A stretch of DNA of 64,000 nucleotides, from positions 62,001 to 126,000 of the IMG/VR virus record IMGVR_UViG_3300035698_007508; one strand, given 5' to 3'. The position numbers and the translations under genes are program-made. The notes below the pieces were generated by a model. The model was given only the letters and a program-made list of their open reading frames with translations, was not told the origin of the DNA and made no database searches. Shown one piece after another: positions 1 to 64,000 of this stretch. Position 1 is the stretch's first letter. Every line of letters starts with the position of its first letter. The stretch comes from a virus.

Positions 1-1
1 A

Positions 2-205
2 CCGTTGATGCCCGTAGCGCAGGCCGAGAGTGCGACTACTCCGCCGGGCTGGGTGAACTGGATTGATCATTGGGCAGAAGTGGGCGATGGTACACACGCG
101 TTACTCTGGAACTGTGTACAGACTTTCGAGGACAAGTATTGGCGCATGGTGGAAGATGCACAAACCGCGGATTTTTGGCTGCCCGCAGCATTTACCTCCG
201 AGTAG
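2..205 (+). CDS. gpG-like tail assembly protein, C-terminal part (5' truncated)
   Basis: The frame is open from the window edge to the TAG at 203-205, so only the last 67 or so residues are visible. They are Trp-rich (PGWVNWIDHW, DKYWRMV) and I do not recognise the family by sequence. Its place does say something: it lies directly ahead of a tape-measure candidate and overlaps a second frame in the -1 register, with a T-run and a perfect 10-bp stem at the overlap (see 172-221). This is the arrangement of the lambda gpG/gpGT tail assembly chaperones, where the short product comes from normal termination. The protein would act in the cytoplasm, coating the tape measure before tube polymerisation. 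The chaperone role is inferred from context only. Confidence 0.55.
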   Translation, partial: PLMPVAQAESATTPPGWVNWIDHWAEVGDGTHALLWNCVQTFEDKYWRMVEDAQTADFWLPAAFTSE

Positions 206-221
206 CCGAGCTGCTGCGGGC
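172..221 (+). promoter_or_regulatory. Candidate -1 programmed ribosomal frameshift site (slippery T-run plus stem-loop)
   Basis: In the upstream frame the codons are GAT TTT TGG (170-178). Slipping back one base re-pairs TTT with TTT and places TTG in the A site, entering the frame that stays open to 600. Three bases after TGG begins a perfect 10-bp stem: 181-190 (gcccgcagca) pairs with 212-221 (tgctgcgggc), loop 21 nt. The upstream stop codon (203-205) lies inside the loop. T-run, short spacer and strong stem are the classical ingredients of a -1 frameshift. Confidence 0.6.
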
Positions 222-600
222 TGCGCATCCGCCAATTGAAATGAATTTGCACCGGCATTCCGGTGTCGCCCTAAGGCTAAGGGCCGATGTACTGGACTCA
301 ACCACTAGGTTGGGTGCACGTTTGCAGTATATGCAGGCGTGGGCATCAGTACATGCCCACCCGAAGGCTGACATCGAAAGCGCAGGTGACACGCTGCGCT
401 CAATGTACTATGATGCATTGAATGAGTTACCGTATTTGACCGGCGGTAAGTCGGGCGACGAGGTACAACAGGACGAGCGGATGGCAGCCGTACAGCGATA
501 TCAAGAGCACCGTGACAGAATAATTCAGCCTGGGAGCAAACCAGCGCCGAAGCTTGAGCGCCCAAAATCGGCCAAGAAACATAGGCAGATACCGGTATGA
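172..600 (+). CDS. gpT-like extension made by -1 frameshift from the preceding ORF
   Basis: This frame is open from base 70 to the TGA at 598-600, but before about 172 it looks like a shadow of the preceding gene and has no convincing start; a TTG at 139 behind a gagga sequence is the best independent alternative. I read it as the C-terminal extension of a frameshift fusion. The roughly 142 residues are helical and basic towards the end (SAKKHRQIPV), with RSIYLRVAELLRAAHPP near the junction. The last codons overlap the ATG of the tape-measure candidate (ATGA at 597-600). In lambda-like systems the GT fusion binds both the tape measure and the tail tube protein. The role is inferred from gene order and the overlap structure, not from sequence similarity. 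Confidence 0.5.
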   Translation, partial: FLAARSIYLRVAELLRAAHPPIEMNLHRHSGVALRLRADVLDSTTRLGARLQYMQAWASVHAHPKADIESAGDTLRSMYYDALNELPYLTGGKSGDEVQQDERMAAVQRYQEHRDRIIQPGSKPAPKLERPKSAKKHRQIPV

Positions 601-3600
601 TACCAACAATCTATGGCATGATGGATATGAGCCAGTACACTGACTTAGTGAGCGGCCAGCAAACGCCGTACGCTGGTCCCGCACAAGCCGCGGGAGCGTT
701 ACCGTCTCCACAGGCATTCAGGGCCATGCAGCAGCCTCCCCAGCCGTTCAACAACCAATGGGGTAATATGTTGTACCAGGCGAGCGCCCCGCTTATCGCA
801 CACGCACTGGGATACGATAACGCCGTGTTTGCGCCGCAGATGGGCGGCGGTATCAGTGGTTTTAACGCGGAGTATAGCGCTGGCTTCACAACACCGTACA
901 GGCGGGTCGGCCAGCAGCGTGCAGCGCAGCAGACGGCTATGCAGTTCGGCAATGACTTCGCGGCGGTCGCGAATCGGTTAGGCTTCCGGCCTAAGGATAT
1001 GTCGGCGGGTGAGTTCCAGGAAGCGATCTCTAACTTCGCGGGCGGGACATGGGGACAGGTAGCTGCGGAGTTCGCGGTTCAGTCGCCGATGGTGCAGAGC
1101 CTAATGGGTGGTAATCCCATCGAAGCCTATAACCTAATGGCCCGAGCGGGAGCCGGCGCCATCTCACCCGCGGGCTCTGTACTCGATATCGTGAGCCCTA
1201 CAGGCGAACTCAATGCCGCGTTACCGTTGCAAATGGAAGAACACCGCTGGGAATTGTACAGCAAGCTGTCCGACGCTGTGTACGGCTACGACCAGGCGTA
1301 CGAGGATCCTAAGACTGGCGAGATCAAAACAAGGCGTGCCAAGGGGACGACGCCTAACATGGGGTTCACCAAGGGCTTTCGTACTGAAGACGTGATAGGC
1401 GGCTTGCACGAATACATGACCAAGCGTGATTTCGGGTACATGACCGAAGACGGGCCCAGGATGTACCGCAGTATCAAGCAAGATCCGGACGCGACCCCGG
1501 AGGAGAATAGTGCGCGGTTGGTTGACCAACAGGCCGAGATGACCTCGGAACACCTTGACATGCTAGGCGCGGCCCGAGACGCGTTCGGATCCGAGAGCGT
1601 GGCCCAGCTGACGGCCAACCTTGAAAAGTTCACGCGGGGCGGGGTTAACCGGATTGATCCAAAGCGGCTGAAAGAGACGATCGACAATATGACCGCTACG
1701 GCTATGGCGCTGGGTATCGAGGGTACCACGTTCCTGGAGACCGCACTTGAGGTACAGACTATGTTGAGCGGAAGCGTAGGTCTAGCATTAGGCGGCAGCG
1801 CCGGGGCGATGCGCACAGCGTCCGGGCGGACGATCGGTGGTTGGGGCGCCACAAGCGTAACACAGGGTTTTATGAACCAGGTTGGCGCTATGGCATCGCT
1901 GCGTGGTGACATGACACGCAACGGACTGCTGGATGCTGCGGCTGACCAACAGGCGTTATTTAATCTCGGTATGTCTTCGGTGCAGGGTAAGGATATCCAA
2001 TTGATCGAGTGGATGCGTGAGAATGGTATGGTGGACGAGAGCGCGTACGCCGCACATCGTGAAGCCATTCAGTTCGCCGACAAGTCCGCGCAAGATGCGG
2101 CGGCGGGAGCGATTTTCAGAGCCAGCCCGTTCGGATCATTGCAGGACGCCCGCGCAGCTATGCGCGATCCGGGCTTCGCGATCGCGATCGGCCAGGATAT
2201 GGAAAAGTCCGGCGCCGGTAGTTGGAACATTAAACAGGCATTGGATACCGCACAGCAGCGCGAAATGCCCGAACGTACCCGTCAAATGACGGTACAGCGC
2301 GAACGTAATCAGGTAGAGCAGTTGCTCCGACTTACCGGTATACGCATGCCGCGTGATGGCGCGGCGGTTGAAGCACGTGTTGAAGCCATGGCTGAAGCCA
2401 TACTGGACGCTGGTGGTACTGAGGCCGATGCTAATTTGCTCAAGGAACAGTTCAAGAGCCAGGGTATGTCCGGTGTACGGGCGTTGATGGCTGGTGAGGA
2501 GTATGCAGAATATCGCGGTGCGGCCGAGCAGGCTGGGCAGCACGCGTATGACATGGCAACGTTAGACTACTTGAACGAGCGCGTAGGGGATCGGTCCCGT
2601 GGTTCCCAGGCCAGCGAGATCCTGGCGCAGTTGCCGCAGCTGCGCAAGTTACTCGGCACGAACATAACAACGGACCAGAGGCGGGCCGCCGCGGACGTTA
2701 CGAGCAAGCTTAAAACCGGCGATATTGCGGGCGCGCAGGCCGCGCTGGACATAATGAAGGCTGGACCCGGACTTACTGATACGCAGTCGCGATCGGTAGC
2801 TGATGCAAACCAGCGAGGCCGTGAGCGTTATGCGCAAATGGCTAACGCCGTAGACGATACTGGAGCAGTATATAATTTACAGACAGTGCGTGACGAGATC
2901 GAAGACCGGAACCTGTACGCAGCACAGGCCATGGAAGAGTACATGGCGGTTGCTAAGTTCGATAGTGTGGATCAGGAGACCAAAGCTAAGATTGCGGCAC
3001 AGATTGACTCCAAAGATTATGAGCAGGCACGGCACACAATCAACGCTCAGCGCGAAAACTTGACCGAGGGCGAAATACAACAGCTCAACGAGTCCATCAT
3101 GGGTATTGTGACGCCAGAGGCCACTATTGAGCAGATTTCAGCTGCGACGGGGTGGACTGAGACCCGGCCAGAATTCGGTATAAGCGAGGAAGAGGTCAGG
3201 CGACTCGGTGGTCAGAATTTATTGGCCAAGACGCAGGCTGGCGCCAAGGCCGGTGTTCCTGGTAGATATGACACGTCGGAGACACAACGTAAGGCCGACC
3301 AGCTATTAGCCGGTGTGGCGAAGCAGGCGGACAAGCTGGCGCCGTTACTAAGTGATAGGCGGGACGCGACCGACAAGTATCGCCGCAACCTGGGTCAGAG
3401 GATCGTCGATTGGGGCGCGGGTCGCAACGATACTACGGTACTGGACATAATGTATATGCGCGCTCCCGATGAATTGACAGACGAGCAGCGAGCCGTTATG
3501 TCGGACGCGGATTTGGCTAAACATCAGAAATTGGTCGATGAGTACCAAGAGGCTGACGACAAGTTCGGTGATTTGGATCTCGATACGCTATCAGGTATGA

Positions 3601-4040
3601 CTGATACGCAAATTAAAGAGCAGTACGGGGACGACGCCGACAAGATAAAGGCGTTGAAGTTCGCTACCGAACACGGCCCGATAGCCAAAATGATCAAACT
3701 GCAGAAGGCTGCTAAGACTGATTCGATCGCAGACAAGCCAGCTATTGACGTCGAGAGCACGGCGATAACTGCGTCAGAGCGTAGCTTAGGCGCCGCCACG
3801 CAGGGTGAAGATCCGTTCCTTGCATCCGTGGGCGGCGCGATTGGCGCAGTACGTGGTTTCCTCGGTACCGGCGAAGAGCCGTACGTTAAGCGCGCCGACA
3901 GGGCTGACGACGAGAAGGATGTCAAGCGTCCCAAGCAGCCAGAGAAGATGGAGATGTCCGGGACGGTCACTATGATCAATAAGGCTGGCACACCTATCGG
4001 CACAATGGACGTCGGTGGTGCGGCGGCGAGTAGGGGATAA
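597..4040 (+). CDS. Tape-measure-like large structural protein (1147 aa)
   Basis: A 1147-residue Ala/Gly/Gln-rich, mostly helical protein beginning at an ATG that overlaps the previous stop (ATGA). The N-terminal 100 residues are Pro/Gln/Gly-rich (MQQPPQPFNNQW), followed by long helical stretches such as AAGAIFRASPFGSLQDARAA. I see no catalytic motif and no clear membrane segments. Tape-measure proteins set tail length and are typically the longest gene, placed right after the G/GT chaperones and before the hub; this gene fits all three. An internal virion protein is the alternative. No lysozyme or peptidase insert of the kind some tape measures carry was noticed. Confidence 0.55.
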   Translation: MIPTIYGMMDMSQYTDLVSGQQTPYAGPAQAAGALPSPQAFRAMQQPPQPFNNQWGNMLYQASAPLIAHALGYDNAVFAPQMGGGISGFNAEYSAGFTTPYRRVGQQRAAQQTAMQFGNDFAAVANRLGFRPKDMSAGEFQEAISNFAGGTWGQVAAEFAVQSPMVQSLMGGNPIEAYNLMARAGAGAISPAGSVLDIVSPTGELNAALPLQMEEHRWELYSKLSDAVYGYDQAYEDPKTGEIKTRRAKGTTPNMGFTKGFRTEDVIGGLHEYMTKRDFGYMTEDGPRMYRSIKQDPDATPEENSARLVDQQAEMTSEHLDMLGAARDAFGSESVAQLTANLEKFTRGGVNRIDPKRLKETIDNMTATAMALGIEGTTFLETALEVQTMLSGSVGLALGGSAGAMRTASGRTIGGWGATSVTQGFMNQVGAMASLRGDMTRNGLLDAAADQQALFNLGMSSVQGKDIQLIEWMRENGMVDESAYAAHREAIQFADKSAQDAAAGAIFRASPFGSLQDARAAMRDPGFAIAIGQDMEKSGAGSWNIKQALDTAQQREMPERTRQMTVQRERNQVEQLLRLTGIRMPRDGAAVEARVEAMAEAILDAGGTEADANLLKEQFKSQGMSGVRALMAGEEYAEYRGAAEQAGQHAYDMATLDYLNERVGDRSRGSQASEILAQLPQLRKLLGTNITTDQRRAAADVTSKLKTGDIAGAQAALDIMKAGPGLTDTQSRSVADANQRGRERYAQMANAVDDTGAVYNLQTVRDEIEDRNLYAAQAMEEYMAVAKFDSVDQETKAKIAAQIDSKDYEQARHTINAQRENLTEGEIQQLNESIMGIVTPEATIEQISAATGWTETRPEFGISEEEVRRLGGQNLLAKTQAGAKAGVPGRYDTSETQRKADQLLAGVAKQADKLAPLLSDRRDATDKYRRNLGQRIVDWGAGRNDTTVLDIMYMRAPDELTDEQRAVMSDADLAKHQKLVDEYQEADDKFGDLDLDTLSGMTDTQIKEQYGDDADKIKALKFATEHGPIAKMIKLQKAAKTDSIADKPAIDVESTAITASERSLGAATQGEDPFLASVGGAIGAVRGFLGTGEEPYVKRADRADDEKDVKRPKQPEKMEMSGTVTMINKAGTPIGTMDVGGAAASRG

Positions 4041-4042
4041 GC

Positions 4043-4582
4043 ATGTCTGAAATATTTGGAAATGAATCTGGATCCCGAGGTTGTTTTAGGGTGTTCCTAT
4101 TGAAGGCTGACGCATCGCGTGGCGCTATATTAGAGATGCCGAGCGGTGAGTACCCCAAGCGAAATAACTACGCTGATCCGTTTCTTGTCGTAGGTTTCTC
4201 AGCTGCGCAAGCCGAGGCTGTCAGCTTTACCAAGGTGTTCGGTGGACGAGTTTATACTTACGCATTCGGACACGATCCGAATGCTAGTTGGTTAAATGTT
4301 GATATACTTGGTTTCCTGACCGGAAAAGGTATCGTAGCGCAGAAAGGTACGTCCGGGGGTACTGACACTTCTGGCGACGTGATGCAATCATTGATGTACA
4401 ACGCGTACGCTAATGATCGTGTATCTGTGTCGCTTCAGTACGCGAAACTAGGATTAGGGTCGGGGGCTAACGCGACCCCCATGCGCGGCTTTGTGGTCGG
4501 TATCTCGACGCAGACCGCGGACCCCATGCACAGTTTACAGCGTTTCACCGTGCGACTCGCACTTGTGGAGGCTCAAGGATGA
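4043..4582 (+). CDS. Tail/baseplate structural protein, unidentified
   Basis: A 179-residue protein starting at ATG 4043, two bases after the previous stop. The sequence is beta-rich with conserved-looking aromatic turns (KVFGGRVYTYAFGHDPNAS). No catalytic motif is visible. It sits between the tape-measure candidate and two further structural proteins and overlaps the next gene by 4 nt (ATGA at 4579-4582), so it is translated with them. By position it could be a tail-tube-interacting or baseplate protein. I do not recognise the family. Confidence 0.5.
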   Translation: MSEIFGNESGSRGCFRVFLLKADASRGAILEMPSGEYPKRNNYADPFLVVGFSAAQAEAVSFTKVFGGRVYTYAFGHDPNASWLNVDILGFLTGKGIVAQKGTSGGTDTSGDVMQSLMYNAYANDRVSVSLQYAKLGLGSGANATPMRGFVVGISTQTADPMHSLQRFTVRLALVEAQG

Positions 4583-5442
4583 TCAATCACGCACGCACAC
4601 TGTTACTCAATCAGAACGACCTGGCAGGTGGATTGCAATCGGGTACACCCGGCGCCGAGCTGGTGGACCCTGACTTCCAGCCGCAGACTCTCCCACAGAT
4701 CCTGGTGGACGTCCGTACCGCTATGCTGCCGGTGGGTTACACAGCTTACCAGCGCAACATGACGTTGGCCTATGTCATGCGGTTACTGCACGCCCCGGAA
4801 CTGGAGCCGTTCACATTGGCGCCCGATACCCGTATAACGTACGACCTGGACGGCGATACAGCGTCACGGTTACGCGATAGTGCGATTACCCTACACACAT
4901 GGCAAGCTCAGGCGTGTGATGTGGAGCTGCGTTACGCGATCTCCGCAACCGAGCGATGGACGAGCCTTGGTACGATCATGACCTGGACTATCGCCCATAC
5001 AGATGACAGTCCTGATCGTGTGACTGTCCAGTGTAATGATGCAGAACCGATATCGGTACCCGCGATGTTCAGCAATAACTATACCGCTACCATTGAACTG
5101 ATACCCGGCTACTTGACGTGTAAGCTGTACTCACCGACCAACCAACTGTCGGGTACGTTCAAGTTCGATCTCGTATTCTATGCCCCAGTGGCAGTCGATA
5201 TGCCGGCGTTACTGGAGAAGTATCAGCATCTGGACTTGCGTCAAACTTCGGCACGCATCATCTTCGATACGTACACCCCGTACGAACAGCAGCTTATCGA
5301 GCTACAGCGCATCTGGCAGTATTCGCCGGAAATGACGCTACGGGTAGGTGCTTACACATTGGGGCTCGTATACCAACTCGAACGGCTGAGACTCGGACTC
5401 GGGCTGCCGGTCACACGTTCAACACTACAGCGGGTGTCGTAA
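4579..5442 (+). CDS. Tail/baseplate protein, unidentified (287 aa)
   Basis: Starts at ATG 4579 overlapping the previous stop and ends at TAA 5440-5442, which overlaps the next ATG. The 287 residues have an N-terminal helical part (AMLPVGYTAYQRNMTLAYVM), a central beta-rich region and a C-terminal helix containing YTLGLVYQLERLRLGLGL. Nothing catalytic is visible. The gene lies directly before the hub candidate in a translationally coupled string, so it probably belongs to the central baseplate. The exact role is unknown. Confidence 0.5.
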   Translation: MINHARTLLLNQNDLAGGLQSGTPGAELVDPDFQPQTLPQILVDVRTAMLPVGYTAYQRNMTLAYVMRLLHAPELEPFTLAPDTRITYDLDGDTASRLRDSAITLHTWQAQACDVELRYAISATERWTSLGTIMTWTIAHTDDSPDRVTVQCNDAEPISVPAMFSNNYTATIELIPGYLTCKLYSPTNQLSGTFKFDLVFYAPVAVDMPALLEKYQHLDLRQTSARIIFDTYTPYEQQLIELQRIWQYSPEMTLRVGAYTLGLVYQLERLRLGLGLPVTRSTLQRVS

Positions 5443-7010
5443 TGTCGATGGAGCAATATGCATACGCGGTCGTAAAAGGCTACGTGAAAGTTGGTGGTAA
5501 TATCCATCCGGTGTCGTCTTTTCAACTATCGCTGACACATAATGGGATACCATCACTACGTCTGACCATTGATCCGGTACACACCGGGGTGGGTAACGTG
5601 GTGTCAAGCCTGGACGGCGACGCTGCACCAGCTGTGATCTCGCAGTTCATCAGTAAGTTCGATGCACTCAACGCGCTGACCACGAAGAAGACCGGGCGCG
5701 AAGCCACCTTTACGTTTAGCATGACGAGCAAGGACGACAACCAGGAACTGAAGTTGGAAGACTGGCTACTTGTGGCTGTAGGATACGCCGGTATCAGCGC
5801 GTCGGGTGCGTTACAAATGAACCTGGATATCCAGCACCCGGTGCGTAAGTTGGCCGAGGGTAACATTCATCTGATAGGTAGCCATGTTGACCAGAAGTGG
5901 GGGACGGACGTCTTGGCTAACGCTCCTAATGTACTGGCCGGTATCGTAATTGCGTTGCGTGAGTATGCGAGTATGGAACCGACGAATCCAGCACCGCTGT
6001 TTTTCGATGAGCTGCGAGATCGTACACTGGGCCTTATCGACGCGTTGGAGACACATTTGAAATGGGAGGACGGCCCGGGCTGGCCAAACATGCCGTTTGA
6101 TATACTGCAGGCCTCTATACCGCACACGCTACAGGCTTACGTGGCGAACATCCAGGGCCGCGTACCGTGGGGCTGGATGATGCAGGACGTACTGTCCGAC
6201 TGGTACGCGTCGACACGGTGTACGTATTGGAAGGATAGTTTGACATTAACACCGTATACGCCGTGGGAGAAACCGCAAATCACCATAACGGATGCGGATG
6301 TAAGTGACTTCTCGATACCAGCGGTAGACCCACGTCCGATCGCCGGCGTTATCAACCTGTACGACGGTACACTGCTGACAGGCTATACCGCGCTGGCGTG
6401 GCGTGACGCCATATCCAAGATCTTCAGCGATGGGCAGTCCTACATCGAACCGGACCTGCCCGGCACCGTTGACCATCTACGGCTACCGGAGTGGGTACAC
6501 GGACTTGTCGGCATAAATCATAGCGTCGGGGCTGGTACTTCAGCGTTCAGCGGACAAAATGGGATGAATATGCCACTGAACTCGCCTGACGCGCTCGGTG
6601 GACACGGTCCTGCTGATCCTGTCAGTATCGAGTTCTTGACCGAAATCCGGACTGCGCTTGAGTATTTCTGTAAGCAGACGTTCTGCCTTGGCTTTAAGCA
6701 GATGACTCAAGTATCTTTGCGGTGTCGATTGATGTTGAACGCGGCGGGCGGCGTGGATGGCCATATCGCACCCGGGTACGTGTGTGAGTTTAAGTCAGAT
6801 CCCAAGGCCGCAACAGAGGCAGGCTTGAAGTCCGGTGGTGGCGGTGGTACACTATTGAAGTTCTTTGTGACTAATGTGTCGCACGAGGTTGACTGTGTTA
6901 ACCATACCGCCGTGACAAATGTGAGTGGACGTTATTTGCATCGGGATGCCGGGCCAGACCTGGTGGCGATCAAGGGCGGGATAGCGCCGAATTACCTGTA
7001 TTCAGCATAG
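5442..7010 (+). CDS. Baseplate hub-like protein (late control D / gp27 type, tentative)
   Basis: A 522-residue protein. The C-terminal segment (about residues 430-520) reads like the end of phage hub proteins: a turn with IAPGYVCEFKSD, a glycine run (GGGGG), then FFVTNVSHEVDC and a final VSGRYLHR strand, resembling the 'YVTSVSH...L..R' end of gpD/gp44-type hubs. The middle part is Trp-rich (RVPWGWMMQDVLSDWYAS). Hubs form the trimeric plug at the tail tip connecting tube and spike. Gene order (tape measure, two structural proteins, this gene, gp25-like, J-like) agrees with a hub. Similarity was judged by eye. Confidence 0.45.
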   Translation: MSMEQYAYAVVKGYVKVGGNIHPVSSFQLSLTHNGIPSLRLTIDPVHTGVGNVVSSLDGDAAPAVISQFISKFDALNALTTKKTGREATFTFSMTSKDDNQELKLEDWLLVAVGYAGISASGALQMNLDIQHPVRKLAEGNIHLIGSHVDQKWGTDVLANAPNVLAGIVIALREYASMEPTNPAPLFFDELRDRTLGLIDALETHLKWEDGPGWPNMPFDILQASIPHTLQAYVANIQGRVPWGWMMQDVLSDWYASTRCTYWKDSLTLTPYTPWEKPQITITDADVSDFSIPAVDPRPIAGVINLYDGTLLTGYTALAWRDAISKIFSDGQSYIEPDLPGTVDHLRLPEWVHGLVGINHSVGAGTSAFSGQNGMNMPLNSPDALGGHGPADPVSIEFLTEIRTALEYFCKQTFCLGFKQMTQVSLRCRLMLNAAGGVDGHIAPGYVCEFKSDPKAATEAGLKSGGGGGTLLKFFVTNVSHEVDCVNHTAVTNVSGRYLHRDAGPDLVAIKGGIAPNYLYSA

Positions 7011-7015
7011 GAGCA

Positions 7016-7720
7016 ATGATGAACTACCCAGAGTATGACAGCTGGCAGGCGGACCCCACCCCCGAGAACCTCGGTGCGGTCATGCGCGCAGTTGATCCCG
7101 TGCTCGTCAGCGAGGTCCAGCGTTATGCTGGGCCCAAAGACATTTTACACGTCAAGGCTAAAGGCCTGGCGATCAAGGCCATCCGGTCTTACGACGCGAC
7201 CAAGGGCGCCAACCTCCGGTCATGGGTCACGACCCAGTTGCAGCCATTGTCCCGCTACGGCCAGCAGCTGCAGCCTGTGCGCGTGCCGGAAGCAGTACGG
7301 CGTCAGGCTGCGGAAGCGCACACCCAGTCAGAGCGCTTGCACGACGACCTGGGCCGTATGCCTACCGATACGGAGCTGGCGGACCACATGGGCCTGTCGG
7401 TCGCCAAGATCCAGAAGCTACGCAGCCGGGTGCGCGCAACCATGTCTGAATCGCAGATGACCGCGCCGAAGGGCGGCGTACCGGGCGCCATGCCGGCAAC
7501 TCAGTTCCCATCCGGAGCCGACTATGCGTTCGAGGCTGTGTACCAGGACTTGGGGCCGCGTGAGAAGGTCATTGTCGACTGGAAGACAGGCTCCCACGGT
7601 AAAGAGCAGTTGAGCAACCAAGAGATCGCACAGCGGCTGGGCGTTTCACCCGCCCTGATTACGCAGATCACCGGCCGACTGGTGGCGCAAATTCAGGAGG
7701 TAGCGAGCCATGGCGTTTAG
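7016..7720 (+). CDS. Sigma-70-like RNA polymerase sigma factor
   Basis: A 234-residue protein with the layout of a small sigma-70 factor. Residues 48-80 resemble region 2 (GLAIKAIRSYDATKGANLRS, compare GLLKAVDRFDPERG in bacterial sigmas). Residues 113-140 resemble the region 3 helix-turn-helix (GRMPTDTELADHMGLSVAKI). Residues 176-228 resemble region 4 (LGPREKVIVDWKTG followed by SNQEIAQRLGVSPALI). It would direct host RNA polymerase to phage promoters, most likely late ones. Two ATGs lie at 7016 and 7019 behind aggagca; either could be used. It sits, oddly, between the hub and wedge genes and overlaps the next gene by 11 nt. Region 2.3-2.4 aromatic residues for promoter melting are not obvious, so it might also be a sigma-like accessory factor. 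Confidence 0.7.
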   Translation: MMNYPEYDSWQADPTPENLGAVMRAVDPVLVSEVQRYAGPKDILHVKAKGLAIKAIRSYDATKGANLRSWVTTQLQPLSRYGQQLQPVRVPEAVRRQAAEAHTQSERLHDDLGRMPTDTELADHMGLSVAKIQKLRSRVRATMSESQMTAPKGGVPGAMPATQFPSGADYAFEAVYQDLGPREKVIVDWKTGSHGKEQLSNQEIAQRLGVSPALITQITGRLVAQIQEVASHGV

Positions 7721-8102
7721 CGAAGCTGTTGGATTTGTAAAGGGCTACTTGGAGAAACACGAGGAGCAGTTGCGTACTGGTACGCGTCTGGAGTGGGCGA
7801 TGAACGCTGACGTCGCGGACATCGATACCCAGTTCTCCAGTACGGCGGAGAACGGGGAGTGGGCCGGGATGTATGCGCAATCCCGGCCAGACGTGAACAA
7901 GCTTATCGGTGTGCGTACCAAGATTGCATGGTTGGCCGGAGCACGCCGTGATATGCGTACCCAGTTCGCGTGCGGCAGGCTCTGTCGGTTACGCACACAG
8001 CAGGACCACGATCGCATAGCCCTGTCCCAGTACACCTGGGCCGCTAAAGGGCTGCAACGCTTATTGGGTATTGTCAACATCGAGCGGAGCCAGAAAATAT
8101 GA
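7710..8102 (+). CDS. Unidentified small protein in the baseplate operon (130 aa)
   Basis: Starts at ATG 7710 with an aggaggt Shine-Dalgarno sequence inside the sigma-like gene's 3' end, and its stop overlaps the next ATG (8099). The 130 residues are helical, with an N-terminal amphipathic segment (EAVGFVKGYLEKHEEQLRTG) and an Arg-rich second half. I see no known motif. Tight coupling to the gp25-like gene suggests a small baseplate or assembly component. Confidence 0.5.
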   Translation: MAFSEAVGFVKGYLEKHEEQLRTGTRLEWAMNADVADIDTQFSSTAENGEWAGMYAQSRPDVNKLIGVRTKIAWLAGARRDMRTQFACGRLCRLRTQQDHDRIALSQYTWAAKGLQRLLGIVNIERSQKI

Positions 8103-8593
8103 TGAGGGCTTACACAGCAGATTACGCAGATCGTCAGATCGACCTGGAGTTTATGCAGTCGATCTTACGGCCCACCGGTACCACGGCGCTGGACCTGTCG
8201 TTTACGGCCCAGGACGCTCGGGCTGTCACCGGTATGCAGAAATTGGCGCAACGGTACACCATCTTACTGCTCACGCAGCTTACGGACGTGCAATTCGCCA
8301 CGGATCAGGGAACTACGTTTTGGCAGGATATGCTACGTGGTGCGGCTCAGAACAGCGGGCAGGTTGCGATGGCGTTCAACTTCGCCAGTATTGACGCCGT
8401 GACGCAGATGCAGGTTGAGGATGGCGACGACACGTTCGGGCCCATCCCGGACGATGAACGGATTCAGACAGCAACGCTATTAGATTTCGATGTTAATGTG
8501 GTTACCGCGACGTTGTACCTACGCGTATTGTTGCGTAGCCGCACGGGTGACGCGTACACATACGTACTGCCTACCACGGTAGCGAGGAGATAA
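8099..8593 (+). CDS. gp25-like baseplate wedge protein (tentative)
   Basis: A 164-residue protein starting at ATG 8099, immediately before the J-like gene. Size, beta-rich C-terminus (LDFDVNVVTATLYLRVLLRS) and position match the gp25/gpW lysozyme-like wedge proteins that prime sheath assembly in contractile tails. The sequence similarity seen by eye is weak, and the usual conserved EPR motif of gp25 is not evident, so the assignment rests mainly on gene order. An alternative is another small wedge protein. Confidence 0.4.
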   Translation: MMRAYTADYADRQIDLEFMQSILRPTGTTALDLSFTAQDARAVTGMQKLAQRYTILLLTQLTDVQFATDQGTTFWQDMLRGAAQNSGQVAMAFNFASIDAVTQMQVEDGDDTFGPIPDDERIQTATLLDFDVNVVTATLYLRVLLRSRTGDAYTYVLPTTVARR

Positions 8594-8595
8594 TT

Positions 8596-10251
8596 ATGAC
8601 TACAACACTTAACAATGTGACCCAAGCCACGTTTGAGCAGGCCGAGGCCACTGTGATCGCACTTATGCGTGAGGCATACCCGGCCTTGGACTTACGCCGT
8701 GGCACCGTCCTACGTGAGTTGCTGGTACGTCCGGCCAGCGAATTCTACGCATTGGAGGATGACCGTTATAACCATCTGCAGTTGACACGTTCGTTGGCGG
8801 AGATTGCGGCCAACCCCGGTGAGGCCACTTCGGACGACGTAAACCACGTACTGGCCAATTTCAATATGACCATGCGGGTGGGCTCCACCGCACATGGTAC
8901 GCTGCTGGTCAGGGTCCAGTACGACCGGGGTTACTACATACCTGCTACGTTCCTGGTCGAAGTATCAGGCGGTATCCAGTACAAGGTGGAGCAGGCGTAC
9001 AACGTCAGTTCGGATACCAGTGTGGCCGCGGGCCATATTCAGCTGCAGGGGCCCACGACCGACCAGTCTTACTACTTCCTACTGCCTGTCGTGGCTGTTG
9101 CGGTAGGCGCGACTGCTAGCATTACGGCCGGTACCGCGGTGGATGCGGTCACGGCCTTTCACGGTTTCATCGCTGCTGAGGCATATACTGACTTTACGGG
9201 CGGCACCGATCCAGAGACCGTGAACCAGCTGATCACGCGTATGCCGGCCGCCATTTCCAACCGAAGCTTGGATAGCCGTAATGCGATCGAGGCTATCTTG
9301 CGCAGTCCGGAAGGCGGCGGATTCGACGACACGTTGCAGGAACTGTCTGTACAGGGTTATGGTGATCCAGGCCAGCTGCGTGATAAACACAACGCGCAAG
9401 GCGTGGCTATGGGCGGTAAGGCCGATATCTATGTCCGGACGTTCCGGCAGCCCGCGACGGTTGTACTGGAGAAGACAGGTACGCGTATCGCGTCAAATAC
9501 GTACCAGTTCACGCTCGGCCGTGACGAGGCGCCCGGGTTCTATGCTGTACGCATGGTGACTGATGCCGGAGTAGCTGCGTCGCCGTTTCTGGATTTCCAG
9601 ACGTTGCCGGCGGTGGGCTCTTACGCGCTTCTCGACACCCGTGGCAGCTCTGGCCTGTCTGCCACCATTCATGATATCGACGCGACCAACTCGATCGTAG
9701 AGACGGCCGGCACTGTCTTCCAAACCAGTACCATTACTGTGAGTCACGTCGCTACCGGCACCGAGGATATGCATGACTTCCGAGTCGAGCTCTACGTAGC
9801 GCCGGAACTGGCTGCGATTCAGGACTACGTGGATCTTGATACCGTACGCAGTGTGAAGGCCGACCATCTAGTCCGGTGCCCGTTTATCTGTCTGGTAGGT
9901 GTGCGCGCTACCGTGACAGCTGCACCAGGCGCTGCGTTAGACCTCACAGCCATGCGGACAGCGGTTGCCGACTACATCAACAGTCGTAGCTTCGTAAACG
10001 AGTTGACCGAGAGTGAGATCCTAGGCGTGCTACACACGTTCCAGATTGCCCGAGTGGATACCAGCGACGATACCCAGCGGGGTTTCGAGCTGCAAGGCGT
10101 CATCCGTGATGCCACGGGTACGGTACACACGCTGGGCGGCCACACATTGGATATCGAAGCTTATGCCGATGCTCAGAACCTCATCTTACCCGCGACTTGT
10201 GTATTCGCCGCACACGCGGAAGACATCATCATCAACGTGAGTAGCACATGA
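8596..10251 (+). CDS. Baseplate J-like wedge protein
   Basis: A 551-residue protein with the typical J-family opening: an N-terminal helix that reads AYPALDLRRGTVLRELLVRP and continues with ASEFYALEDDRYNHLQ, the 'rpGsvlrdLlv.P.A.l...e' pattern. A long middle beta-rich region follows, with the internal VNQLITRMPAAISNRSLDSR motif, the conserved 'R.p...snRsl.s.naie' stretch of these proteins. In T4 (gp6) and P2/Mu (gpJ/gp47) this family builds the wedge ring of contractile-tail baseplates. The ATG at 8596 follows a ggagataatt leader. The stop overlaps the next ATG. This is the best evidence here for a contractile tail. Confidence 0.8.
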   Translation: MTTTLNNVTQATFEQAEATVIALMREAYPALDLRRGTVLRELLVRPASEFYALEDDRYNHLQLTRSLAEIAANPGEATSDDVNHVLANFNMTMRVGSTAHGTLLVRVQYDRGYYIPATFLVEVSGGIQYKVEQAYNVSSDTSVAAGHIQLQGPTTDQSYYFLLPVVAVAVGATASITAGTAVDAVTAFHGFIAAEAYTDFTGGTDPETVNQLITRMPAAISNRSLDSRNAIEAILRSPEGGGFDDTLQELSVQGYGDPGQLRDKHNAQGVAMGGKADIYVRTFRQPATVVLEKTGTRIASNTYQFTLGRDEAPGFYAVRMVTDAGVAASPFLDFQTLPAVGSYALLDTRGSSGLSATIHDIDATNSIVETAGTVFQTSTITVSHVATGTEDMHDFRVELYVAPELAAIQDYVDLDTVRSVKADHLVRCPFICLVGVRATVTAAPGAALDLTAMRTAVADYINSRSFVNELTESEILGVLHTFQIARVDTSDDTQRGFELQGVIRDATGTVHTLGGHTLDIEAYADAQNLILPATCVFAAHAEDIIINVSST

Positions 10252-11897
10252 ACCAAACACCGTCATTGCCCATAGCAGACCTGGCCCCAGCCGGCGACAA
10301 AGCGTTCGACTGGTTGGGTAAACTGTGGACATCTATCTTCGACGACAGCGACCTGATCCGTAACTGGACGACGGCGCAGGCCCTGCTATCGACACAGCTG
10401 TATCTCAACTTCCTGGAGACACTCCAGCTGCCCGACCGTACCAAATCGCCTGTGTTCCACCGGGACCGCTGGCGTATGCTGACGATCAAACAGTCCGAGC
10501 AGAACACCGGACCCGCTGTGGCTCTACGCCTGGGTAGCACGTACACGCCCGTGGTAGGCCCACAGGTCAGCGCGCCGTTCACGCCCGGGACTACGCCGCA
10601 GATCGGCGGCCACGCCGCTATTACAGGCCTCACGGCCTACCCGCTGGATACAGATATCACACAAGTTTCTACGGTCATTGTCGACGATATCGTGACACCG
10701 ACCAAGGTACTGGTCAGCGGCGTGGACTTCCGTATCGAAAATGGTACGATCCTGTTCTACAACTACAATGACCCGTTCACGCTGGGATTTCCATCCCGTG
10801 CGATCCACACTGCCGCAGGTGATGACGTGGAGATCGCTTTGTGGGCCGGTGACGCGCTCGTAGACCGCGACTACGTGTACAAGCACCTTGGGTACGTCCT
10901 GGGCCTGCGGGATGTGTCCAGCGAGTTCTACAGCACGTATCTGAATGCACTGTGGGACGTGTATAATAACGGCGCCAGTATCGCATTGTTCCGCAGCGGT
11001 GTGGCGGCGTTACTCGATGAGCCCTACATTCAGGAGCAGTGCGAGATAGTGCAGCAGGTGCTGACCAGTCCCCGCCGCCAGGTCATCACGGACAAACACG
11101 TATATAAAATTCCGCAATCTGCGACTTTAAGGGCCCAAATAGTCCGCGGCGCCGTACTACATACCGGTGAATTGCTGACCGAAACACTACACATTTGGGA
11201 CAATTTGGATCCAACCCGACTGTCGGCCGACGCCCAGGACGCGGCGCAGCTCCGGGCAGATGTACCGGCCTTCTTCCTACCCTCTGGCTTCTTCCGTGCC
11301 GAGCTCAAGCACGGCCTGGGTGTGACCTGGGAGCTCACACCACTCACGTATAGTGGTCAGGACACTAATGGCAATCCGAAGCTGCGATTCACTGTTTACG
11401 GAGCAGATTACGACATCGAGGCGTTTTGGTCCGACTTCGATGCGTACTGCGAAACACATAACATATCAGGTCAGACTTGCTTTACGGATGAGCTGCATGG
11501 TACATTGACTCCGGTAGTTGGGGCAGAATGGGGAACGGTATCCCCGTTCGAGTACTTCCTGTCCAATTACTTGAAAGCGAATCTGCTGATTGTGGCGGTC
11601 GATTCGGATAAGCTGAGTGCACAGGGTCGTCAGACACTGCATCTGCTGGGTAACCTGCAGAACGGGATACCGGCACACACTTGCTTTTTCGTGGTGGACC
11701 ATCAGAGCGTCGGACCAGACCCTTACGACCTGGCTGAGCAGACAGAAGATAGTGTGCTGCCGATACTGGCAATGCCGCTGTACGAAATGGCCGGCACAGG
11801 AGTGTACGTTAAGACTAACCTGCGGTACGGTGATGCGAGACCACGCATCGCCTGGGTACCAAAATGTCGGAGAGAAACGGATGAAGCGAATACATGA
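10248..11897 (+). CDS. Baseplate/tail protein following J (549 aa)
   Basis: Starts at ATG 10248 overlapping the previous stop. The N-terminus (ADLAPAGDKAFDWLGKLWTS) and the segment EFYSTYLNALWDVYNNGASI suggest a wedge protein that packs on the J ring. The long C-terminal half is mixed alpha/beta without a catalytic motif. In other contractile-tail phages the gene after J encodes gpI or a gp7-like wedge protein. Its last 17 bases overlap the next gene, which starts in another frame. Family not identified. Confidence 0.5.
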   Translation: MNQTPSLPIADLAPAGDKAFDWLGKLWTSIFDDSDLIRNWTTAQALLSTQLYLNFLETLQLPDRTKSPVFHRDRWRMLTIKQSEQNTGPAVALRLGSTYTPVVGPQVSAPFTPGTTPQIGGHAAITGLTAYPLDTDITQVSTVIVDDIVTPTKVLVSGVDFRIENGTILFYNYNDPFTLGFPSRAIHTAAGDDVEIALWAGDALVDRDYVYKHLGYVLGLRDVSSEFYSTYLNALWDVYNNGASIALFRSGVAALLDEPYIQEQCEIVQQVLTSPRRQVITDKHVYKIPQSATLRAQIVRGAVLHTGELLTETLHIWDNLDPTRLSADAQDAAQLRADVPAFFLPSGFFRAELKHGLGVTWELTPLTYSGQDTNGNPKLRFTVYGADYDIEAFWSDFDAYCETHNISGQTCFTDELHGTLTPVVGAEWGTVSPFEYFLSNYLKANLLIVAVDSDKLSAQGRQTLHLLGNLQNGIPAHTCFFVVDHQSVGPDPYDLAEQTEDSVLPILAMPLYEMAGTGVYVKTNLRYGDARPRIAWVPKCRRETDEANT

Positions 11898-12519
11898 TAT
11901 CGGTCCCGGGTGCACGGGACGCATTGAAGTGAAGTTGGTGGATGCACACGGCAACTTTCGACCGTTTCTACGACGTTCGAATACCATTGCGTACTCCGCT
12001 GCGGACCTGATGGCTCGTGCGTTAGGCGGAGACGACACGTACCTACCGCGACACATCGGCTTCATCTACGGGACCGGGGCATCGCCGCTTATGGATGACC
12101 CGGATCTACTGCCGGCCGCAACACGCCGGAACCATGACTGGGCCAAGATTGCGAGTGACGTAGCTGCGATCGGTGGCAACATCGCCATCTGCCCATACGC
12201 CATGGCGCCATCGCTGTCACTAGACGGTAACTCCGGGCTATACACGGCCAACGCTGTGACGTTCACCGGTCACACAGGACTCGTGCGGGAGTACGGCTTC
12301 TCGACGACAGGTGCGACGTACGCTGCTGACATAGACACTGTTACGGCCAGTGACCCCGACGCACTCTATTTCTACCAGGCGGTACTGCTGAACAGGTGGC
12401 AGTCGGGCACCGCCATCACGTATACGCCGTTTGCGCGTGCTGCCCTCGGATCGGCACCTTTTACGCCGAAGCCAGACAACTTCGAGCTGGCAGTCTATTG
12501 GACCATCACGTTCAAGTAA
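11881..12519 (+). CDS. Tail/baseplate protein, unidentified (212 aa)
   Basis: I choose ATG 11881 as start: it follows a gagagaaacgg leader, lies at the end of the preceding gene, and the protein begins MKRIHDIGPGCTGRIEVKLV. Longer upstream extensions of this frame are shadows of the preceding gene. The C-terminus ends in YWTITFK, like beta-strand-rich tail proteins with a 'W.i.f' end, and the centre contains GTASPLMDD-like turns. No enzyme motif is visible. It is probably a structural component linking the baseplate to fibres. Confidence 0.5.
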   Translation: MKRIHDIGPGCTGRIEVKLVDAHGNFRPFLRRSNTIAYSAADLMARALGGDDTYLPRHIGFIYGTGASPLMDDPDLLPAATRRNHDWAKIASDVAAIGGNIAICPYAMAPSLSLDGNSGLYTANAVTFTGHTGLVREYGFSTTGATYAADIDTVTASDPDALYFYQAVLLNRWQSGTAITYTPFARAALGSAPFTPKPDNFELAVYWTITFK

Positions 12520-12528
12520 GGAGTCATC

Positions 12529-15500
12529 ATGTCATTGTGGGTACAAGTAATCGGATTTGCGAATGGCGAGTACGTTGAGGAGGATACGCTCAACCGGCCT
12601 GTGATTCAGCTGCGTGAGCGTACGGATTTCTTGTACGGCCGCATGCAGGACCTGGCAGGTGCGGGCAATTTCGAAGCACTGCGCCTTGTGGACGTCTCGC
12701 TGGCCAGCGATCAGGACGCGCCGGCAGTCAAGGATATCGTGTACCTGGACCCGGCGACGCGTCTATACACGAAGGCTGTGGCACGGGCCACGATCGAGAG
12801 CAACGTGTTTCAATTGGCAAATGACTCGGCATACGCCGTAGGCATACTGGTCAGTAAGTCCGGGGACCGCGGTACGGTGCTCGTGTCAGGTAAGCTGGCG
12901 CTGACCGATACGGGGCCCTGGGATCTGTCTACGCTGGTAGAGGATGGCGAAGAGTTTCGTCCCGGCCCGTACTACCTGTCCGCACAGACGCCCGGCAAGA
13001 TGACTGCGTACCCTAGCGGTATGGCCATTTACATCGGGTACTTCACAGACGCGGCGGCCACGCCCGGCTCGGGCGGTGTCGCACTAATTAGCCCGCAGTA
13101 CAAGGATGTGGGCGAGGCTCACTTGCATCGTGCATTCGCGCTCGCAGGGCAGCCTGCGGGTACACAGGTGATCACCGGCAGCATCCCGAACGCACAGCAT
13201 ACGCTGGTCGGCCATGACCCGCGCAGTACGAGCCAGAGCGTACACAGCGCGCATACAGGCGCTGACGCTGCTACCGTGCTATTCGACGGTCTGTTCAATT
13301 TCACGCTCGCCAACTACATCGGCCTGCTCGTCACGAACGTGACCACTGCCGAATCCAGCCGCGTAACGGACAATGACACCGACGAGGTCGAGACCGCTGA
13401 CGATATCCTGTGGGATACTGGCGATGACTGGTACATGAGCCCACGTGTGCGTCTGAGCATTCTCGGACCGTTCACCGGCAACGACAGCACGAGCTACACG
13501 CTGACCCTCACCGATTCTACCGGGTTGGCGGTTGCCGGCTCCAACGCGCCTGGAAACGGCACGTACGGCTTTGCGGACGCATACCTTAAGTGGGTATCCA
13601 GTGACCCTACCGAGGGCGATGGTATCGTACGCCTGGTCGGCTACGAAGTACCCGTACCGTTTGGTACCAAGGGTTGCCGTGCGGTCCTGGAGAACGCACT
13701 GGAGGACAGCGGCGTTGCCGATGAGCTGTGGAATTGGTGTGAGGCAGCTACGGAGGACCTGTCGCGGCGTCAGTGGACCGTTACGGTGCCCGATGACACG
13801 CGGGGCTGGCGCGCACGTAAGTTCCGCCAGTTTGCCGCCAATAACCAGGCTGTGAACGGTGGCTTTTCGCTCGTAACCTTTGGGACGTACGCCAACACGG
13901 GCGACCGTCTGGAGGAGGAACTCATGATCGTTGCCTCACGGCTGTACAAGCTGGTATACGCCAGCAACCCCGTAGACGGCGACACGATCACAGTGGGCGA
14001 CGCTACCTATGAGTTTGACGATGATGGTACAGTCAGTGACGCGAACCATATCCAGGTCGTGATTGACTATGCCAGTGCGGATGATACCTACGCTGCGCTG
14101 CGCGACGCTATGCTGGCGTACGGCGCCGAAGGTACGCACGTAGCCACGGATGAAGATACCAACGCGCTGTTCATCGCGGTACTGCCGGCCGAGACTGTTG
14201 CCCTATCCGGTGGTTTCACCGGCACGACCCTGACGCTGCTTGCGGCCGGTACAGCGACTGATATCAGCGCCGGAACCCCGATGCTACTGGTGTACGACAC
14301 CGACAACGTATCACAGGTTCCGGGCGCGCTTGGCTACTGGAATAACGTTCAGTACTTCGTACCGGTCACACTCAAGAACGGCGTCAAACTCATGTTCACC
14401 CCGTTCGACCAGTCTGGTACGGACGTTACGAGTTCGGCGGTTGCCGGTGGCGACTATTGGACCGTGGAACTCGTCGACGAAGCGCCTGGCGCACTGTTCG
14501 AGTACGCGCTGGACATGGACAGTGCGCTGCGTCAGTACTACCCGCCTGTCCCTCTGGCAGCGGCTGCCATGGTCGTCAACGGCGTCGAGATGGAGAGCTA
14601 TGCCACGCATCCGGCCAACCCGGCTTGGCGTCCGGCCTACGGCGGCCTGTATTGGTACGACGACACATACGGCCGCGTACCGTGGCCTGTGGATTGGGTC
14701 TCAAGCGCCGTACCCGGCATCTACCCGACGTTGACTACACTGTACATGGTGCACATGCGCGTACAGGACACGTCGGTTGTCACGAGTTTGCAGCCAGCCC
14801 CGGGCTCACCCATCAGGGTCACACGCTGCGGTACGACTGATCCGGCTACTACAGGCGATCTGATGCTGGATGTTGAACTTACGCTGTCCGAGGAGAACGC
14901 CGGGCTGGATGATTATCTGGTACTTAAGCGTGTACAGGGTACGAAGCTGTTGAAGGGCCCCGTGGTCTCCAAGATCCGCCAAGGTGCGGGTATCGCCATC
15001 AGCTCACCGCCAGGCGTGCCTGAGGGTGCTGGCGAAGTCACGATCAGTCTATCAGACGCGCAGGACTACGCTGGTGACTTCGGAAAGCTGGCGTACCGCA
15101 ATGCCAAGCAGGAACTGATCGGTATGTTCCCGTACACCCGCTTACTGGGCTGGACCACCGGCAACCAGAACGTACCTTCCGGCCTTGTTGCCCAGTTCCA
15201 GGTGCCGTACACGGTACAAGGTGAATACCAAGTGTTCGTGTACATGACCGTCTTCGGTGAAGAGGACATTCCGTTAGTAATCGGCGCAACCAATGCTGTC
15301 AAGTACGTGGGCCTGACGTTCGGTTACTCGGTGCTGCGTGACTATAACCCGTACACCGCGCCGGACAATGATACGTACGGTACGATGCTGGACAACGTCA
15401 TCACGCCTGCCAACGGCGCGGCTCAAGTAGAGATACCGTTGGGTATAACTGGCGGTACCGCGTACGTAGACGCTGATGGTGGCAGCAGCACGAAGGTATA

Positions 15501-15771
15501 CGGCGCGTACGATCCGATGGTGGTACACAACAACCCTAATGAGCCCGACGTGGCGGGGCGTATCGTGCGTATCCTGGATACGGCGTTCCCCAGCGTGGGC
15601 GATCTCAAGGGTAGTGTAGTCACGGATGCACCGCTGTCCAACGTGACGGTGCAGGCTGGCAGCATGGTCGGTATCGAGATACAACGTGCGGGCGTTGCCA
15701 GTGCCGCTTCCGAATACACAGGCGCGTTCGGCATCATGCAACTACGGTGGCGCCTAACCCGTGTTGACTAG
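12529..15771 (+). CDS. Large baseplate/fibre structural protein (1080 aa)
   Basis: A 1080-residue protein behind an aaggag leader with ATG at 12529. It is beta-rich, with many Thr/Asp/Gly turns and few Cys. The N-terminal 60 residues (RPVIQLRERTDFLYGRMQDL) form a likely attachment helix. Residues about 460-590 contain a repeat-like module around YASNPVDGDTITVGDATYEF, similar in style to phage fibre beta-sandwich domains. It is the largest protein between the J-like gene and the five-paralogue array and so may form the outer baseplate or a fibre connector. No sugar-binding or hydrolase motif was identified. Confidence 0.55.
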   Translation: MSLWVQVIGFANGEYVEEDTLNRPVIQLRERTDFLYGRMQDLAGAGNFEALRLVDVSLASDQDAPAVKDIVYLDPATRLYTKAVARATIESNVFQLANDSAYAVGILVSKSGDRGTVLVSGKLALTDTGPWDLSTLVEDGEEFRPGPYYLSAQTPGKMTAYPSGMAIYIGYFTDAAATPGSGGVALISPQYKDVGEAHLHRAFALAGQPAGTQVITGSIPNAQHTLVGHDPRSTSQSVHSAHTGADAATVLFDGLFNFTLANYIGLLVTNVTTAESSRVTDNDTDEVETADDILWDTGDDWYMSPRVRLSILGPFTGNDSTSYTLTLTDSTGLAVAGSNAPGNGTYGFADAYLKWVSSDPTEGDGIVRLVGYEVPVPFGTKGCRAVLENALEDSGVADELWNWCEAATEDLSRRQWTVTVPDDTRGWRARKFRQFAANNQAVNGGFSLVTFGTYANTGDRLEEELMIVASRLYKLVYASNPVDGDTITVGDATYEFDDDGTVSDANHIQVVIDYASADDTYAALRDAMLAYGAEGTHVATDEDTNALFIAVLPAETVALSGGFTGTTLTLLAAGTATDISAGTPMLLVYDTDNVSQVPGALGYWNNVQYFVPVTLKNGVKLMFTPFDQSGTDVTSSAVAGGDYWTVELVDEAPGALFEYALDMDSALRQYYPPVPLAAAAMVVNGVEMESYATHPANPAWRPAYGGLYWYDDTYGRVPWPVDWVSSAVPGIYPTLTTLYMVHMRVQDTSVVTSLQPAPGSPIRVTRCGTTDPATTGDLMLDVELTLSEENAGLDDYLVLKRVQGTKLLKGPVVSKIRQGAGIAISSPPGVPEGAGEVTISLSDAQDYAGDFGKLAYRNAKQELIGMFPYTRLLGWTTGNQNVPSGLVAQFQVPYTVQGEYQVFVYMTVFGEEDIPLVIGATNAVKYVGLTFGYSVLRDYNPYTAPDNDTYGTMLDNVITPANGAAQVEIPLGITGGTAYVDADGGSSTKVYGAYDPMVVHNNPNEPDVAGRIVRILDTAFPSVGDLKGSVVTDAPLSNVTVQAGSMVGIEIQRAGVASAASEYTGAFGIMQLRWRLTRVD

Positions 15772-15779
15772 GAGACATT

Positions 15780-16673
15780 ATGGACACGGTTTACCAGGAA
15801 TGGTTGAATCAGAATGCGTATCGTGCGTACCCGCTACGTGAGGACACGTCGCGGGTATCGACAGATGTCATGCAGATCACGCTACCTACGTACCTGTTGG
15901 TCGACTTCATAATCACGGTGCCTGGCGACAGCACTTTTGAGCTGACACTCGGTAAGCTGGCGTTCGTCGGCGGGTTCCTGACGTGCCTGTTCGTTGACGA
16001 CGATGGCGTGACTGTGTGTACGTTGGCCGTGGATACGAGCAGCCACACGGCCTACCAGGCGTACGAGCTCGTAGGGCAGGGGGCGTATGAGGATTGCCGC
16101 GGTAAGGCCGTCCTGGGTGACCTGGCGAAACTCAGGAACGATGTACCCGACGGCGCCTATACGTATAACGACACCGTGCTGGAGGCCAGCGTCGTGCGGC
16201 CTGATATCCGGGGTGTGCGCTCGTTACAGACGGCCAGCGGTGATGTATTGTCCGAGCGTATTTTCGGGCATGTACGCCTGATCGAAGGCGCCAATATCCG
16301 GCTCACGTACCTACCGGATCAGAATGGTATCCGCATCGACGCCATCGACGGCGCAGGCTTTAACGAAACGTGCGAATGCGACGAACAATACCAGCTCCCG
16401 GACTGCGTGCGACGCGTTGGCGGTATCAATGCTGAGGACGTACAGATTGTCGGCGATGGTAAGTGCGTGGATGTCTCGGTGTCTGGTAATACGATCACGA
16501 TCTCTGATACGTGCTCGGAGCCGTGTTGCGGTTGCCCCGAACTGGAGTTCATCACGACTCACCTCGACTTGCTGCAGTCCACCCTAACCCGCGTAGAGGA
16601 GTATGCCGATGTGTTACGCAACCGCACGCTCGAATTGATCACGAGTATGCTGGCAGCAACACGAGGTGGTTAA
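15780..16673 (+). CDS. Tandem tail paralogue 1 of 5 (WLN..YRAYPLRED family)
   Basis: A 297-residue protein starting at ATG 15780 behind aggagacat. The N-terminus reads YQEWLNQNAYRAYPLRED, the signature shared by five consecutive genes. A central beta-rich domain follows (LVDFIITVPGDSTFELTLGK), then a segment with RGVRSL and SGD, then a Cys-rich stretch (ETCECDEQ, GDGKCVDVSVSG, CSEPCCGCPE) and a C-terminal helix, probably coiled coil (LLQSTLTRVEEYADVLRNRT). The Cys-rich part ends in an 'x-N-x-I-x-I' strand. The stop overlaps the next ATG (TAATG). A structural role in baseplate or fibre network is inferred from position. Confidence 0.6.
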   Translation: MDTVYQEWLNQNAYRAYPLREDTSRVSTDVMQITLPTYLLVDFIITVPGDSTFELTLGKLAFVGGFLTCLFVDDDGVTVCTLAVDTSSHTAYQAYELVGQGAYEDCRGKAVLGDLAKLRNDVPDGAYTYNDTVLEASVVRPDIRGVRSLQTASGDVLSERIFGHVRLIEGANIRLTYLPDQNGIRIDAIDGAGFNETCECDEQYQLPDCVRRVGGINAEDVQIVGDGKCVDVSVSGNTITISDTCSEPCCGCPELEFITTHLDLLQSTLTRVEEYADVLRNRTLELITSMLAATRGG

Positions 16674-18001
16674 TGTCGAAATTAGGTCTTGAATTCCTAA
16701 CATCCAACGCAGGTACAGCATTCCCGTTCGCGGAAAACGCAACGGGTGTGGCGTATTCTGCCGATATGGTAGCGTATGCTGAGGACACCGTGTTCTTGGG
16801 GGCCGGTCGTATACCCGCAGAAGCTTTCGTCGATGCCGTCCTGATAACGCCGCCGGATGTGACTGGCGTGTACCTGTACAGTATCGCGCCCACAGGTGCT
16901 GGTGGCGCACCCTATACGTTTCGATTTGACAACCAAGACGGTGCGGAGCTGCTGACTACCACGCTCGCTGCGTTACCCGACCTGGTGAACGGGCACGGGC
17001 TCGTGACGTTCGAAGGCGAAGAGTGCGTGATCAGGCTTGTAGTGGGTCAGGCGTTCAACGATTACTTGGCCGGTATGACGCGCATCACTGCATTCGTGAC
17101 GCGGTTACCATTCGAAGCCGCCACGGTTGAGACCCGTCCGGCGCGGCTGCAGTCGGTCCAGATCTATGCAGCCCCGGACGTCGCCAAGTACCCCGAACGC
17201 TACACTGGTGACGTACAACTCGTGGCGGGTTACAACGTCGAACTGGACGCCGAGGAAGCCGAGACAGATACCACAACACTCACGATGGTGGCACTGCCAG
17301 GTACAGGACAGGGCGTAGCGCCTTGTGAGGTGCACCAGGCGGTCACCGGCCGGACCCAGCGTATGCTGAGCCTCGTGCCCGACGCCGCAGGCAACATCCG
17401 CATTGTAGGGGATGACTGCTACGAGATCGTGCCGATCCCGGGCCTGAACACGATTCGCATTGAGGGTAACTGTTACGCATGCTGTCAGTGCGAGGACTAT
17501 GTAGCTACGGCGCGTGCGGTACAGCAGCTGATGGAGCGTACCGACGCCATGCGGCTCGAATTGATTGATATCCACGAAGAGTACTCGGAGCGCCTGGTCC
17601 ACTACGAGACGGTGCACATCCCGACGCTCCAGACCCTGTATGTGCATACACACGGTGTGCGCGGTATCGCCGTACCTGGCGAGATCGGCGGGGCCAGCCG
17701 GCACGGGCACTTCACGATGCAGGTTACGAACGAGAGCGCAGAAGAGGCTACGAGCGTGCGTGTCACTCTGAGCCCGGTAGGCTGTGCCATACTGGCCGGT
17801 GCCGCCAATACTAAGACCGGTGGCGAGACCATGTTGGGCTCGTGGTCGGGTACGATCGGCCCGGGCGATTACGTTAACGTCGTTATCCGGGTCCGTTCGG
17901 ACCAAACTCCGCCACAAGCTATGGAATGGCGTGTGACCTGGTCGATGTGGGATACGGCGCACGAGAAAGCAGGTACAACGCTTTTCACAGGGGCCAACTG
18001 A
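16673..18001 (+). CDS. Tandem tail paralogue 2 of 5, with extra C-terminal domain (442 aa)
   Basis: Starts at ATG 16673 inside the TAATG overlap. The N-terminal motif is diverged (LEFLTSNAGTAFPFAEN) but keeps the Asn and aromatic-Pro-Phe core. The central part repeats the layout of paralogue 1: beta domain, QSVQIYAAPD region, Cys-rich strand pair (APCEVHQ, GDDCYEIVPI, NCYACCQCED) and a coiled-coil helix (QQLMERTDAMRLELIDIHEE). About 130 additional residues follow, a beta-sandwich-like domain (MQVTNESAEEATSVRVTLSP ... EWRVTWSMWDTA) that paralogue 1 lacks. It is coupled to the next gene by TGATG. Confidence 0.6.
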   Translation: MSKLGLEFLTSNAGTAFPFAENATGVAYSADMVAYAEDTVFLGAGRIPAEAFVDAVLITPPDVTGVYLYSIAPTGAGGAPYTFRFDNQDGAELLTTTLAALPDLVNGHGLVTFEGEECVIRLVVGQAFNDYLAGMTRITAFVTRLPFEAATVETRPARLQSVQIYAAPDVAKYPERYTGDVQLVAGYNVELDAEEAETDTTTLTMVALPGTGQGVAPCEVHQAVTGRTQRMLSLVPDAAGNIRIVGDDCYEIVPIPGLNTIRIEGNCYACCQCEDYVATARAVQQLMERTDAMRLELIDIHEEYSERLVHYETVHIPTLQTLYVHTHGVRGIAVPGEIGGASRHGHFTMQVTNESAEEATSVRVTLSPVGCAILAGAANTKTGGETMLGSWSGTIGPGDYVNVVIRVRSDQTPPQAMEWRVTWSMWDTAHEKAGTTLFTGAN

Positions 18002-18687
18002 TGCAATCGAACTACATAGAGTGGTGCAATGAGAACGAAGACCGCAGCTATCCTCTCGAAGAGGGTACTACGCAGCGTGCCCTGTCGGGCCGGCAGTTAC
18101 CGACCGACATCATTGCCGACATGGGTATCCTGGTACCTGCCAGCTACACTGACATCTACGTCTCGTCCGTACGCGTGACGCCCGCTCTCTATAGCGTGTG
18201 CCTGGCCAGCGGTACGGCGCCGTTGTTGGTCTGCGCTGTCCCGACCGCCGGTTACACACCGTACGAGGCCGTAGCCATGGACCCGCAAGTCGAGGACGTG
18301 ACAGGCTGGGTGGTATTCGGTAACCATAGAACCACGGTAGCGGAGCAATACAGCTTCACCGATGCCAATGCCAGCGGTCTGGCGAGTCGGGCTGTACGTG
18401 TGGTCGACTCGCTGCCGGTGCGCCGTATGCTCAAGTATGGTGGATCCACCGCGCAATACATTGATAGGCTGGTCAATCTGGTAGGTGGCAACGCGCTACG
18501 GATCTACCAAGACCCGACAGACGATTCGAACATCATACTGGAGCTGGACGCCAGCAAGTGTGACTCATTTTTAGGCCCGTGCGACGTCTACCCGGATGCC
18601 GGTGGCTGTGAGCTCCCGCCGATCCGCGACATCAACGGCGTAGCCGCCAATTCCAGTGGTGTACTGACGCTGAGGTTCACAGGATGA
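18001..18687 (+). CDS. Tandem tail paralogue 3 of 5 (228 aa, short form)
   Basis: ATG 18001 overlaps the preceding TGA. N-terminal signature YIEWCNENEDRSYPLEEG. The beta domain and the VRVVDSLPVRRML region are present, and the Cys-rich part is reduced to SKCDSFLGPCDVYPDAGGCE followed by IRDINGVAANSSGVLTLRF, without the coiled coil. This is the shortest member of the array. It is coupled to the next gene by ATGA at 18684-18687. Confidence 0.6.
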   Translation: MQSNYIEWCNENEDRSYPLEEGTTQRALSGRQLPTDIIADMGILVPASYTDIYVSSVRVTPALYSVCLASGTAPLLVCAVPTAGYTPYEAVAMDPQVEDVTGWVVFGNHRTTVAEQYSFTDANASGLASRAVRVVDSLPVRRMLKYGGSTAQYIDRLVNLVGGNALRIYQDPTDDSNIILELDASKCDSFLGPCDVYPDAGGCELPPIRDINGVAANSSGVLTLRFTG

Positions 18688-19721
18688 ACACGTACTACCA
18701 AGAATATCTCAACCAGCACGAGCATCGGAAGTACCCATTTACGGACGATGCGCACATGCTGAGTACCAGTGGGCAGCAGTTGAGCGTAGATGTTGTTATC
18801 GACGCCATGCTGTACCCGCTTGATGTGTCAGGGCCGATCCATTTGAGTCTGCTGGACATGGGTGGACGTAGCGTGCAGTTCCAAGCCGATGGCGTGCTGT
18901 GCGCTACCGGCACCTGGGAGACCGGTGATAGTACCGTGGACCTGTACGACACGACCGGGTACGAGCGGCATGTCGGTGTCCTGGTATTGGGCGCTGGGGC
19001 ACTGAATCTGACGGCCGAGACGCCTATGGAGTTCGATGCCGCGGCTACCCCGCTCGTACCTACTTGTGCGATTGAGCTGAATCAGACGGGCGTACGCGGC
19101 TTCGTGACCGATGATGCCAAGCTGACTACCGGTGTTGTGAGTCTGGAAGGCCGTAACGGTGCGGAAGTAACCTCGTACTACGACACACAAGGCCGCGCCG
19201 TCATTCGCGTTGACGTGTATGGCTGCCCGCCGCCGGCGAACGTGGATTGTGATAAACTGCCGGACATTACGACCATACGCATCGAGAACCGTGACTGCCC
19301 GCCCGTACTTGCATCGCCTGGTACCGACGGGGTAATCAACATCACCGGGGCGCCGGGATTCGGTGCTGATGCGCTGTGTAAGGCCAAACGCATACCCGCT
19401 GACGATGGGGAGACACCGGGTGAGGTCGATACCTGTGACGAAGACGGTGATGCCCCGGTTGCGTTTGTATGTCCACCCGATACCAGCTACAATGTGCCGG
19501 TGCATGGTGGTCGGATCATGTTTGTTGCGCCGGGCACACTGGCGTCAGACAACCCGATCAAGATCATGAATGAAACGACGCCCGGTGAGACACCAGAATT
19601 GTCTAGGCTCGACGGCATGCGTAATTTGGATGCCGTGCAACGCCGCGTCAAGCAGTTATGGGGGCTTGGCATCCGTGACCGCGGATTGGTCACATTCAAG
19701 TTGAAAAGGAGTAAGTCGTGA
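18684..19721 (+). CDS. Tandem tail paralogue 4 of 5 (345 aa)
   Basis: N-terminal signature YQEYLNQHEHRKYPFTDD, closest to paralogue 1. Then come the beta domain (VSGPIHLSLLDMGGRSVQF), the GVRGF region, and Cys-Pro motifs (YGCPPPANVDCD, NRDCPPVLAS) followed by the 'G-x-I-N-I' strand. The C-terminal 100 residues differ from the others: an acidic stretch (CDEDGDAP), then a basic helix (RNLDAVQRRVKQLWGLGIRD) and a Lys/Arg tail. Its stop overlaps a GTG start of the next gene. Confidence 0.6.
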   Translation: MNTYYQEYLNQHEHRKYPFTDDAHMLSTSGQQLSVDVVIDAMLYPLDVSGPIHLSLLDMGGRSVQFQADGVLCATGTWETGDSTVDLYDTTGYERHVGVLVLGAGALNLTAETPMEFDAAATPLVPTCAIELNQTGVRGFVTDDAKLTTGVVSLEGRNGAEVTSYYDTQGRAVIRVDVYGCPPPANVDCDKLPDITTIRIENRDCPPVLASPGTDGVINITGAPGFGADALCKAKRIPADDGETPGEVDTCDEDGDAPVAFVCPPDTSYNVPVHGGRIMFVAPGTLASDNPIKIMNETTPGETPELSRLDGMRNLDAVQRRVKQLWGLGIRDRGLVTFKLKRSKS

Positions 19722-20527
19722 CACCTACCATTCAATGGTTGAACGCGAACCGTTACCGTAATTACCCGTTCCGGGAGGACTGGGTGACGACTATGACCGG
19801 TACGGTCGCTGTGCGTGAGCTCCCCAGCGCTGTGTTTCTCGACCTGCAGTACGTCGTGTACGTGCCCATTGTACCCGACTGGGCACGCCTGTGTTGTAGC
19901 ACGATACAGGCAGACTCGGCATTCAACACACTGACATTCAGCTTCAGGTTGAGTACGGGAACCTTCGGAAGTATTGTCGTTCCGCGTACAGTTACCACGT
20001 CGCCCATGACGCTGATAAGCCAAGGCATTCGGCTGCAAGTGGTCTTCGGGTCTGACGGTATCAACGAGCTCCTGGATGCAATGGAGGCCGATGGTGATAC
20101 CAGCGTACACAACATGGCCGCAAATGACCGTGACATGTTCGAGGCGTCCACGTTGATCCGACAGGACAAGCATCGTGTGACCAGCCTGGTGGGCGATACC
20201 GCCGGGTCTGTCCCGGTGTCCGGCGACGTGTACTGGCAGGAAGGGTACAATACACGTGTGTTCCTACAGCCTAGCCCGCGTCGTCTGACGATCCTGGCCG
20301 AACCCGGCGCCGGCCTGGGCCGCTACTGCGTACGGCGCGAACCCACGCGGGTGGGTTGTGACGAGCTGCTTTTGGCCATCAATGAAGTGTACGCTGATGG
20401 GTACGGTAAGTTCCAACTGGTGGGCACCAACGGTATCGAGATCATTCCGGAGCCGAGTCACAACCGAATCACGGTGAAGACTCACGTGGATCCTGTAGAA
20501 ATAGATTGTGAGGTGGCCGATGCCTAG
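19718..20527 (+). CDS. Tandem tail paralogue 5 of 5 (269 aa)
   Basis: Uses GTG at 19718, inside the previous stop (GTGA), with a aaggag Shine-Dalgarno sequence at 19707-19712. N-terminal signature IQWLNANRYRNYPFRED. The central beta domain is followed by an HRVTSLVGD region and a Cys-containing part (RYCVRREPTRVGCDELL) with the final 'H-N-R-I-T-V' strand and terminal DCEVADA. It lacks the coiled coil. The last 8 bases overlap the repeat protein that starts at 20520. Confidence 0.6.
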   Translation: MTPTIQWLNANRYRNYPFREDWVTTMTGTVAVRELPSAVFLDLQYVVYVPIVPDWARLCCSTIQADSAFNTLTFSFRLSTGTFGSIVVPRTVTTSPMTLISQGIRLQVVFGSDGINELLDAMEADGDTSVHNMAANDRDMFEASTLIRQDKHRVTSLVGDTAGSVPVSGDVYWQEGYNTRVFLQPSPRRLTILAEPGAGLGRYCVRREPTRVGCDELLLAINEVYADGYGKFQLVGTNGIEIIPEPSHNRITVKTHVDPVEIDCEVADA

Positions 20528-21980
20528 ATCAGCATTTGTGGGTCTGCCCGATGGTTGCCCACCGTTGAGTTTCGACATCAATATCACGCCGGTGAACTTC
20601 ACAATGTGTGCGGTTCCGGACGTGACGATAGCTACCCAGTCCCCGATGACGTTCCACATAGACGTCCCGGATTTGGTGGTACCGCCATTCTGCGCCTGCA
20701 TCCCGACGCAGTTCTTCTCCCGTGACGATTTCACCATCAACATGCACACCCAGATGGTGGGCTTGTACTACACGCTGCGCCCCTTCACGGAAGACCCGGA
20801 CTGCTGCGATCCTGATTTCACGATGAAGTTCAGCCTGGTCATCCCGTGCCTTCCGCTGGACGTTGAGAGTACCGGTACGTTCCAAATCGTCAAGAATGAT
20901 GGCAACGTGAACATGTGGCTCTCCAAGCGTACAGAGACGTGCGTCCTTAAGCTGGAGTACAACTTCAATATACCGTGCCTGCCGTTCAGCATGCAGTCCA
21001 CCGGTACGATCAAGACCACCCAGGCTAAGCAAGGTGACGTGAGCCTGCGCATCACGCGCCAGGATGCGTTGACGTGCGGGTTCGAGTTCAACCTGGATAT
21101 CAAGGTACCGTGCAACCCGTTTGAACTCAAAGCCACAGGGTCCGCCAAGTTTGTGAACAACACTGACGACATAAAGGTGAGCTACTGGTTTTCCAAGGTA
21201 CCGGACACATGTATCTTGCAGATTGACGACCTGAACTTCAACTTCGACATGCAGATCCCGTGTCACGCGTTCTCGATCAGCGCCATCGGTAGCGCCGCAT
21301 TCGTGCAGAATAATGACGACATCCAGCTCAATTGTCGGTTCGAGAAGGAGCCAGAGACGTGTATACTTCAAATCGACAAGTTGAAGTTCAATTTCGATCT
21401 TAAGATTCCGTGTACCACGTTGGACATGCAGTCCACAGGTACGGCTACGATCATGGGCGAAGACATGCACGTGTCGTACTGGATGTCGCAGATACCGGAT
21501 ACGCGCATCCTCCAGGTCGACTCGCTGCGTTTCAATTATGACCTGAATATCCCCTGCATGCCGTTGAAGCGTGAGGTTACGGGTACGGCGTACATGGATA
21601 AGGACACAAAGGTCCCTGATATCGCGATGCTGCTGACCAAGCGTGAGCCGTCTTGCGTCCTTATCCTGGATTACAATGTACACATCCCGTGCTCGCCGGT
21701 CGTGATTGCGGAAGTATCGAACGACGAGCCTGCTGGCCTGAACGGTAAAAAAGAGACGGTACTGTTCACAGCGTATATGGATGAACATTGCACTATGAGG
21801 TGGGGCATCCAGCTGGCACGCGCCGGGTTTAACGGTAATCACACGTACGCACGCGCCCTCAAGTGGGAGAGTAATTGCTTGAAATGGCGCTACGGTATCA
21901 AGTACTATGTTGACGGTCGGTGTTTCTCGGTCTACCAGGATAGCGCTTGGCACGACCTGATTTGCGCCACCTACTGCTAG
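20520..21980 (+). CDS. Cys-paired tandem repeat structural protein (486 aa)
   Basis: ATG 20520 overlaps the end of paralogue 5. From about residue 90 to 410 the protein is built of repeats of roughly 45-50 residues. Each has a strand ending in IPC, a turn (PLDMQSTGT), an exposed strand with VSYW and a 'PDTCILQID' strand. I count about seven copies, two of which lack the second Cys or show a change (PDTRILQVD, TRQDALTCGFEFN). The regular pair IPC...TC suggests one disulfide or metal site per repeat. The C-terminus is different: Trp- and Tyr-rich (WRYGIKYYVDGRCFSVYQDS). The repeated beta layout fits a fibre or stalk. A long minus-strand frame across the gene is a shadow. Confidence 0.6.
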   Translation: MPRSAFVGLPDGCPPLSFDINITPVNFTMCAVPDVTIATQSPMTFHIDVPDLVVPPFCACIPTQFFSRDDFTINMHTQMVGLYYTLRPFTEDPDCCDPDFTMKFSLVIPCLPLDVESTGTFQIVKNDGNVNMWLSKRTETCVLKLEYNFNIPCLPFSMQSTGTIKTTQAKQGDVSLRITRQDALTCGFEFNLDIKVPCNPFELKATGSAKFVNNTDDIKVSYWFSKVPDTCILQIDDLNFNFDMQIPCHAFSISAIGSAAFVQNNDDIQLNCRFEKEPETCILQIDKLKFNFDLKIPCTTLDMQSTGTATIMGEDMHVSYWMSQIPDTRILQVDSLRFNYDLNIPCMPLKREVTGTAYMDKDTKVPDIAMLLTKREPSCVLILDYNVHIPCSPVVIAEVSNDEPAGLNGKKETVLFTAYMDEHCTMRWGIQLARAGFNGNHTYARALKWESNCLKWRYGIKYYVDGRCFSVYQDSAWHDLICATYC

Positions 21981-21988
21981 GAGACGAT

Positions 21989-22384
21989 ATGCAACTCACA
22001 GTCAGATACTACGGTCCGGATCGCACGGACGGATTACAGAGCTACGACCTGCGCGTAGTCGTAACGGACGCTGTCGACATGTCTGACGCGGTGTTTGTCT
22101 GGCAACGCAAGGTCCCGTCTACAACCGATGCTGGTGCTAATGCGCTTGGCGACGAGTTCGTCAGCATCGCTGATCCGGTGGATATGGAGCAGTACCCGGC
22201 CAACGCGCCAGACCTGTTCAACGACGTGCCTTACTACCGCACGAACAATGTGACATTACGCTTTCGCAGCATGGCCGAACTGGAGGACGTACGCACGCGT
22301 ATGGACGCAGACCTGGACGAGCTGGTAGATGCACTCAAGATTGCGGCGACACTCGTCGTCATGGAGGAGAAGACATATGTCTAA
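21989..22384 (+). CDS. Unidentified small protein (131 aa)
   Basis: Start chosen at ATG 21989 behind taggagacgat; the frame upstream is a shadow of the repeat protein. The 131 residues combine an N-terminal beta part (LTVRYYGPDRTDGLQSYDLR) and an acidic C-terminal helix (MAELEDVRTRMDADLDELVD). No known motif is visible. The stop overlaps the next ATG, so it belongs to the same translational unit and probably to the tail module. Confidence 0.5.
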   Translation: MQLTVRYYGPDRTDGLQSYDLRVVVTDAVDMSDAVFVWQRKVPSTTDAGANALGDEFVSIADPVDMEQYPANAPDLFNDVPYYRTNNVTLRFRSMAELEDVRTRMDADLDELVDALKIAATLVVMEEKTYV

Positions 22385-22697
22385 CGACACGCAGGTGTTA
22401 TCAAGGGGGATAGTACGGAAGCTACTGGCTGACCAAACCTTTTACAAGCAGTTTCCGGAGTTCCGGCAGCTTGAGAACAAGCTGCGGACTATGAACGTAG
22501 ATCTCAATACTGGCCGTGGTTGTAAGGGATGTAAGGGCAGGCGAGTCGAGAACAATTTGTTCGGCGACTTCCTGGCAATTCTACGCTCGATCGCGCCAGA
22601 CCGTCTGGCAAAACTGAAGCAGCATTTGGGTATCGGTGGGTTGATGTACAGTGTGCAGGACCCGCGTACCGGTGCTTACGAAACGAAAGTGATATAG
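22377..22697 (+). CDS. Small protein with CxxC motif (106 aa)
   Basis: ATG 22377 lies within the end of the previous gene and follows a ggaggagaagac leader. The 106 residues contain GCKGCKGRR around residue 44, a short Cys-Lys-Gly motif that could bind zinc with other ligands but is not a complete finger. The N-terminal half is helical and basic. It is followed nine bases later by the protease gene. Function unknown. Confidence 0.5.
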   Translation: MSNDTQVLSRGIVRKLLADQTFYKQFPEFRQLENKLRTMNVDLNTGRGCKGCKGRRVENNLFGDFLAILRSIAPDRLAKLKQHLGIGGLMYSVQDPRTGAYETKVI

Positions 22698-22705
22698 GAG
22701 CTGCC

Positions 22706-25051
22706 ATGAGTGACCGAATACAAATGATTCCGCCGCACACCGTCCGTTCACGGGTGCAAATTCTCGCCGAGAAGCAGGACTACAACCACAAGCTGATGAA
22801 CATTCCGGCGATGTGGGCGCGCACGCGGGGCAAAGGCATCAAAGTTGCGATCCTCGACACTGGCCGCCCGAACCATGTGGACCTCAACCCGTCCGGTAGT
22901 TGGACGGCGTACCCAGGTTACACCGAGGACGCCAATGGCCACTCCACCCATTGTGGTGGTATTGTCGCCGCTATCGCCAATAACAGTATGGGCGTGGCCG
23001 GTATCGCCCCGGAAGTCGAAGATTACTACGGTGCTGTGCTGGATAGTGACGGTGCCGGCGATATCCAAGCTATCGCAGACGGTATCCGATGGGCTGTGGA
23101 CGAGCTCGGCGCTGATGTGATCAGCATGAGTCTAGGTATCTCCGCCGGCGCCTCGGTGTTAAGCCAGTGGGAAGATGCTTGCGACTACGCCGTTCGCCAG
23201 GGTGTGGCAGTCTTCGCCGCGGCCGGTAATGAGTACGGCGACGTCGGGCAGCCGGCACAGTACGACTCGGTCATTGCGATCGCTGCAGTCAACAGCCGTA
23301 GGGATCACGCGAACTTCTCCAACACGGGCCCGGAAGTTGACTTCGCGACTGGCGGTGTGGACGTATATTCGACGTATTTGAACAACTCATACGCCAAACT
23401 GAGCGGTACGTGCCTTGCTGGCGGTACTAGGGTATGGACAAACGAGGGATTGAAGTGCATCAAAGATATGGAAGAAGGAGACTTCGTATGGTCTCTTGAT
23501 GAATCTATGAACCTTGTGCCTAGGCGGTGCGTGGCAAGGATTAGCAACGGAATTAGGGAGACACACACAGTAAAGACCGGTAACCAGACAATTGATGGAG
23601 TTACGGAAAATCATCCTTTTCTTGTTGTGCGGCGTACTCCGAAAAACGACAGGGATCTGGATGGCCACGTGTGGAAATTCAGCGGGAGACGCTATGATGT
23701 TGTGGCGCGCTGGATTCCCCTGTCTGACATGGTTGAGGGGGATATGGTTGTTGTGCCAAAGTCTCTTCCAGGTGGTAATGAATTGAATGTTGTTGGTCTA
23801 GCCAGAGAATGCGGAATTGACTGCGACAGTATAGACGGGGTGGCACTGTGCCAGGTTGTGGGTGCATTTATCGGCGATGGATCATATGTCCGTGACAACA
23901 GGAGAGCAAACACCCAAGGAATCACATTGGACATCGGACTCAATGATCCGGAGTTGGCTGACAGGTACAAGGCGCTTATTGATGACTTGTTCTGCGTCGA
24001 GTCTCACAATTACGATGGTGACGTAAGAGTTTATTGTGTGGCTGCAGCCCAATTCCTCGCAGGGTTAGGACTAACAGACGGAGCACACGGGAAAAGGTTA
24101 CCACAATGGATTTGGAGTCTGAAATCCAAGTACCGTAAGGCAATGCTTGCTGGAATAATCGATAGCGATGGAACTATAGGTAAAAACGGACGAGCAGTGA
24201 TTTCGATGTGTAATTTGGAACTAATCCACGACATCAAAGCGCTCGCCCAGGGTCTGGGATTCTTGGTATCTAATGTCTTATCCAGAGAGCGAAGGAACCC
24301 ATTCCTTGATGATGTTAGTCGAGCAGGGACGGAACAAGTTGAATGGGTAAATGAGCATACAATCAGTTTGTCGAATCCAGGACGGATAGCTGAATTGCCG
24401 ATGTTATCTTCTTCAAAGAAGCGGAGGGCAATGTCTGCTAGGCATATGGATTTCCGGTGTTTTTATCGTAATTTCCATTTTCATATGGATGATGTTTGTC
24501 TGAAAAGAGTGACTGAGATTTCCTCAAAAGGGGCGGAAGAAGTATTCGACATAACTGTGGAAGGTTCGCACAACTTTATTGCTGAGGGGATTTTAGTACA
24601 CAATAGTATGGCGTGCCCGGCCGCGGCCGCCGTGGGGGCCCTGATCCTGGCTGACGCGCTACAGGGCGGTAAGAAACTATCGCCGGCTGAATTGCGCGCT
24701 AAGCTGCGCAAAATCGCGTATGACGTAGGCGCAGACGGGTTTGATGAGGTATATGGCCACGGTATCCCGATTTTCGGGTCCGGCGGTGACCCATATGACT
24801 CTGACAATGTGCCAGAAGGGCCGGTAGAGGTTCCTGACGCACCCGACACAGGTAAGAAGTTCGGTATCAGGTCTGACTGTGCTACCTGGCGACTGGCGCA
24901 GACGCTGGTATTAGGTATGGCGTATGACCTGAACTGTGGAAAGCATATTGACCAGGCGTGGGCCCGTGCTATTAAGCAGTTGGCGGGCGATATGGCTGGC
25001 CTGGATAAGTTGATTCGCGCACGTGAAGCGGTACTCGACCGCAAAAAGTAA
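22706..25051 (+). CDS. Subtilisin-like serine protease (S8) interrupted by an intein
   Basis: The 781-residue ORF encodes a subtilase precursor. The triad is clear: Asp51 in VAILDTGRPNHVDL, His79 in NGHSTHCGG, oxyanion Asn175 in AAAGNEYGD, and the serine of GT-SMACPAAA. A 398-residue intein (Cys236-Asn633) separates Thr235 from Ser634, so the catalytic serine is the first residue of the C-extein. The spliced protease would be 383 residues, with a Gly/Pro-rich linker and a short Cys-containing helical tail (residues about 690-781). No signal peptide is present. It stands at the end of the tail operon, before a terminator, so virion maturation, tail-associated digestion or a host-directed role are all possible. 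Confidence 0.85.
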   Translation: MSDRIQMIPPHTVRSRVQILAEKQDYNHKLMNIPAMWARTRGKGIKVAILDTGRPNHVDLNPSGSWTAYPGYTEDANGHSTHCGGIVAAIANNSMGVAGIAPEVEDYYGAVLDSDGAGDIQAIADGIRWAVDELGADVISMSLGISAGASVLSQWEDACDYAVRQGVAVFAAAGNEYGDVGQPAQYDSVIAIAAVNSRRDHANFSNTGPEVDFATGGVDVYSTYLNNSYAKLSGTCLAGGTRVWTNEGLKCIKDMEEGDFVWSLDESMNLVPRRCVARISNGIRETHTVKTGNQTIDGVTENHPFLVVRRTPKNDRDLDGHVWKFSGRRYDVVARWIPLSDMVEGDMVVVPKSLPGGNELNVVGLARECGIDCDSIDGVALCQVVGAFIGDGSYVRDNRRANTQGITLDIGLNDPELADRYKALIDDLFCVESHNYDGDVRVYCVAAAQFLAGLGLTDGAHGKRLPQWIWSLKSKYRKAMLAGIIDSDGTIGKNGRAVISMCNLELIHDIKALAQGLGFLVSNVLSRERRNPFLDDVSRAGTEQVEWVNEHTISLSNPGRIAELPMLSSSKKRRAMSARHMDFRCFYRNFHFHMDDVCLKRVTEISSKGAEEVFDITVEGSHNFIAEGILVHNSMACPAAAAVGALILADALQGGKKLSPAELRAKLRKIAYDVGADGFDEVYGHGIPIFGSGGDPYDSDNVPEGPVEVPDAPDTGKKFGIRSDCATWRLAQTLVLGMAYDLNCGKHIDQAWARAIKQLAGDMAGLDKLIRAREAVLDRKK
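23411..24604 (+). mobile_element. LAGLIDADG intein inserted at the protease catalytic serine motif
   Basis: Residues 236-633 carry a complete set of intein motifs. They begin with CLAGGTRVWT (block A nucleophile Cys) and include TENHPFLV (block B TxxH). Two LAGLIDADG-type helices follow, VVGAFIGDGSYV and AMLAGIIDSDGTIG. The end is HNFIAEGILVHN (blocks F and G with the terminal His-Asn). Ser follows as +1 residue. Splicing and homing functions therefore look intact. The DNA is visibly richer in A/T and in codons such as AGA, AGG and ATA than the flanks, a sign of separate origin. Confidence 0.92.
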
Positions 25052-25168
25052 AAAAAGACTTGACCTACAGATTCAAACACTGCAATTTGTACAGTGGTTG
25101 GAACGATCGGCCCTGATTTTCAGGTGTCGGAACGGCGTGCGCTCCTCTGCAAGGCCGTTTAGCTCTGT

Positions 25169-25208
25169 GACCCGCCTGCTTCCTCCGGCAGGCGGGTCGC
25201 TCCTTTTT
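25169..25208 (+). terminator. Rho-independent terminator after the tail/protease operon
   Basis: A perfect 11-bp stem (gacccgcctgc at 25169-25179 with gcaggcgggtc at 25188-25198), 8-nt loop, followed by gctccttttt ending at 25208. It ends the plus-strand transcription unit whose last gene is the protease. Confidence 0.85.
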
Positions 25209-25315
25209 GTCCCCAAAAGTATCACTATTTCTGACTAAATCAGGCCACTAAATCGGTTATAACTAACTAATAGGGAAGGACTTCCATTGCGGCACCCCGA
25301 TTTTGGGGATCGTGA

Positions 25316-25344
25316 TTGAAATCTGACCCGATTACCTGTATATA
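25316..25344 (+). promoter_or_regulatory. Sigma-70-type promoter ahead of leader RNA
   Basis: TTGAAA at 25316-25321, 17-bp spacer, TATATA at 25339-25344. The expected start near 25352 lies just ahead of the five-codon ORF and hairpins. Called from sequence only. Confidence 0.55.
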
Positions 25345-25374
25345 GTATGACGTGAAACGAGTTTTCACTCAAAT

Positions 25375-25404
25375 GGAGGTACTATCATGCTACCGCAGGG
25401 CTAA
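25375..25404 (+). CDS. Five-codon leader-peptide-like ORF (MLPQG)
   Basis: A ggagg sequence (25375-25379) seven bases ahead of ATG 25387 opens a frame of five codons (Met-Leu-Pro-Gln-Gly) closed by TAA at 25402-25404. A 13-bp hairpin starts 22 bases later. The combination of perfect ribosome binding site, very short ORF and following hairpins is like an attenuation leader, but the peptide has no run of a single amino acid. It could also be a decayed gene start. Confidence 0.35.
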   Translation, partial: GGTIMLPQG

Positions 25405-25426
25405 AAACCCGCACATTGACGCACCT

Positions 25427-25484
25427 CAGGCACTGATTTTGTGTGAAATCGGTGCCTGCGGCTCGTGTCAAGCCGCTCTCTTTT
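25427..25484 (+). terminator. Tandem hairpins, possible attenuator/terminator
   Basis: First hairpin: 25427-25439 (caggcactgattt) with 25446-25458 (aaatcggtgcctg), 13 bp with one G-T pair and loop tgtgtg. Second hairpin: 25459-25463 (cggct) with 25471-25475 (agccg), followed by ctctctttt. The second with its pyrimidine tail could stop transcription; the first could be an anti-terminator partner or protein site. Confidence 0.5.
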
Positions 25485-25489
25485 ACCTA

Positions 25490-25519
25490 TTGGACACCCG
25501 GATCAGATCCTGGTACTAT
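25490..25519 (+). promoter_or_regulatory. Possible promoter for the 25530 gene
   Basis: TTGGAC at 25490-25495 and TACTAT at 25514-25519 with an 18-bp spacer, directly ahead of the ggagg Shine-Dalgarno sequence at 25521-25525. Transcription starting here would give a very short leader, so it may instead serve as read-through sequence. Confidence 0.3.
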
Positions 25520-25529
25520 TGGAGGCATC

Positions 25530-25955
25530 ATGAATTGTAGTTTCATCAACCCAGCACCGATCGGCGTCAATCCGCCGCTCGATTCCGCCCGCAGACCCAT
25601 CTATCGGGTCACCGCGGGTGACGAAATCAGGCTCGAAACCAAGGTCCAGCTGCACAACGGTGTGGATGCGACGCCTGAGAACTCGCTCGCCAACTTCGAA
25701 CTGCACGATCAGCGCTTCGAGACCGCCGTAACATGGACGGGACAGTGGCGTAACGGTATCGAACTGCGCGATGACGGTATCACAGAGATCCTGTTACCCC
25801 AGGCGGTTGCTGATATATTGCGGCGCGGGGCGTTCGTATTCAGTATGACCATCAGCGACGTGCATGGTAATCACCGACGCACGATCATGTCCGGCTCATT
25901 ACTGGTCGAGTACCAACCGACGTCACCGCATCACAGTATTCCGTACAAAGACTAG
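25530..25955 (+). CDS. Small beta-rich (Ig-like?) phage protein (141 aa)
   Basis: ATG 25530 follows ggagg at optimal distance; the frame upstream is not used. The 141 residues are beta-rich: AGDEIRLETKVQLHNGVDAT, then FELHDQRFETAVTWTGQW, and a final strand pair MSGSLLVEYQPTS. The pattern of alternating hydrophobics with a closing 'G-x-L-x-V' strand resembles the Ig-like or carbohydrate-binding domains common on phage surfaces. Its stop overlaps tail to tail with the minus-strand glycosyltransferase (shared ctag at 25952-25955). A decoration or receptor-contact role is possible but unproven. Confidence 0.55.
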   Translation: MNCSFINPAPIGVNPPLDSARRPIYRVTAGDEIRLETKVQLHNGVDATPENSLANFELHDQRFETAVTWTGQWRNGIELRDDGITEILLPQAVADILRRGAFVFSMTISDVHGNHRRTIMSGSLLVEYQPTSPHHSIPYKD

Positions 25956-26686
25956 CGCCGGCGCGCTGACTTGATCTGCGGTATCGGCTTGCGCGTTATC
26001 CCATGCTTGCGTTCGGCCATACGCTGGAACGTCGCGGACCGGCCACGCAGGCGCTTATACGTATCCGAACAGGTGCCGCGGTCGTGTTTTATCGCCACGG
26101 TGTCACAGATGCCCACTTTGAGCACCCCACGCGCACGTATGAAGAAGTCCAGGTGCTCTGATAGCTTCAATTCCGGATCCCACGGTACCAGGCGCAGTCG
26201 TTCGGTTCGCGCCATGAAGAAATTGGGGATCACCTCCACCACATCCATACCACAGCGTTGCTCCAGTATGGCCTTACGTAGTAGCATGTGCCGGCCACGA
26301 CTCGGGTCTAACGTGCCGTGGAAACCAAACATCTGCCTCGGCACGTTCTCTACCTGCCCACCCACTATGTCGATGTCCGGATACGTGTCCAGCAGGCCGT
26401 GCAGCGTCTCCAGCTTGGTTTGGACCGTGAAAACAAAGTCGTCGTCGAGCATGACAAGCCTAGGCGTGGTAACGAGCCGCACCAGCTCGTTACGCCCAGC
26501 GGACAGCCCACTGTCATACGGCAATGTGACGGTACGGATGCCTGGCCCGGACACGCGTATAGGCGTATGACTGTCGTCGACGATCAGAATTGGTATATCC
26601 GGGTAGTAGTACCGGATACTCTGTACCAGTCTGTCCAGGTGGTGTGGGCGTTCGAAGGCTTTGATGCAGCATGTGACATCGCTCAT
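25952..26686 (-). CDS. GT-A fold family-2-like glycosyltransferase (244 aa)
   Basis: The N-terminus starts the first Rossmann strand (DVTCCIKAFERPHHLDRLVQ), followed by IPILIVDDS (first acidic pair) and PYDSGLSAGRNELV, then the metal-binding DxD-type motif RLVMLDDDFVF around residues 80-90. A later HLDFF...IKHDRG segment provides the conserved acidic/His region. The domain transfers a sugar from a nucleotide-sugar donor, acting in the cytoplasm. It is closely similar to the C-terminal half of the next upstream gene, so the two come from a duplication. It is the last gene of the leftward operon and overlaps its neighbour by 4 nt. The acceptor is unknown. Confidence 0.75.
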   Translation of the reverse strand: MSDVTCCIKAFERPHHLDRLVQSIRYYYPDIPILIVDDSHTPIRVSGPGIRTVTLPYDSGLSAGRNELVRLVTTPRLVMLDDDFVFTVQTKLETLHGLLDTYPDIDIVGGQVENVPRQMFGFHGTLDPSRGRHMLLRKAILEQRCGMDVVEVIPNFFMARTERLRLVPWDPELKLSEHLDFFIRARGVLKVGICDTVAIKHDRGTCSDTYKRLRGRSATFQRMAERKHGITRKPIPQIKSARRR

Positions 26687-28389
26687 TTACGATACCGCGT
26701 GTGTACTTGGGGTCCTCCGCCTGTCGTACGTCTTTGCTTGATCCTGGATTCGCGGGGCGGTATATGCACGTGATTCCGGCCGCTATGCGTTTGCGATGCA
26801 CTCACTACACGCCGTGCGCGTGTAGTGTCCACACCACTCTCCGGCACGGGCGGCATACCGCACTGAGCCCGGGCCTTGTTTGCACGTTGGCGTATGCACG
26901 CATATTGTGTAACGCCCGCCGGCTTCGTGATGGTTGTCAATCCATGCTTGCGCATCATCAGCTCGGTCCCGATCAGGCCTTTACCGCCACGCAGCTTGCG
27001 ATACGCCTGGTCGGCAGTCTTAATCGCTTTGTCGTGCCCGATCACACATTTGGCCGTGTATCCTACCCGCAGTTTACCGCGTGCGCGTAGGAAAAAGTCT
27101 AGGTGTTCGGCCATTTTGAGGTCCGCGTCCCAACGGTTACGCCGTACCGCATCCGTCTTGGCTATAAAGAAGTTGAGCACGAGATCATACACCTGATAGG
27201 TGCCGTGATCCTCCCGTGGATCTGGCGTGACAGTCAACTGCGACCCGGTGACGTCAATCAGCCCTTCATAGCTGCGCAGACGCCGCGTACCGGTCGTGTC
27301 CTGAACTGCGCCACCAAGTAAGTCCAGATCTGAACCCACCAATGTGTCGTACATGTGCTGTAGATTGGTATCGGGTGTGATGATGAAGTCGTCGTCGAGC
27401 AGTAGGAAGTACGGTGTGGTTACCTTGTCCAACATGAAGTTACGCCCGGCGGCCAGTCCCGTATCGTATGGCAATGCGTGCCAATCTACGTCCGGTTGCG
27501 GGCGGGGGTGCTGGCTGTCGTCGCTCACGATGATCGCCATATCTGGGTGCGCGGCTTTTAATGACTGAATCAACCGAGCGGCCACGTGCGGCGCTTCGAA
27601 CGTCTTAATAATAGCCGTGACATTCTTTTCCCAGTGGGTATCCATGCTGGATATGATCGCGGCCGGTGGCGCGCTGGTGACCGCTCCAGTATGCTCCTGC
27701 ACTGTGGCACGTTCGGCTTTGGTCAACACGCCGGGCGGCTTACGCTCGAATGCGCTGCCGGTCTTGAGTTTGAACGTCTGGCGATGCGCGTCCACGATGG
27801 GCAGGTCCAGCCAGCGTAGTAAGGCTTGCGCTGCATCCCAGTCGAATGTACCGTAGTCAACGCTATACGTGGTGTCCGGGTATTGACTGGCGTGCGCGGC
27901 GAATGCCGTGCGTGCCGCTACCCACTCATGGCACCATTGAGCAGTCACAGTAGGATCGAGTGTACCGCGGTAGAACTTGTATTTGACGCTGGTCAGTGTC
28001 TCGTACGGATCGCGCAGGATCGTGACGATGCGGCCTTCCGGGTACATGGTGTGCAGGTAGTCCAGCATTTCCGAAGAGTTGTAACGCACTTCCTTGCAAC
28101 CCCAGTTGGTGGCCTGCTTGAACATGCTGGTGAGGTAATCACGGTGCGTCTGGAGCAGGCTCTGCTTGGTCCAGCGGTTACACCACGGGTCCCACTTGGT
28201 CACATCACCCGGCTTGTCGATACGTCCGCCCATGGCGAGCAGGTCAGCATAGGCACGCCGTGTGTTGTGCATGAAGCCGTGATGTTCGCCCGTAAGATAT
28301 GTATCCGGGCAGGTATTGATCAGGCGCTGTACCAGTGTCGTACCGGAGCGCGCAGGGCCTAACACCCATATTGGTCGTTCTACTTGCAT
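26683..28389 (-). CDS. Sulfotransferase / glycosyltransferase fusion (568 aa)
   Basis: I choose the ATG at 28389 (behind gtgaggatgatag), giving a protein that begins MQVERPIWVLGPARSGTTLV. This contains the PAPS 5'-phosphosulfate loop of sulfotransferases (GPARSGTTLV). The 3'-phosphate region follows in VTILRDPYETLTSVK (residues about 120-135). From residue about 255 a GT-A glycosyltransferase domain begins (NVTAIIKTFEAPHVAARLIQ), with VSDDSQ, PYDTGLAAGRNF and FLLLDDDFII. One polypeptide would thus sulfate and glycosylate, probably the same glycan. Overlaps with both neighbours are short, indicating coupled translation. An in-frame start 16 codons upstream exists but overlaps the preceding gene more. 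Confidence 0.75.
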   Translation of the reverse strand: MQVERPIWVLGPARSGTTLVQRLINTCPDTYLTGEHHGFMHNTRRAYADLLAMGGRIDKPGDVTKWDPWCNRWTKQSLLQTHRDYLTSMFKQATNWGCKEVRYNSSEMLDYLHTMYPEGRIVTILRDPYETLTSVKYKFYRGTLDPTVTAQWCHEWVAARTAFAAHASQYPDTTYSVDYGTFDWDAAQALLRWLDLPIVDAHRQTFKLKTGSAFERKPPGVLTKAERATVQEHTGAVTSAPPAAIISSMDTHWEKNVTAIIKTFEAPHVAARLIQSLKAAHPDMAIIVSDDSQHPRPQPDVDWHALPYDTGLAAGRNFMLDKVTTPYFLLLDDDFIITPDTNLQHMYDTLVGSDLDLLGGAVQDTTGTRRLRSYEGLIDVTGSQLTVTPDPREDHGTYQVYDLVLNFFIAKTDAVRRNRWDADLKMAEHLDFFLRARGKLRVGYTAKCVIGHDKAIKTADQAYRKLRGGKGLIGTELMMRKHGLTTITKPAGVTQYACIRQRANKARAQCGMPPVPESGVDTTRARRVVSASQTHSGRNHVHIPPRESRIKQRRTTGGGPQVHTRYRK

Positions 28390-29612
28390 GCTATCATCCT
28401 CACTACTTGCGGATTTTCGGTCGCGGTACACGCCCAATCAGCGCTTACCTGATTTGAGAGTACCGTGAACCCAGCTGCCTGTACGCGCTTGGCGAACTGC
28501 GGGGTGCGCAGGAACCGGCGATAGTGATCTGTGTGACGCGCATCATCCGGCAATTTAAGTCCATGCGCGTACAGCGGGTCCCGCACCGTACGCGCCTCGA
28601 CCAGCAGTTTTCCGCCGGGCTTGAGCAGCTTGTGGAAGCATGCCAATGCGCGGACCTCGTTACCGAGCGTCACGCTGTGAAGCGTGAATCTGGCATAGAC
28701 GGTGTCGTACGTGCCGTGCTCTTCGGGATAGTGCAGGTGCGTGAAATCATCCCAGCGCCAGATACCATCGGGCAGGTGCTCGCACAGTTTTTGAACGCCT
28801 TGCCTGGACTGCTCGATACCAACCACAGTCATACCCTTGGCCAGGAAGTAGCGAGCGTCACGTCCGTTACCCGGGCCGCACTCCAGCAACTTACCTGTAG
28901 CGTGACCAGCCTCGTAGCACCACTGCGCGAACGCCGATGGCTGCATCGGGGCAGTGTCGGTACCGTAATACGTATCCCAATAGTCGGGTGCGGGTGCCTG
29001 GTCGATACACTTAGGGCTGCTACTGTAGTTCCACTCCCGTACTGGTATGTACCATTTACTGCCGTACTGCGTTTGCAGCATGTGCAGCGGGTTACGTGGG
29101 ATCAGGAACTCACGCCCCAAGAACGTAGTTGGTATCAGATCGAACGTGTCCCACACGTACTGTAATTTCCGGCCCCTGCGGTACAATGGGAGCGTTACGT
29201 GGCCACCCGCCCGCTGGTGGAAGAACAGGTCCAGCTTTACACCAGCCATACGCATGGCCAGTACAGCTGGATTGGTATGCACGTGCTTCGTGTCTTGGTA
29301 AAAGCCGTGCGCGGTCAGGATGTCGACGAACGGGCGCTGTGCATCGCGGCGCCATAGCCCGATGTCCAGGTCGAGGTCATGGTACAACAAGTCGTTGTTA
29401 CGGTAGTAACCGAGTAGTACGCCGCACGACAACCAGAACGGGATAGCAGCCGCTGTCAGAGCGTCGTGCGCACGCAGCAACATGGTGTGCTTAACGTTAT
29501 ACCGGCTAAGTTCCTTGTGCGTTGGTCGGTCGGTGCCATTGGTGGAAGAGTCCCCTGACCCGGTCGCGATGTATCGTGGTGTGTGTGGATGCTCGTGCGT
29601 AGAAGTTGGCAT
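28380..29612 (-). CDS. LicD/fukutin-like transferase fused to SAM methyltransferase (410 aa)
   Basis: The N-terminal half is LicD-like: IPFWLSCGVLLGYYRNNDLL, then HDLDLDIGL, the 'GtLLGa.R...DDDiDi' pattern of phosphocholine/ribitol-phosphate transferases. The C-terminal half (from about residue 215) is a class I methyltransferase with motif I LLECGPGNGRDARYFLAKG, an acidic end VVGIEQS, and the later LKPGGKLLVEART. The start is uncertain. ATG 29612 retains the whole LicD N-terminal helix but overlaps the upstream gene by 107 nt. ATG 29483 avoids the overlap but cuts that helix. The protein probably attaches and methylates a polar group on a glycan. Confidence 0.65.
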   Translation of the reverse strand: MPTSTHEHPHTPRYIATGSGDSSTNGTDRPTHKELSRYNVKHTMLLRAHDALTAAAIPFWLSCGVLLGYYRNNDLLYHDLDLDIGLWRRDAQRPFVDILTAHGFYQDTKHVHTNPAVLAMRMAGVKLDLFFHQRAGGHVTLPLYRRGRKLQYVWDTFDLIPTTFLGREFLIPRNPLHMLQTQYGSKWYIPVREWNYSSSPKCIDQAPAPDYWDTYYGTDTAPMQPSAFAQWCYEAGHATGKLLECGPGNGRDARYFLAKGMTVVGIEQSRQGVQKLCEHLPDGIWRWDDFTHLHYPEEHGTYDTVYARFTLHSVTLGNEVRALACFHKLLKPGGKLLVEARTVRDPLYAHGLKLPDDARHTDHYRRFLRTPQFAKRVQAAGFTVLSNQVSADWACTATENPQVVRMIACK

Positions 29613-30093
29613 CTTCAGACCCCCATTGTTGGTATTCGTCCCATGTGTTCGCTTGTTCGTACACCCGGCGTGTAACCGCCGCGATGCCTTTTCCATTATC
29701 TCGCCACCTACCAGCTGAGTGGTCAGGTTTCGTGTAAGACCAGCAGATCGGGAAGTATGCGGCGCCATTGCGCGTTGTATCCACGGCCTGCGTGATCACA
29801 TCAGAACAAAATAGCATATCAGTGTCAATGAAGAAGAGGCACGGGTAGCGCGCCAGGCACGCCGCACTGTTCAGCCCTCGCCCGCGGGAGAAGGGCTCGT
29901 TGCTCGGTAACTGCAACAGTGTGTAGTCAATGCGGGATCCGTGCAACAAACCAGGTAGCCAGCCAAGCCGATCGTCCGTACCCCAGTCGGCTACGATCAG
30001 TTCTGCCGGTACGTACGTGCTGGCCGCAAGCGACCGTACGCAGTTCGCGAATAGCGAAGACCGGTTCTTCGATGTTACGCAGAATGAAATCAC
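29506..30093 (-). CDS. Family-2-like glycosyltransferase with DxD motif (195 aa)
   Basis: Begins with GTG at 30093, which overlaps the upstream stop (GTGA). The first strand is ISFCVTSKNRSSLFANCVRS, followed by AELIVADWGTDDR, then a nucleotide-sugar region FSRGRGLNSAACLA and the metal site FIDTDMLF (DxD at about residues 93-95). The C-terminus (QQWGSEDANFYARA, then HQWHRP) resembles the acceptor side of galactosyltransferase-like proteins. A soluble cytoplasmic enzyme is expected. It is distinct from the two duplicated glycosyltransferase domains further downstream. Confidence 0.7.
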   Translation of the reverse strand: MISFCVTSKNRSSLFANCVRSLAASTYVPAELIVADWGTDDRLGWLPGLLHGSRIDYTLLQLPSNEPFSRGRGLNSAACLARYPCLFFIDTDMLFCSDVITQAVDTTRNGAAYFPICWSYTKPDHSAGRWRDNGKGIAAVTRRVYEQANTWDEYQQWGSEDANFYARASTHTTIHRDRVRGLFHQWHRPTNAQGT

Positions 30094-32843
30094 GAGATCA
30101 ACCTCAGACGTTTCTCAGGCTCGTCGCGCTCTGTTCTGAGCACGCGTAACTGGCCCAAGCCTAGTACCCGAGATTCCCAGATGTCCGGACGCAGGCACCA
30201 CATATGCGGTTGTCCTTCCGCGGTGGTGAGTCGGTTGTACTGGTCTACGGTGAAGCCCCGCTCACGTAGTTCGGTAACCACCGCGTTGCGTGTGATAGTG
30301 ATTCCGTGTCTGGCCTTGAGGTACGTGTTGATCGTCGGTAACAGCCGCGTTTCAACCAGGACGACGTGCTCTGTGACGTACACTGCCGCGGTACGATCCG
30401 CGACGCGGTCAGGCAGCCCGTCTATGATCGTGTATTGCTTCTTGGTCCTGAGCACGTGTTGTAACCCCATGAAGAAGTAGTCAATGATGTTGGCGTTGTA
30501 CTCCAGGTAGTGCGGTAGTACCAACTTGTCAACGGCGTCCGTGACATCCGCTCCCATCAGGTCCGCCACGTAATGGTAGGCGGTGACGGCGGGTACCGGT
30601 GCGTCCATCAACAGATCGTAAGGGATGTCCCAACCGCGCATCAGTACGAAGCGTAGGAAGTCCGACATGGTACGTCGCATTGCTGCAATACTGGCGTGGC
30701 TGACCGCCGACAATCTTAACTCAGGTGTGTTCGTGAGCGCGATGAACGCTGTACGCGGCATGTCGCTGATGGGTGCGGCCTGTAGATTGGTGCATGTACC
30801 GATCAATGAAGTGCGAGCACCGCGTATCATTTGCTGCATGGAGCGAGGCGAGGCTGAGCAGATGTTGATAGGCAGTGGGAGTGCACCCAATCCCGAGTAG
30901 TTCCGTAAGGTATTCTGATCTACGAACGCAAACGCGTCAGGCGATCCTGATATCAACTCCGTGAACTGACTGTGGACCGGCTCCCAGATGTACTCCGCGG
31001 GGTCGGCCAGGAACAGGTGTCGCACGGGAGGTACCTGGTCGCGGCGCCTGCAACTCAGGTCCTGTAGTATACACGCCAGCATGTGCGAGATACAGGCGCT
31101 AAGCGCATTGGCGTGTACCGTTTTGGCCTGCCAGAGATTCTTGAACGTCACGATAGCATCCGACCGCTGCTGATACGCGTGAATGCCGGCGTATACCGGT
31201 GTGCACGTAGGCGGTACCAAGATCTTGGTTTGCTGCAGAATCTGTGTACCCTGGCGGGTAATCACCAGATTCGGGAGTTCCAGCTCCAGATCTGGGGATA
31301 TGCCGAACTGGCGCAGCTCGTCATTGACCGCCGGGCGGTCGTTGAATGCAGCACGGATCTCACGCCACTTGAAACCGGCTGTCTCGTAGATGCCGACGTG
31401 TGCATCGACACCTTCCGCGGCATACGCGCTGGCTACGGCCCGTTCGAGTGTTTTGGCGCTGGCGAAGTCACGGTCGATCATGGTAGCACGTACCGGATCG
31501 CAACCCTTGGCGCGCACAGCCATGCGGTAGTGCAGGACCCCGCGCCGGTTACGGACAATCTCTAACGTATCGAATCTGACGTTGCCTAGTCTGATATTCG
31601 CGTCGCAACCCCGTGTTTTGGCACCTTTGAACCCTGTATCCGTACGGTAGACTATGTACCCGTTGGCCAACGTCGCGCAGTCACCGCGGTAGGCGCGGGG
31701 TGTTACCACCAGATCCACCAGTTCGTCCGGGACGTGTCTACGGCGCAGGGCACTGGCTAGTGACGCATTACAGTGCGTCAACGGCGGAACCGTACTCAGC
31801 AGTCGTATGACACTGGTCAGCCCGTCGTGTGCGTACAGGTCATGTAATTCACGTGCTACCCAGGATTCGAGCGTCAGGGCCGCCTCACACAACCGGCGTA
31901 GCCCGGGTACGGTCGGTACCTCGCCTTGCGTGTCGATGACCCGGATCTCCGGACGGTACGCGGTACCGGTCACGACCTGGTCAGCTGTGAGGTACATGAA
32001 CGCCTTGGCGAGGGTTAGCGGTCCCCGTGGGTGCGTGATCAGGTACAGTTTTCGGAGCCCGCGGTATTCGAAGGGTAGTGGCAGATCGTCGACGGACGTG
32101 ACGGGTACGGGCGCCCCAGTGTAGTGGCGGTGGAGTGAGAATACGCCTGTCGCAAGTCGTTCGGACTGTGTGACATACAGTACAGGCTCCTCGCAGCTAC
32201 GCCGATCGACCATGTACATACCGCCTGGCGCCAGCCGGATGTATTCACGGCGCTCAGGATGCAGTAGTGGCTCGACGGCCACTCCCGTCACCTCACCCGC
32301 GTATGTATAGGCATAGAGAAGGTGCGGTTCGTGCCGGTACGCGGCGCGCTCCAGGCTACGTAGTTCCTGCGGTAGCCCATCCTGCAATAGGACGCCCAGA
32401 TCGGACGGTACGGCGCTTTGCAGTAATTTGTCCGTGTGCTGTAGGTGCGTTCGGCACATATAGCCGTCAGTCGAGGTGCCTTGCAGCGCCTGATGCGCAC
32501 GCAGAATGTAGGCCTTGATAAGCGCTTGACTCTGGCGGCGGGTAATGTATTCTTGCTGGTGACACTCGGGACAGTCGTCTGCGAAGGTCGTGCTGAATTC
32601 ACGTCCGGGGCTGAAGAGCTCTAGCGCCTGACTGAATTCCAGTTGACGGACTTGTGCCACCAACTGAACGGCATCGCCTTCGAACGCACAAACTGTACAG
32701 TAGAAGCGGTGAACGCCGGCAGGGTCAAGGACGTGAAGTGATGGTGAGACATTATGGCATAACGGGCACGGCTGGGGGTCGTCAACGCCTCCAGTTATAT
32801 CACAACCCAGTGCCTCCAAGAATGTGTCAAAACATACTCGCAT
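30090..32843 (-). CDS. Primase-like protein with CHC2-type zinc finger, no TOPRIM or helicase motif seen (917 aa)
   Basis: The N-terminus has a DnaG-type zinc ribbon: Cys26-x2-Cys29 and Cys49-x2-Cys52 in PCPLCHNVSPSLHV and FYCTVCAFEGDAVQLVAQ, including the 'C.f.GD.i.lv' ending that is typical of primases. A second Cys pair follows at CPECHQQ (91-94). The remaining 800 residues show no clear TOPRIM (E...D.D) and no Walker A that I can find. The C-terminus has HTH-like character (TITRNAVVTELRERGFTVDQ), as in primase-linked D5/P4 C-terminal domains. It is the first gene of the leftward operon, starting 50 bp from the divergent plus-strand gene. A diverged primase-polymerase or a DNA-binding regulator are both possible. 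Confidence 0.5.
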   Translation of the reverse strand: MRVCFDTFLEALGCDITGGVDDPQPCPLCHNVSPSLHVLDPAGVHRFYCTVCAFEGDAVQLVAQVRQLEFSQALELFSPGREFSTTFADDCPECHQQEYITRRQSQALIKAYILRAHQALQGTSTDGYMCRTHLQHTDKLLQSAVPSDLGVLLQDGLPQELRSLERAAYRHEPHLLYAYTYAGEVTGVAVEPLLHPERREYIRLAPGGMYMVDRRSCEEPVLYVTQSERLATGVFSLHRHYTGAPVPVTSVDDLPLPFEYRGLRKLYLITHPRGPLTLAKAFMYLTADQVVTGTAYRPEIRVIDTQGEVPTVPGLRRLCEAALTLESWVARELHDLYAHDGLTSVIRLLSTVPPLTHCNASLASALRRRHVPDELVDLVVTPRAYRGDCATLANGYIVYRTDTGFKGAKTRGCDANIRLGNVRFDTLEIVRNRRGVLHYRMAVRAKGCDPVRATMIDRDFASAKTLERAVASAYAAEGVDAHVGIYETAGFKWREIRAAFNDRPAVNDELRQFGISPDLELELPNLVITRQGTQILQQTKILVPPTCTPVYAGIHAYQQRSDAIVTFKNLWQAKTVHANALSACISHMLACILQDLSCRRRDQVPPVRHLFLADPAEYIWEPVHSQFTELISGSPDAFAFVDQNTLRNYSGLGALPLPINICSASPRSMQQMIRGARTSLIGTCTNLQAAPISDMPRTAFIALTNTPELRLSAVSHASIAAMRRTMSDFLRFVLMRGWDIPYDLLMDAPVPAVTAYHYVADLMGADVTDAVDKLVLPHYLEYNANIIDYFFMGLQHVLRTKKQYTIIDGLPDRVADRTAAVYVTEHVVLVETRLLPTINTYLKARHGITITRNAVVTELRERGFTVDQYNRLTTAEGQPHMWCLRPDIWESRVLGLGQLRVLRTERDEPEKRLRLIS

Positions 32844-32893
32844 TTGCGCCTCTTTCGTCGTATGCTGTTAAATATCAATAAGGAGAACATGTA

Positions 32894-34090
32894 ATGGACG
32901 TCCTTCACGACAACAGCTTTCGTACTTGGACCAAAATCGCGTCCGTAGTCGGGGAAGCCAATATCCCGGATTACGTACGACAATATACACCGCCAGATGA
33001 GCAGACTGCAAGCGCTATGTCGGACTCCGACTTTGCTGACCCGGGCAAGCGGGCCTGGCCGATCGACAGTCAGGCTGCTACGTGGCTATCTGCGGCGTAC
33101 ATGTTAGAGAAGGAAGCAGGACCTCTTGCTGCACTCATTGCACGCAGCTTTAATAGGCGAATCGTCAAACCAGTTGGGGCCAAGTTGAAGCAAACAATAC
33201 GTGACTGGCTCGCTACGCCCGCAGTTGAGCCGCCATCTGATGTACCCGTGCCTGGTACGGCGTCTGCGAAGATTGCAGAAGCCGTGCTAGCGTGGGATAT
33301 CAAAGATGACGTGCTCAAATTGGCCGAGGCGTTCGTGGCGCGTACAGGGCAGACCAAGCAGGCAAGCGCTGTTGAAGCCAACTACGGCTGGATCCTCAAG
33401 GACGCATCCGGAGCTGTCACAGCCCGTCGTTACGGCGTGTTTGATGTACTGGGCCTGGGTAAGGCTGCGACCTATTTTGACGCCAACCGCCGGCATTATC
33501 CGCTCGCTATCAGGACCGGTATCGCCCGATTCCTCATGCAGAAGGCTGCGGAGTACGCGGTCGAGTACGAACAGTTGCCGACCAGCGTGTTGCGCGAAGC
33601 CGGGTACGGTGTGCCCCGTAAGTCCGTGATCATGCGCGAACTTAACGAGCGGGCACAACTTGCCAAAGATGCCGAATGCGGGATCCTACTAGCCAACGTA
33701 AACCGATTGATCGGTACCGGCACGGATGCGGAAGTCGCTGAGAACCTGGACAAGATTGCCGAAACAATTGACGCGTTTGATCAGGCAGAAGACCTTACAC
33801 GTTACTACGGTAAGCGCATCACGCACCCGTCTGACTTCCTATGCAGCGTGACCTTCAAAGAGGCTGAGGCCTTCGTCGAGAACACGGTGACATTGCGGAA
33901 ACTATCGTTCGACGTGCGCAAGCTACATACGACACCTGCGTTCCATAAGGCGGCTCAAACCGCCATGGGCGACGACTTCGATAACGCGTTGCGGGGACTC
34001 GACGTGGCTAAGACCGCAGCACTGCTGCGTGCCCTACCACTGGAAGACCGCGGTGCGCTGGAAGACAGTATAGTTGCGCTGTGTGATTGA
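32894..34090 (+). CDS. Unidentified protein with FADPxxRxWPI motif (398 aa)
   Basis: ATG 32894 follows aaggagaacatgta. A segment near residue 46 reads SDFADPGKRAWPIDSQAA, a motif that in many phages occurs in capsid-related and protease-processed proteins ('fADP..r.yPi'). The rest is helical, without catalytic signature (for example YGVFDVLGLGKAATYFDANR). It opens the rightward operon that leads to the terminase. An internal head or scaffold-associated role is conceivable but not shown. Confidence 0.5.
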   Translation: MDVLHDNSFRTWTKIASVVGEANIPDYVRQYTPPDEQTASAMSDSDFADPGKRAWPIDSQAATWLSAAYMLEKEAGPLAALIARSFNRRIVKPVGAKLKQTIRDWLATPAVEPPSDVPVPGTASAKIAEAVLAWDIKDDVLKLAEAFVARTGQTKQASAVEANYGWILKDASGAVTARRYGVFDVLGLGKAATYFDANRRHYPLAIRTGIARFLMQKAAEYAVEYEQLPTSVLREAGYGVPRKSVIMRELNERAQLAKDAECGILLANVNRLIGTGTDAEVAENLDKIAETIDAFDQAEDLTRYYGKRITHPSDFLCSVTFKEAEAFVENTVTLRKLSFDVRKLHTTPAFHKAAQTAMGDDFDNALRGLDVAKTAALLRALPLEDRGALEDSIVALCD

Positions 34091-34116
34091 CAATAGGTTG
34101 ACAACATGGAGGCCGC

Positions 34117-34767
34117 ATGTCGGAAGAGACCGCAACTCGTGAACTCTTGGAATCATCCCAGACGGTGGCGACGGTCGTGCACGCTATCCTACGGCAAAAG
34201 TACGGCGAGGAAGCTTATGACTGGGATCTGGTCACTATCCTCATGGAGGTGCAGGATGACTACAGGGTAGACCTGTCCAGTGCATGCTCTAACCGTTGGG
34301 CTGCGATCCAGACCATCATGACCACCGACGCGTTCTTTAAGCGTCCCGACGCCTTTCTGGCCATCTGTAATACGCTGGCGACTGGTGATCCCTACTTTAC
34401 GATATTCGACCCGGTCACTGTAGAAGAGGCCGCGTGGGCGATCAGCGAAGTATCCCTTAACCGGGAGATGTTGCCATTCAGCTACCCGATTAAGCAGTAT
34501 CTGCGTCACATCCTACGCGCTGATGGGTATGGTACCCATGACACCCCGGATATCTTCGACGCTGTGTTGGAGCCCGGGAAGGATGTGACATCGGTACGTG
34601 AGCAATTACGACTGGTGCAGGAGACGCCTAACCGCAACAATGTGGAGGCGTACATCGAGGATCAACTCCGGGATATGGCATCCCAGTTCAACAAGATCCC
34701 GTCGCTAGCAACCGTCGACAACATGTTGATGGCGGAGGGTTCTGAAGCGTTAGTGCGAAACCTGTGA
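34117..34767 (+). CDS. Unidentified helical protein (216 aa)
   Basis: ATG 34117 follows atggaggccgc. The 216 residues are helical and acidic, with Cys and Trp in CSNRWAAIQTIM and a long central region (DPVTVEEAAWAISEVSLNRE). No known domain was recognised. It is 26 bp downstream of the previous gene and 6 bp before the next, so it is part of the same operon. Confidence 0.5.
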   Translation: MSEETATRELLESSQTVATVVHAILRQKYGEEAYDWDLVTILMEVQDDYRVDLSSACSNRWAAIQTIMTTDAFFKRPDAFLAICNTLATGDPYFTIFDPVTVEEAAWAISEVSLNREMLPFSYPIKQYLRHILRADGYGTHDTPDIFDAVLEPGKDVTSVREQLRLVQETPNRNNVEAYIEDQLRDMASQFNKIPSLATVDNMLMAEGSEALVRNL

Positions 34768-34773
34768 GCACGT

Positions 34774-35133
34774 ATGGCAGGAACATCCGACAACGTCGCA
34801 GACAAGGCCGAGTACAGGGGGATGTTGGACGAGATCTGTGAGGATTATTGTCCGGCTGAACAGTATTGTTTACTGAAGGAGTTACTGATTGTGCAGCATC
34901 CTGCGCGTCGGATGCTGGTGCAACTGAAGTGCATTGACAAGTTCAAGTTTGAACGCAGTCAAGCCCAGGCCCGGGATATCGGATGGTCGGTGGCGATGCA
35001 GGCGTGGGTAGGCGGCGGTTATGCCGCCGCCTTCGCTGCGGCCTACTCCGAGAAAGTCCGCTTCCGGGATATTTACAGACGTACGCTCGCCGCGGTTGAC
35101 GAGCGCCAGAAAACGAAAGAGGAGACAGAATGA
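34774..35133 (+). CDS. Unidentified small protein (119 aa)
   Basis: ATG 34774 lies six bases after the previous stop, with only a weak Shine-Dalgarno sequence (gtgagcacgt), suggesting translation by coupling. The protein has an N-terminal acidic Cys-containing helix (ICEDYCPAEQYCLLKELL) and an Ala/Gly-rich segment (QAWVGGGYAAAFAAAYS) that could insert in or touch a membrane. The stop overlaps the holin-like gene. Function unknown. Confidence 0.5.
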   Translation: MAGTSDNVADKAEYRGMLDEICEDYCPAEQYCLLKELLIVQHPARRMLVQLKCIDKFKFERSQAQARDIGWSVAMQAWVGGGYAAAFAAAYSEKVRFRDIYRRTLAAVDERQKTKEETE

Positions 35134-35435
35134 GACCGATCTATACCACACCAGAGTTCTGGGCCGCGATTATCGGTAATATCGTGAGCCTGGTTGTCGT
35201 GTTCGGCGGGTTGACCGCTACACAGGGCACAGAGATGACCACAGCGTTGCAGACGATCATAGGTGCAGTGCTCTCCGTGGCTACAATCCTCGGCTTCATC
35301 GGCGGACAGGCCAAGCGTAAGATCGCGGCCGCAAGCCTGATGATGGCGCGAATCCAGGGTAACGGCGGTGACCCGATCAGTACGCTGACCATAGGTATGG
35401 ACGCTGAAGCTAAGCAGTTGCTGGCGCAGCTGTAA
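35130..35435 (+). CDS. Holin-like two-helix membrane protein (101 aa)
   Basis: The ATG at 35130 overlaps the previous stop (ATGA). Two hydrophobic segments are visible, residues about 10-28 (FWAAIIGNIVSLVVVFGGLT) and 42-58 (IIGAVLSVATILGFIGG), followed by basic residues (QAKRKIAA) and a soluble tail. Size and topology match phage holins, which time lysis by forming holes in the inner membrane. A lysozyme-like segment in the next gene and a papain-fold peptidase at 44 kb are possible partners. A different small membrane protein is not excluded. Confidence 0.5.
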   Translation: MRPIYTTPEFWAAIIGNIVSLVVVFGGLTATQGTEMTTALQTIIGAVLSVATILGFIGGQAKRKIAAASLMMARIQGNGGDPISTLTIGMDAEAKQLLAQL

Positions 35436-35443
35436 GGAATACG

Positions 35444-36910
35444 ATGACACGTAGCACGCAAGATCCACCGGGCATCCCTCAGCGAGGCGAAACAGGCGAC
35501 CCGACTACAGGGTTAAAACCTGGCCTGGTGGACTTCGTGCTTCAGCATCATCTGACCCAGCGTAACCCTACGCGACCTCACTACGACTTACGACTCGGTA
35601 CCCCCGACACCGGCCTGTTCTCATGGGCGGTGCCGGGGGCCCGGCTTCCCGAGGAGCGTGAGAAGGTGCTGGCGCCGCAGACAGATCTACACGATTACGC
35701 CTATGGTAACTACCAGGGCAACATCGCCAGCGGGTACGGCGCCGGCCAGGTACGGTTACACGAGCGCGACCAGGCGGAGATCACTAAAGTCACGCCCAAG
35801 ACGATCAGTTTCACGCTGGCCAATACCCGTAATCCCGGGCGATACTCGCTGATTCATATCGGCACCGGCAAGCGTGGCCGCGACTGGCTGTTGATCAAGC
35901 GGCCAGACGTACCAGGCGGCCCGGTAAAGATGATGCCTATCGATGCCGGTAGCACGGCCGAAGCTATAGAGCAAGTGAAGGAGGGTACGGTGAGTAAAGC
36001 GAGTAAGAAAGACGTGTGCCCTAAGTGCGGGAAGACACTCGGCGGGTGTGCCAAGTTTGCTGTCACTGACGGCGAGAAGTTCTTCCACCCATGGTGCTTG
36101 AAGAAGAAGGCCCGGATGCAGAAAGAGTCGCAGGCGAACACACCGCCATGGCTTGATGATTTCACCAAACGTTTGTGGATGCGTGAAAATGCAGGACGTA
36201 CAGGCTACGACCCGGTCAAGCGCGTATGGGGTTCCTACAAGGATATGAACAAGGGCAAGGCTTTACGCGCCGCGTACGGCCCAGGCGTGGTAGCGCCGGC
36301 AGGGCAGACGTTCACGCAGCAGCAGCTGGACGCGCTGGTCCGTAAAAGCGTGCTCAAGCATTGGCAAGACACACAACGCGTGTATCCCGGTGTCGCTACC
36401 AAATCACCGCACGCACAGCAATTGATGGCCGATCTCGTGTACGCAGGTGCTGGCATTGACCCGAAGACAGGCAAGGCCGCGTACCCTAAACTGTGGGAGG
36501 CGATCCAGGCACGTGATGGGGCGGGTGCCGCGGGCCAGTACCATGTGAATTTCACCCCGGAGGGCGGGACCAAAACGCCCAACGTCCGACGTAACGCCAT
36601 GAATCTCAAGGATTACGTGACGCCCATGACCAACGGCTGGAATGCGGCTACGCAGCAGCTGGAAAAGGGCGGCGCAGACCACCTGACGCTGAACAAGCTT
36701 TTGACAGCCGCCGGTAAACTGACAGATAAGCACCCGAGCCCGGAGCAGGCCGAGGCTGGTAACTACCAGAAGGGTCACGTCAGTATGCATGGGTTGGATA
36801 TCTCGATTGAGAATCCACGAGGTAGTACGCGCAAGGGCGTGAGCGCTGACGGTACCGAATGGTCCACGCGTATGGTCGGAGCACATTACGGATACATAAT
36901 TAAAGGATGA
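35444..36910 (+). CDS. Polyvalent protein, N-terminal part: LigD-type 3'-phosphoesterase + zinc cluster + lysozyme-like + half of a pyrophosphatase-like domain
   Basis: Residues 30-153 match the LigD 3'-phosphoesterase domain: FVLQHHLTQRNPTRPHYDLR, SWAVPGA, then GYGAG and the closing DWLLIKR. Residues 191-218 form a Cys/His cluster (VCPKCGKTLGGC ... HPWC). Residues about 240-395 resemble lysozymes (WMRENAGRTGYD, FTQQQLDALV, RRNAMNLKDYV). Residues 437-488 begin the phage InPase-type pyrophosphatase domain (YQKGHVSMHGLDISIENPRG ... HYGYI) but the ORF stops right after. The rest of that domain is found at 37238, beyond an HNH gene. Multidomain proteins of this sort are known from phages as polyvalent proteins, which are thought to be injected with DNA. 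Confidence 0.7.
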   Translation: MTRSTQDPPGIPQRGETGDPTTGLKPGLVDFVLQHHLTQRNPTRPHYDLRLGTPDTGLFSWAVPGARLPEEREKVLAPQTDLHDYAYGNYQGNIASGYGAGQVRLHERDQAEITKVTPKTISFTLANTRNPGRYSLIHIGTGKRGRDWLLIKRPDVPGGPVKMMPIDAGSTAEAIEQVKEGTVSKASKKDVCPKCGKTLGGCAKFAVTDGEKFFHPWCLKKKARMQKESQANTPPWLDDFTKRLWMRENAGRTGYDPVKRVWGSYKDMNKGKALRAAYGPGVVAPAGQTFTQQQLDALVRKSVLKHWQDTQRVYPGVATKSPHAQQLMADLVYAGAGIDPKTGKAAYPKLWEAIQARDGAGAAGQYHVNFTPEGGTKTPNVRRNAMNLKDYVTPMTNGWNAATQQLEKGGADHLTLNKLLTAAGKLTDKHPSPEQAEAGNYQKGHVSMHGLDISIENPRGSTRKGVSADGTEWSTRMVGAHYGYIIKG

Positions 36911-37251
36911 AGATAAAGCTAACATGTGTAGATTGTGGGGCCGCACGGGAGTTTTACCCTAGCGAGTTAAGCGGTATAAGCCGCGCACCGTATCCCGAGG
37001 TCTGGTCGCCGGTCCTACGCCGACGGGTACGTGAGCGCGACAACTATACTTGCCAGCTGTGCGGTACCGCCTATTTAGGCGGGCGTAAGTTATCTGTACA
37101 CCATATCGATTATAACAAAAACAACTGCGCGGATGCTAACTTGATAACATTGTGCCTACCGTGCCATACTAAAACGAATTTCAATAGGGAAGAATGGACA
37201 ATATATATGCAAAGACTACTACAATCGGAGGCGTATCATGCTGTCGCGTAG
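36907..37251 (+). CDS. HNH homing-type endonuclease inserted in the polyvalent gene (114 aa)
   Basis: ATG 36907 overlaps the stop of the preceding part (ATGA). The N-terminus has a CxxC pair (LTCVDCGAAREFYPSEL), and the HNH core is RDNYTCQLCGTAYLGGRKLS, then VHHIDYNKNN and NLITLCLPCH. The core has the expected two CxxC zinc knuckles, the His-His and the Asn. The DNA is AT-richer than the flanks. The last 14 bases overlap the ATG of the second half, whose ribosome binding site (ggagg at 37227-37231) lies within this gene. The insertion point falls between the 'HYGYI' and 'GKDGDHVDVFIG' strands of one domain, typical of endonuclease invasion at a conserved site. Confidence 0.85.
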   Translation: MKIKLTCVDCGAAREFYPSELSGISRAPYPEVWSPVLRRRVRERDNYTCQLCGTAYLGGRKLSVHHIDYNKNNCADANLITLCLPCHTKTNFNREEWTIYMQRLLQSEAYHAVA

Positions 37252-38977
37252 CCCGATTGGTAAAGATGGAGATCACGTGGACGTGTTCATCGGCCCATAC
37301 CCGGCTTGCACGATGGTTTTTATTGTCGATCAGCAGAACAAGGACGGCACTTTTGATGAACATAAGTGCATGCTTGGATTCAGGGACGAGGCAGAAGCCC
37401 GCGCTGGCTACCTCGCCAACTACGAACCGGGGTGGACAGGCTGTGGACCCGTGACAGCCCTATCCATGGGCGAGTTCAAGGAGTGGCTGGACAGCGGTAA
37501 CACGGGTAAGCCGTGTGCTAAGCAGTTCAAGAAGCAGGCTGACAGCGAGCTAAACCTACGTCATATCCTGACGCTAGTCAAGCAGGCCGCAGGCATCACA
37601 GGCTGGCACGGAATAGATTTAGATGGGACTTTGGCAACATACGACAGCTGGAAGGGCGATGACTATATCGGGCGGCCGATCAAACTGATGGCTGACCGGG
37701 TCAAACGGTGGCTGGCCGACGGCCAAGCAGTGAAGATCATGACCACGCGGGGCGGCAACGGCCAACAGGCGATCGATGCAGTACAGGATTGGACTTACGC
37801 CCACTTCGGGGTCCGGCTGCCCGTCACGGACACCAAGGACAAGGACATGATCGATCTGTACGACGACCGGGTGCACCGGGTCCAGAAGAACACGGGCGTC
37901 AAGCAGGCTAGTAACAAGGCCTTCCAGACGGCGCTCGACGCGTCGGACATACCTGGTGATATCTACTTCTACACCGATGGAAAAGAGCGGTGTACCGCGT
38001 GCTTCGGTGACTGGCACGAGCGCGAAGATTGGGATGCCGCAGCTAAGCTGGCCAAGAAACACTTCTCCAACTGGGAAGAGCCTGACGATTCGGAGATAGG
38101 GCGCCCCGACTGGGTTACCAAGTCATACAGCAGCAAGAACATGGCGAAGGACGCCGGTATCCGCCGGGTGATCAAACGCGCCGCCATAGAGCTCGACATC
38201 GAGATCGGTGACACACTGCTGTTTGGCAGGTACAAGAACAGCCCCAAGGTGGTCGAGGACATCGGCACAGACGCCAAGGGCCAGCCTACCGTCAACGGGA
38301 TGAAGCTCCTGGCCTGCCGGATCGAGAAGAAGATGGCAAAGAAGGCCGAGTACGTGATCAATGATTGCCCGACGTGCGGCGACACTACTAAAGACCGTCG
38401 CAAATTGGATCCAGGCGAGAAAGTGGTACATACTGCGGATGTTTGTTATGCGTGTAAGACCAAGCAGGCGGAGAGCAAGCAACGGCTGTTCAAGAAGGAC
38501 GAGCCTTATCCCGCTGTCGAGAACTGTGAGACCTGTGAGCGCTTCGGCCCGACTAAGGACGCCGCTATGGTCAAGAACGTACCACTCAAGGTTGTCACGG
38601 CCGACGAACAAGTGCGAACAAAGCTCGTGGCTGAGCTGGCTGACACGCCGGATAAGCGTACAGTTGGCCTGTCCAAGCGCGCCACGCTACCGCCAGGTAC
38701 CGGTATGCTGTTCGATATCCCAGGCCCGTTCTGGATGAAGGACGTTAAGTTCGCGCTCGACATCGTCTATATGGACAAGCAAGGTACCGTCACTGAGATC
38801 GGACACATGCCGGCGCCGCCTCGTTACGTCCCGGACAGACTGATGCCGCGGTACCAGTCTAAATCTGCGTCCACCGCCATCGCTTTGGAAATGCCAGCCG
38901 GGTGGGCGAATAGCGTGAAGCTACAGCCCGGCGATCGACTAGAGATTGACAAACATGACGATACTGCAGTACATTAA
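37238..38977 (+). CDS. Polyvalent protein, C-terminal part: rest of pyrophosphatase-like domain + HAD phosphatase-like + zinc knuckles + DUF192
   Basis: Begins with ATG 37238 behind ggagg. Residues 3-84 complete the InPase-type domain (GKDGDHVDVFIGPYPACTMV, FDEHKCMLGF, MGEFKEWL). Residues 121-222 are HAD-like, with the DxD motif WHGIDLDGTLATYDSW, a Thr/Arg turn (IMTTRGG) and the acidic DLYDDRVHRVQ. Residues about 365-430 hold several CxxC knuckles (NDCPTCGD, CYACKTKQ, NCETCERFG). Residues about 447-575 fit DUF192 (PPGTGMLFDIPGPFWMKDVK, ALEMPAGW, LQPGDRLEI). The split from the 35444 ORF probably yields two polypeptides that may reassociate through the shared domain. Confidence 0.7.
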   Translation: MLSRSPIGKDGDHVDVFIGPYPACTMVFIVDQQNKDGTFDEHKCMLGFRDEAEARAGYLANYEPGWTGCGPVTALSMGEFKEWLDSGNTGKPCAKQFKKQADSELNLRHILTLVKQAAGITGWHGIDLDGTLATYDSWKGDDYIGRPIKLMADRVKRWLADGQAVKIMTTRGGNGQQAIDAVQDWTYAHFGVRLPVTDTKDKDMIDLYDDRVHRVQKNTGVKQASNKAFQTALDASDIPGDIYFYTDGKERCTACFGDWHEREDWDAAAKLAKKHFSNWEEPDDSEIGRPDWVTKSYSSKNMAKDAGIRRVIKRAAIELDIEIGDTLLFGRYKNSPKVVEDIGTDAKGQPTVNGMKLLACRIEKKMAKKAEYVINDCPTCGDTTKDRRKLDPGEKVVHTADVCYACKTKQAESKQRLFKKDEPYPAVENCETCERFGPTKDAAMVKNVPLKVVTADEQVRTKLVAELADTPDKRTVGLSKRATLPPGTGMLFDIPGPFWMKDVKFALDIVYMDKQGTVTEIGHMPAPPRYVPDRLMPRYQSKSASTAIALEMPAGWANSVKLQPGDRLEIDKHDDTAVH

Positions 38978-39353
38978 GGACCTCAGACACAGATGGCGCC
39001 GAGACAACAGCGTGCGTATTCGCATGGCCAGTTACCGGCGCGAACGTAGCGGAATAGTGACAATATGTCACTCTGAGTACCAGTGGCGCAAGGTCCGGAA
39101 CGAGCACGTACGCGACGAGCCTGTGTGCCAGGCATGTAGCACGGACAAGAAGTTACAGGTACACCATATAGAGCCGTGGCACGTATGCGTTGCCAAGCGT
39201 TTCTTACGCAGCAATCTGATTACGTTGTGCCAGTCCTGCCACTTCCGGTTCGCGCATCTGTTGAACTGGAAGAATTGGAATGTGCAGATCAGATCGCTTT
39301 GCGCAATGATGCGTATACAGCTCGATATTGCAAAGGAGACCCGACATGACTAA
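38955..39353 (+). CDS. Second HNH endonuclease (132 aa)
   Basis: ATG 38955 lies within the end of the polyvalent gene. The HNH core is EPVCQACSTDKKLQVHHIEP, followed by NLITLCQSCHFRFAHL, again two CxxC knuckles with His-His and Asn. A basic N-terminal part (DLRHRWRRDNSVRIRMASYR) may contact DNA. It is not a close copy of the HNH at 36907: the flanks differ and only the core agrees. It overlaps the fibre gene by 8 nt and so became fully integrated in the operon's translation. Confidence 0.8.
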   Translation: MTILQYIKDLRHRWRRDNSVRIRMASYRRERSGIVTICHSEYQWRKVRNEHVRDEPVCQACSTDKKLQVHHIEPWHVCVAKRFLRSNLITLCQSCHFRFAHLLNWKNWNVQIRSLCAMMRIQLDIAKETRHD

Positions 39354-42300
39354 GTGGATCATGACGATTTGTGCAGCCCTGGCATTGACGACCGGCGCAC
39401 TAGCGGCGGATGTCAGTACGCGCAGTAACCCCAGCACCATACTCATTCAGCTCGGCGTGGACGGTGTTACGGAGACAGGCGGCACGAACGGCGCCAATCG
39501 ACTGGTCAAGACCGACTCGGACGGCCTGCTGGACATATCGCTCGTACCCAGTACCGCCACGACTGCGCCCAATCTCACTGGCGCTATCTACATCGACGCA
39601 GGTATGGGCGCCGATACGGGTACCGGCGCTATCACCGCCCCGTACAAGACTTTCGCTGCCGCGGTGGCGGCCGCTACCGACGATCCCATGGTGTACGTAT
39701 TCGGTGCGGGCTCGTACAGTCCGCCAGCCGACATCACGACCGTAGCCAAGTCGCACATGACACTGGTAGCGCTCGATCCCGATCCTACGGCCACTGCCAT
39801 CACAGGCAAGATCCGCTTCAATACTGGCGCGGCCGCCGAGATCCACATCTATGGTATGCAGGTATCGACGGTGCGCCGGGTTGACGCGAACGACATCACA
39901 GTCAACTTGTACAATCGCGCTGCGCTCACGACCCTGGAGACGGGTATCGTGTCCCCCGCGTTCGACATGATCGTGAACCGGGATCCGACCGTCAGTACCG
40001 TACCCACCGGATCAGACGTCGACGTATTTGAGCTGCACCGCGCTGCGGACCTGGGGTTCGCACCTACTACGGTCGGCCGCAAGCTACTGACGAATGACTA
40101 CTACACGATCGCAGCGGCTCTGGAAGCCTTCCTCACCCAAGAGTACATGCCGGCCGGTACGAACGGGGGTCAGCTCGCATACTGGGACGGTACCAACTGG
40201 ATGTCCGTAGCGAAAGGCGCGCTCGACGAGGTTTTGATTGGCGGGGACGTGCCACAATTCTTCAAGCTGGTGATCAGCGGCGTCGTGACAGGTGAGTACG
40301 ATAACGTTGTATTGATCCCTGACGCCGTGACCACCACCAACATCCAGGATGGCGCTGTCACGGCCGCCAAGACGGCCCCAGGCATCGATGATGACGACAC
40401 CGACGACCTGACGCTCACGGCCAACTTCGGTGGTGATGTCACCAACACTTATGATGACGTCGTGGTGATCCGTATCCACCAGCTACCTGTCGTGGTGCCA
40501 ACCGCCGGGCAGGACAGTATGGCCTTGACGTACATAGCTGCATCCAATCACCTGGGCTGGGCGGCGTACATGCTCACGTCCATCTATGATGTGGACACCA
40601 ACGGCATTATAGACATCGCCGAGACCATGGCCGGAATCACCAACTACTACACCAAGGCCGAGGCAGACGTTGCATTCGTCGATACCAACGAACTGGTCGT
40701 AGCACTGGCCGACTACTACATGACCGGACAGGTCGCTACGATCTTCATCGATACCAATGAGCTCGCACTGGCGCTGGCTGACTACTACACCCAGGTGCAG
40801 ATCGACAGCATGTTCTGGACGACAGGCGAGGTCTCAACACTCTTTATCGACACCAACGAGCTGGCGACGGCTCTGGCGTCGTATTACACGACGGGGCAGG
40901 TACAGACAATCTTTGTCGATGCTACCGAGCTGGCCGCGGCACTGGCTGACTACTACACGACCGGACAGGTACACAACGTCTTCGCTGACCTGACACAGCT
41001 GGCGCTCAAGTATGATAAGACAGGCGGCACGGTCACGGGCGATATGACCGTGCTGGGAACCATCACGGGGCCTACCGGTGTGTTTGACAGGGTGACACTG
41101 GACGGTATGACACTGACCAAGCACGCGTCCGGGTACTTGCTGCGCGACGGTAATCAGGTGTGGGATGAAGCCTCATTTGATCCGGGCGCCGCCGGTTTCT
41201 GGATTCAGAGCACAACCAACATCGCATCAACCGCCATCGGTTGGTACACGATCGCTACCGACTTCGAGTCCGGTTGGGTCACGCCGTTCAAGATCGCAAT
41301 CACCAACGACTCGTGGTCCAGCGCAGAAGTCCTGTATTTCGACATCCTGTGGCACGGTGACCAGCCGGATATGCCTATCGCCCAGATCAAGTATTACGGG
41401 TGGGAGCAGACTGGTACGCAGCAACTGATCCATGACGACGGTATCAAGATCGTACGGAACGGCACCGACAGCTATCTGGCCATCCGGTTCCTCACCATTG
41501 ACAACGCGATGACCATCGACACGTGGGGCCCGCAGACTACGATACCTGCACTGGCCCTTACAGTAGGCGAGCCGGCAGGCACTGAGTCCATTTCCGTAAC
41601 GTACAGCGACTTCAACGATGCCTGGCGCTGGAACGGTAAGCTGTACATGTATGCGGAAGACTGGACGAACCTGATCTACGACGCGTTCCAGACTGACGGC
41701 TCTACCGTAATGGCGGCCGATGGTTCCTTCGGTGGGTACGACCTGACTGATGTGGACCAGCTGTACGTCAACGGGCTGCGCGGTACGAACGGTACACTGC
41801 ACTTCAATTTCGAGACGCATACGGCCGGGTCAGGGCTGTGGACTGACCTGGATGCGGACTTGCTTGATGGTCTCCATGCCAGCTCCTTCTACCAGGCGGG
41901 CGTACCGTTCGTCGCTGATCTGCTGTTGGGTACCAACGATATCCGACAAGTGGCACGTATCTATGATTGGACAGCCACACAAGGTATCGATATCGAGAAT
42001 CACGCCAGCCTGAGTACTACGCTGTGGACCAACTGGAACGCGGACCTGCTGGATGGTATCGACAGCACGGCGTTTATGCGTCACAGCCAGCTCACCGAGG
42101 GGTATGTACGCCTCAACACCAATGACTTGCGTGGCATCAAGCGTGTCTACCTGGACAGCATCGCCGAAGGTATCGATATCGAGAATCATGCCAGCCTGAG
42201 TACTACGCTGTGGACCGACTGGAATGCGGACCTGCTCGACGGTATCGACAGCACGGGCTTCCTGCGTAGCGGTACTAATGCGATAGATCTCATTATACAG

Positions 42301-43959
42301 ACTGTCGGGTGGACTAACCTCAATGACGGCCTGGACTTCACGGACCACACGTCTCAGTCAACCAGCAAGTGGACGGACCTGAACGCGGACATGGTGGATG
42401 GTATCGATGGTGCTAACCTCTTACTCCTAGACGGCAGCATCCCGGCGCAGACGTTGGCTGCGGCCGATTGCGACCTGGACGCAGGTAACACCGGTTGGAC
42501 TATAGGGGACGGCTACAGCCCGGATCCGTTTACGCTCGCCTACTGGAACGAGCAACCGTATGCCGGCTATACCGCGGCGTTCATCCTGCAAGACAAGGCG
42601 TACTTCAATGGCAGCGCTGACACCGAGGGATCGATCAGCTACAAAGGCGATGAACTGGCAACCTGGTACCGCCCAGGCCGGTATCTGCGCGTCCGGCTGC
42701 TGGCGCACAACTTTAACGCCACCACCTCGATACGCGTGTATTATGACACCGACGGCGGCAACATCTCCGGTGCGACTGAATACAGCACGTGGTCCGCTGG
42801 TGAGATCCCCGACGGCACTTATACAGCGTGGCGCTACTACTACCTCAAGGCACCGATCGAGGCCGATGACTTGCAGATCTACGTGTGGAACTTGACAGCC
42901 GGCGAGCTGGGGTGGATCGCTGACATCGACATGGACTTCTGCCAAATTGGTGATATGTACGTAGCTGGCACATTATACGCCGGTTCGGTTGAGACCACCT
43001 ACGATACGGCTTACACGAATGTGTACGCGCCAACCATGACAATCTACAATGGCTCGCTAATCGTGCACGGCGATATCTTGACCGAGAGCGCGCTGTTCGT
43101 AGATACGATCCAGCTGGATGCGGCGAATGCTGGTTTCGATTACGATCCCGATGACAGCGATCCGAACGATATCTGGACGTACGCGGGCGCAAGTACGTGG
43201 ATCACTAACTACGCCACCTTCATAACCTTGGACGCGGATAACCCGGCAGTGGCGTTCACCAACACCGCGACCGCAGAGTGGACTACTGGTACGGTGTCGC
43301 ACACCATCGCGGATCTGGGTACGTACTTCGAGGTGGGTGACACGCTGAACGTCACTTTCGATTATTACTCGTTCCCGGGATACGATACTAATGCCAACTG
43401 GTACGTAACGTTCTCGCTTGGCGGCGTTACACAAGAGTTTGTGTACGCGTCATCGATTGGTGACCCTAGCGGCTTACTTAGCGCTACCAACAGCATCACG
43501 CTATCGAACGTCGTGGATAACACCTTTGAAATACGAGTCGTCAACAAGCGTACCGGCACCCCTGACTGGTACTGGTTCATCGTGGACAACCTACAGTTTG
43601 AGGGCGAGGCGGGTACACCACGCACGGTGTCCGCAGGGCAGGTTGCCACAGATACGCTGTCGCCGCGCACGGGTACAGATCTGACGTTCACGGGTAACCT
43701 ACTACCTAACGGGTCCAACACGCTGGATATCGGATCGGCCGCACTACCGCTCAAAGAGCTACACGTAACCGATCTGTACGTCAGTGCATCGACGTTGTAC
43801 ATTGGTGGCGTGGCAGTCAACCCGCCAATTATGGTCGAAGTCCCTGCGGCGGTTACTAACTCCGGCGTGCATGGCAGCATGGCCGTCGGCGCTGACTATA
43901 TCTACTTTTACAGTGAAGATCTCGGCGAATGGCGGCGAATACAAGGTTCGACGTTCTAA
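39346..43959 (+). CDS. Giant tail-fibre/surface protein with Sec-type signal peptide (1537 aa)
   Basis: ATG 39346 follows aaggagacccgac. The N-terminus (MTKWIMTICAALALTTGALA, then ADVS) is a textbook signal peptide with an Ala-x-Ala cleavage site. Residues about 85-200 look like a pectin-lyase or beta-helix repeat entry (GAITAPYKTFAAAVAAATDD). Residues about 440-560 hold five near repeats of about 28 residues around 'TNELA.ALADYYTTGQV'. Residues about 830-1030 hold 'NADLLDGIDST.F' repeats typical of tail fibres. The C-terminus (ELHVTDLYVSASTLYIGGVA) resembles fibre tips. A signal peptide on a phage fibre is unusual. Host adhesion is inferred. Confidence 0.7.
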   Translation: MTKWIMTICAALALTTGALAADVSTRSNPSTILIQLGVDGVTETGGTNGANRLVKTDSDGLLDISLVPSTATTAPNLTGAIYIDAGMGADTGTGAITAPYKTFAAAVAAATDDPMVYVFGAGSYSPPADITTVAKSHMTLVALDPDPTATAITGKIRFNTGAAAEIHIYGMQVSTVRRVDANDITVNLYNRAALTTLETGIVSPAFDMIVNRDPTVSTVPTGSDVDVFELHRAADLGFAPTTVGRKLLTNDYYTIAAALEAFLTQEYMPAGTNGGQLAYWDGTNWMSVAKGALDEVLIGGDVPQFFKLVISGVVTGEYDNVVLIPDAVTTTNIQDGAVTAAKTAPGIDDDDTDDLTLTANFGGDVTNTYDDVVVIRIHQLPVVVPTAGQDSMALTYIAASNHLGWAAYMLTSIYDVDTNGIIDIAETMAGITNYYTKAEADVAFVDTNELVVALADYYMTGQVATIFIDTNELALALADYYTQVQIDSMFWTTGEVSTLFIDTNELATALASYYTTGQVQTIFVDATELAAALADYYTTGQVHNVFADLTQLALKYDKTGGTVTGDMTVLGTITGPTGVFDRVTLDGMTLTKHASGYLLRDGNQVWDEASFDPGAAGFWIQSTTNIASTAIGWYTIATDFESGWVTPFKIAITNDSWSSAEVLYFDILWHGDQPDMPIAQIKYYGWEQTGTQQLIHDDGIKIVRNGTDSYLAIRFLTIDNAMTIDTWGPQTTIPALALTVGEPAGTESISVTYSDFNDAWRWNGKLYMYAEDWTNLIYDAFQTDGSTVMAADGSFGGYDLTDVDQLYVNGLRGTNGTLHFNFETHTAGSGLWTDLDADLLDGLHASSFYQAGVPFVADLLLGTNDIRQVARIYDWTATQGIDIENHASLSTTLWTNWNADLLDGIDSTAFMRHSQLTEGYVRLNTNDLRGIKRVYLDSIAEGIDIENHASLSTTLWTDWNADLLDGIDSTGFLRSGTNAIDLIIQTVGWTNLNDGLDFTDHTSQSTSKWTDLNADMVDGIDGANLLLLDGSIPAQTLAAADCDLDAGNTGWTIGDGYSPDPFTLAYWNEQPYAGYTAAFILQDKAYFNGSADTEGSISYKGDELATWYRPGRYLRVRLLAHNFNATTSIRVYYDTDGGNISGATEYSTWSAGEIPDGTYTAWRYYYLKAPIEADDLQIYVWNLTAGELGWIADIDMDFCQIGDMYVAGTLYAGSVETTYDTAYTNVYAPTMTIYNGSLIVHGDILTESALFVDTIQLDAANAGFDYDPDDSDPNDIWTYAGASTWITNYATFITLDADNPAVAFTNTATAEWTTGTVSHTIADLGTYFEVGDTLNVTFDYYSFPGYDTNANWYVTFSLGGVTQEFVYASSIGDPSGLLSATNSITLSNVVDNTFEIRVVNKRTGTPDWYWFIVDNLQFEGEAGTPRTVSAGQVATDTLSPRTGTDLTFTGNLLPNGSNTLDIGSAALPLKELHVTDLYVSASTLYIGGVAVNPPIMVEVPAAVTNSGVHGSMAVGADYIYFYSEDLGEWRRIQGSTF
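41983..42070 (+). repeat. Direct repeat, copy 1, in fibre gene
   Basis: An 88-bp stretch from ggtatcgatatcgagaatca to the gcacgg at 42065-42070. It recurs with only a handful of base changes at 42169-42256. Both copies encode the same module, with GIDIENHASLSTTLWT and NADLLDGIDST. Low divergence suggests recent duplication or gene conversion. Confidence 0.85.
42169..42256 (+). repeat. Direct repeat, copy 2, in fibre gene
   Basis: Second copy of the 88-bp unit, offset by 186 bp from the first. Differences are mostly at third codon positions (for example cac to cat, aac to gac), so the protein sequence stays almost the same. Offers a site for recombination that would change fibre length by 62 codons. 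Confidence 0.85.
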
Positions 43960-43973
43960 ACGAAGGAGAGAAG

Positions 43974-44024
43974 ATGAAGCAGGTACTAATTGCGGGCCTC
44001 GATGTGAGTATCAAGAGTGAGTGA
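43974..44024 (+). CDS. Sixteen-codon mini-ORF coupled to the papain-fold gene
   Basis: A very good ribosome binding site (gaaggagagaag) precedes ATG 43974, opening a 16-residue frame (MKQVLIAGLDVSIKSE) that ends in TGA at 44022-44024. The next gene starts at GTG 44017, inside this frame. The short product starts with a hydrophobic segment. It may be a genuine small peptide, or a translational activator that delivers ribosomes to the weak GTG. No match is recognised. Confidence 0.45.
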   Translation: MKQVLIAGLDVSIKSE

Positions 44025-44679
44025 CGTGCGTAATGCACTGCCGGCCGTCCAACCGGTCAGCGTCTCACAGTTTAAGGACATCGTGCGGGTAGGCGACATC
44101 TTCCTACCTGTTTCGGCGGGTCAGCACACAGGGGCGTTGATCGGTTGGGGCCAGCGCGCCATGCTCAAGCGGTTCGGGTACACTGCTGAACTTGCGCAGG
44201 CACTGGCGCGCTACGTCCATGCAGGCGTCATTACCGATGCCCGGAACTTGACAGGCTTCGAGGCTATACCTCCGATGATGGCCGACACCGACATCGTCAG
44301 AGATTACGGTAGCGTCGAAATGATGTTGCTGCGAGCGACGCCTGCGCTTACTATGACTGAAACCGCCGCTGTGTTGCAAGGCATCAAGACATGGCGCGGC
44401 GTACGGTACGATCTCATGCAGTACGCGATCTATCCGTTCTACATGGCTTACGGTTGGGTGCCCGTCTGGTGGGACAAGTGGTGGAACGATCCGAACAAGC
44501 CTGTGTGCTCCGGACTCGCTTTACGGCTCTACCAGTGCGCTAATCGTCTGACCTACATACGTGATTACGAGATGTACCCGCCGGTGCGTTTGCCGCTGGT
44601 GCGGGGCCTGACTACGGTCGGCCGCTACATCACCACGCCGAACCCACAGCTGCGGGCGAAGAAGCCCTGGTGGATCTAG
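44017..44679 (+). CDS. Permuted papain-fold (NlpC/P60, YiiX-like) peptidase candidate (220 aa)
   Basis: Starts at GTG 44017, read through coupling with the mini-ORF. The layout fits permuted NlpC/P60 proteins: residues 24-45 with VRVGDIFLPVSAGQHTGALI (Asp of 'GDi', His37), a middle strand EMMLLRATPALTMTETAAVL, the segment WRGVRYDLMQYAIY, and near residue 166 KPVCSGLALRLYQCAN with the likely catalytic Cys. In these families the order of His and Cys is swapped relative to papain. Such enzymes cleave peptide or amide bonds in cell walls or lipids. It could be the lysis enzyme, or a virion-bound factor. The family call is from motif pattern only. Confidence 0.5.
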   Translation: MSDVRNALPAVQPVSVSQFKDIVRVGDIFLPVSAGQHTGALIGWGQRAMLKRFGYTAELAQALARYVHAGVITDARNLTGFEAIPPMMADTDIVRDYGSVEMMLLRATPALTMTETAAVLQGIKTWRGVRYDLMQYAIYPFYMAYGWVPVWWDKWWNDPNKPVCSGLALRLYQCANRLTYIRDYEMYPPVRLPLVRGLTTVGRYITTPNPQLRAKKPWWI

Positions 44680-44680
44680 G

Positions 44681-44708
44681 TTAATACAACGCCCAAACGC
44701 GTTATAAC
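44681..44708 (+). promoter_or_regulatory. terL: Possible phage promoter upstream of terL
   Basis: TTAATA at 44681-44686, 16-bp spacer, TATAAC at 44703-44708. A small inverted repeat (aacgc 44688-44692, gcgtt 44699-44703) occupies the spacer. The same spacing and similar boxes stand before the structured RNA region (46495-46522), which suggests a shared promoter type. A transcript from here would have a very short leader before ATG 44720. Confidence 0.4.
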
Positions 44709-44719
44709 ATGGTAGCGAC

Positions 44720-46498
44720 ATGTCTGTCTCTTTGAACACCGTACACGACGTCCTGGCCAAAGCCGGTGACGGAACAATCCGTCCAGACGAGATCGAAGCA
44801 CTGCTTGATGATCCCGACTTCCAAAAGCACATCCGTGGCGTTAAGCGCTCGGACCTGCTACCAGCCATGTTCAAGATCCACGGTACGGAATACTCCCTTG
44901 CGGACTATCCGCAATTCTGTGCCTTGTACGATGCTCTTTACGTACCAGAGGTGATCTTCATGTGTGGCCGGCAGGTTGCTAAATCAACCAACCTGTCGCG
45001 CTACGAAGTCATGAACTGTATGCAGATCCCTCACTTTCAGGTGCTGTACGTGGCACCGCTGCAGTCACAAACGCACCGTTTTTCCAGTCTGTATCTACGG
45101 GAGTCAATCAACACCTGCCAGTACGCACGCTACTTGCAGGATGCCCGAGTCCAAGATGAAGACGCTGGCCCGATCATGAAGTCGGTTGGGCACCAGTCTT
45201 TCGGTAACGGTGCTGGTATCCAACTCACCTACGCCAAGACCAGCGCTGACCGAGCGCGTGGTATCTTTTGTGACGAGATCGACTGCGACGAGCTCCAGGA
45301 CCACCTGGTGGACAACCTGGGTATTATCATGCAGTCGCTGACTCAGTCCAAGTGGGGTCTCAAGCGTTACACTGGTACGGCCAAGACTGTGGACAACACC
45401 ATCGAGTTCTACTGGCAACAATCCAGCATGGCTGAGTGGGCGATGCCGTGTAGTTGTGGGTATTGGAACATCCCCAACATCGAGGGCAACGTGCTGGACA
45501 TGGTCCAAGTACATGGCCCGTCATGCATCAAGTGCGGGCGCAGGCTTAATGTGCGTGCGGGTGAATGGATTCACGCCAAGCCTGACCTGTCTAATCGCTT
45601 CGTTGGCTATCACATTCCGCAGATCGTCGTTCCGGCCATTACCGAGGACCCACGTAAGTGGATGGAACTGCTAGACAAGGTTGGCCGATACCCGATAGCT
45701 ACGACGTACCAGGAGATCCTGGGGATCAGCAGCTCCATCGGTGCCAGGCTGATCACACAAGAGGACATCGAGAAGTACTCGACGCTCCCCTCCGTACTTG
45801 AACTCCAAAAGAAGTTGAAGAACTACCCGATTACCGTGAGCGGTGTCGACTGGGGTATCGCGGAACAAACATCTTTCACCGTCCATACGGTCATTGGGAT
45901 TCGTCCGGATGGTAAAATACACGTCCTGTGGGCCAAGCGTTACATCGGGTTCGATACCGATACGTTGCTCAAGGATATCGCACAGACACACAGGTTCTAC
46001 CGTTGTAGGCTTATGTGTGCTGACTTCGGCGTAGGGTTCACCCAGAACACTATGCTATCACATCGGTTCGGAATACCGCTCATACAGGTGCAGTATACCC
46101 GACAGCAACAACTGATGACGTACAGGCCGCTACTGGGTTACCCACGCTGGGTGGTCGACAAGGTGGCGGCCCTGGAGTTGATGTACTTTTCCATTAGGTA
46201 CGGACACATCTTCTTCCCGCCTCAGTCCGAGTTCAAACGGTACACTGACGACCTGTTATCGCCATATCAGGAAGTACGCGACGAGCGAGGCCTCGAAAAC
46301 GTGGCCTTTGTTCGTAATCCGAATATGCCGGATGACTTCACACACGCACTATGCTTTGCCATGCTCGGCGCTATGCGGCTGGCCGGCAGCAGCCTACTTG
46401 AAGCTGTACCGCAGGGTGCGATGGGTGCAGATGTTCACACGGTGGTTCAACCCACCACGGACAGCATCGACACTATGGAACTGTTGCGTCCGGCTTAA
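44720..46498 (+). CDS. terL: Terminase large subunit
   Basis: A 592-residue packaging ATPase-nuclease. The ATPase part has Walker A MCGRQVAKST (residues 83-90), Walker B GIFCDEID (about 182-188) and the coupling Thr region KRYTGTAKTVDNT. A four-Cys knuckle lies at AMPCSCGYWN and CIKCGRRL (about 240-280), as in several T4-like and jumbo-phage terminases. The RNase H-like nuclease starts at ITVSGVDWGIAEQ (about 373-378), with a second acidic site RLMCADFGVG and a third near NMPDDFTHA. The enzyme threads DNA into proheads and cuts it. The ATG at 44720 has only a weak ribosome binding site. Confidence 0.92.
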   Translation: MSVSLNTVHDVLAKAGDGTIRPDEIEALLDDPDFQKHIRGVKRSDLLPAMFKIHGTEYSLADYPQFCALYDALYVPEVIFMCGRQVAKSTNLSRYEVMNCMQIPHFQVLYVAPLQSQTHRFSSLYLRESINTCQYARYLQDARVQDEDAGPIMKSVGHQSFGNGAGIQLTYAKTSADRARGIFCDEIDCDELQDHLVDNLGIIMQSLTQSKWGLKRYTGTAKTVDNTIEFYWQQSSMAEWAMPCSCGYWNIPNIEGNVLDMVQVHGPSCIKCGRRLNVRAGEWIHAKPDLSNRFVGYHIPQIVVPAITEDPRKWMELLDKVGRYPIATTYQEILGISSSIGARLITQEDIEKYSTLPSVLELQKKLKNYPITVSGVDWGIAEQTSFTVHTVIGIRPDGKIHVLWAKRYIGFDTDTLLKDIAQTHRFYRCRLMCADFGVGFTQNTMLSHRFGIPLIQVQYTRQQQLMTYRPLLGYPRWVVDKVAALELMYFSIRYGHIFFPPQSEFKRYTDDLLSPYQEVRDERGLENVAFVRNPNMPDDFTHALCFAMLGAMRLAGSSLLEAVPQGAMGADVHTVVQPTTDSIDTMELLRPA

Positions 46499-46522
46499 TT
46501 TTGGGACAAAACAGGGTATAAT
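46495..46522 (+). promoter_or_regulatory. Promoter for the structured RNA region
   Basis: TATAAT at 46517-46522 with TTAATT at 46495-46500 at a 16-bp distance. The -10 box is a perfect consensus. Transcription would start near 46529, one base before a 9-bp hairpin (46530-46538 with 46548-46556). It overlaps the very end of terL, so the following region has its own transcript. Confidence 0.65.
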
Positions 46523-46528
46523 AGGTTG

Positions 46529-47450
46529 TAGAGATATATACTATTGCTATATCTCTTCGAAGGAGTTCTACGGCTCTCCAAGGTAACAAACGCCGTCGCC
46601 ATACCATCACAGGCGTTAAAGGTGATCGACCGGAGCACGTCGTTAAACTGCCCACCCCTCGCACGGTGTAAAACAAAGTGGATGCAATAGCGTCCGGCGC
46701 GTTTGACTACCGATACTAGTCCGTCATGACCAACTCAGACGTTAAAAGGCCTCGTCGTTTGGGCGACGTTAAACCAGGTTAGGCCCAAAGCGTCCACTGA
46801 AAAGTGGGGTCCGATTCCATCCTGGAAGGCAGGCAGGCGCGTATTGAGTTAGCTAGAAGCCCGAGGGTAGATAGCGGCCAATACGTAGCTGAGCTGTAGC
46901 TGTAGCCGTGGCGATGGGCCAAATCGGAAGTCTTGGGTACGACGTTAAATTACCTACTCTAAGCGGCACAGAGTATAAAGAGGCCGCACTACCGTCACCT
47001 GGTCACTCCTTGCGTAATTCGCAAGGGGTAAGTGGTGAGCCATAGGAATGGGCTTAAATTCCAGGCTGGGTCCGTGGCAACTCGCTCGAAAGGGCTATTG
47101 TGTGCCGGCAGCAAGGGGAAGTCTACGCCCCTTCAAGACCCCGGTTTAACCCGCGGTAAAGATAGGCTCGGCGTGGTTGGGTACGTCAACAGGGAAGAAT
47201 AACCCGTCCAACTGGTGTCTGTAGCCACCTCAGTTACAGCGCGTCTGGTCCACGTGTACCAACGGACTCTCTACCAGCACGGAGTAGGATGCTGGCGTCG
47301 CTGTTAAGGTATTTGCAGCTGTGGTTATCCGGGGCACCGGGGTAACTCAACACGACACAGGTGCCTTAACTTTACACGATGTACCGTGTTTATAGCTACT
47401 CCTAATGAATGGATAGCACATGGGTCACGCGGCGTAAGTTGTACGGCCCG
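46529..47450 (+). ncRNA. Candidate giant structured RNA with serial pseudoknots
   Basis: About 920 bases with no convincing coding frame, preceded by its own promoter. A 5' hairpin (46530-46538/46548-46556) is followed by five H-type pseudoknots with perfect helices. PK1 46589-46594/46612-46617 with 46606-46610/46622-46626. PK2 46753-46757/46764-46768 with 46758-46763/46784-46789. PK3 46955-46960/46970-46975 with 46963-46967/46983-46987. PK4 47113-47118/47128-47133 with 47121-47124/47136-47139. PK5 47324-47330/47340-47346 with 47333-47338/47360-47365, where the 47328-47342 pair is G-U. Long-range helices close domains (46811-46816/46922-46927 and 46840-46846/46879-46885, 7 bp). The word gttaaa recurs five times, mostly next to helix ends. 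Resembles GOLLD or ROOL-type ornate RNAs in style; family unknown. The 3' end is not defined. Confidence 0.65.
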
Positions 47451-47461
47451 GTAAGGTAGAA

Positions 47462-47677
47462 ATGCACTACCTCTGGATAATCCCGTGGTTACGGGAAGTT
47501 GACGCCGTCGCCGGAGCCGTGTTAGGCTCTTTGGCGAAGGTAATAGGCTTTGTCGCCGAACCATTTCCGTTCGTACGCACAGGCCCAATCGGAGACTATT
47601 ACAATGAAAAGCAAGAATCCATTCCCGTACCTGAATGCCGGCGTAACCGGCTGCTGCTCCGTCGGTTTACGGCGTGA
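47462..47677 (+). CDS. Possible small membrane protein (71 aa)
   Basis: ATG 47462 follows aaggtaga; the start codon lies in the loop of a hairpin (47454-47458 with 47468-47472). The product begins MHYLWIIPWLREVDAVAGAV and has a hydrophobic helix to about residue 37, then a charged tail with Arg-rich end (CRRNRLLLRRFTA). It overlaps the next candidate by 74 nt in another frame, so one of the two may be false. If real, its translation could be controlled by the structured RNA. Confidence 0.35.
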   Translation: MHYLWIIPWLREVDAVAGAVLGSLAKVIGFVAEPFPFVRTGPIGDYYNEKQESIPVPECRRNRLLLRRFTA

Positions 47678-47798
47678 GCGTTACCCCACTTTCAAACCCC
47701 GATATCAAACAGGCAATATATTGTCACACCGCAGGAAACCGGCTCGGCCATGGCGCACCTGGAATGAGGGCGCCCGGTCGGCCAATCCGGATACATAG
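47604..47798 (+). CDS. Small basic protein (64 aa), same frame as the next ORF across a TAG
   Basis: ATG 47604 follows ggag at nine bases distance. The 64 residues are basic and aromatic (MKSKNPFPYLNAGVTGCCSV, later KPARPWRTWNEG). The TAG at 47796-47798 is followed in the same frame by 69 further sense codons (to 48005) with membrane-protein character. No family recognised. The frame also reads naturally in codon choice, more so than the overlapping 47462 frame. Confidence 0.5.
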   Translation: MKSKNPFPYLNAGVTGCCSVGLRRERYPTFKPRYQTGNILSHRRKPARPWRTWNEGARSANPDT

Positions 47799-48008
47799 GA
47801 GGACATACTAGTTAATTGGATCGCGTTCGGACTCGCAACGTTGGCCGTTATAATTCGCCTACGTAATGATCGCGTGCGTGCGGACTTGAGACACAAACTC
47901 GCACCACGCAAGACGCAACCGCAGCCGCAACCTGAACGGAACGTTCGTGATATCACAGCAGTGGTAGAGATCGAACCCCCGCGACTGCCGGCGATTGGAA
48001 TTGTGTAG
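47799..48008 (+). CDS. Small membrane-anchored protein without a canonical start codon
   Basis: The frame from 47799 to the TAG at 48006-48008 encodes a short N-terminal part, a membrane helix (NWIAFGLATLAVIIRLR), a basic/Pro-Gln-rich linker (APRKTQPQPQPERN) and an acidic-Pro tail (VVEIEPPRLPAIGIV). A perfect aggagg lies at 47797-47802 overlapping the upstream stop, but at the expected start distance the in-frame codons are CTA (47808) and GTT (47811), with ATA at 47805. Either a non-standard start, a mutated start or amber read-through from the preceding ORF is needed. The one-helix plus Pro-rich tail layout is reminiscent of spanin-like proteins. Confidence 0.45.
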   Translation, partial: EDILVNWIAFGLATLAVIIRLRNDRVRADLRHKLAPRKTQPQPQPERNVRDITAVVEIEPPRLPAIGIV

Positions 48009-48014
48009 GCGGCT

Positions 48015-48503
48015 ATGCTAATAGAACTCATAGCTGTACTCATACTTGTGCTGATCATTTTGGGCTCTGTAGCGAGCGGTACGTTGACCGTTTTGCTCGG
48101 AGCCATTATTTTCGCGACGATTGTACAGTTGATCTGGAAACTCCAGAGCAATTCCGCGTTGCGTCGTGAAGCAGCGGATGCGGAAGACCAACTGCAGGTC
48201 GATATCGAACTTCTGGAGGCTTGCCGGCGCGATCGTAAGATCAGCGAAAATCTGGCAGCCGAATTGGTACAGGAATTCGGACACATCCCCGATACGAGAG
48301 AGATTGGCCACGCCGTCCGGCTACGTCAGCGGAATCTGGAAGTGCTGCGTGGTATGTTCGTACAGCAATCCGGGGCGCTGTACGGTAGTGCGATTCTCTT
48401 GGGAGTCGCTACATTTCTACAACCGCTGGCAGGCATCGGCCTGATCGGTGTCTATGCGTTAACTCGCCTGCCGGCCATGCGTGTGCTGTTGCGCACGACA
48501 TGA
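48015..48503 (+). CDS. Membrane protein with three hydrophobic segments (162 aa)
   Basis: ATG 48015 begins MLIELIAVLILVLIILGSVA, an obvious membrane helix, followed by a second one (GTLTVLLGAIIFATIVQLIW). A charged coiled-coil-like middle (EAADAEDQLQVDIELLEACR) leads to a C-terminal hydrophobic pair (GSAILLGVATFLQPLAGIGL). There is no catalytic motif. The preceding small membrane gene and the terminator after it make these a short operon at the end of the RNA region. Could take part in lysis or superinfection exclusion. Confidence 0.55.
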   Translation: MLIELIAVLILVLIILGSVASGTLTVLLGAIIFATIVQLIWKLQSNSALRREAADAEDQLQVDIELLEACRRDRKISENLAAELVQEFGHIPDTREIGHAVRLRQRNLEVLRGMFVQQSGALYGSAILLGVATFLQPLAGIGLIGVYALTRLPAMRVLLRTT

Positions 48504-48512
48504 CCGTACTTT

Positions 48513-48548
48513 GCCACCCCGCTCCTGCTTCGGCGGGATCGGGGTGGC
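48513..48548 (+). terminator. Strong hairpin, probable terminator
   Basis: A 9-bp stem (gccaccccg 48513-48521 with cggggtggc 48540-48548) enclosing an inner cctgc-ttcg-gcggg hairpin with a UUCG loop. There is no T-run afterwards (gccttctcat), so stopping efficiency is uncertain; it may also block exonucleases. Confidence 0.6.
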
Positions 48549-48593
48549 GCCTTCTCATACTTACGCTAACTTTTAACTATCAGAGGAAGAATC

Positions 48594-49487
48594 ATGTCGA
48601 AAGATCCAATCAACCGCGATCCGTACTGCGCCGTCCAACTTGCGAACGTCGAATACGGCGGCAAGGCTACCGACAAGTGGCTTGTCGAGATCGAAGACGA
48701 ACAGGGACAGATGGTCCCCCTACCGGGCGTATCCGGTATTCACGGCGCTGGCTATGCGCTCGTACCTAACCAGCAGATCCACGACATGGTGGGTGACGTC
48801 CTGACCCGTACCGGGCGGAAGTTTGCACCCGTGCCTAGTTTTGGTGACGGTCATAGCAAGGCCGTGTTCTGGGATGGTGCCAAGCGCTACTCGTCCAAGT
48901 GGTACTGCGAGGACATTGCCGAGTCACTGCCGGGCGGTCACGTTATGGCTCTGGGTGTGGAAGCGGTGAACAGCTACGATGGCAGCCAGCCTGTAGGCGT
49001 GCGCTTCTTCGCCATGAGCATGCTGTGCTCCAACCAGTTCTACCTGTCCAACATGCTGGGGAATTTCATCTTCCGGCACGTCAACAGGGAAGCCGGTATA
49101 CTACTGCAGGATAACGTGGAAGACGCCTTGGCGCTGTTGCGCCAGCAGGCCGACCGTTTCCTCCAGGTCGCGCCGGTGTTCAAGCAGCTGCAGGATACCA
49201 AGGTTGACGGCATGGCCGGCTACCTGAAGTACCGCCAGGCCCTGAACGAGGATTGCTGGAAGCGTACGCGTGACCCGGACGTACTGGACGAGCTGCATGG
49301 TTGCGGCGTCACCCGTTCCTACGGTATGCAGCAGACGGCCAGCCCCAACGACATGTGGGGTATCCTGAACGCGTACACCGCCGTATGCACACACAGAATT
49401 GGCGGATTCAACGGCTCCGCAGCGTCTGACCGCGTGACACAGTTCACGATCGATCAGGCCGGCATCAACGCGCCCCGAGGTATGTAA
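48594..49487 (+). CDS. DUF932-family phage protein (297 aa)
   Basis: ATG 48594 follows agaggaagaatc. The middle region reads VNSYDGSQPVGVRFFAMSML, then CSNQFYLSNMLGNFIFRHVN. It follows the DUF932 pattern of a 'sh.G..pv....vRvvC.N' core with an upstream beta half (WLVEIEDEQGQMVPLP). Members are widespread in phages and plasmids; their function is not known. It is the first gene of the replication/repair half of the window, directly after a hairpin terminator. Confidence 0.6.
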   Translation: MSKDPINRDPYCAVQLANVEYGGKATDKWLVEIEDEQGQMVPLPGVSGIHGAGYALVPNQQIHDMVGDVLTRTGRKFAPVPSFGDGHSKAVFWDGAKRYSSKWYCEDIAESLPGGHVMALGVEAVNSYDGSQPVGVRFFAMSMLCSNQFYLSNMLGNFIFRHVNREAGILLQDNVEDALALLRQQADRFLQVAPVFKQLQDTKVDGMAGYLKYRQALNEDCWKRTRDPDVLDELHGCGVTRSYGMQQTASPNDMWGILNAYTAVCTHRIGGFNGSAASDRVTQFTIDQAGINAPRGM

Positions 49488-49491
49488 GTTG

Positions 49492-49532
49492 TAAGGAGCC
49501 CGCCTGGGCAACCGGGCGGGTACTCTGCTATG
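49492..49532 (+). promoter_or_regulatory. Shine-Dalgarno and start codon bridged by a GCAA-tetraloop hairpin
   Basis: taaggag (49492-49498) is the only good Shine-Dalgarno sequence but lies 31 nt before ATG 49530. The 22 bases directly after it fold into a perfect hairpin (cccgcctgg 49499-49507, loop gcaa, ccgggcggg 49512-49520, one G-U). With the hairpin folded the effective spacing is nine bases (tactctgct). Phage T4 gene 38 is a known precedent for such a bridged site. Confidence 0.7.
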
Positions 49533-50201
49533 CCAGAAATGCGAGTATGCGCCGGGCCGTGTGGCCAGACCTTGCCACTAAGCCCCAAGTACTATCAGCA
49601 GCATCCTGACGGGTATTACGAGAAGCTTTGTAAGACCTGTACGGCGACACGCAGACGCGAAAAGCGGATGAACCGTCGTACCGATGCAGCGGATGGAGAC
49701 TACACCGACTGGGCATACTTCATACGGCGTTATCAACTCACTCAACGCTTTCGAGGTACACCCATATCGTCGAGGCAATTCGATTACGATATGTTGCGAG
49801 CTGTGATGTATCTGCAAGACTTTACGTGCCCTATGTCGGCGCAGCAGTTGAAGACACCTGAGCGCGTATTCCCCGGTGATCCCGACTTTCCGGGATGGGA
49901 GAAATGGCGTGGTACCCTGACCATCGAGGAGCAGCAACGTACGCCCGTGATGGTGCGTGTGGACTGCTTTAAGGACTGGACGCAGGGTAATCTGGTGTAC
50001 GTTGCGCACATGTGGGCGGAGCTATACGAACGGGCCGGCGGGTTACACGCATGCCGCGAAGAGTGCGGGCGGGCGGCGTTACTGGTAGGCGGGCGTCAAC
50101 AAGAGTTCACGATACCGTCAGCTATTGCGATCGAGAACAAGGTCTGGGATATCCGGACCCAGCGCCATCGACAACTCCAACGGTGCGAAAGAGAGGTATG
50201 A
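49530..50201 (+). CDS. HNH-like protein with zinc-ribbon N-terminus (223 aa)
   Basis: The N-terminus carries CAGPCGQTLPLSPKYYQQHP followed by LCKTCTATRRREK, a four-Cys ribbon that often precedes phage HNH nucleases. Further on, FTCPMSAQQLK and VDCFKDWTQGNLVYVAHMWA resemble the 'rid...GY..GN...v' part of HNH domains, but the His-His pair is not seen. It may therefore be inactive or a DNA-binding relative. The start is set by the bridged ribosome binding site. It overlaps nothing but is followed within a base by the RNase H gene. Confidence 0.5.
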   Translation: MPEMRVCAGPCGQTLPLSPKYYQQHPDGYYEKLCKTCTATRRREKRMNRRTDAADGDYTDWAYFIRRYQLTQRFRGTPISSRQFDYDMLRAVMYLQDFTCPMSAQQLKTPERVFPGDPDFPGWEKWRGTLTIEEQQRTPVMVRVDCFKDWTQGNLVYVAHMWAELYERAGGLHACREECGRAALLVGGRQQEFTIPSAIAIENKVWDIRTQRHRQLQRCEREV

Positions 50202-50202
50202 A

Positions 50203-50748
50203 ATGGATGAACCGCACTTCTTCCTGTTTACGGACGGGTCGTGTGGGCGCGGCAAGGATGACCTTGGCGCGTGGGCGGCATTGGTCGTAGGGCGTAAAGA
50301 GCGCAAGCTGCTATACGGCTCGGCACACCCTACTACAGTCAGCCGCATGGAGATGACACCCATCCTTGAGGGACTGCGCTGGATTCAAGGCGCAACCAAA
50401 CGGGCCCGCGGGATTCGAGTGCGCGGTTATTCGGATTCCGAGTTCGTGGTAAAGACCTTGGCCAGTGGTTACGACCCGTCCAAGAATCTCGACCTGTGGG
50501 CCGCCCTAGATGTGGTCAAGCAAGGGCTCAACATTGAGTACCGCTGGCGTGAGCGTAACAGTCATTTCTACATGCAACTGTGTGACGCCGTATGCTCTCG
50601 ACTGCGTAAACGGGTAATTGCACAGGTTACCGAGATGCTCGGGGACTGGCGTGAGCCGGAGAAAATCATCCCGGTGCAGATATTACCTACAGAAGAAGAA
50701 GACATGATACAGAAAGGTTTGACAGATGCGTATAGTGCATTCAGCTGA
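50203..50748 (+). CDS. RNase HI-like nuclease (181 aa)
   Basis: ATG 50203 follows gagaggtatgaa. The RNase H fold is indicated by Asp11 in FFLFTDGSCGRG, Glu50 in SRMEMTPILEGL and Asp78 in GYSDSEFVVK, with a later Asp in LCDAVCSRLRK. These match the D-E-D-D catalytic carboxylates. The C-terminal extension (DWREPEKIIPVQILPTEEED) is not part of the core. It would remove RNA primers during replication. The stop region overlaps the SbcD-like gene by 23 nt. Confidence 0.75.
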   Translation: MDEPHFFLFTDGSCGRGKDDLGAWAALVVGRKERKLLYGSAHPTTVSRMEMTPILEGLRWIQGATKRARGIRVRGYSDSEFVVKTLASGYDPSKNLDLWAALDVVKQGLNIEYRWRERNSHFYMQLCDAVCSRLRKRVIAQVTEMLGDWREPEKIIPVQILPTEEEDMIQKGLTDAYSAFS

Positions 50749-51868
50749 TTTTCATCTCGGCTACAAGCAGTACGGCTTCGCTGACCGGCAAGCTGACTTC
50801 TTAGCTGCGGCAGCGCAAGTTTTCGACCAGGCGCTGCTATTGGGCGCAGACTATGTCACCCTCGGTGGTGACCAGTTCCAGTCCGTACACCCACCGGCTA
50901 GCGCCGTGTTTGGACTGTACGAGACGGTACGTCAGTCCAAAGAGGCCGGTATCCAGGTGTACGGGATCGACGGTAACCACGATGCGTCAGGCACGCAGTG
51001 GCTAGAAGTTTGCGGCGTCCAGCCGTTGGAACTCTGGGCCTCAGACGGCACACCGATCGTGCAGGATCTCGTCAAAGGCGACGAGATAGTCCATGTTTTC
51101 GGACTTAACTCGGCACCGCCGACGATATTCCGCAAACGCCTGGCGGACATGGTCGCCGCGTGCAAGAAGCACAGCATGACGGTTGACATCCTGTTCATAC
51201 ACATGCCGCTTGCGGATATGTGGGGGATGGGCCTGGCCGACGTGTCCGCTATGGAGATCGCAACCGCGGTTAAAGACATCGGCACACGCCTGGTACTGAT
51301 GGGCGATATTCACGACTACAAGGAGACTGTTATTGGCGGTGTACGTTTCATCTACCCCGGTAGTACTGAAATGACGGCCAGCGATGAACAGCCCGCGAAG
51401 TCGTGTTCGGTGATCGACATTACACCTACCGAACTCAAGACGGCGATCCAGACGATCCCGACGCGCCCGATGGTCGATGTGTACATCGACACCGAGCAAG
51501 CGCTGGATGATCTGATGACCGAGGTACAGCGTTCCACATCGGGCGATCGTAAGCCGATCGTCATGGTGGCATACGATCCTAAGCTCAAGGGCTTTGCCGC
51601 ACGGGCAGAGTCGCTGCTGCGGGATCGAGCACTGTATAGGCTGATGCCGCGGCCCCACACGCAGGACGGTGATCTGTTTCAACAGATTGCGAATCAGGCG
51701 TTTGAACGCACGGGCGCGCTGCGCAACCTGCGGGACGTGCTCATACAGTCGTTTGACGAAGCTAGCGACGAATACAGCCTGATCCTCCAACTGTTGGAGA
51801 ATCCGGATTCCGTTACGGATATCATCGTACAATATGCGAAGGCCCAAGGCCTCGATATTGTCAACTAA
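50726..51868 (+). CDS. SbcD/Mre11-like nuclease subunit (T4 gp47 type)
   Basis: A 380-residue metallophosphoesterase. The metal motifs are in order: HSADFHLGYKQYG (Asp, His), LGGDQFQSV (Asp), GIDGNHDASG (Asn, His), FIHMPLADMWG (His) and MGDIHDYKE (Asp-x-His). A capping region and helical tail follow (AFERTGALRNLRDVLIQSF). With the SbcC-like ATPase it would form the recombination/end-processing complex used in phage replication and double-strand break repair. Start at ATG 50726 inside the RNase H gene. One unidentified gene separates it from its partner. Confidence 0.85.
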   Translation: MRIVHSADFHLGYKQYGFADRQADFLAAAAQVFDQALLLGADYVTLGGDQFQSVHPPASAVFGLYETVRQSKEAGIQVYGIDGNHDASGTQWLEVCGVQPLELWASDGTPIVQDLVKGDEIVHVFGLNSAPPTIFRKRLADMVAACKKHSMTVDILFIHMPLADMWGMGLADVSAMEIATAVKDIGTRLVLMGDIHDYKETVIGGVRFIYPGSTEMTASDEQPAKSCSVIDITPTELKTAIQTIPTRPMVDVYIDTEQALDDLMTEVQRSTSGDRKPIVMVAYDPKLKGFAARAESLLRDRALYRLMPRPHTQDGDLFQQIANQAFERTGALRNLRDVLIQSFDEASDEYSLILQLLENPDSVTDIIVQYAKAQGLDIVN

Positions 51869-51877
51869 GGAACTATC

Positions 51878-52534
51878 ATGCCAATGGAAGCAGCACACAT
51901 CTCAGGCGCGGCGGGAAATCCCGACGGTGCCAAGGCCCGTATCATATTCAAGATCGGCGGGCAGTCCAACCAGATCCAGGCCAAGCAGGAAGAACGGGAG
52001 TTCAGTGACCCCATCGTGTTCATGAACCGATCGGCGATCTTCCCTAACCCACAGAACTTCGGCCTGAAGCTGACCGTCGTGGAGACCTCGTCACATCAGT
52101 GGCCAAAGCCTCCAAGCCCGATGAACCAGTTCTACGTCCAGCTGACCGTTGACGCGCAAGGCCCGGACATGGGACGGATCAACGAGTGGGCGCGACGCGT
52201 GAACCAGGCCATCAAGGTCTTTATGCCCAGTGCGTACGGTGCGACATCCGAGCGCGCCAAGCACTTGGAAGAGACTGGCCGCGCTAACCCCATGACACAG
52301 GGCGTGGCGAGTCCGGGACAGATACACGTTATCGGCGGCGGTGGCGAACGCGCAGCGCATTTGCGTGAGCGTGGTATCGATCAGCCGACCAAGGAAGGCG
52401 CACAGCAGCACGTACAGCGCGCACGTACGGAAGCCCAAGGGCCGCGGCCGCCCGTAGAGCCCATCCCGAACGACGTCTTGGACACACCACTACCAGGAGG
52501 GCAGGATGAAGCTAACCGCATTCCGGGCGCGTAA
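51878..52534 (+). CDS. Unidentified protein between SbcD- and SbcC-like genes (218 aa)
   Basis: ATG 51878 follows aaggaactatc. The first half is beta-rich (ARIIFKIGGQSNQIQAKQEE, then FGLKLTVVETSSHQWPKPPS), the second Gly/Arg/Gln-rich and probably disordered (GERAAHLRERGIDQPTKEG). There is no recognised motif. Its 3' end overlaps the SbcC-like gene by 29 nt, so it is co-translated with the nuclease complex and may be an accessory subunit. Confidence 0.5.
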   Translation: MPMEAAHISGAAGNPDGAKARIIFKIGGQSNQIQAKQEEREFSDPIVFMNRSAIFPNPQNFGLKLTVVETSSHQWPKPPSPMNQFYVQLTVDAQGPDMGRINEWARRVNQAIKVFMPSAYGATSERAKHLEETGRANPMTQGVASPGQIHVIGGGGERAAHLRERGIDQPTKEGAQQHVQRARTEAQGPRPPVEPIPNDVLDTPLPGGQDEANRIPGA

Positions 52535-54680
52535 CGTATTCCAGCACGAGCTGTTTGACCGCCAGATTGAGGGTAACCTGATCGGCATTATCGGTCCGAA
52601 TGGGTCGGGCAAGTCCAACCTGCTTAAGGCCATCCAATTCACGCTGACGGGCGAGGTACCGGATAAGCGTAAGGAGCAGCTGCTCCGCTGGGGCGCCGAA
52701 GACGGCGGTGAAGCGACAGTCGAACTGATTCATGCCGGCGCCAAGGGGTCTGTTACCCGGAGCGTGTCAGGCGGTAAAACCGGGTTCAAGTTCGGGCCCG
52801 GTGTAGATCTGACCGGCATCACCAACGTCAATGCAGGCGTGGCAGAGCATTTGGGGCTGGATCGGGACATCGCACGTACCGTATTCGTACCTCAGGCTGA
52901 GCTGGATAGCATCCTGTTCGATCAGGCGAGTAAGCGTGAACTGGCGTTTCAACGCATGTGTGGCATCGGCGAAGCCGCCAAGATCCAGAAACAACTGGGT
53001 CAAATTGTCACAACCAAGTTCCCGCCGCTCGCCGACTATGACGAGCAGATCGCGCTGGGCAGGGCCGAAATGGATCAGATGGAGCAGCGTACTGTCGCGC
53101 TGGAGTCCCAGCTGGCCGCGCTCGCCTCTCAACTGGCGCGGGTGGACGAAGAGTCCATCCGGCAGCAGCGTATACAGTACCAGGAGCTCGGGCAGGCCGC
53201 CCAGGCGGCTCTGCGTGCCTTCCAGCGCGGCGAGCAGCTCAAGAAGGCCATGCAGGGCGACCAGGAGACGTTACAGGCCATCCAGGCCAGTACACGGGGT
53301 ATAGACATGGCTGCGGTGGACGGTAAGATCACCGAGGCTCAGGCTACGCTCATGTCGGCCAGGGAGTACCAGTCACGGCTCGCAACCTGGAACGAGCAGC
53401 AGAAGGCGCTGAAGGACCTTGGAGATCCGCCAGCGGCCTCTAAGGAGCTGGAGAAGCTATCTGCTGACCTTGCGACCATGCGGAACGCTGTAGGCGCGAT
53501 ACAGGGCAATCTTGGGCTATACAACGATCTGTTGCAGGCCATGGATAAGTCATACCACGTTAAGGACGGCGATGCGACGTTCTGCCCGGTGTGCGGGGCT
53601 GCGATAATCGACTTCGATACCCTACGGCAGGCACTGAAGACCAAGATCGCAGGCTGCCAGGCCGCCCTGGGTAAATATGACGTGAATGGCGCAAACCAGC
53701 GCTACCAGATCCTCAACACCCAGACCACCAGCTGGTCGACGCGCCAATCGCTCTTGACGGAGCAGGAGGCTAAGTCTAAACAGCTGTTGGACGCGACGGA
53801 GCAGGTTGACGCGGATGTCAGTACGCTCCAGGCCGAGATCACCAACATGCAGCAGGTACGGTCCGAGCTGGAGCGTATGTTCCGGCAACTGGCTGAGGTA
53901 CAGGCACGTTTGGAGCTCAACGGCAAGCAATGCGAGCAGGCAGCCAATGAACTGAGCGACGCAACTACCAAGATTGCACAATTCGGCGGCCAAGGCTCCG
54001 ATTACGCGCAGTTGCAGCAGTCGTCGGTGCAGGGCCTGAGCCGGCTGGACCAGACCATACAGGCTATCCAGCAGCAACGCCAGCAGCAAGCGGGCATACA
54101 GGGGCAGGTCGGTGAGCTCAAGGGCCGCATGGTTACCCTCAAAGCCAGTCTGGATTCGCTCCAGCATCGGAGAGATCAACAAGGCACGTACAACAACGTG
54201 AGGGCAACGGTCGAAGGCGTACGGGAGTGGTTGCACTACTCCAACGGCCCCCATGCCCTGGCGGTGTCCATCATGGACGGACTAACTGCGCACGTTAATA
54301 CGTTCCTGCGGAAGCTGGATGCGCCGTTCGCGGCGCTGACGGATGACACTGACCTGTCGTACCGTTGCCCGTTCACGGATGGGCGTCCGATGCCTGTAGA
54401 CGGACCACCGGATGCGGCGGAGCTATCGGGCGGGCAGAAGGTATTACTAGCCATATCGTTTAGACTGGCGAGCTACTGTATGTTCGCGAACAAGCAGGGC
54501 CTGCTGTGCCTAGATGAACCTTCTGCATTTCTGGACACTGATAATGTGTCTAACTTGTGTAACCTACTTGAGAAGGTTAAGGAAGTTGCGCAAGCGATGG
54601 ACCTGCAGATCTGGATTTCGACACATGAACGTGCTTTGATGCCGTTTTTCGACACCGTGTTCGATTTTGGAGCGCACTGA
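52506..54680 (+). CDS. SbcC/Rad50-like ATPase subunit (T4 gp46 type)
   Basis: A 724-residue SMC-type ATPase. Walker A is IGPNGSGKSNLL near residue 30, and coiled-coil arms flank a zinc-hook FCPVCGAAI near residue 360. The signature motif AELSGGQKVLLAIS and Walker B LLCLDEPSAFLD lie near residues 640-675, and the H-loop is ISTHERAL. All key motifs are intact. It clamps DNA ends and gates the SbcD-like nuclease. A strong terminator follows seven bases after the stop. Confidence 0.9.
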   Translation: MKLTAFRARNVFQHELFDRQIEGNLIGIIGPNGSGKSNLLKAIQFTLTGEVPDKRKEQLLRWGAEDGGEATVELIHAGAKGSVTRSVSGGKTGFKFGPGVDLTGITNVNAGVAEHLGLDRDIARTVFVPQAELDSILFDQASKRELAFQRMCGIGEAAKIQKQLGQIVTTKFPPLADYDEQIALGRAEMDQMEQRTVALESQLAALASQLARVDEESIRQQRIQYQELGQAAQAALRAFQRGEQLKKAMQGDQETLQAIQASTRGIDMAAVDGKITEAQATLMSAREYQSRLATWNEQQKALKDLGDPPAASKELEKLSADLATMRNAVGAIQGNLGLYNDLLQAMDKSYHVKDGDATFCPVCGAAIIDFDTLRQALKTKIAGCQAALGKYDVNGANQRYQILNTQTTSWSTRQSLLTEQEAKSKQLLDATEQVDADVSTLQAEITNMQQVRSELERMFRQLAEVQARLELNGKQCEQAANELSDATTKIAQFGGQGSDYAQLQQSSVQGLSRLDQTIQAIQQQRQQQAGIQGQVGELKGRMVTLKASLDSLQHRRDQQGTYNNVRATVEGVREWLHYSNGPHALAVSIMDGLTAHVNTFLRKLDAPFAALTDDTDLSYRCPFTDGRPMPVDGPPDAAELSGGQKVLLAISFRLASYCMFANKQGLLCLDEPSAFLDTDNVSNLCNLLEKVKEVAQAMDLQIWISTHERALMPFFDTVFDFGAH

Positions 54681-54686
54681 TAAGAA

Positions 54687-54714
54687 AGGGCGCCCTTCGG
54701 GGCGCCCTGCTTTT
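54687..54714 (+). terminator. Rho-independent terminator after the SbcDC operon
   Basis: A perfect 9-bp stem (agggcgccc 54687-54695 with gggcgccct 54700-54708) with UUCG loop, followed by gctttt. Very stable and typical. Confidence 0.85.
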
Positions 54715-54755
54715 ACACCATGATTTACACCGAAACACACTACACTGGAGATACT

Positions 54756-55598
54756 ATGAGCTGGGACTTTGACTACGAGAAGGCGTGGAGTACACGTGCA
54801 CGACCTATGCTGCTGGCCCTGCCGGCAGAAGTACTTGAGCTGATGCAACTTACATCCGTAACGATGGAAGGCCAGCGCCAGAACGAGGCGCTGGGTATGG
54901 ATTGGCCTGAGGATCCGACCCTGTTGGAGGCGTTCAACGCCATCGACAAGGACGTACTGTGGCGCGCACAGTCCATTGTGTACAGCTATGGGCACTGGTA
55001 CTCGGGTAAGAAAGCTGAGGCTGACAAAGCCTGGCAACTGCCGGATGTACTGGTAGACCAGCATGGTGGGTACTGGAAGTTCCAGCACCTGGCCAAGCAG
55101 AACCTGATCGACCGTGAATGGTGTAGCCCGGAAGCCCCTGGGTGGGACATACCGGAACTACATGCGGATGCGCTGAAGCCCGATTGCTACACGCACACAA
55201 AGGATAGCGAGTACACGTCGGAAGAACTGAAGTACAAGTACATGAAGCTTGTGCCCGATATGGTGACCGTCCATGACGTCATCCACTGCAACTACAAGGT
55301 ACAGGGCAATCCTGGCCATCCGTTCGTGATCGGGTCCCAGCACTTCCCAAAAGACGGGGGTATGTACATCGATGTACATCAGGCTGGTTGCGCGTTCTCC
55401 GATCCAAAGCGCGGTATCCGCCATTGTGGCCTACCCTACGAGGATCACACTTCGGATCACGTGCTGGTACTCAAACTGCTACGCAATACCACGAACACCG
55501 AATTGGGCGCGGCGTGTAAGTCGTTAGGCGATCAGCTGGAAGCTGACGGCCTGGACGGTATCGCATTCGTAGCCACCGGGTTCGAGGTGACTAAGTGA
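54756..55598 (+). CDS. Unidentified Cys/His-containing protein (280 aa)
   Basis: I prefer ATG 54756 (behind ctggagatact) over the in-frame ATG 54720. The protein is Trp-, Tyr- and His-rich, with IHCNYKVQGNPGHPFVIGSQ near residue 176, CAFSDPKRGIRHCGLPYEDH near 214 and a Cys in WCSPEAPGWD. The scattered Cys and His could bind a metal. I recognise no family. It follows the SbcDC terminator and so starts a new unit, although no clear promoter was found. Its stop overlaps the GTG of the next gene. Confidence 0.5.
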   Translation: MSWDFDYEKAWSTRARPMLLALPAEVLELMQLTSVTMEGQRQNEALGMDWPEDPTLLEAFNAIDKDVLWRAQSIVYSYGHWYSGKKAEADKAWQLPDVLVDQHGGYWKFQHLAKQNLIDREWCSPEAPGWDIPELHADALKPDCYTHTKDSEYTSEELKYKYMKLVPDMVTVHDVIHCNYKVQGNPGHPFVIGSQHFPKDGGMYIDVHQAGCAFSDPKRGIRHCGLPYEDHTSDHVLVLKLLRNTTNTELGAACKSLGDQLEADGLDGIAFVATGFEVTK

Positions 55599-55990
55599 TT
55601 GTAGTATATGTGGATGACACTAACGGGCGGGCTAGAGCCTTATCTGACGAACCCGAGTTACGCGACGAGCACATACATGTAATACGGCGCCTACGCGATG
55701 ACGTATCGTCATCTATATCGGACCCAGCGGCATACATGGGCATCGAGGTGGCGCCTGATACATGGGCACACTGCGACGTACAGCAAGTAAATATCGAAAT
55801 CACAGATGAGTTCAAGAGCTCGATAATGTGCGCGGTTGAAACGCACGACGACAATGCGCTACAGGCTGTTATAGTATGCCGCGAATTAGTCGAAACGTAC
55901 GACGAGGGTGAGAAGAATGGCGGGTCGGTTGAGTGGGAATCGCTTGACGCCGTACACGCCCGCGCAGCCGGGCTAGTAAATCCAGAATAA
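55595..55990 (+). CDS. Unidentified acidic protein (131 aa)
   Basis: Starts at GTG 55595 overlapping the previous stop (GTGA). The 131 residues are acidic, beginning MIVVYVDDTNGRARALSDEP. A later region is helical (VICRELVETYDEGEKNGGSV in approximate outline). There is no recognised motif. Many small acidic proteins of this position in phages are regulators or anti-host factors, but nothing here shows that. Confidence 0.45.
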   Translation: MIVVYVDDTNGRARALSDEPELRDEHIHVIRRLRDDVSSSISDPAAYMGIEVAPDTWAHCDVQQVNIEITDEFKSSIMCAVETHDDNALQAVIVCRELVETYDEGEKNGGSVEWESLDAVHARAAGLVNPE

Positions 55991-56059
55991 CGGTTGACTT
56001 CGTGCGGTCCGGGATCTATGGTATCGCCTGGATCCTGGATCGAATACGAAGGAGAGACC

Positions 56060-56524
56060 GTGAAAGATGCGACCTTTAAGGTAGAGTTCATTCGACATGT
56101 CCTGGCAAACAGTGGACCGGACGGCAAGAAGTGCGAGTTTCAACGCACATCCGACAACGCCCTGGTCTTCCAGCAGAGCTGGTGGCATTCCGCCTTCTTA
56201 CGCGGTATAGATGGCGTAGATGATCTGCGTCACATCAAGCCCAGCGACATCTGCATGGACTTGCAGGTAGAAGCGCCCACCGAGATCTACAGGCGTCGGT
56301 ACGGTGCTAATCGCTATCGTATTCACGAGGCGATCATGCCGGGCACCATCGTTACATTCAGCGCGATCGTTGACGACCGCATCACTGAATCCAATCTCAC
56401 GCTCCTGCTGAGTCGAGTCGGTCGGTTCATCGGACTGTCCCCGTTCGGCCACAGGCTGGGCTACGGTATGTTCCGGTTACTGGACGTCACGGTACAGCCG
56501 AGCGAAGCGCAACGGAGAGTCTGA
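56060..56524 (+). CDS. Unidentified protein with faint RAMP-like C-terminus (154 aa)
   Basis: I choose GTG 56060 because it follows gaaggagagacc at good spacing; longer forms start at TTG 55994. The second half reads GTIVTFSAIVDDRITESNLT, then LLSRVGRFIGLSPFGHRLGY and GMFRLLDVTV. A helix followed by 'G.f.G....G.r.GyG.f.v' is how repeat-associated RNA-binding (RAMP/Cas6-like ferredoxin) domains look, but the glycine loop is shorter and no catalytic His is assigned. The similarity is weak. An upstream WWHSAFLRGI segment is well-defined and might be diagnostic in a search. Confidence 0.4.
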   Translation: MKDATFKVEFIRHVLANSGPDGKKCEFQRTSDNALVFQQSWWHSAFLRGIDGVDDLRHIKPSDICMDLQVEAPTEIYRRRYGANRYRIHEAIMPGTIVTFSAIVDDRITESNLTLLLSRVGRFIGLSPFGHRLGYGMFRLLDVTVQPSEAQRRV

Positions 56525-56799
56525 TGGGTACACCTTTGAAGATTGGCGGCAAGGACGAGCGTTATTCGCGTGTCGAGGATCGTGCCAAGTTTGGCGCGCA
56601 CTTCGACGAGATCGACTTTGGCCATGCTGAAGAAACACCCCACCCACGCGGCGGGAGGACCACTATCAAATACAGGAACGGCGAGAGGCTCGTTGTACGT
56701 GAGCATGGTAAAGTGTTACTACCGGAGGAAGTAGACAGCACTAAATTCATATCGATGTACGACTTACTGGAGCAAGCTGGCCGCATTGAACAAGCATAG
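56524..56799 (+). CDS. Unidentified small protein (91 aa)
   Basis: ATG 56524 overlaps the previous stop by one base (TGATG). The 91 residues are charged, with RAKFGAHFDEIDFGHAEETP and a basic beta-rich middle (GGRTTIKYRNGERLVVREHG). There is no recognised domain. Followed by the UvsW-like helicase after a strong ggagga sequence. Confidence 0.45.
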   Translation: MGTPLKIGGKDERYSRVEDRAKFGAHFDEIDFGHAEETPHPRGGRTTIKYRNGERLVVREHGKVLLPEEVDSTKFISMYDLLEQAGRIEQA

Positions 56800-56816
56800 A
56801 GGAGGACACCGGAGGA

Positions 56817-58349
56817 GTGAAAGTCCGTATCCACTGGGGTAACGGATACGCTAAGGTCGAGCCTGAGTTTCCAACCGAACTCACAAACGCACTACGTTAC
56901 TGGCAGCGCCGTTTCGAGATGGATCCATCCACGTACCAACGGGTCGTGAAGGGTCAATACCGAGAGTGCTATCAGCTTGGTGCCGATTTCGACGATGCTG
57001 GTAACCCGCGTCGTTACCTGCTTACCATGCCGGGGTTCATTCACCGGATTAAGCAGGTATTGGACGATCAGAGTTACGAGTACGAAATCATCGACGAGCG
57101 TACACCGTTTCCCGAACCAAACTACCGCGATGCACTGGCCGGTCTACGCGACTACCAGTTGGATTGCGCGTATACATCCATCGCTTCTGGCGGTGGTATA
57201 TTTGCCTGTCCTACCGGATGGGGCAAAACTCATATAATCGCTGCACACATTCGCGCCTTCCCGTATGAAGAGCTGTGCGCACGCGACACACCTATCACGG
57301 TAATCACCTGCAAGGACCAGGAGATCTGTAGACAGAATGCAGAGAAACTGTCCAAGATCCTACCTCACCGCGATATCGGGCTAGTTATGTCCGGGGTGCG
57401 TAAGTTCAGTGACGACATACAAGTCGTGACGCTGGACAGCCTGCACTACATCAAGGCAAAAGAGGTCGGTACACTGATCGTCGACGAGGTGCACGAAGCC
57501 GCGACTGAGAAGCGTTCTGAGCTGATCAGTCAGATGGTCAATGCACGCCGTTGGGGTGCCAGTGCTACACCTACCGGACGATTCGATGGGTCGGACAAGC
57601 TGACAGAAGGCTTGATCGGTCCTGTGGTCTACCACCGTACATACCAGCAAGGCGTTGATGACGGGGCCCTGGTTCCGATCATGATCCTGTGGGTGAACGT
57701 GGCGGAGCCGCATATCGGACTCGCACGGTACCTGGCCTATAAAACACGCAAGGCCAAGTACGATCACGGTGTGGAGAAGAACGACAGCCAGATTGGGTTG
57801 ATCACCGCACTGATGAAACGCATTCCTGACAGCATGCAGACGCTATGCATCATGCAGCATACGGCGCAGATGAACGCGTTGGTGCCGTATCTGCCGGGAG
57901 TCGAGTACGTACACGCCAAGACCGATGACGCGACACTGAAAAAGGCGCGACAGTACGACCTGATGGCGATCAAGGCCAAGCGACGCAAAGAGATATATCG
58001 CGACGTACAGTCCGGCAAAATCCGCAAGATACTCAGCACCCACGTGTATAAGCAGGGTGTCGACTTCCCGGAAATGCAGGTCATGGTACAGGCCGGCGGT
58101 GGCGGTAGCGCTATCGCGGGTGCGCAAATCCCTGGCCGCGCCAGCCGCCCGAGCGAAGGCAAGGACATATCGGTAGTCATCGACTTCTGGCATCCATGGG
58201 ATACCGTGGACAAGGATGGTAAGACTGTCTCCGGTCCGGTACTTGGCGACGATCAGGCGCGTGATAAGATCTACAAGAAGCTGGGATTCGAACGCCACTG
58301 GCTTGACAGCCTGGGCGAGATCCCGTTCCTGGAGAAAGCATGTCAATAG
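56817..58349 (+). CDS. UvsW-like SF2 DNA helicase (510 aa)
   Basis: Starts at GTG 56817 behind accggagga. After an N-terminal DNA-binding-like part the helicase motifs appear: a Q-like LRDYQLDCAYTSIASGGG, Walker A ACPTGWGKTH (132-138), motif II IVDEVHEAA (about 222), motif III GASATPTGRF, and in the second RecA domain KQGVDFPEMQ and motif VI QIPGRASRPSEGK. This is the order seen in T4 UvsW and UvrB-like SF2 enzymes, which remodel branched DNA, reverse forks and help origin-to-recombination-dependent replication switching. Confidence 0.85.
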   Translation: MKVRIHWGNGYAKVEPEFPTELTNALRYWQRRFEMDPSTYQRVVKGQYRECYQLGADFDDAGNPRRYLLTMPGFIHRIKQVLDDQSYEYEIIDERTPFPEPNYRDALAGLRDYQLDCAYTSIASGGGIFACPTGWGKTHIIAAHIRAFPYEELCARDTPITVITCKDQEICRQNAEKLSKILPHRDIGLVMSGVRKFSDDIQVVTLDSLHYIKAKEVGTLIVDEVHEAATEKRSELISQMVNARRWGASATPTGRFDGSDKLTEGLIGPVVYHRTYQQGVDDGALVPIMILWVNVAEPHIGLARYLAYKTRKAKYDHGVEKNDSQIGLITALMKRIPDSMQTLCIMQHTAQMNALVPYLPGVEYVHAKTDDATLKKARQYDLMAIKAKRRKEIYRDVQSGKIRKILSTHVYKQGVDFPEMQVMVQAGGGGSAIAGAQIPGRASRPSEGKDISVVIDFWHPWDTVDKDGKTVSGPVLGDDQARDKIYKKLGFERHWLDSLGEIPFLEKACQ

Positions 58350-58939
58350 ACACCAGCCCGCGTGACAACGTAGCCATGAAATTGTGGGACGTGTTCTACA
58401 CCGTCATCAAGGAAATTCACGGTAGGGCCCGACGTAAGGGTGAAGGCGTGTTTACGCATCCGCAATACAAGGTCTTCGACATGATCGCGTGCTGGTGTAT
58501 TGAGCACGAGGTCGACGAGGAGGACTACGTCCGGACGACCGCGGGGGTACTGCGAGCCACTGGCAAGTCGTTCTTCAAAATCGAGGACTTCGCGAAGGAT
58601 GAACGCCTCGCCTATTACCTACGCCTGAAGGTCGGTAACGAGGGTGGCGATTCCCAGATACGCTGGAACATTCAAGAAACACATTTACAGACCACGGTCG
58701 CACGTGCGCCGGACATGTATCCGAATCCTTTGGATCCGCTGATCGTGTTTGATACTCCCTTCGATCCGTGGTTCCGGGTCATGTACCCGGAGGAGCCTAT
58801 ACCGGTGATCGTCAGGATCTTCGGCGAACTGGCCTGGGATGACTTAGCGCATAATGGCGCACTACGCCGATACATACGGCAGAAACGACCCGCAGCGCTA
58901 CAGTTACTTGAACGGCAGTTCGGTGGCTTCGTAGACTAG
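58340..58939 (+). CDS. Unidentified replication-region protein (199 aa)
   Basis: ATG 58340 lies within the end of the helicase gene. The protein has an N-terminal helical part (VFYTVIKEIHGRARRKGEGV), a Cys-Trp-Cys stretch (MIACWCIEHEVDEEDY) and a Pro-rich middle (DMYPNPLDPLIVFDTPFDPW). No known domain. By position between two helicases it may be a loader or accessory factor. No evidence of AAA or DnaC-type motifs. Confidence 0.45.
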   Translation: MSIDTSPRDNVAMKLWDVFYTVIKEIHGRARRKGEGVFTHPQYKVFDMIACWCIEHEVDEEDYVRTTAGVLRATGKSFFKIEDFAKDERLAYYLRLKVGNEGGDSQIRWNIQETHLQTTVARAPDMYPNPLDPLIVFDTPFDPWFRVMYPEEPIPVIVRIFGELAWDDLAHNGALRRYIRQKRPAALQLLERQFGGFVD

Positions 58940-58947
58940 GAGGGCCT

Positions 58948-60444
58948 ATGCAAACACAAGCCTTTGGAAATGTGATGCTCGGCAAAGAGATTCAGCAACA
59001 GCTGATCTTGCACATGGCGCGGGACTACAAGGTCCTGCAATATGCGCGCCAGCAACTCGCACTTGAAGATTTCGATTGGGAGATCTGTCAAGTGGTGGCC
59101 AAGGCACTCTACGACTATTACGACGCGTACAATCGGCTGCCTACGTTGGACATTCTGACGTACGAGATTCAGCAGGTGATACTCGGCGCCCGCGGCGACG
59201 TTATACCGCTCCACGACTCGGAGTACGACTATCTGGCATACTTACTAACCATGGTGCGCAACACGCCTACCAGCATGATCAATCCCGACTGGGCGTTCCG
59301 CTCGATCGGTGAGTACATCATGCAGGTCCGGGTCAAGCGCTTCAACATGGATGCCGAACAAGCGTTGCGTACCGGTATAGGTATCGAGGACGTTGCACGG
59401 CGCGGGGCGGATCTCGCAATAGATTCGTCGCCGGCGTCGCAGATCGAATTCAGCGATGCGTTCGATATCTCGGACTTCCCGGTGTACAACCATGAGGTAC
59501 GACACATCACGACCGGGCTGACGCGTATGGACCGCGCAATGGTGGGCGGACCCAAGCCGGGCGAATTCGGGTTGCTGGCCGCATGTCAGGGTATCGGTAA
59601 GACCAATGCGATGATCAACCTACTGCTCAGTGCGGTAAAAGCGGGCTGGTACGGGTTATTCCTGTCCCTTGAGATGCCCGTGGTTCAGATCAAGCAGCGT
59701 ACCGTAGCTATGGCGGCACACATCCTGGCCAGGCGTTTCCGAGAGGGTGCGCTTGAGAACTTCCGCAACGACGAGCTGCATCGACTGCAGATGGTCAACC
59801 AGCGGATGATGAATGGTCGGCTGAAATACGCAGACCTGTCAGCGCATACTGTCACATTTGCCACGCTTGAGACGACCATAGACCGCTGGCTGGAGTGGTT
59901 GGACAAGATAGGGAAGCGCGATAAAGCGGGCCTGATCTGCGTTGACTACCTGGACCTGATCTCACACGGACGAGCCGTAGGCCGCGGTAAGAGCGACTTG
60001 GACGCGGACGTGATGAAGCAGCTGATGGACAGCATCAAGAAGAAGATCGTAAACCGCACGCAGGTGGCTACCCTCATTGCTACCCAAGCTACACGTGATG
60101 CAGAAGGTCAGCAGATCTTCCACCGCAAGCATGTGGCGTGGTCCTTCCACAAGATCGACGCGATTGATTACGGTTTCGGTATCGCCGCGAAAGAAGATAC
60201 TCGTTTGAATCACCTGGACAAGGGTGACGATGACTTGGGCGCCGCAGACGACGCCGGCATTACGCAAAACGGTCGGCACCTATCGTTCAGCTTCTTCAAG
60301 ATGCGCGACGGTGACCCCCAGGCATTCAGTATTTACCAAGCACCCACACTGCGCCTGTACAATACGAAAAAAGAGTACACTACCACTACCAATGCCATTG
60401 ACGGCGGTGAGTACGCACACCTATTCACAGGATTTACCACATGA
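58948..60444 (+). CDS. DnaB-like replicative helicase (498 aa)
   Basis: A RecA-type hexameric helicase. The N-terminal 180 residues are the helical interaction domain. Then come MDRAMVGGPKPGEFGLLAAC with Walker A CQGIGKTN (about 212-218), the DnaB-typical FLSLEMPVVQIKQR, Walker B LICVDYLDLI (about 330), and TLIATQATRDAEGQ with FKMRDGDPQAFS towards the end. The enzyme unwinds DNA ahead of the polymerase. ATG 58948 behind aggagggcct. Its stop overlaps the primase start (ATGA), matching joint function. Confidence 0.88.
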   Translation: MQTQAFGNVMLGKEIQQQLILHMARDYKVLQYARQQLALEDFDWEICQVVAKALYDYYDAYNRLPTLDILTYEIQQVILGARGDVIPLHDSEYDYLAYLLTMVRNTPTSMINPDWAFRSIGEYIMQVRVKRFNMDAEQALRTGIGIEDVARRGADLAIDSSPASQIEFSDAFDISDFPVYNHEVRHITTGLTRMDRAMVGGPKPGEFGLLAACQGIGKTNAMINLLLSAVKAGWYGLFLSLEMPVVQIKQRTVAMAAHILARRFREGALENFRNDELHRLQMVNQRMMNGRLKYADLSAHTVTFATLETTIDRWLEWLDKIGKRDKAGLICVDYLDLISHGRAVGRGKSDLDADVMKQLMDSIKKKIVNRTQVATLIATQATRDAEGQQIFHRKHVAWSFHKIDAIDYGFGIAAKEDTRLNHLDKGDDDLGAADDAGITQNGRHLSFSFFKMRDGDPQAFSIYQAPTLRLYNTKKEYTTTTNAIDGGEYAHLFTGFTT

Positions 60445-61481
60445 ACCTCGCAAATCGCTTTGAACCAATAGTCCGGGCCAAGTTTGGTAACCGGTACAAG
60501 AAGGGCCGCAGCAAGAATGGCTTGGAGTTTAAGGTCTGCTGTCCGTTCTGTGTTCGGAATGGACTCAAGGCGGATCGCAAGTACAAGCTCTGGATCAACC
60601 CGGGTCAAGGTGTGTATCGCTGTTGGCGGTGCAATACTCGTGGCCAGGTCACTGATCTATTCGGAGACATCGCCCGCCTTGTAGAGAACCCGTTTCAACC
60701 CACGCGGCCTACCGCGCTTACGCAGGTTGAAACCATGCCGGGCATGATTATGAGCCTGGCAGACCTTGACGAACATCATCCGGCCTACCGCTACATGCGG
60801 CGCCGTGGATTTGATCCTGTGGCCATGGGCCAATTCTATGGCTTGAGCTACTGTTACGAGGGTCGGGTATTCGGACGTGGCAGCTTCCAGTTCAACACCT
60901 TCAATACGATCATCTTCCCGATATGGATGCGTGGTCAGGTTGTGGGATGGCAGGCACGCCTTCTATACAACCCAGACGACATGGATGACAGGGATTGCGT
61001 GGCTATGCAGTACCCGCGGGACGAAGACGGCGAATTCTGCCGTCCACCTAAGTACTTTACGTCACCTGGTTTGGAAAAGGGGCGGGTGCTGTACAACTAC
61101 GATGTGGCTGCCAAAAGCCAGATCGGGGTCGTGACTGAAGGACCTACGGATGTACTGGCCGCAGGGCCGTGCGCGGTGGGAACCCTCGGTAAGGGTATCT
61201 CAGACGAGCAGATGCGGCTGATCAAGAACACGTGGGACGCGGTGGTCATACTGCTGGATCCCGGTGATGCGGACAAGGAATCTTACCAACTGTATCGGTC
61301 TCTGAGCGAGACGGTACCAAACACGGTTGCAGTCAAGCTCTCTGGGTTTTCGGACCCGGGTAGTGCACCGACTGCAGCTATCTGGCGGCAAATCGACGTG
61401 GCGGCACGTCAAAAAGGTATTGTGCTGGAGGACTTCAATTGGGGGCCCTACTGGTGCGATCAGATAATAAAAAGGAGTTAG
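60441..61481 (+). CDS. DnaG-like primase with zinc finger and TOPRIM (346 aa)
   Basis: The N-terminal zinc ribbon has Cys34/Cys37 in CCPFCVRN and Cys61/Cys64 in GVYRCWRCNTRGQV. A middle part reads DEHHPAYRYMRRRGFDPVAM ('hp.~.yL..Rg'). The TOPRIM core is VVTEGPTDVLAAG (about residue 230), with VILLDPGDADKES as the D-x-D-like partner, here Asp-Pro-Gly-Asp. It makes RNA primers on the lagging strand. It is short compared with bacterial DnaG, lacking the C-terminal helicase-binding domain. It stands next to the helicase and is distinct from the 917-residue primase-like protein on the minus strand. Confidence 0.85.
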   Translation: MNLANRFEPIVRAKFGNRYKKGRSKNGLEFKVCCPFCVRNGLKADRKYKLWINPGQGVYRCWRCNTRGQVTDLFGDIARLVENPFQPTRPTALTQVETMPGMIMSLADLDEHHPAYRYMRRRGFDPVAMGQFYGLSYCYEGRVFGRGSFQFNTFNTIIFPIWMRGQVVGWQARLLYNPDDMDDRDCVAMQYPRDEDGEFCRPPKYFTSPGLEKGRVLYNYDVAAKSQIGVVTEGPTDVLAAGPCAVGTLGKGISDEQMRLIKNTWDAVVILLDPGDADKESYQLYRSLSETVPNTVAVKLSGFSDPGSAPTAAIWRQIDVAARQKGIVLEDFNWGPYWCDQIIKRS

Positions 61482-61482
61482 T

Positions 61483-62304
61483 ATGATACCGACAGGTATT
61501 CCGATATTGGACATGTGCCTCGATGGTGGGGCTGACATTGGCGTGCACGTCGTTACCGGTGCACAACTCGACCTGCGGCGCACGATGCTGATGAACATGG
61601 CTGTGAACGCGGCATTACAGGGTGAACGCGTCCTGTACCTAGCAGTGGCCGACGACGTCAAGACTGTTGAGACACAGTTGCGCTTCATGATGGCCGGTCT
61701 GGATCAGCGCATCCAGCAGCGCCCGGCATCCGAGTGGACGCCCGAAGAGTGCCGACGCTTGGGTATGACCAGTCCAGGTACCGACCCGATCGCACGGATT
61801 GCGGTCCAGCCGCAGCCGCAGGATCCAGCCGATATCGCCAACACGATCGACACCTGGAAGACTGCCGGTCGTGTCTACAAGGTGACTACGCGTCTCGTAA
61901 TGATCGAGAGCGCGGACGACATCGGCATCACGGCCACGGCCCGCTCCACACAGGCGGATATCAAGGCAAGTGTCGCGAACATGCTGGACGAACTGGCGCA
62001 GGGCCACTGCAGCCGAGATCTCACGGTCTGGGTCGGTATGGAGTCCGAGGTAAAAGCACGGGGTAACATTATCCCGTTGCAGCTGAGTGCTGATCCGAGT
62101 ATCGTGGCTCTGATCGGTGTCACGGCTTCCACGCCGCACACCAGTCCGCCTGACCCGTATACCCGCATGGTCCTGACGTCCCTAACGCTGTCTGCACCGG
62201 GTGCCGGTGATGAGCTCAAGGTCTGGCGCAGCCCGACCGGCCGTCTGTACAGTGATAAGGACACGGCGCTGTACACCGACCGCCTGAATGGTCTGCAGGT
62301 ATGA
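61483..62304 (+). CDS. RecA-fold protein lacking a Walker A motif (273 aa)
   Basis: ATG 61483 follows aaggagttagt. The opening TGIPILDMCLDGGADIGVHV, then VTGAQLDLRRTMLMNMAVNA is laid out like 'TGi..LD..l.GG...Gel.li.G.pG.GKT.l..~~a.naa' of DnaB/RecA proteins, but the P-loop Gly-Lys-Thr is replaced by Leu-Arg-Arg. The next strand VLYLAVADD is in place; the Walker B region is LVMIESADDIG. It therefore probably does not hydrolyse ATP. It follows helicase and primase, so a regulatory or structural replisome partner, similar in idea to inactive helicase paralogues, is likely. Confidence 0.6.
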   Translation: MIPTGIPILDMCLDGGADIGVHVVTGAQLDLRRTMLMNMAVNAALQGERVLYLAVADDVKTVETQLRFMMAGLDQRIQQRPASEWTPEECRRLGMTSPGTDPIARIAVQPQPQDPADIANTIDTWKTAGRVYKVTTRLVMIESADDIGITATARSTQADIKASVANMLDELAQGHCSRDLTVWVGMESEVKARGNIIPLQLSADPSIVALIGVTASTPHTSPPDPYTRMVLTSLTLSAPGAGDELKVWRSPTGRLYSDKDTALYTDRLNGLQV

Positions 62305-62501
62305 AGCACGAAGCCCTGTGGTTACGCATAGCAGCGGCCGCGGTAAGCGGCTTCTGCGCCAACCCCACGGACAACTCGTGGAATACGCCCAAGACCACGG
62401 CTAGCGCCGCGGCCGCGATTGCCGATAAGTTCGTCACGGAATACGACGGGCGACAGCAGTCTGCGGCTTGCGAGGCAGCAGTTATAACTGACGGAGGCTG
62501 A
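62301..62501 (+). CDS. Small conserved-looking phage protein (66 aa)
   Basis: ATG 62301 overlaps the previous stop. The protein reads MKHEALWLRIAAAAVSGFCA, then NPTDNSWNTPKTTASAAAAI and a charged tail. The 'A..fa.NP....w.tp..ta..A..iAD' pattern is one I associate with short phage proteins of unknown role. Its end has gttataac at 62480-62487, inside codons, likely coincidental. The DNA polymerase gene starts right after the stop. Confidence 0.5.
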   Translation: MKHEALWLRIAAAAVSGFCANPTDNSWNTPKTTASAAAAIADKFVTEYDGRQQSAACEAAVITDGG

Positions 62502-64000
62502 TATGGTAGATACCATGGTATTTGTAGACCAGGACGCAGACGAACAGGTTACGTGGATCGACCATCCGCAGTCTGTAAACGGGGCGCTCTGGCTCAACGG
62601 CCTTGGTAACCTACCCTGCGACGTGATGTTCATTGGGGAGCACCCTGGCCGGGACGAAACTAGATTCAGAAAGATCTATCATAGTCTGGCTGGGAACCTC
62701 CTCAAGGAATCTGCCGGGACTGCTGGCTTCAACATGGACACGTGTTACCTGACCCATCTGGTCAAGTACATGCCCAAGTCGAAGTCGATCAAGGCACCCG
62801 ACATAAAGGTGTGTACGCCACTGCTCATGGAAGAGATCAAACGGGGCAACCCGCGATTGATCGTCACCCTGGGCGCGCACGCACTCAAATCCGTCATGGG
62901 GCGCGGTTACAAGCTAAGCGAGTACCGTGGAACGGTACTCCAACACCCCGAACGTGAGGGTACTAAAGTCTTCCCCATGTACAGTCCGTCGTACATCCTG
63001 CGCAAGCCGGACGCGATAACTGAATGGCAGGCTGACTGGCGCATGCTCGAATGCGTGTACCAGAATAAGTCCACAGAACGTGTGAAGCCGGAATACATGA
63101 CGTGTCACTCTGTTGAGGAGCTGAACGTGTTTAGTGAGTTCCTGTTTGGGACCTTCCCCACGCCGTGCATCGTGCTCGACTGCGAGTGGCAGGGTGCGAA
63201 CTACATGGCGGAGAACGCATACTTACGGACGGTCCAGTTGGGTTACGACCTGGGCAAGGTCATGATCTTAGAGTTCTTCGACGAGCACGGCCAGTGCATG
63301 TGTACGCGGCCGGGCTCCGCCGGGCAGATGATCCCATACATGGAACTACCAATGGACGAGCGACTGGACATCATGGCCGGTATGCTCAAAGGCCTCAAGC
63401 GAATACTGGAAGCCAAGAATGTGCACCTGGCCGGCCATCACCTACGCGCCGATGGGCAGTGGCTGATGTGGTACGGTATTGACGTCCGTGAGAACACGTG
63501 GTGGGATTCCATGGTGTGCGCGCATACGATTGACAGTCGTGGCCCGTTCAACCTCACCGCGCTGACAGTACAGAACACCAATATGGGTCGGTACGACTCC
63601 GAGCTGGTGGACTGGAAGGAATCGCATGCTAAAGCGTGTGCACACGGCTTTGGCCCTATCCCCGCATCCATTCTACTGCCTTACGGGGCGTGTGACGTGG
63701 ATGCGCCGCGACGTATCATCGCCAAACAGAAAAAGGCCATCGCGCCATTTACTATACCGCGTGGTAAGTACCCCAGTCTCTGGGACGTGAGCCTGTTCGC
63801 ATCAAAAGCGCTGTACGAGCCCGAGAATGTCGGCCTGTTGGTCGACAAGCAACGGCTGGAGCAGCTTACGGTGATGTACAGCACGGCTCGTGACAAGGTA
63901 GAGAACAAGGTCATCCAGATGGCAGACATCATCGGCATAAAGGACTTCAACCCGGGTTCTGTGGACCAAGTTCGTATGCTGTTGTTTGACGCGCTGGAGA
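62502..64000 (+). CDS. Uracil-DNA-glycosylase-like / 3'-5' exonuclease / family A DNA polymerase fusion (3' truncated)
   Basis: ATG 62502 follows acggaggctgat; the frame runs out of the window after about 499 codons. Residues 40-185 match family-4-type uracil glycosylases (CDVMFIGEHPGRDETR, HLVKYMPKSKS, RLIVTLGAHALK, FPMYSPSYILRKP). The usual HPS motif near residue 162 reads SPS, and no Cys cluster for Fe-S is seen, so the domain may be inactive. Residues about 220-400 are a 3'-5' exonuclease (CIVLDCEWQG with Asp226 and Glu228, VHLAGHHLRADGQWL, YGACDVDAPRR). After residue 430 polymerase-type helices begin (ENVGLLVDKQRLEQL). The same glycosylase-polymerase fusion is known in phage SPO1. The polymerase domain proper is outside the window. 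Confidence 0.75.

Follow-up and report, generated by a model that had tools for sequence, protein, structure and literature searches.

The DNA directly downstream of the terminase gene terL is best explained as encoding a new, structured and modular long noncoding phage RNA of about 0.9 kb, with its own promoter of a clade-specific class and a possibly degenerate pistol ribozyme domain, a reading to which we give a probability of about 0.55. It is based on one sequence, found in a window of 64,000 nucleotides (bases 62001–126000 of a 126,754-base IMG/VR virus record). The reading is drawn from the lack of open reading frames and of protein similarity, a promoter class that elsewhere precedes noncoding RNAs, the pistol domain, two modules (D1 and D2) common to noncoding RNAs of related phages, and an enrichment of strong and A-linker pseudoknots. 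It is weakened by ordinary nested folding energy, by the lack of a 3' terminator, by a pistol helix P2 of only two base pairs, by the weakness of D2 when taken alone and by the absence of the RNA from this site in about 25 terL relatives. The initial annotation had proposed a pseudoknotted RNA, transcribed from a promoter of its own, immediately after terL, and this part is supported; a relationship to GOLLD, ROOL, OLE or HEARO and a packaging role are not. The RNA would be ordered as a 5' hairpin and PK1, the pistol, D1, PK3 and D2, and four further pseudoknots. The features, from sequence, fold prediction, covariance model or pseudoknot scan, are:

46494–46522, plus strand: promoter, with -35-like CTTAAT (46494–46499), a 17-nt spacer and -10 TATAAT (46517–46522)
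46530–46557, plus strand: 5' hairpin, perfect 9 bp, AT-rich, AGAGATATA/TATATCTCT (sequence, fold)
46589–46626, plus strand: PK1, H-type, AACGCC/GGCGTT and ATCAC/GTGAT, AAA-rich linker (pseudoknot scan)
46753–46814, plus strand: pistol ribozyme domain, RF02679 (cmscan 50 bits, gathering cut-off 34.5, E 3.9e-6)
46810–46928, plus strand: domain D1, helix 46810–46816/46922–46928 (7 bp) and inner helix 46817–46821/46913–46917
46840–46885, plus strand: hairpin CGTATTG/CAATACG inside D1, where G015 has its variable arm (sequence, fold)
46955–46987, plus strand: PK3, H-type, UAAAGAG linker (pseudoknot scan)
46993–47048, plus strand: module D2, CGUCACCUG, hairpin 47005–47029 and AAGUGGUGAGCCNNAGGAA, closed by UCACC/GGUGA
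47113–47139, plus strand: PK4 (pseudoknot scan)
47214–47239, plus strand: PK6, the possible sixth knot of the initial annotation (pseudoknot scan)
47266–47295, plus strand: PK7, ACTCT/GGAGT and CCAGCA/TGCTGG, missed by the initial annotation (pseudoknot scan)
47323–47366, plus strand: PK5, the strongest pseudoknot (pseudoknot scan)
47462–47677, plus strand: small ORF A, 71 amino acids, the first gene past the RNA

The locus, its relatives and its promoter

The terL gene (44720–46498) encodes a protein matching PHROG 675 and is followed by a gene-free stretch of about 930 bases (46523–47461). Neither strand contains an open reading frame of at least 80 amino acids between 46587 and 47324; the only other long gap of this kind in the window is 25081–25442 (about 360 bases). 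No protein-level similarity of the region was found by blastx or by six-frame comparison with the proteins of related contigs, so that the description of some 950 bp lacking a credible gene is borne out. An origin as a decayed, inverted terL was rejected, there being no blastx or frame match. Small ORF A, for which blastp gave no significant match, corresponds in order and size only to the small ORF adjoining terL in relatives and is followed by a DUF932 gene (48594). The window contains no tRNA genes. Elsewhere in it, an HNH-like homing endonuclease frame (36911–37237) interrupts an InPase gene (PF18823), giving ORFs 35444–36910 and 37238–38977, and a subtilase (PF00082, 22706–25051) carries an intein with a LAGLIDADG domain.

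Alignment scans of IMG/VR recovered about 25 TerL relatives, 43–56% identical, on phage contigs of up to about 210 kb; single-sequence scans of viral contigs with TerL and DUF932 gave no close relatives. At the DNA level, the RNA region is absent from the records of all of these approximately 25 relatives; at the terL site, small ORFs directly adjoin terL and a gap like 46587–47324 is missing. Compared with its neighbours, terL has the opposite orientation in these relatives, which implies that the region was rearranged, and the same downstream operon is present without the RNA. An insertion of some 1.4 kb splits the TerL of one relative (L017 1050–2466). A full-length homologue of the RNA was not found, and a plasmid search gave no match. 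Several shorter matches were discarded: weak DNA matches to the PK3 region in G024 and G026 lie inside coding sequence and are due to chance; exact matches at G005 127388 and G015 131973 are coding; and for the word TAGCTGTAGCCGTGGC the other 30 IMG/VR matches are all in coding sequence, while its two genome matches comprise a simple repeat and a site that seems to be coding.

The promoter overlaps the stop codon of terL. Its pattern, TTAAT-N14-16-GKTATAA, occurs at 30 sites in 14 of 24 related phage records and not once in the reversed control; nearly all sites have identical spacing and each genome uses one strand. The window contains two, at 44681 before terL and at 46495 before the RNA. 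Residues 46494–46560 are 79% identical to L013, and at least eight relatives have the same promoter arrangement downstream of terL, but facing terL. In the relatives the class precedes a tmRNA of G005 (L159 1549–1917, 82.7 bits), a Y-RNA-like array of the same genome (L150 4379), a strongly folding RNA of 680 nt in G015 (promoter at L101 2156) and a 480-nt noncoding stretch in G005 (L177), as well as ordinary genes. The TATAAT box, put forward earlier as the RNA's own promoter, thus belongs to a clade-specific class, and from the spread of this class and the loci it precedes we take the box to be a genuine promoter, of a type that serves noncoding RNAs as well as other loci. Judging by the -10 box, transcription would start near 46530, at the 5' hairpin. 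In L008, L013 and L077, the conserved promoter facing terL is immediately followed by an intrinsic terminator, which predicts a very short RNA, possibly involved in attenuation or antisense control of terL.

No terminator was found between 46523 and 47470, that is, before ORF A, and this makes the main rival explanation an extended, structured 5' leader belonging to the operon of ORF A and DUF932. There would then be no free RNA, and the pistol and pseudoknots would govern how that mRNA is processed, how stable it is or how it is translated. The clade class supplies no further promoter in front of the operon, which fits such a leader, as does the location of pistols between small genes in other phages. 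A leader of 930 nt would, however, be unusually long in a genome as compact as that of a phage, the operon of the relatives does without it and the promoter class elsewhere precedes noncoding RNAs; we consider a leader unlikely, if still a serious contender.

The pistol ribozyme domain and the pseudoknots

Pistol is the sole Rfam family found in the whole window. At E ≤ 10 no other credible match was obtained in the region, the second line being a chance snoRNA match below its cut-off, and no covariance model of group I or group II introns or of other Rfam 15 RNAs matched there. Like RF02679, the domain has a helix P1 (CGUCG/CGACG, 46753–46757/46764–46768), a pseudoknot between loop UUUGGG and CCCAAA (46758–46763/46784–46789) and a helix P3 (UCCACU/AGUGGG, 46793–46798/46803–46808) capped by a GAAA loop. 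In an alignment with six other phage pistols, all core columns that are invariant among the seven are kept. By the published pistol anatomy and GU-junction criteria (PMC4604425), the 2-nt GU junction is present and the predicted scissile bond is G46809^U46810. The domain differs from the family in being embedded in a 0.9-kb noncoding region and in its P2, which consists only of GG 46777–46778 paired to CC 46811–46812, two pairs against about four in the six other phage pistols; the full P2 partner CCUGG for CCAGG is displaced about 10 nt downstream. With so short a P2, cleavage at the predicted site is uncertain, and a pistol with this displaced alternative strand may be dead. In the initial annotation, residues 46753–46789 (PK2) and a GAAA hairpin (46794–46807) had been given as an H-type pseudoknot and a hairpin. 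The helices are there, but by sequence and model match they are a pistol ribozyme domain, not a new knot. The long-range helix 46677–46685/46790–46798, noted earlier to compete with the GAAA hairpin, would destroy P3, and the outer D1 helix 46810–46816/46922–46928 would compete with P2. The records of the TerL relatives contain no pistol above the cut-off. A 146-kb phage contig (L007/G014) has three, together with hammerhead-like sequences, between small genes.

An independent scan recovered PK1 to PK5 and the possible sixth pseudoknot as complementarities, and added PK7. The region has seven strong pseudoknots against 3.05 ± 1.28 in dinucleotide shuffles, a number reached by 0 of 150 shuffles and by 1% of a second set of 300; about 10% of the other 932-nt tiles of the window carry as many. 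Four pseudoknots have AAA linkers, a number that no tile out of 132 and 1% of the shuffles reach, by a measure chosen post hoc. The tmRNAs of the clade, which are certainly pseudoknotted, score no better on the same scan, which makes it a weak detector either way. Serial pseudoknots as the design of the whole molecule, as proposed initially, are thus upheld in that the knots are present, but their enrichment is only modestly above chance. The nested folding energy of the region is ordinary, with z between -0.3 and -3.3 for 300-nt pieces against -0.5 ± 1.4 in ordinary tiles. The gttaaa word reported to recur five times does so as CGTTAAA, whose five plus-strand copies are all in the RNA region, with none elsewhere on the plus strand of the window; on both strands the window has nine, against 3.9 ± 2.0 expected.

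The ordinary energy and the tiles with equally many strong knots would suit filler or decayed DNA left by the terL rearrangement, holding a pistol that was gained by horizontal transfer or is dead, together with pseudoknots formed by chance, and the degenerate P2 and patchy distribution point the same way. Against this, the promoter is conserved and intact, as is the pistol core, filler of 0.9 kb is seldom retained in phage genomes, and two modules are common to noncoding RNAs of relatives (see below). We regard filler as improbable.

A strongly diverged or partly lost tmRNA was considered seriously since four relatives carry tmRNAs and the knots are alike in style. These are G005, G007, G015 and G026 (L188, L186, L185 and L187), with tags such as GNTLKLAA, GKQPSKAEPMKLAA and ANLFNKLASKTAKVETPAFAFALAA; the tmRNA of G026 sits in a tRNA array, that of G005 is behind the same promoter class, and contig G000 has no tmRNA of its own. 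The serial pseudoknots with UUAAA-type linkers, the knot 46955–46987 resembling tmRNA PK1, and a VTWSLLA-stop reading whose UAA lies within the loop of a hairpin, with an upstream GG-N-CGAC, would agree with such an origin. The identity was rejected on finding no T-arm with acceptor stem in 46400–48020, no match of standard or permuted tmRNA models at E ≤ 10, a negative ARAGORN result and chance-level similarity to the clade's tmRNAs. The VTWSLLA-stop reading is moreover the only tag candidate rather than a conserved frame, and in L177, which carries D2, the presumed tag is interrupted by an immediate stop. A tmRNA origin is therefore largely refuted and very improbable.

Modules shared with noncoding RNAs of relatives

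Domain D1 contains the conserved words CTGGAAGGCAGG (46822–46833) and GTAGCTGTAGCCGTGGC (46896–46912), and its outer helix starts at U46810, the nucleotide following the predicted pistol cut. The helices 46811–46816/46922–46927 and 46840–46846/46879–46885, pointed out earlier as long-range pairings, are present by sequence and belong to D1. The best DNA match of the region in relatives is to the G015 noncoding RNA (L101 2243–2316), with a class promoter 140 bases upstream. It comprises a word match of the 19/20 type and a second collinear block, with a two-block score reached by none of 1500 shuffles, and GTAGCTGTAGCCGTGGCGRTG is preceded in both RNAs by CTG..AGGCAGG. The helix flanking the D1 words differs in sequence, CCAUC/GAUGG here and GUGCACC/GGUGCAC in G015. 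That D1 is common to the two predicted RNAs is well supported. The G015 RNA (L101 2185–2865) has a fold with a z of -7.6 over 681 nt. It shares the promoter class and D1 with the window RNA; in contrast, the remainder cannot be aligned, it lacks a pistol and it precedes Y-RNA-like elements and a DUF2828/DUF7788 gene.

Module D2, whose hairpin 47005–47029 has a z of -5.1, shares its words CGUCACCUG and AAGUGGUGAGCCNNAGGAA with the G005 RNA (L177, about 1660–1704), the 3' word AAGUGGUGAGCCNNAGGAA being exact in only these two of 31 records. The score against L177 was reached by 31 of 2000 shuffles, for which reason the sharing of D2 is suggestive. The G005 RNA (L177 1531–2012) has the same promoter class, and there too D2 is preceded by a possible pseudoknot, but it is half as long and otherwise unalignable. 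L177 1531–2012 and L101 2185–2865 are predicted to be undescribed, promoter-driven noncoding RNAs, each with one module in common with the window RNA. The search for homologous regions in related phages, proposed earlier as a check, thus yielded modules but no full-length counterpart.

Other RNAs are found in the same genomes. In G005, the tmRNA is directly followed by an RNA of about 310 nt (L159 1925–2235), with a perfect acceptor stem and T-arm, a large insertion and a z of about -3; it is not a known family. Arrays of Y-RNA-like or tRNA-like small RNAs in G005 (L150 4100–5045) and G015 (L101 2860–3850) lie directly before a DUF2828/DUF7788 protein, presumably Ro60/TROVE-like; a search for Ro60/TROVE with PF05731 gave no match. 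A sub-threshold YrlA match is present at L101 2887–3000 (E 6e-4), and in G005 a tRNA with a long insertion adjoins the array. DUF7788 is found in G005, G015 and G020, and not in G000.

Proposed maturation and comparison with known RNAs

As a long noncoding RNA, the region would be transcribed from the promoter at 46494–46522 as a discrete transcript starting near 46530. The pistol would cut G46809^U46810 co-transcriptionally, before strand 46922–46928 emerges and pairs with 46810–46816; the polymerase reaches that strand more than 100 nt past 46810, so cleavage first and closure of D1 second would be a natural, if unproven, order. The 3' product would begin exactly at the closed D1 helix and so have a protected end. 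By analogy with GOLLD and ROOL, the likeliest role would be that of an abundant, stable scaffold or RNA-only particle. More speculatively, and only as a tentative possibility, the RNA may represent a new large modular class in a clade of phages of about 160–210 kb that use one dedicated promoter class to express many structured RNAs. The cut of the built-in pistol would then set the first nucleotide of the downstream folded domain, or the moved P2 strand would have made the pistol regulated or purely structural. No function is known for large ornate phage RNAs, and no natural role for pistol ribozymes; if the reading is true, a pistol inside a promoter-driven noncoding RNA of 0.9 kb would be one concrete case for examining the two questions jointly. 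The promoter class is of practical use too, since it pointed directly to a tmRNA, to Y-RNA-like arrays and, in related phages, to three or more structured RNAs that had not been described.

When compared with known systems, the RNA resembles the phi29 packaging RNA in position only, near terL. The packaging role suggested for it initially is not upheld: the region has no Rfam match to that RNA and is far longer, and relatives with homologous, 49–56% identical TerL proteins have no RNA there. With tmRNA (RF00023) it shares the style, serial H-type pseudoknots and A-rich linkers, and it differs in having neither tRNA domain nor tag frame nor model match. The most abundant transcript of phage ICP1, which measures about 800 nt and lies in an orf-less space of 1 kb (PMC7567579), belongs to another phage and another neighbourhood, and is by description similar in size and in its orf-less phage locus with no assigned function. 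GOLLD and ROOL are often located near tRNA islands (PMC12286853), whereas our window has no tRNA genes; the Rfam check proposed in the initial annotation gave no match to GOLLD, ROOL, OLE or HEARO models on 46400–48600, even at E ≤ 10. The RNA is like GOLLD and ROOL in its size, phage origin, lack of an open reading frame, multiple pseudoknots and own promoter (PMC12286853).
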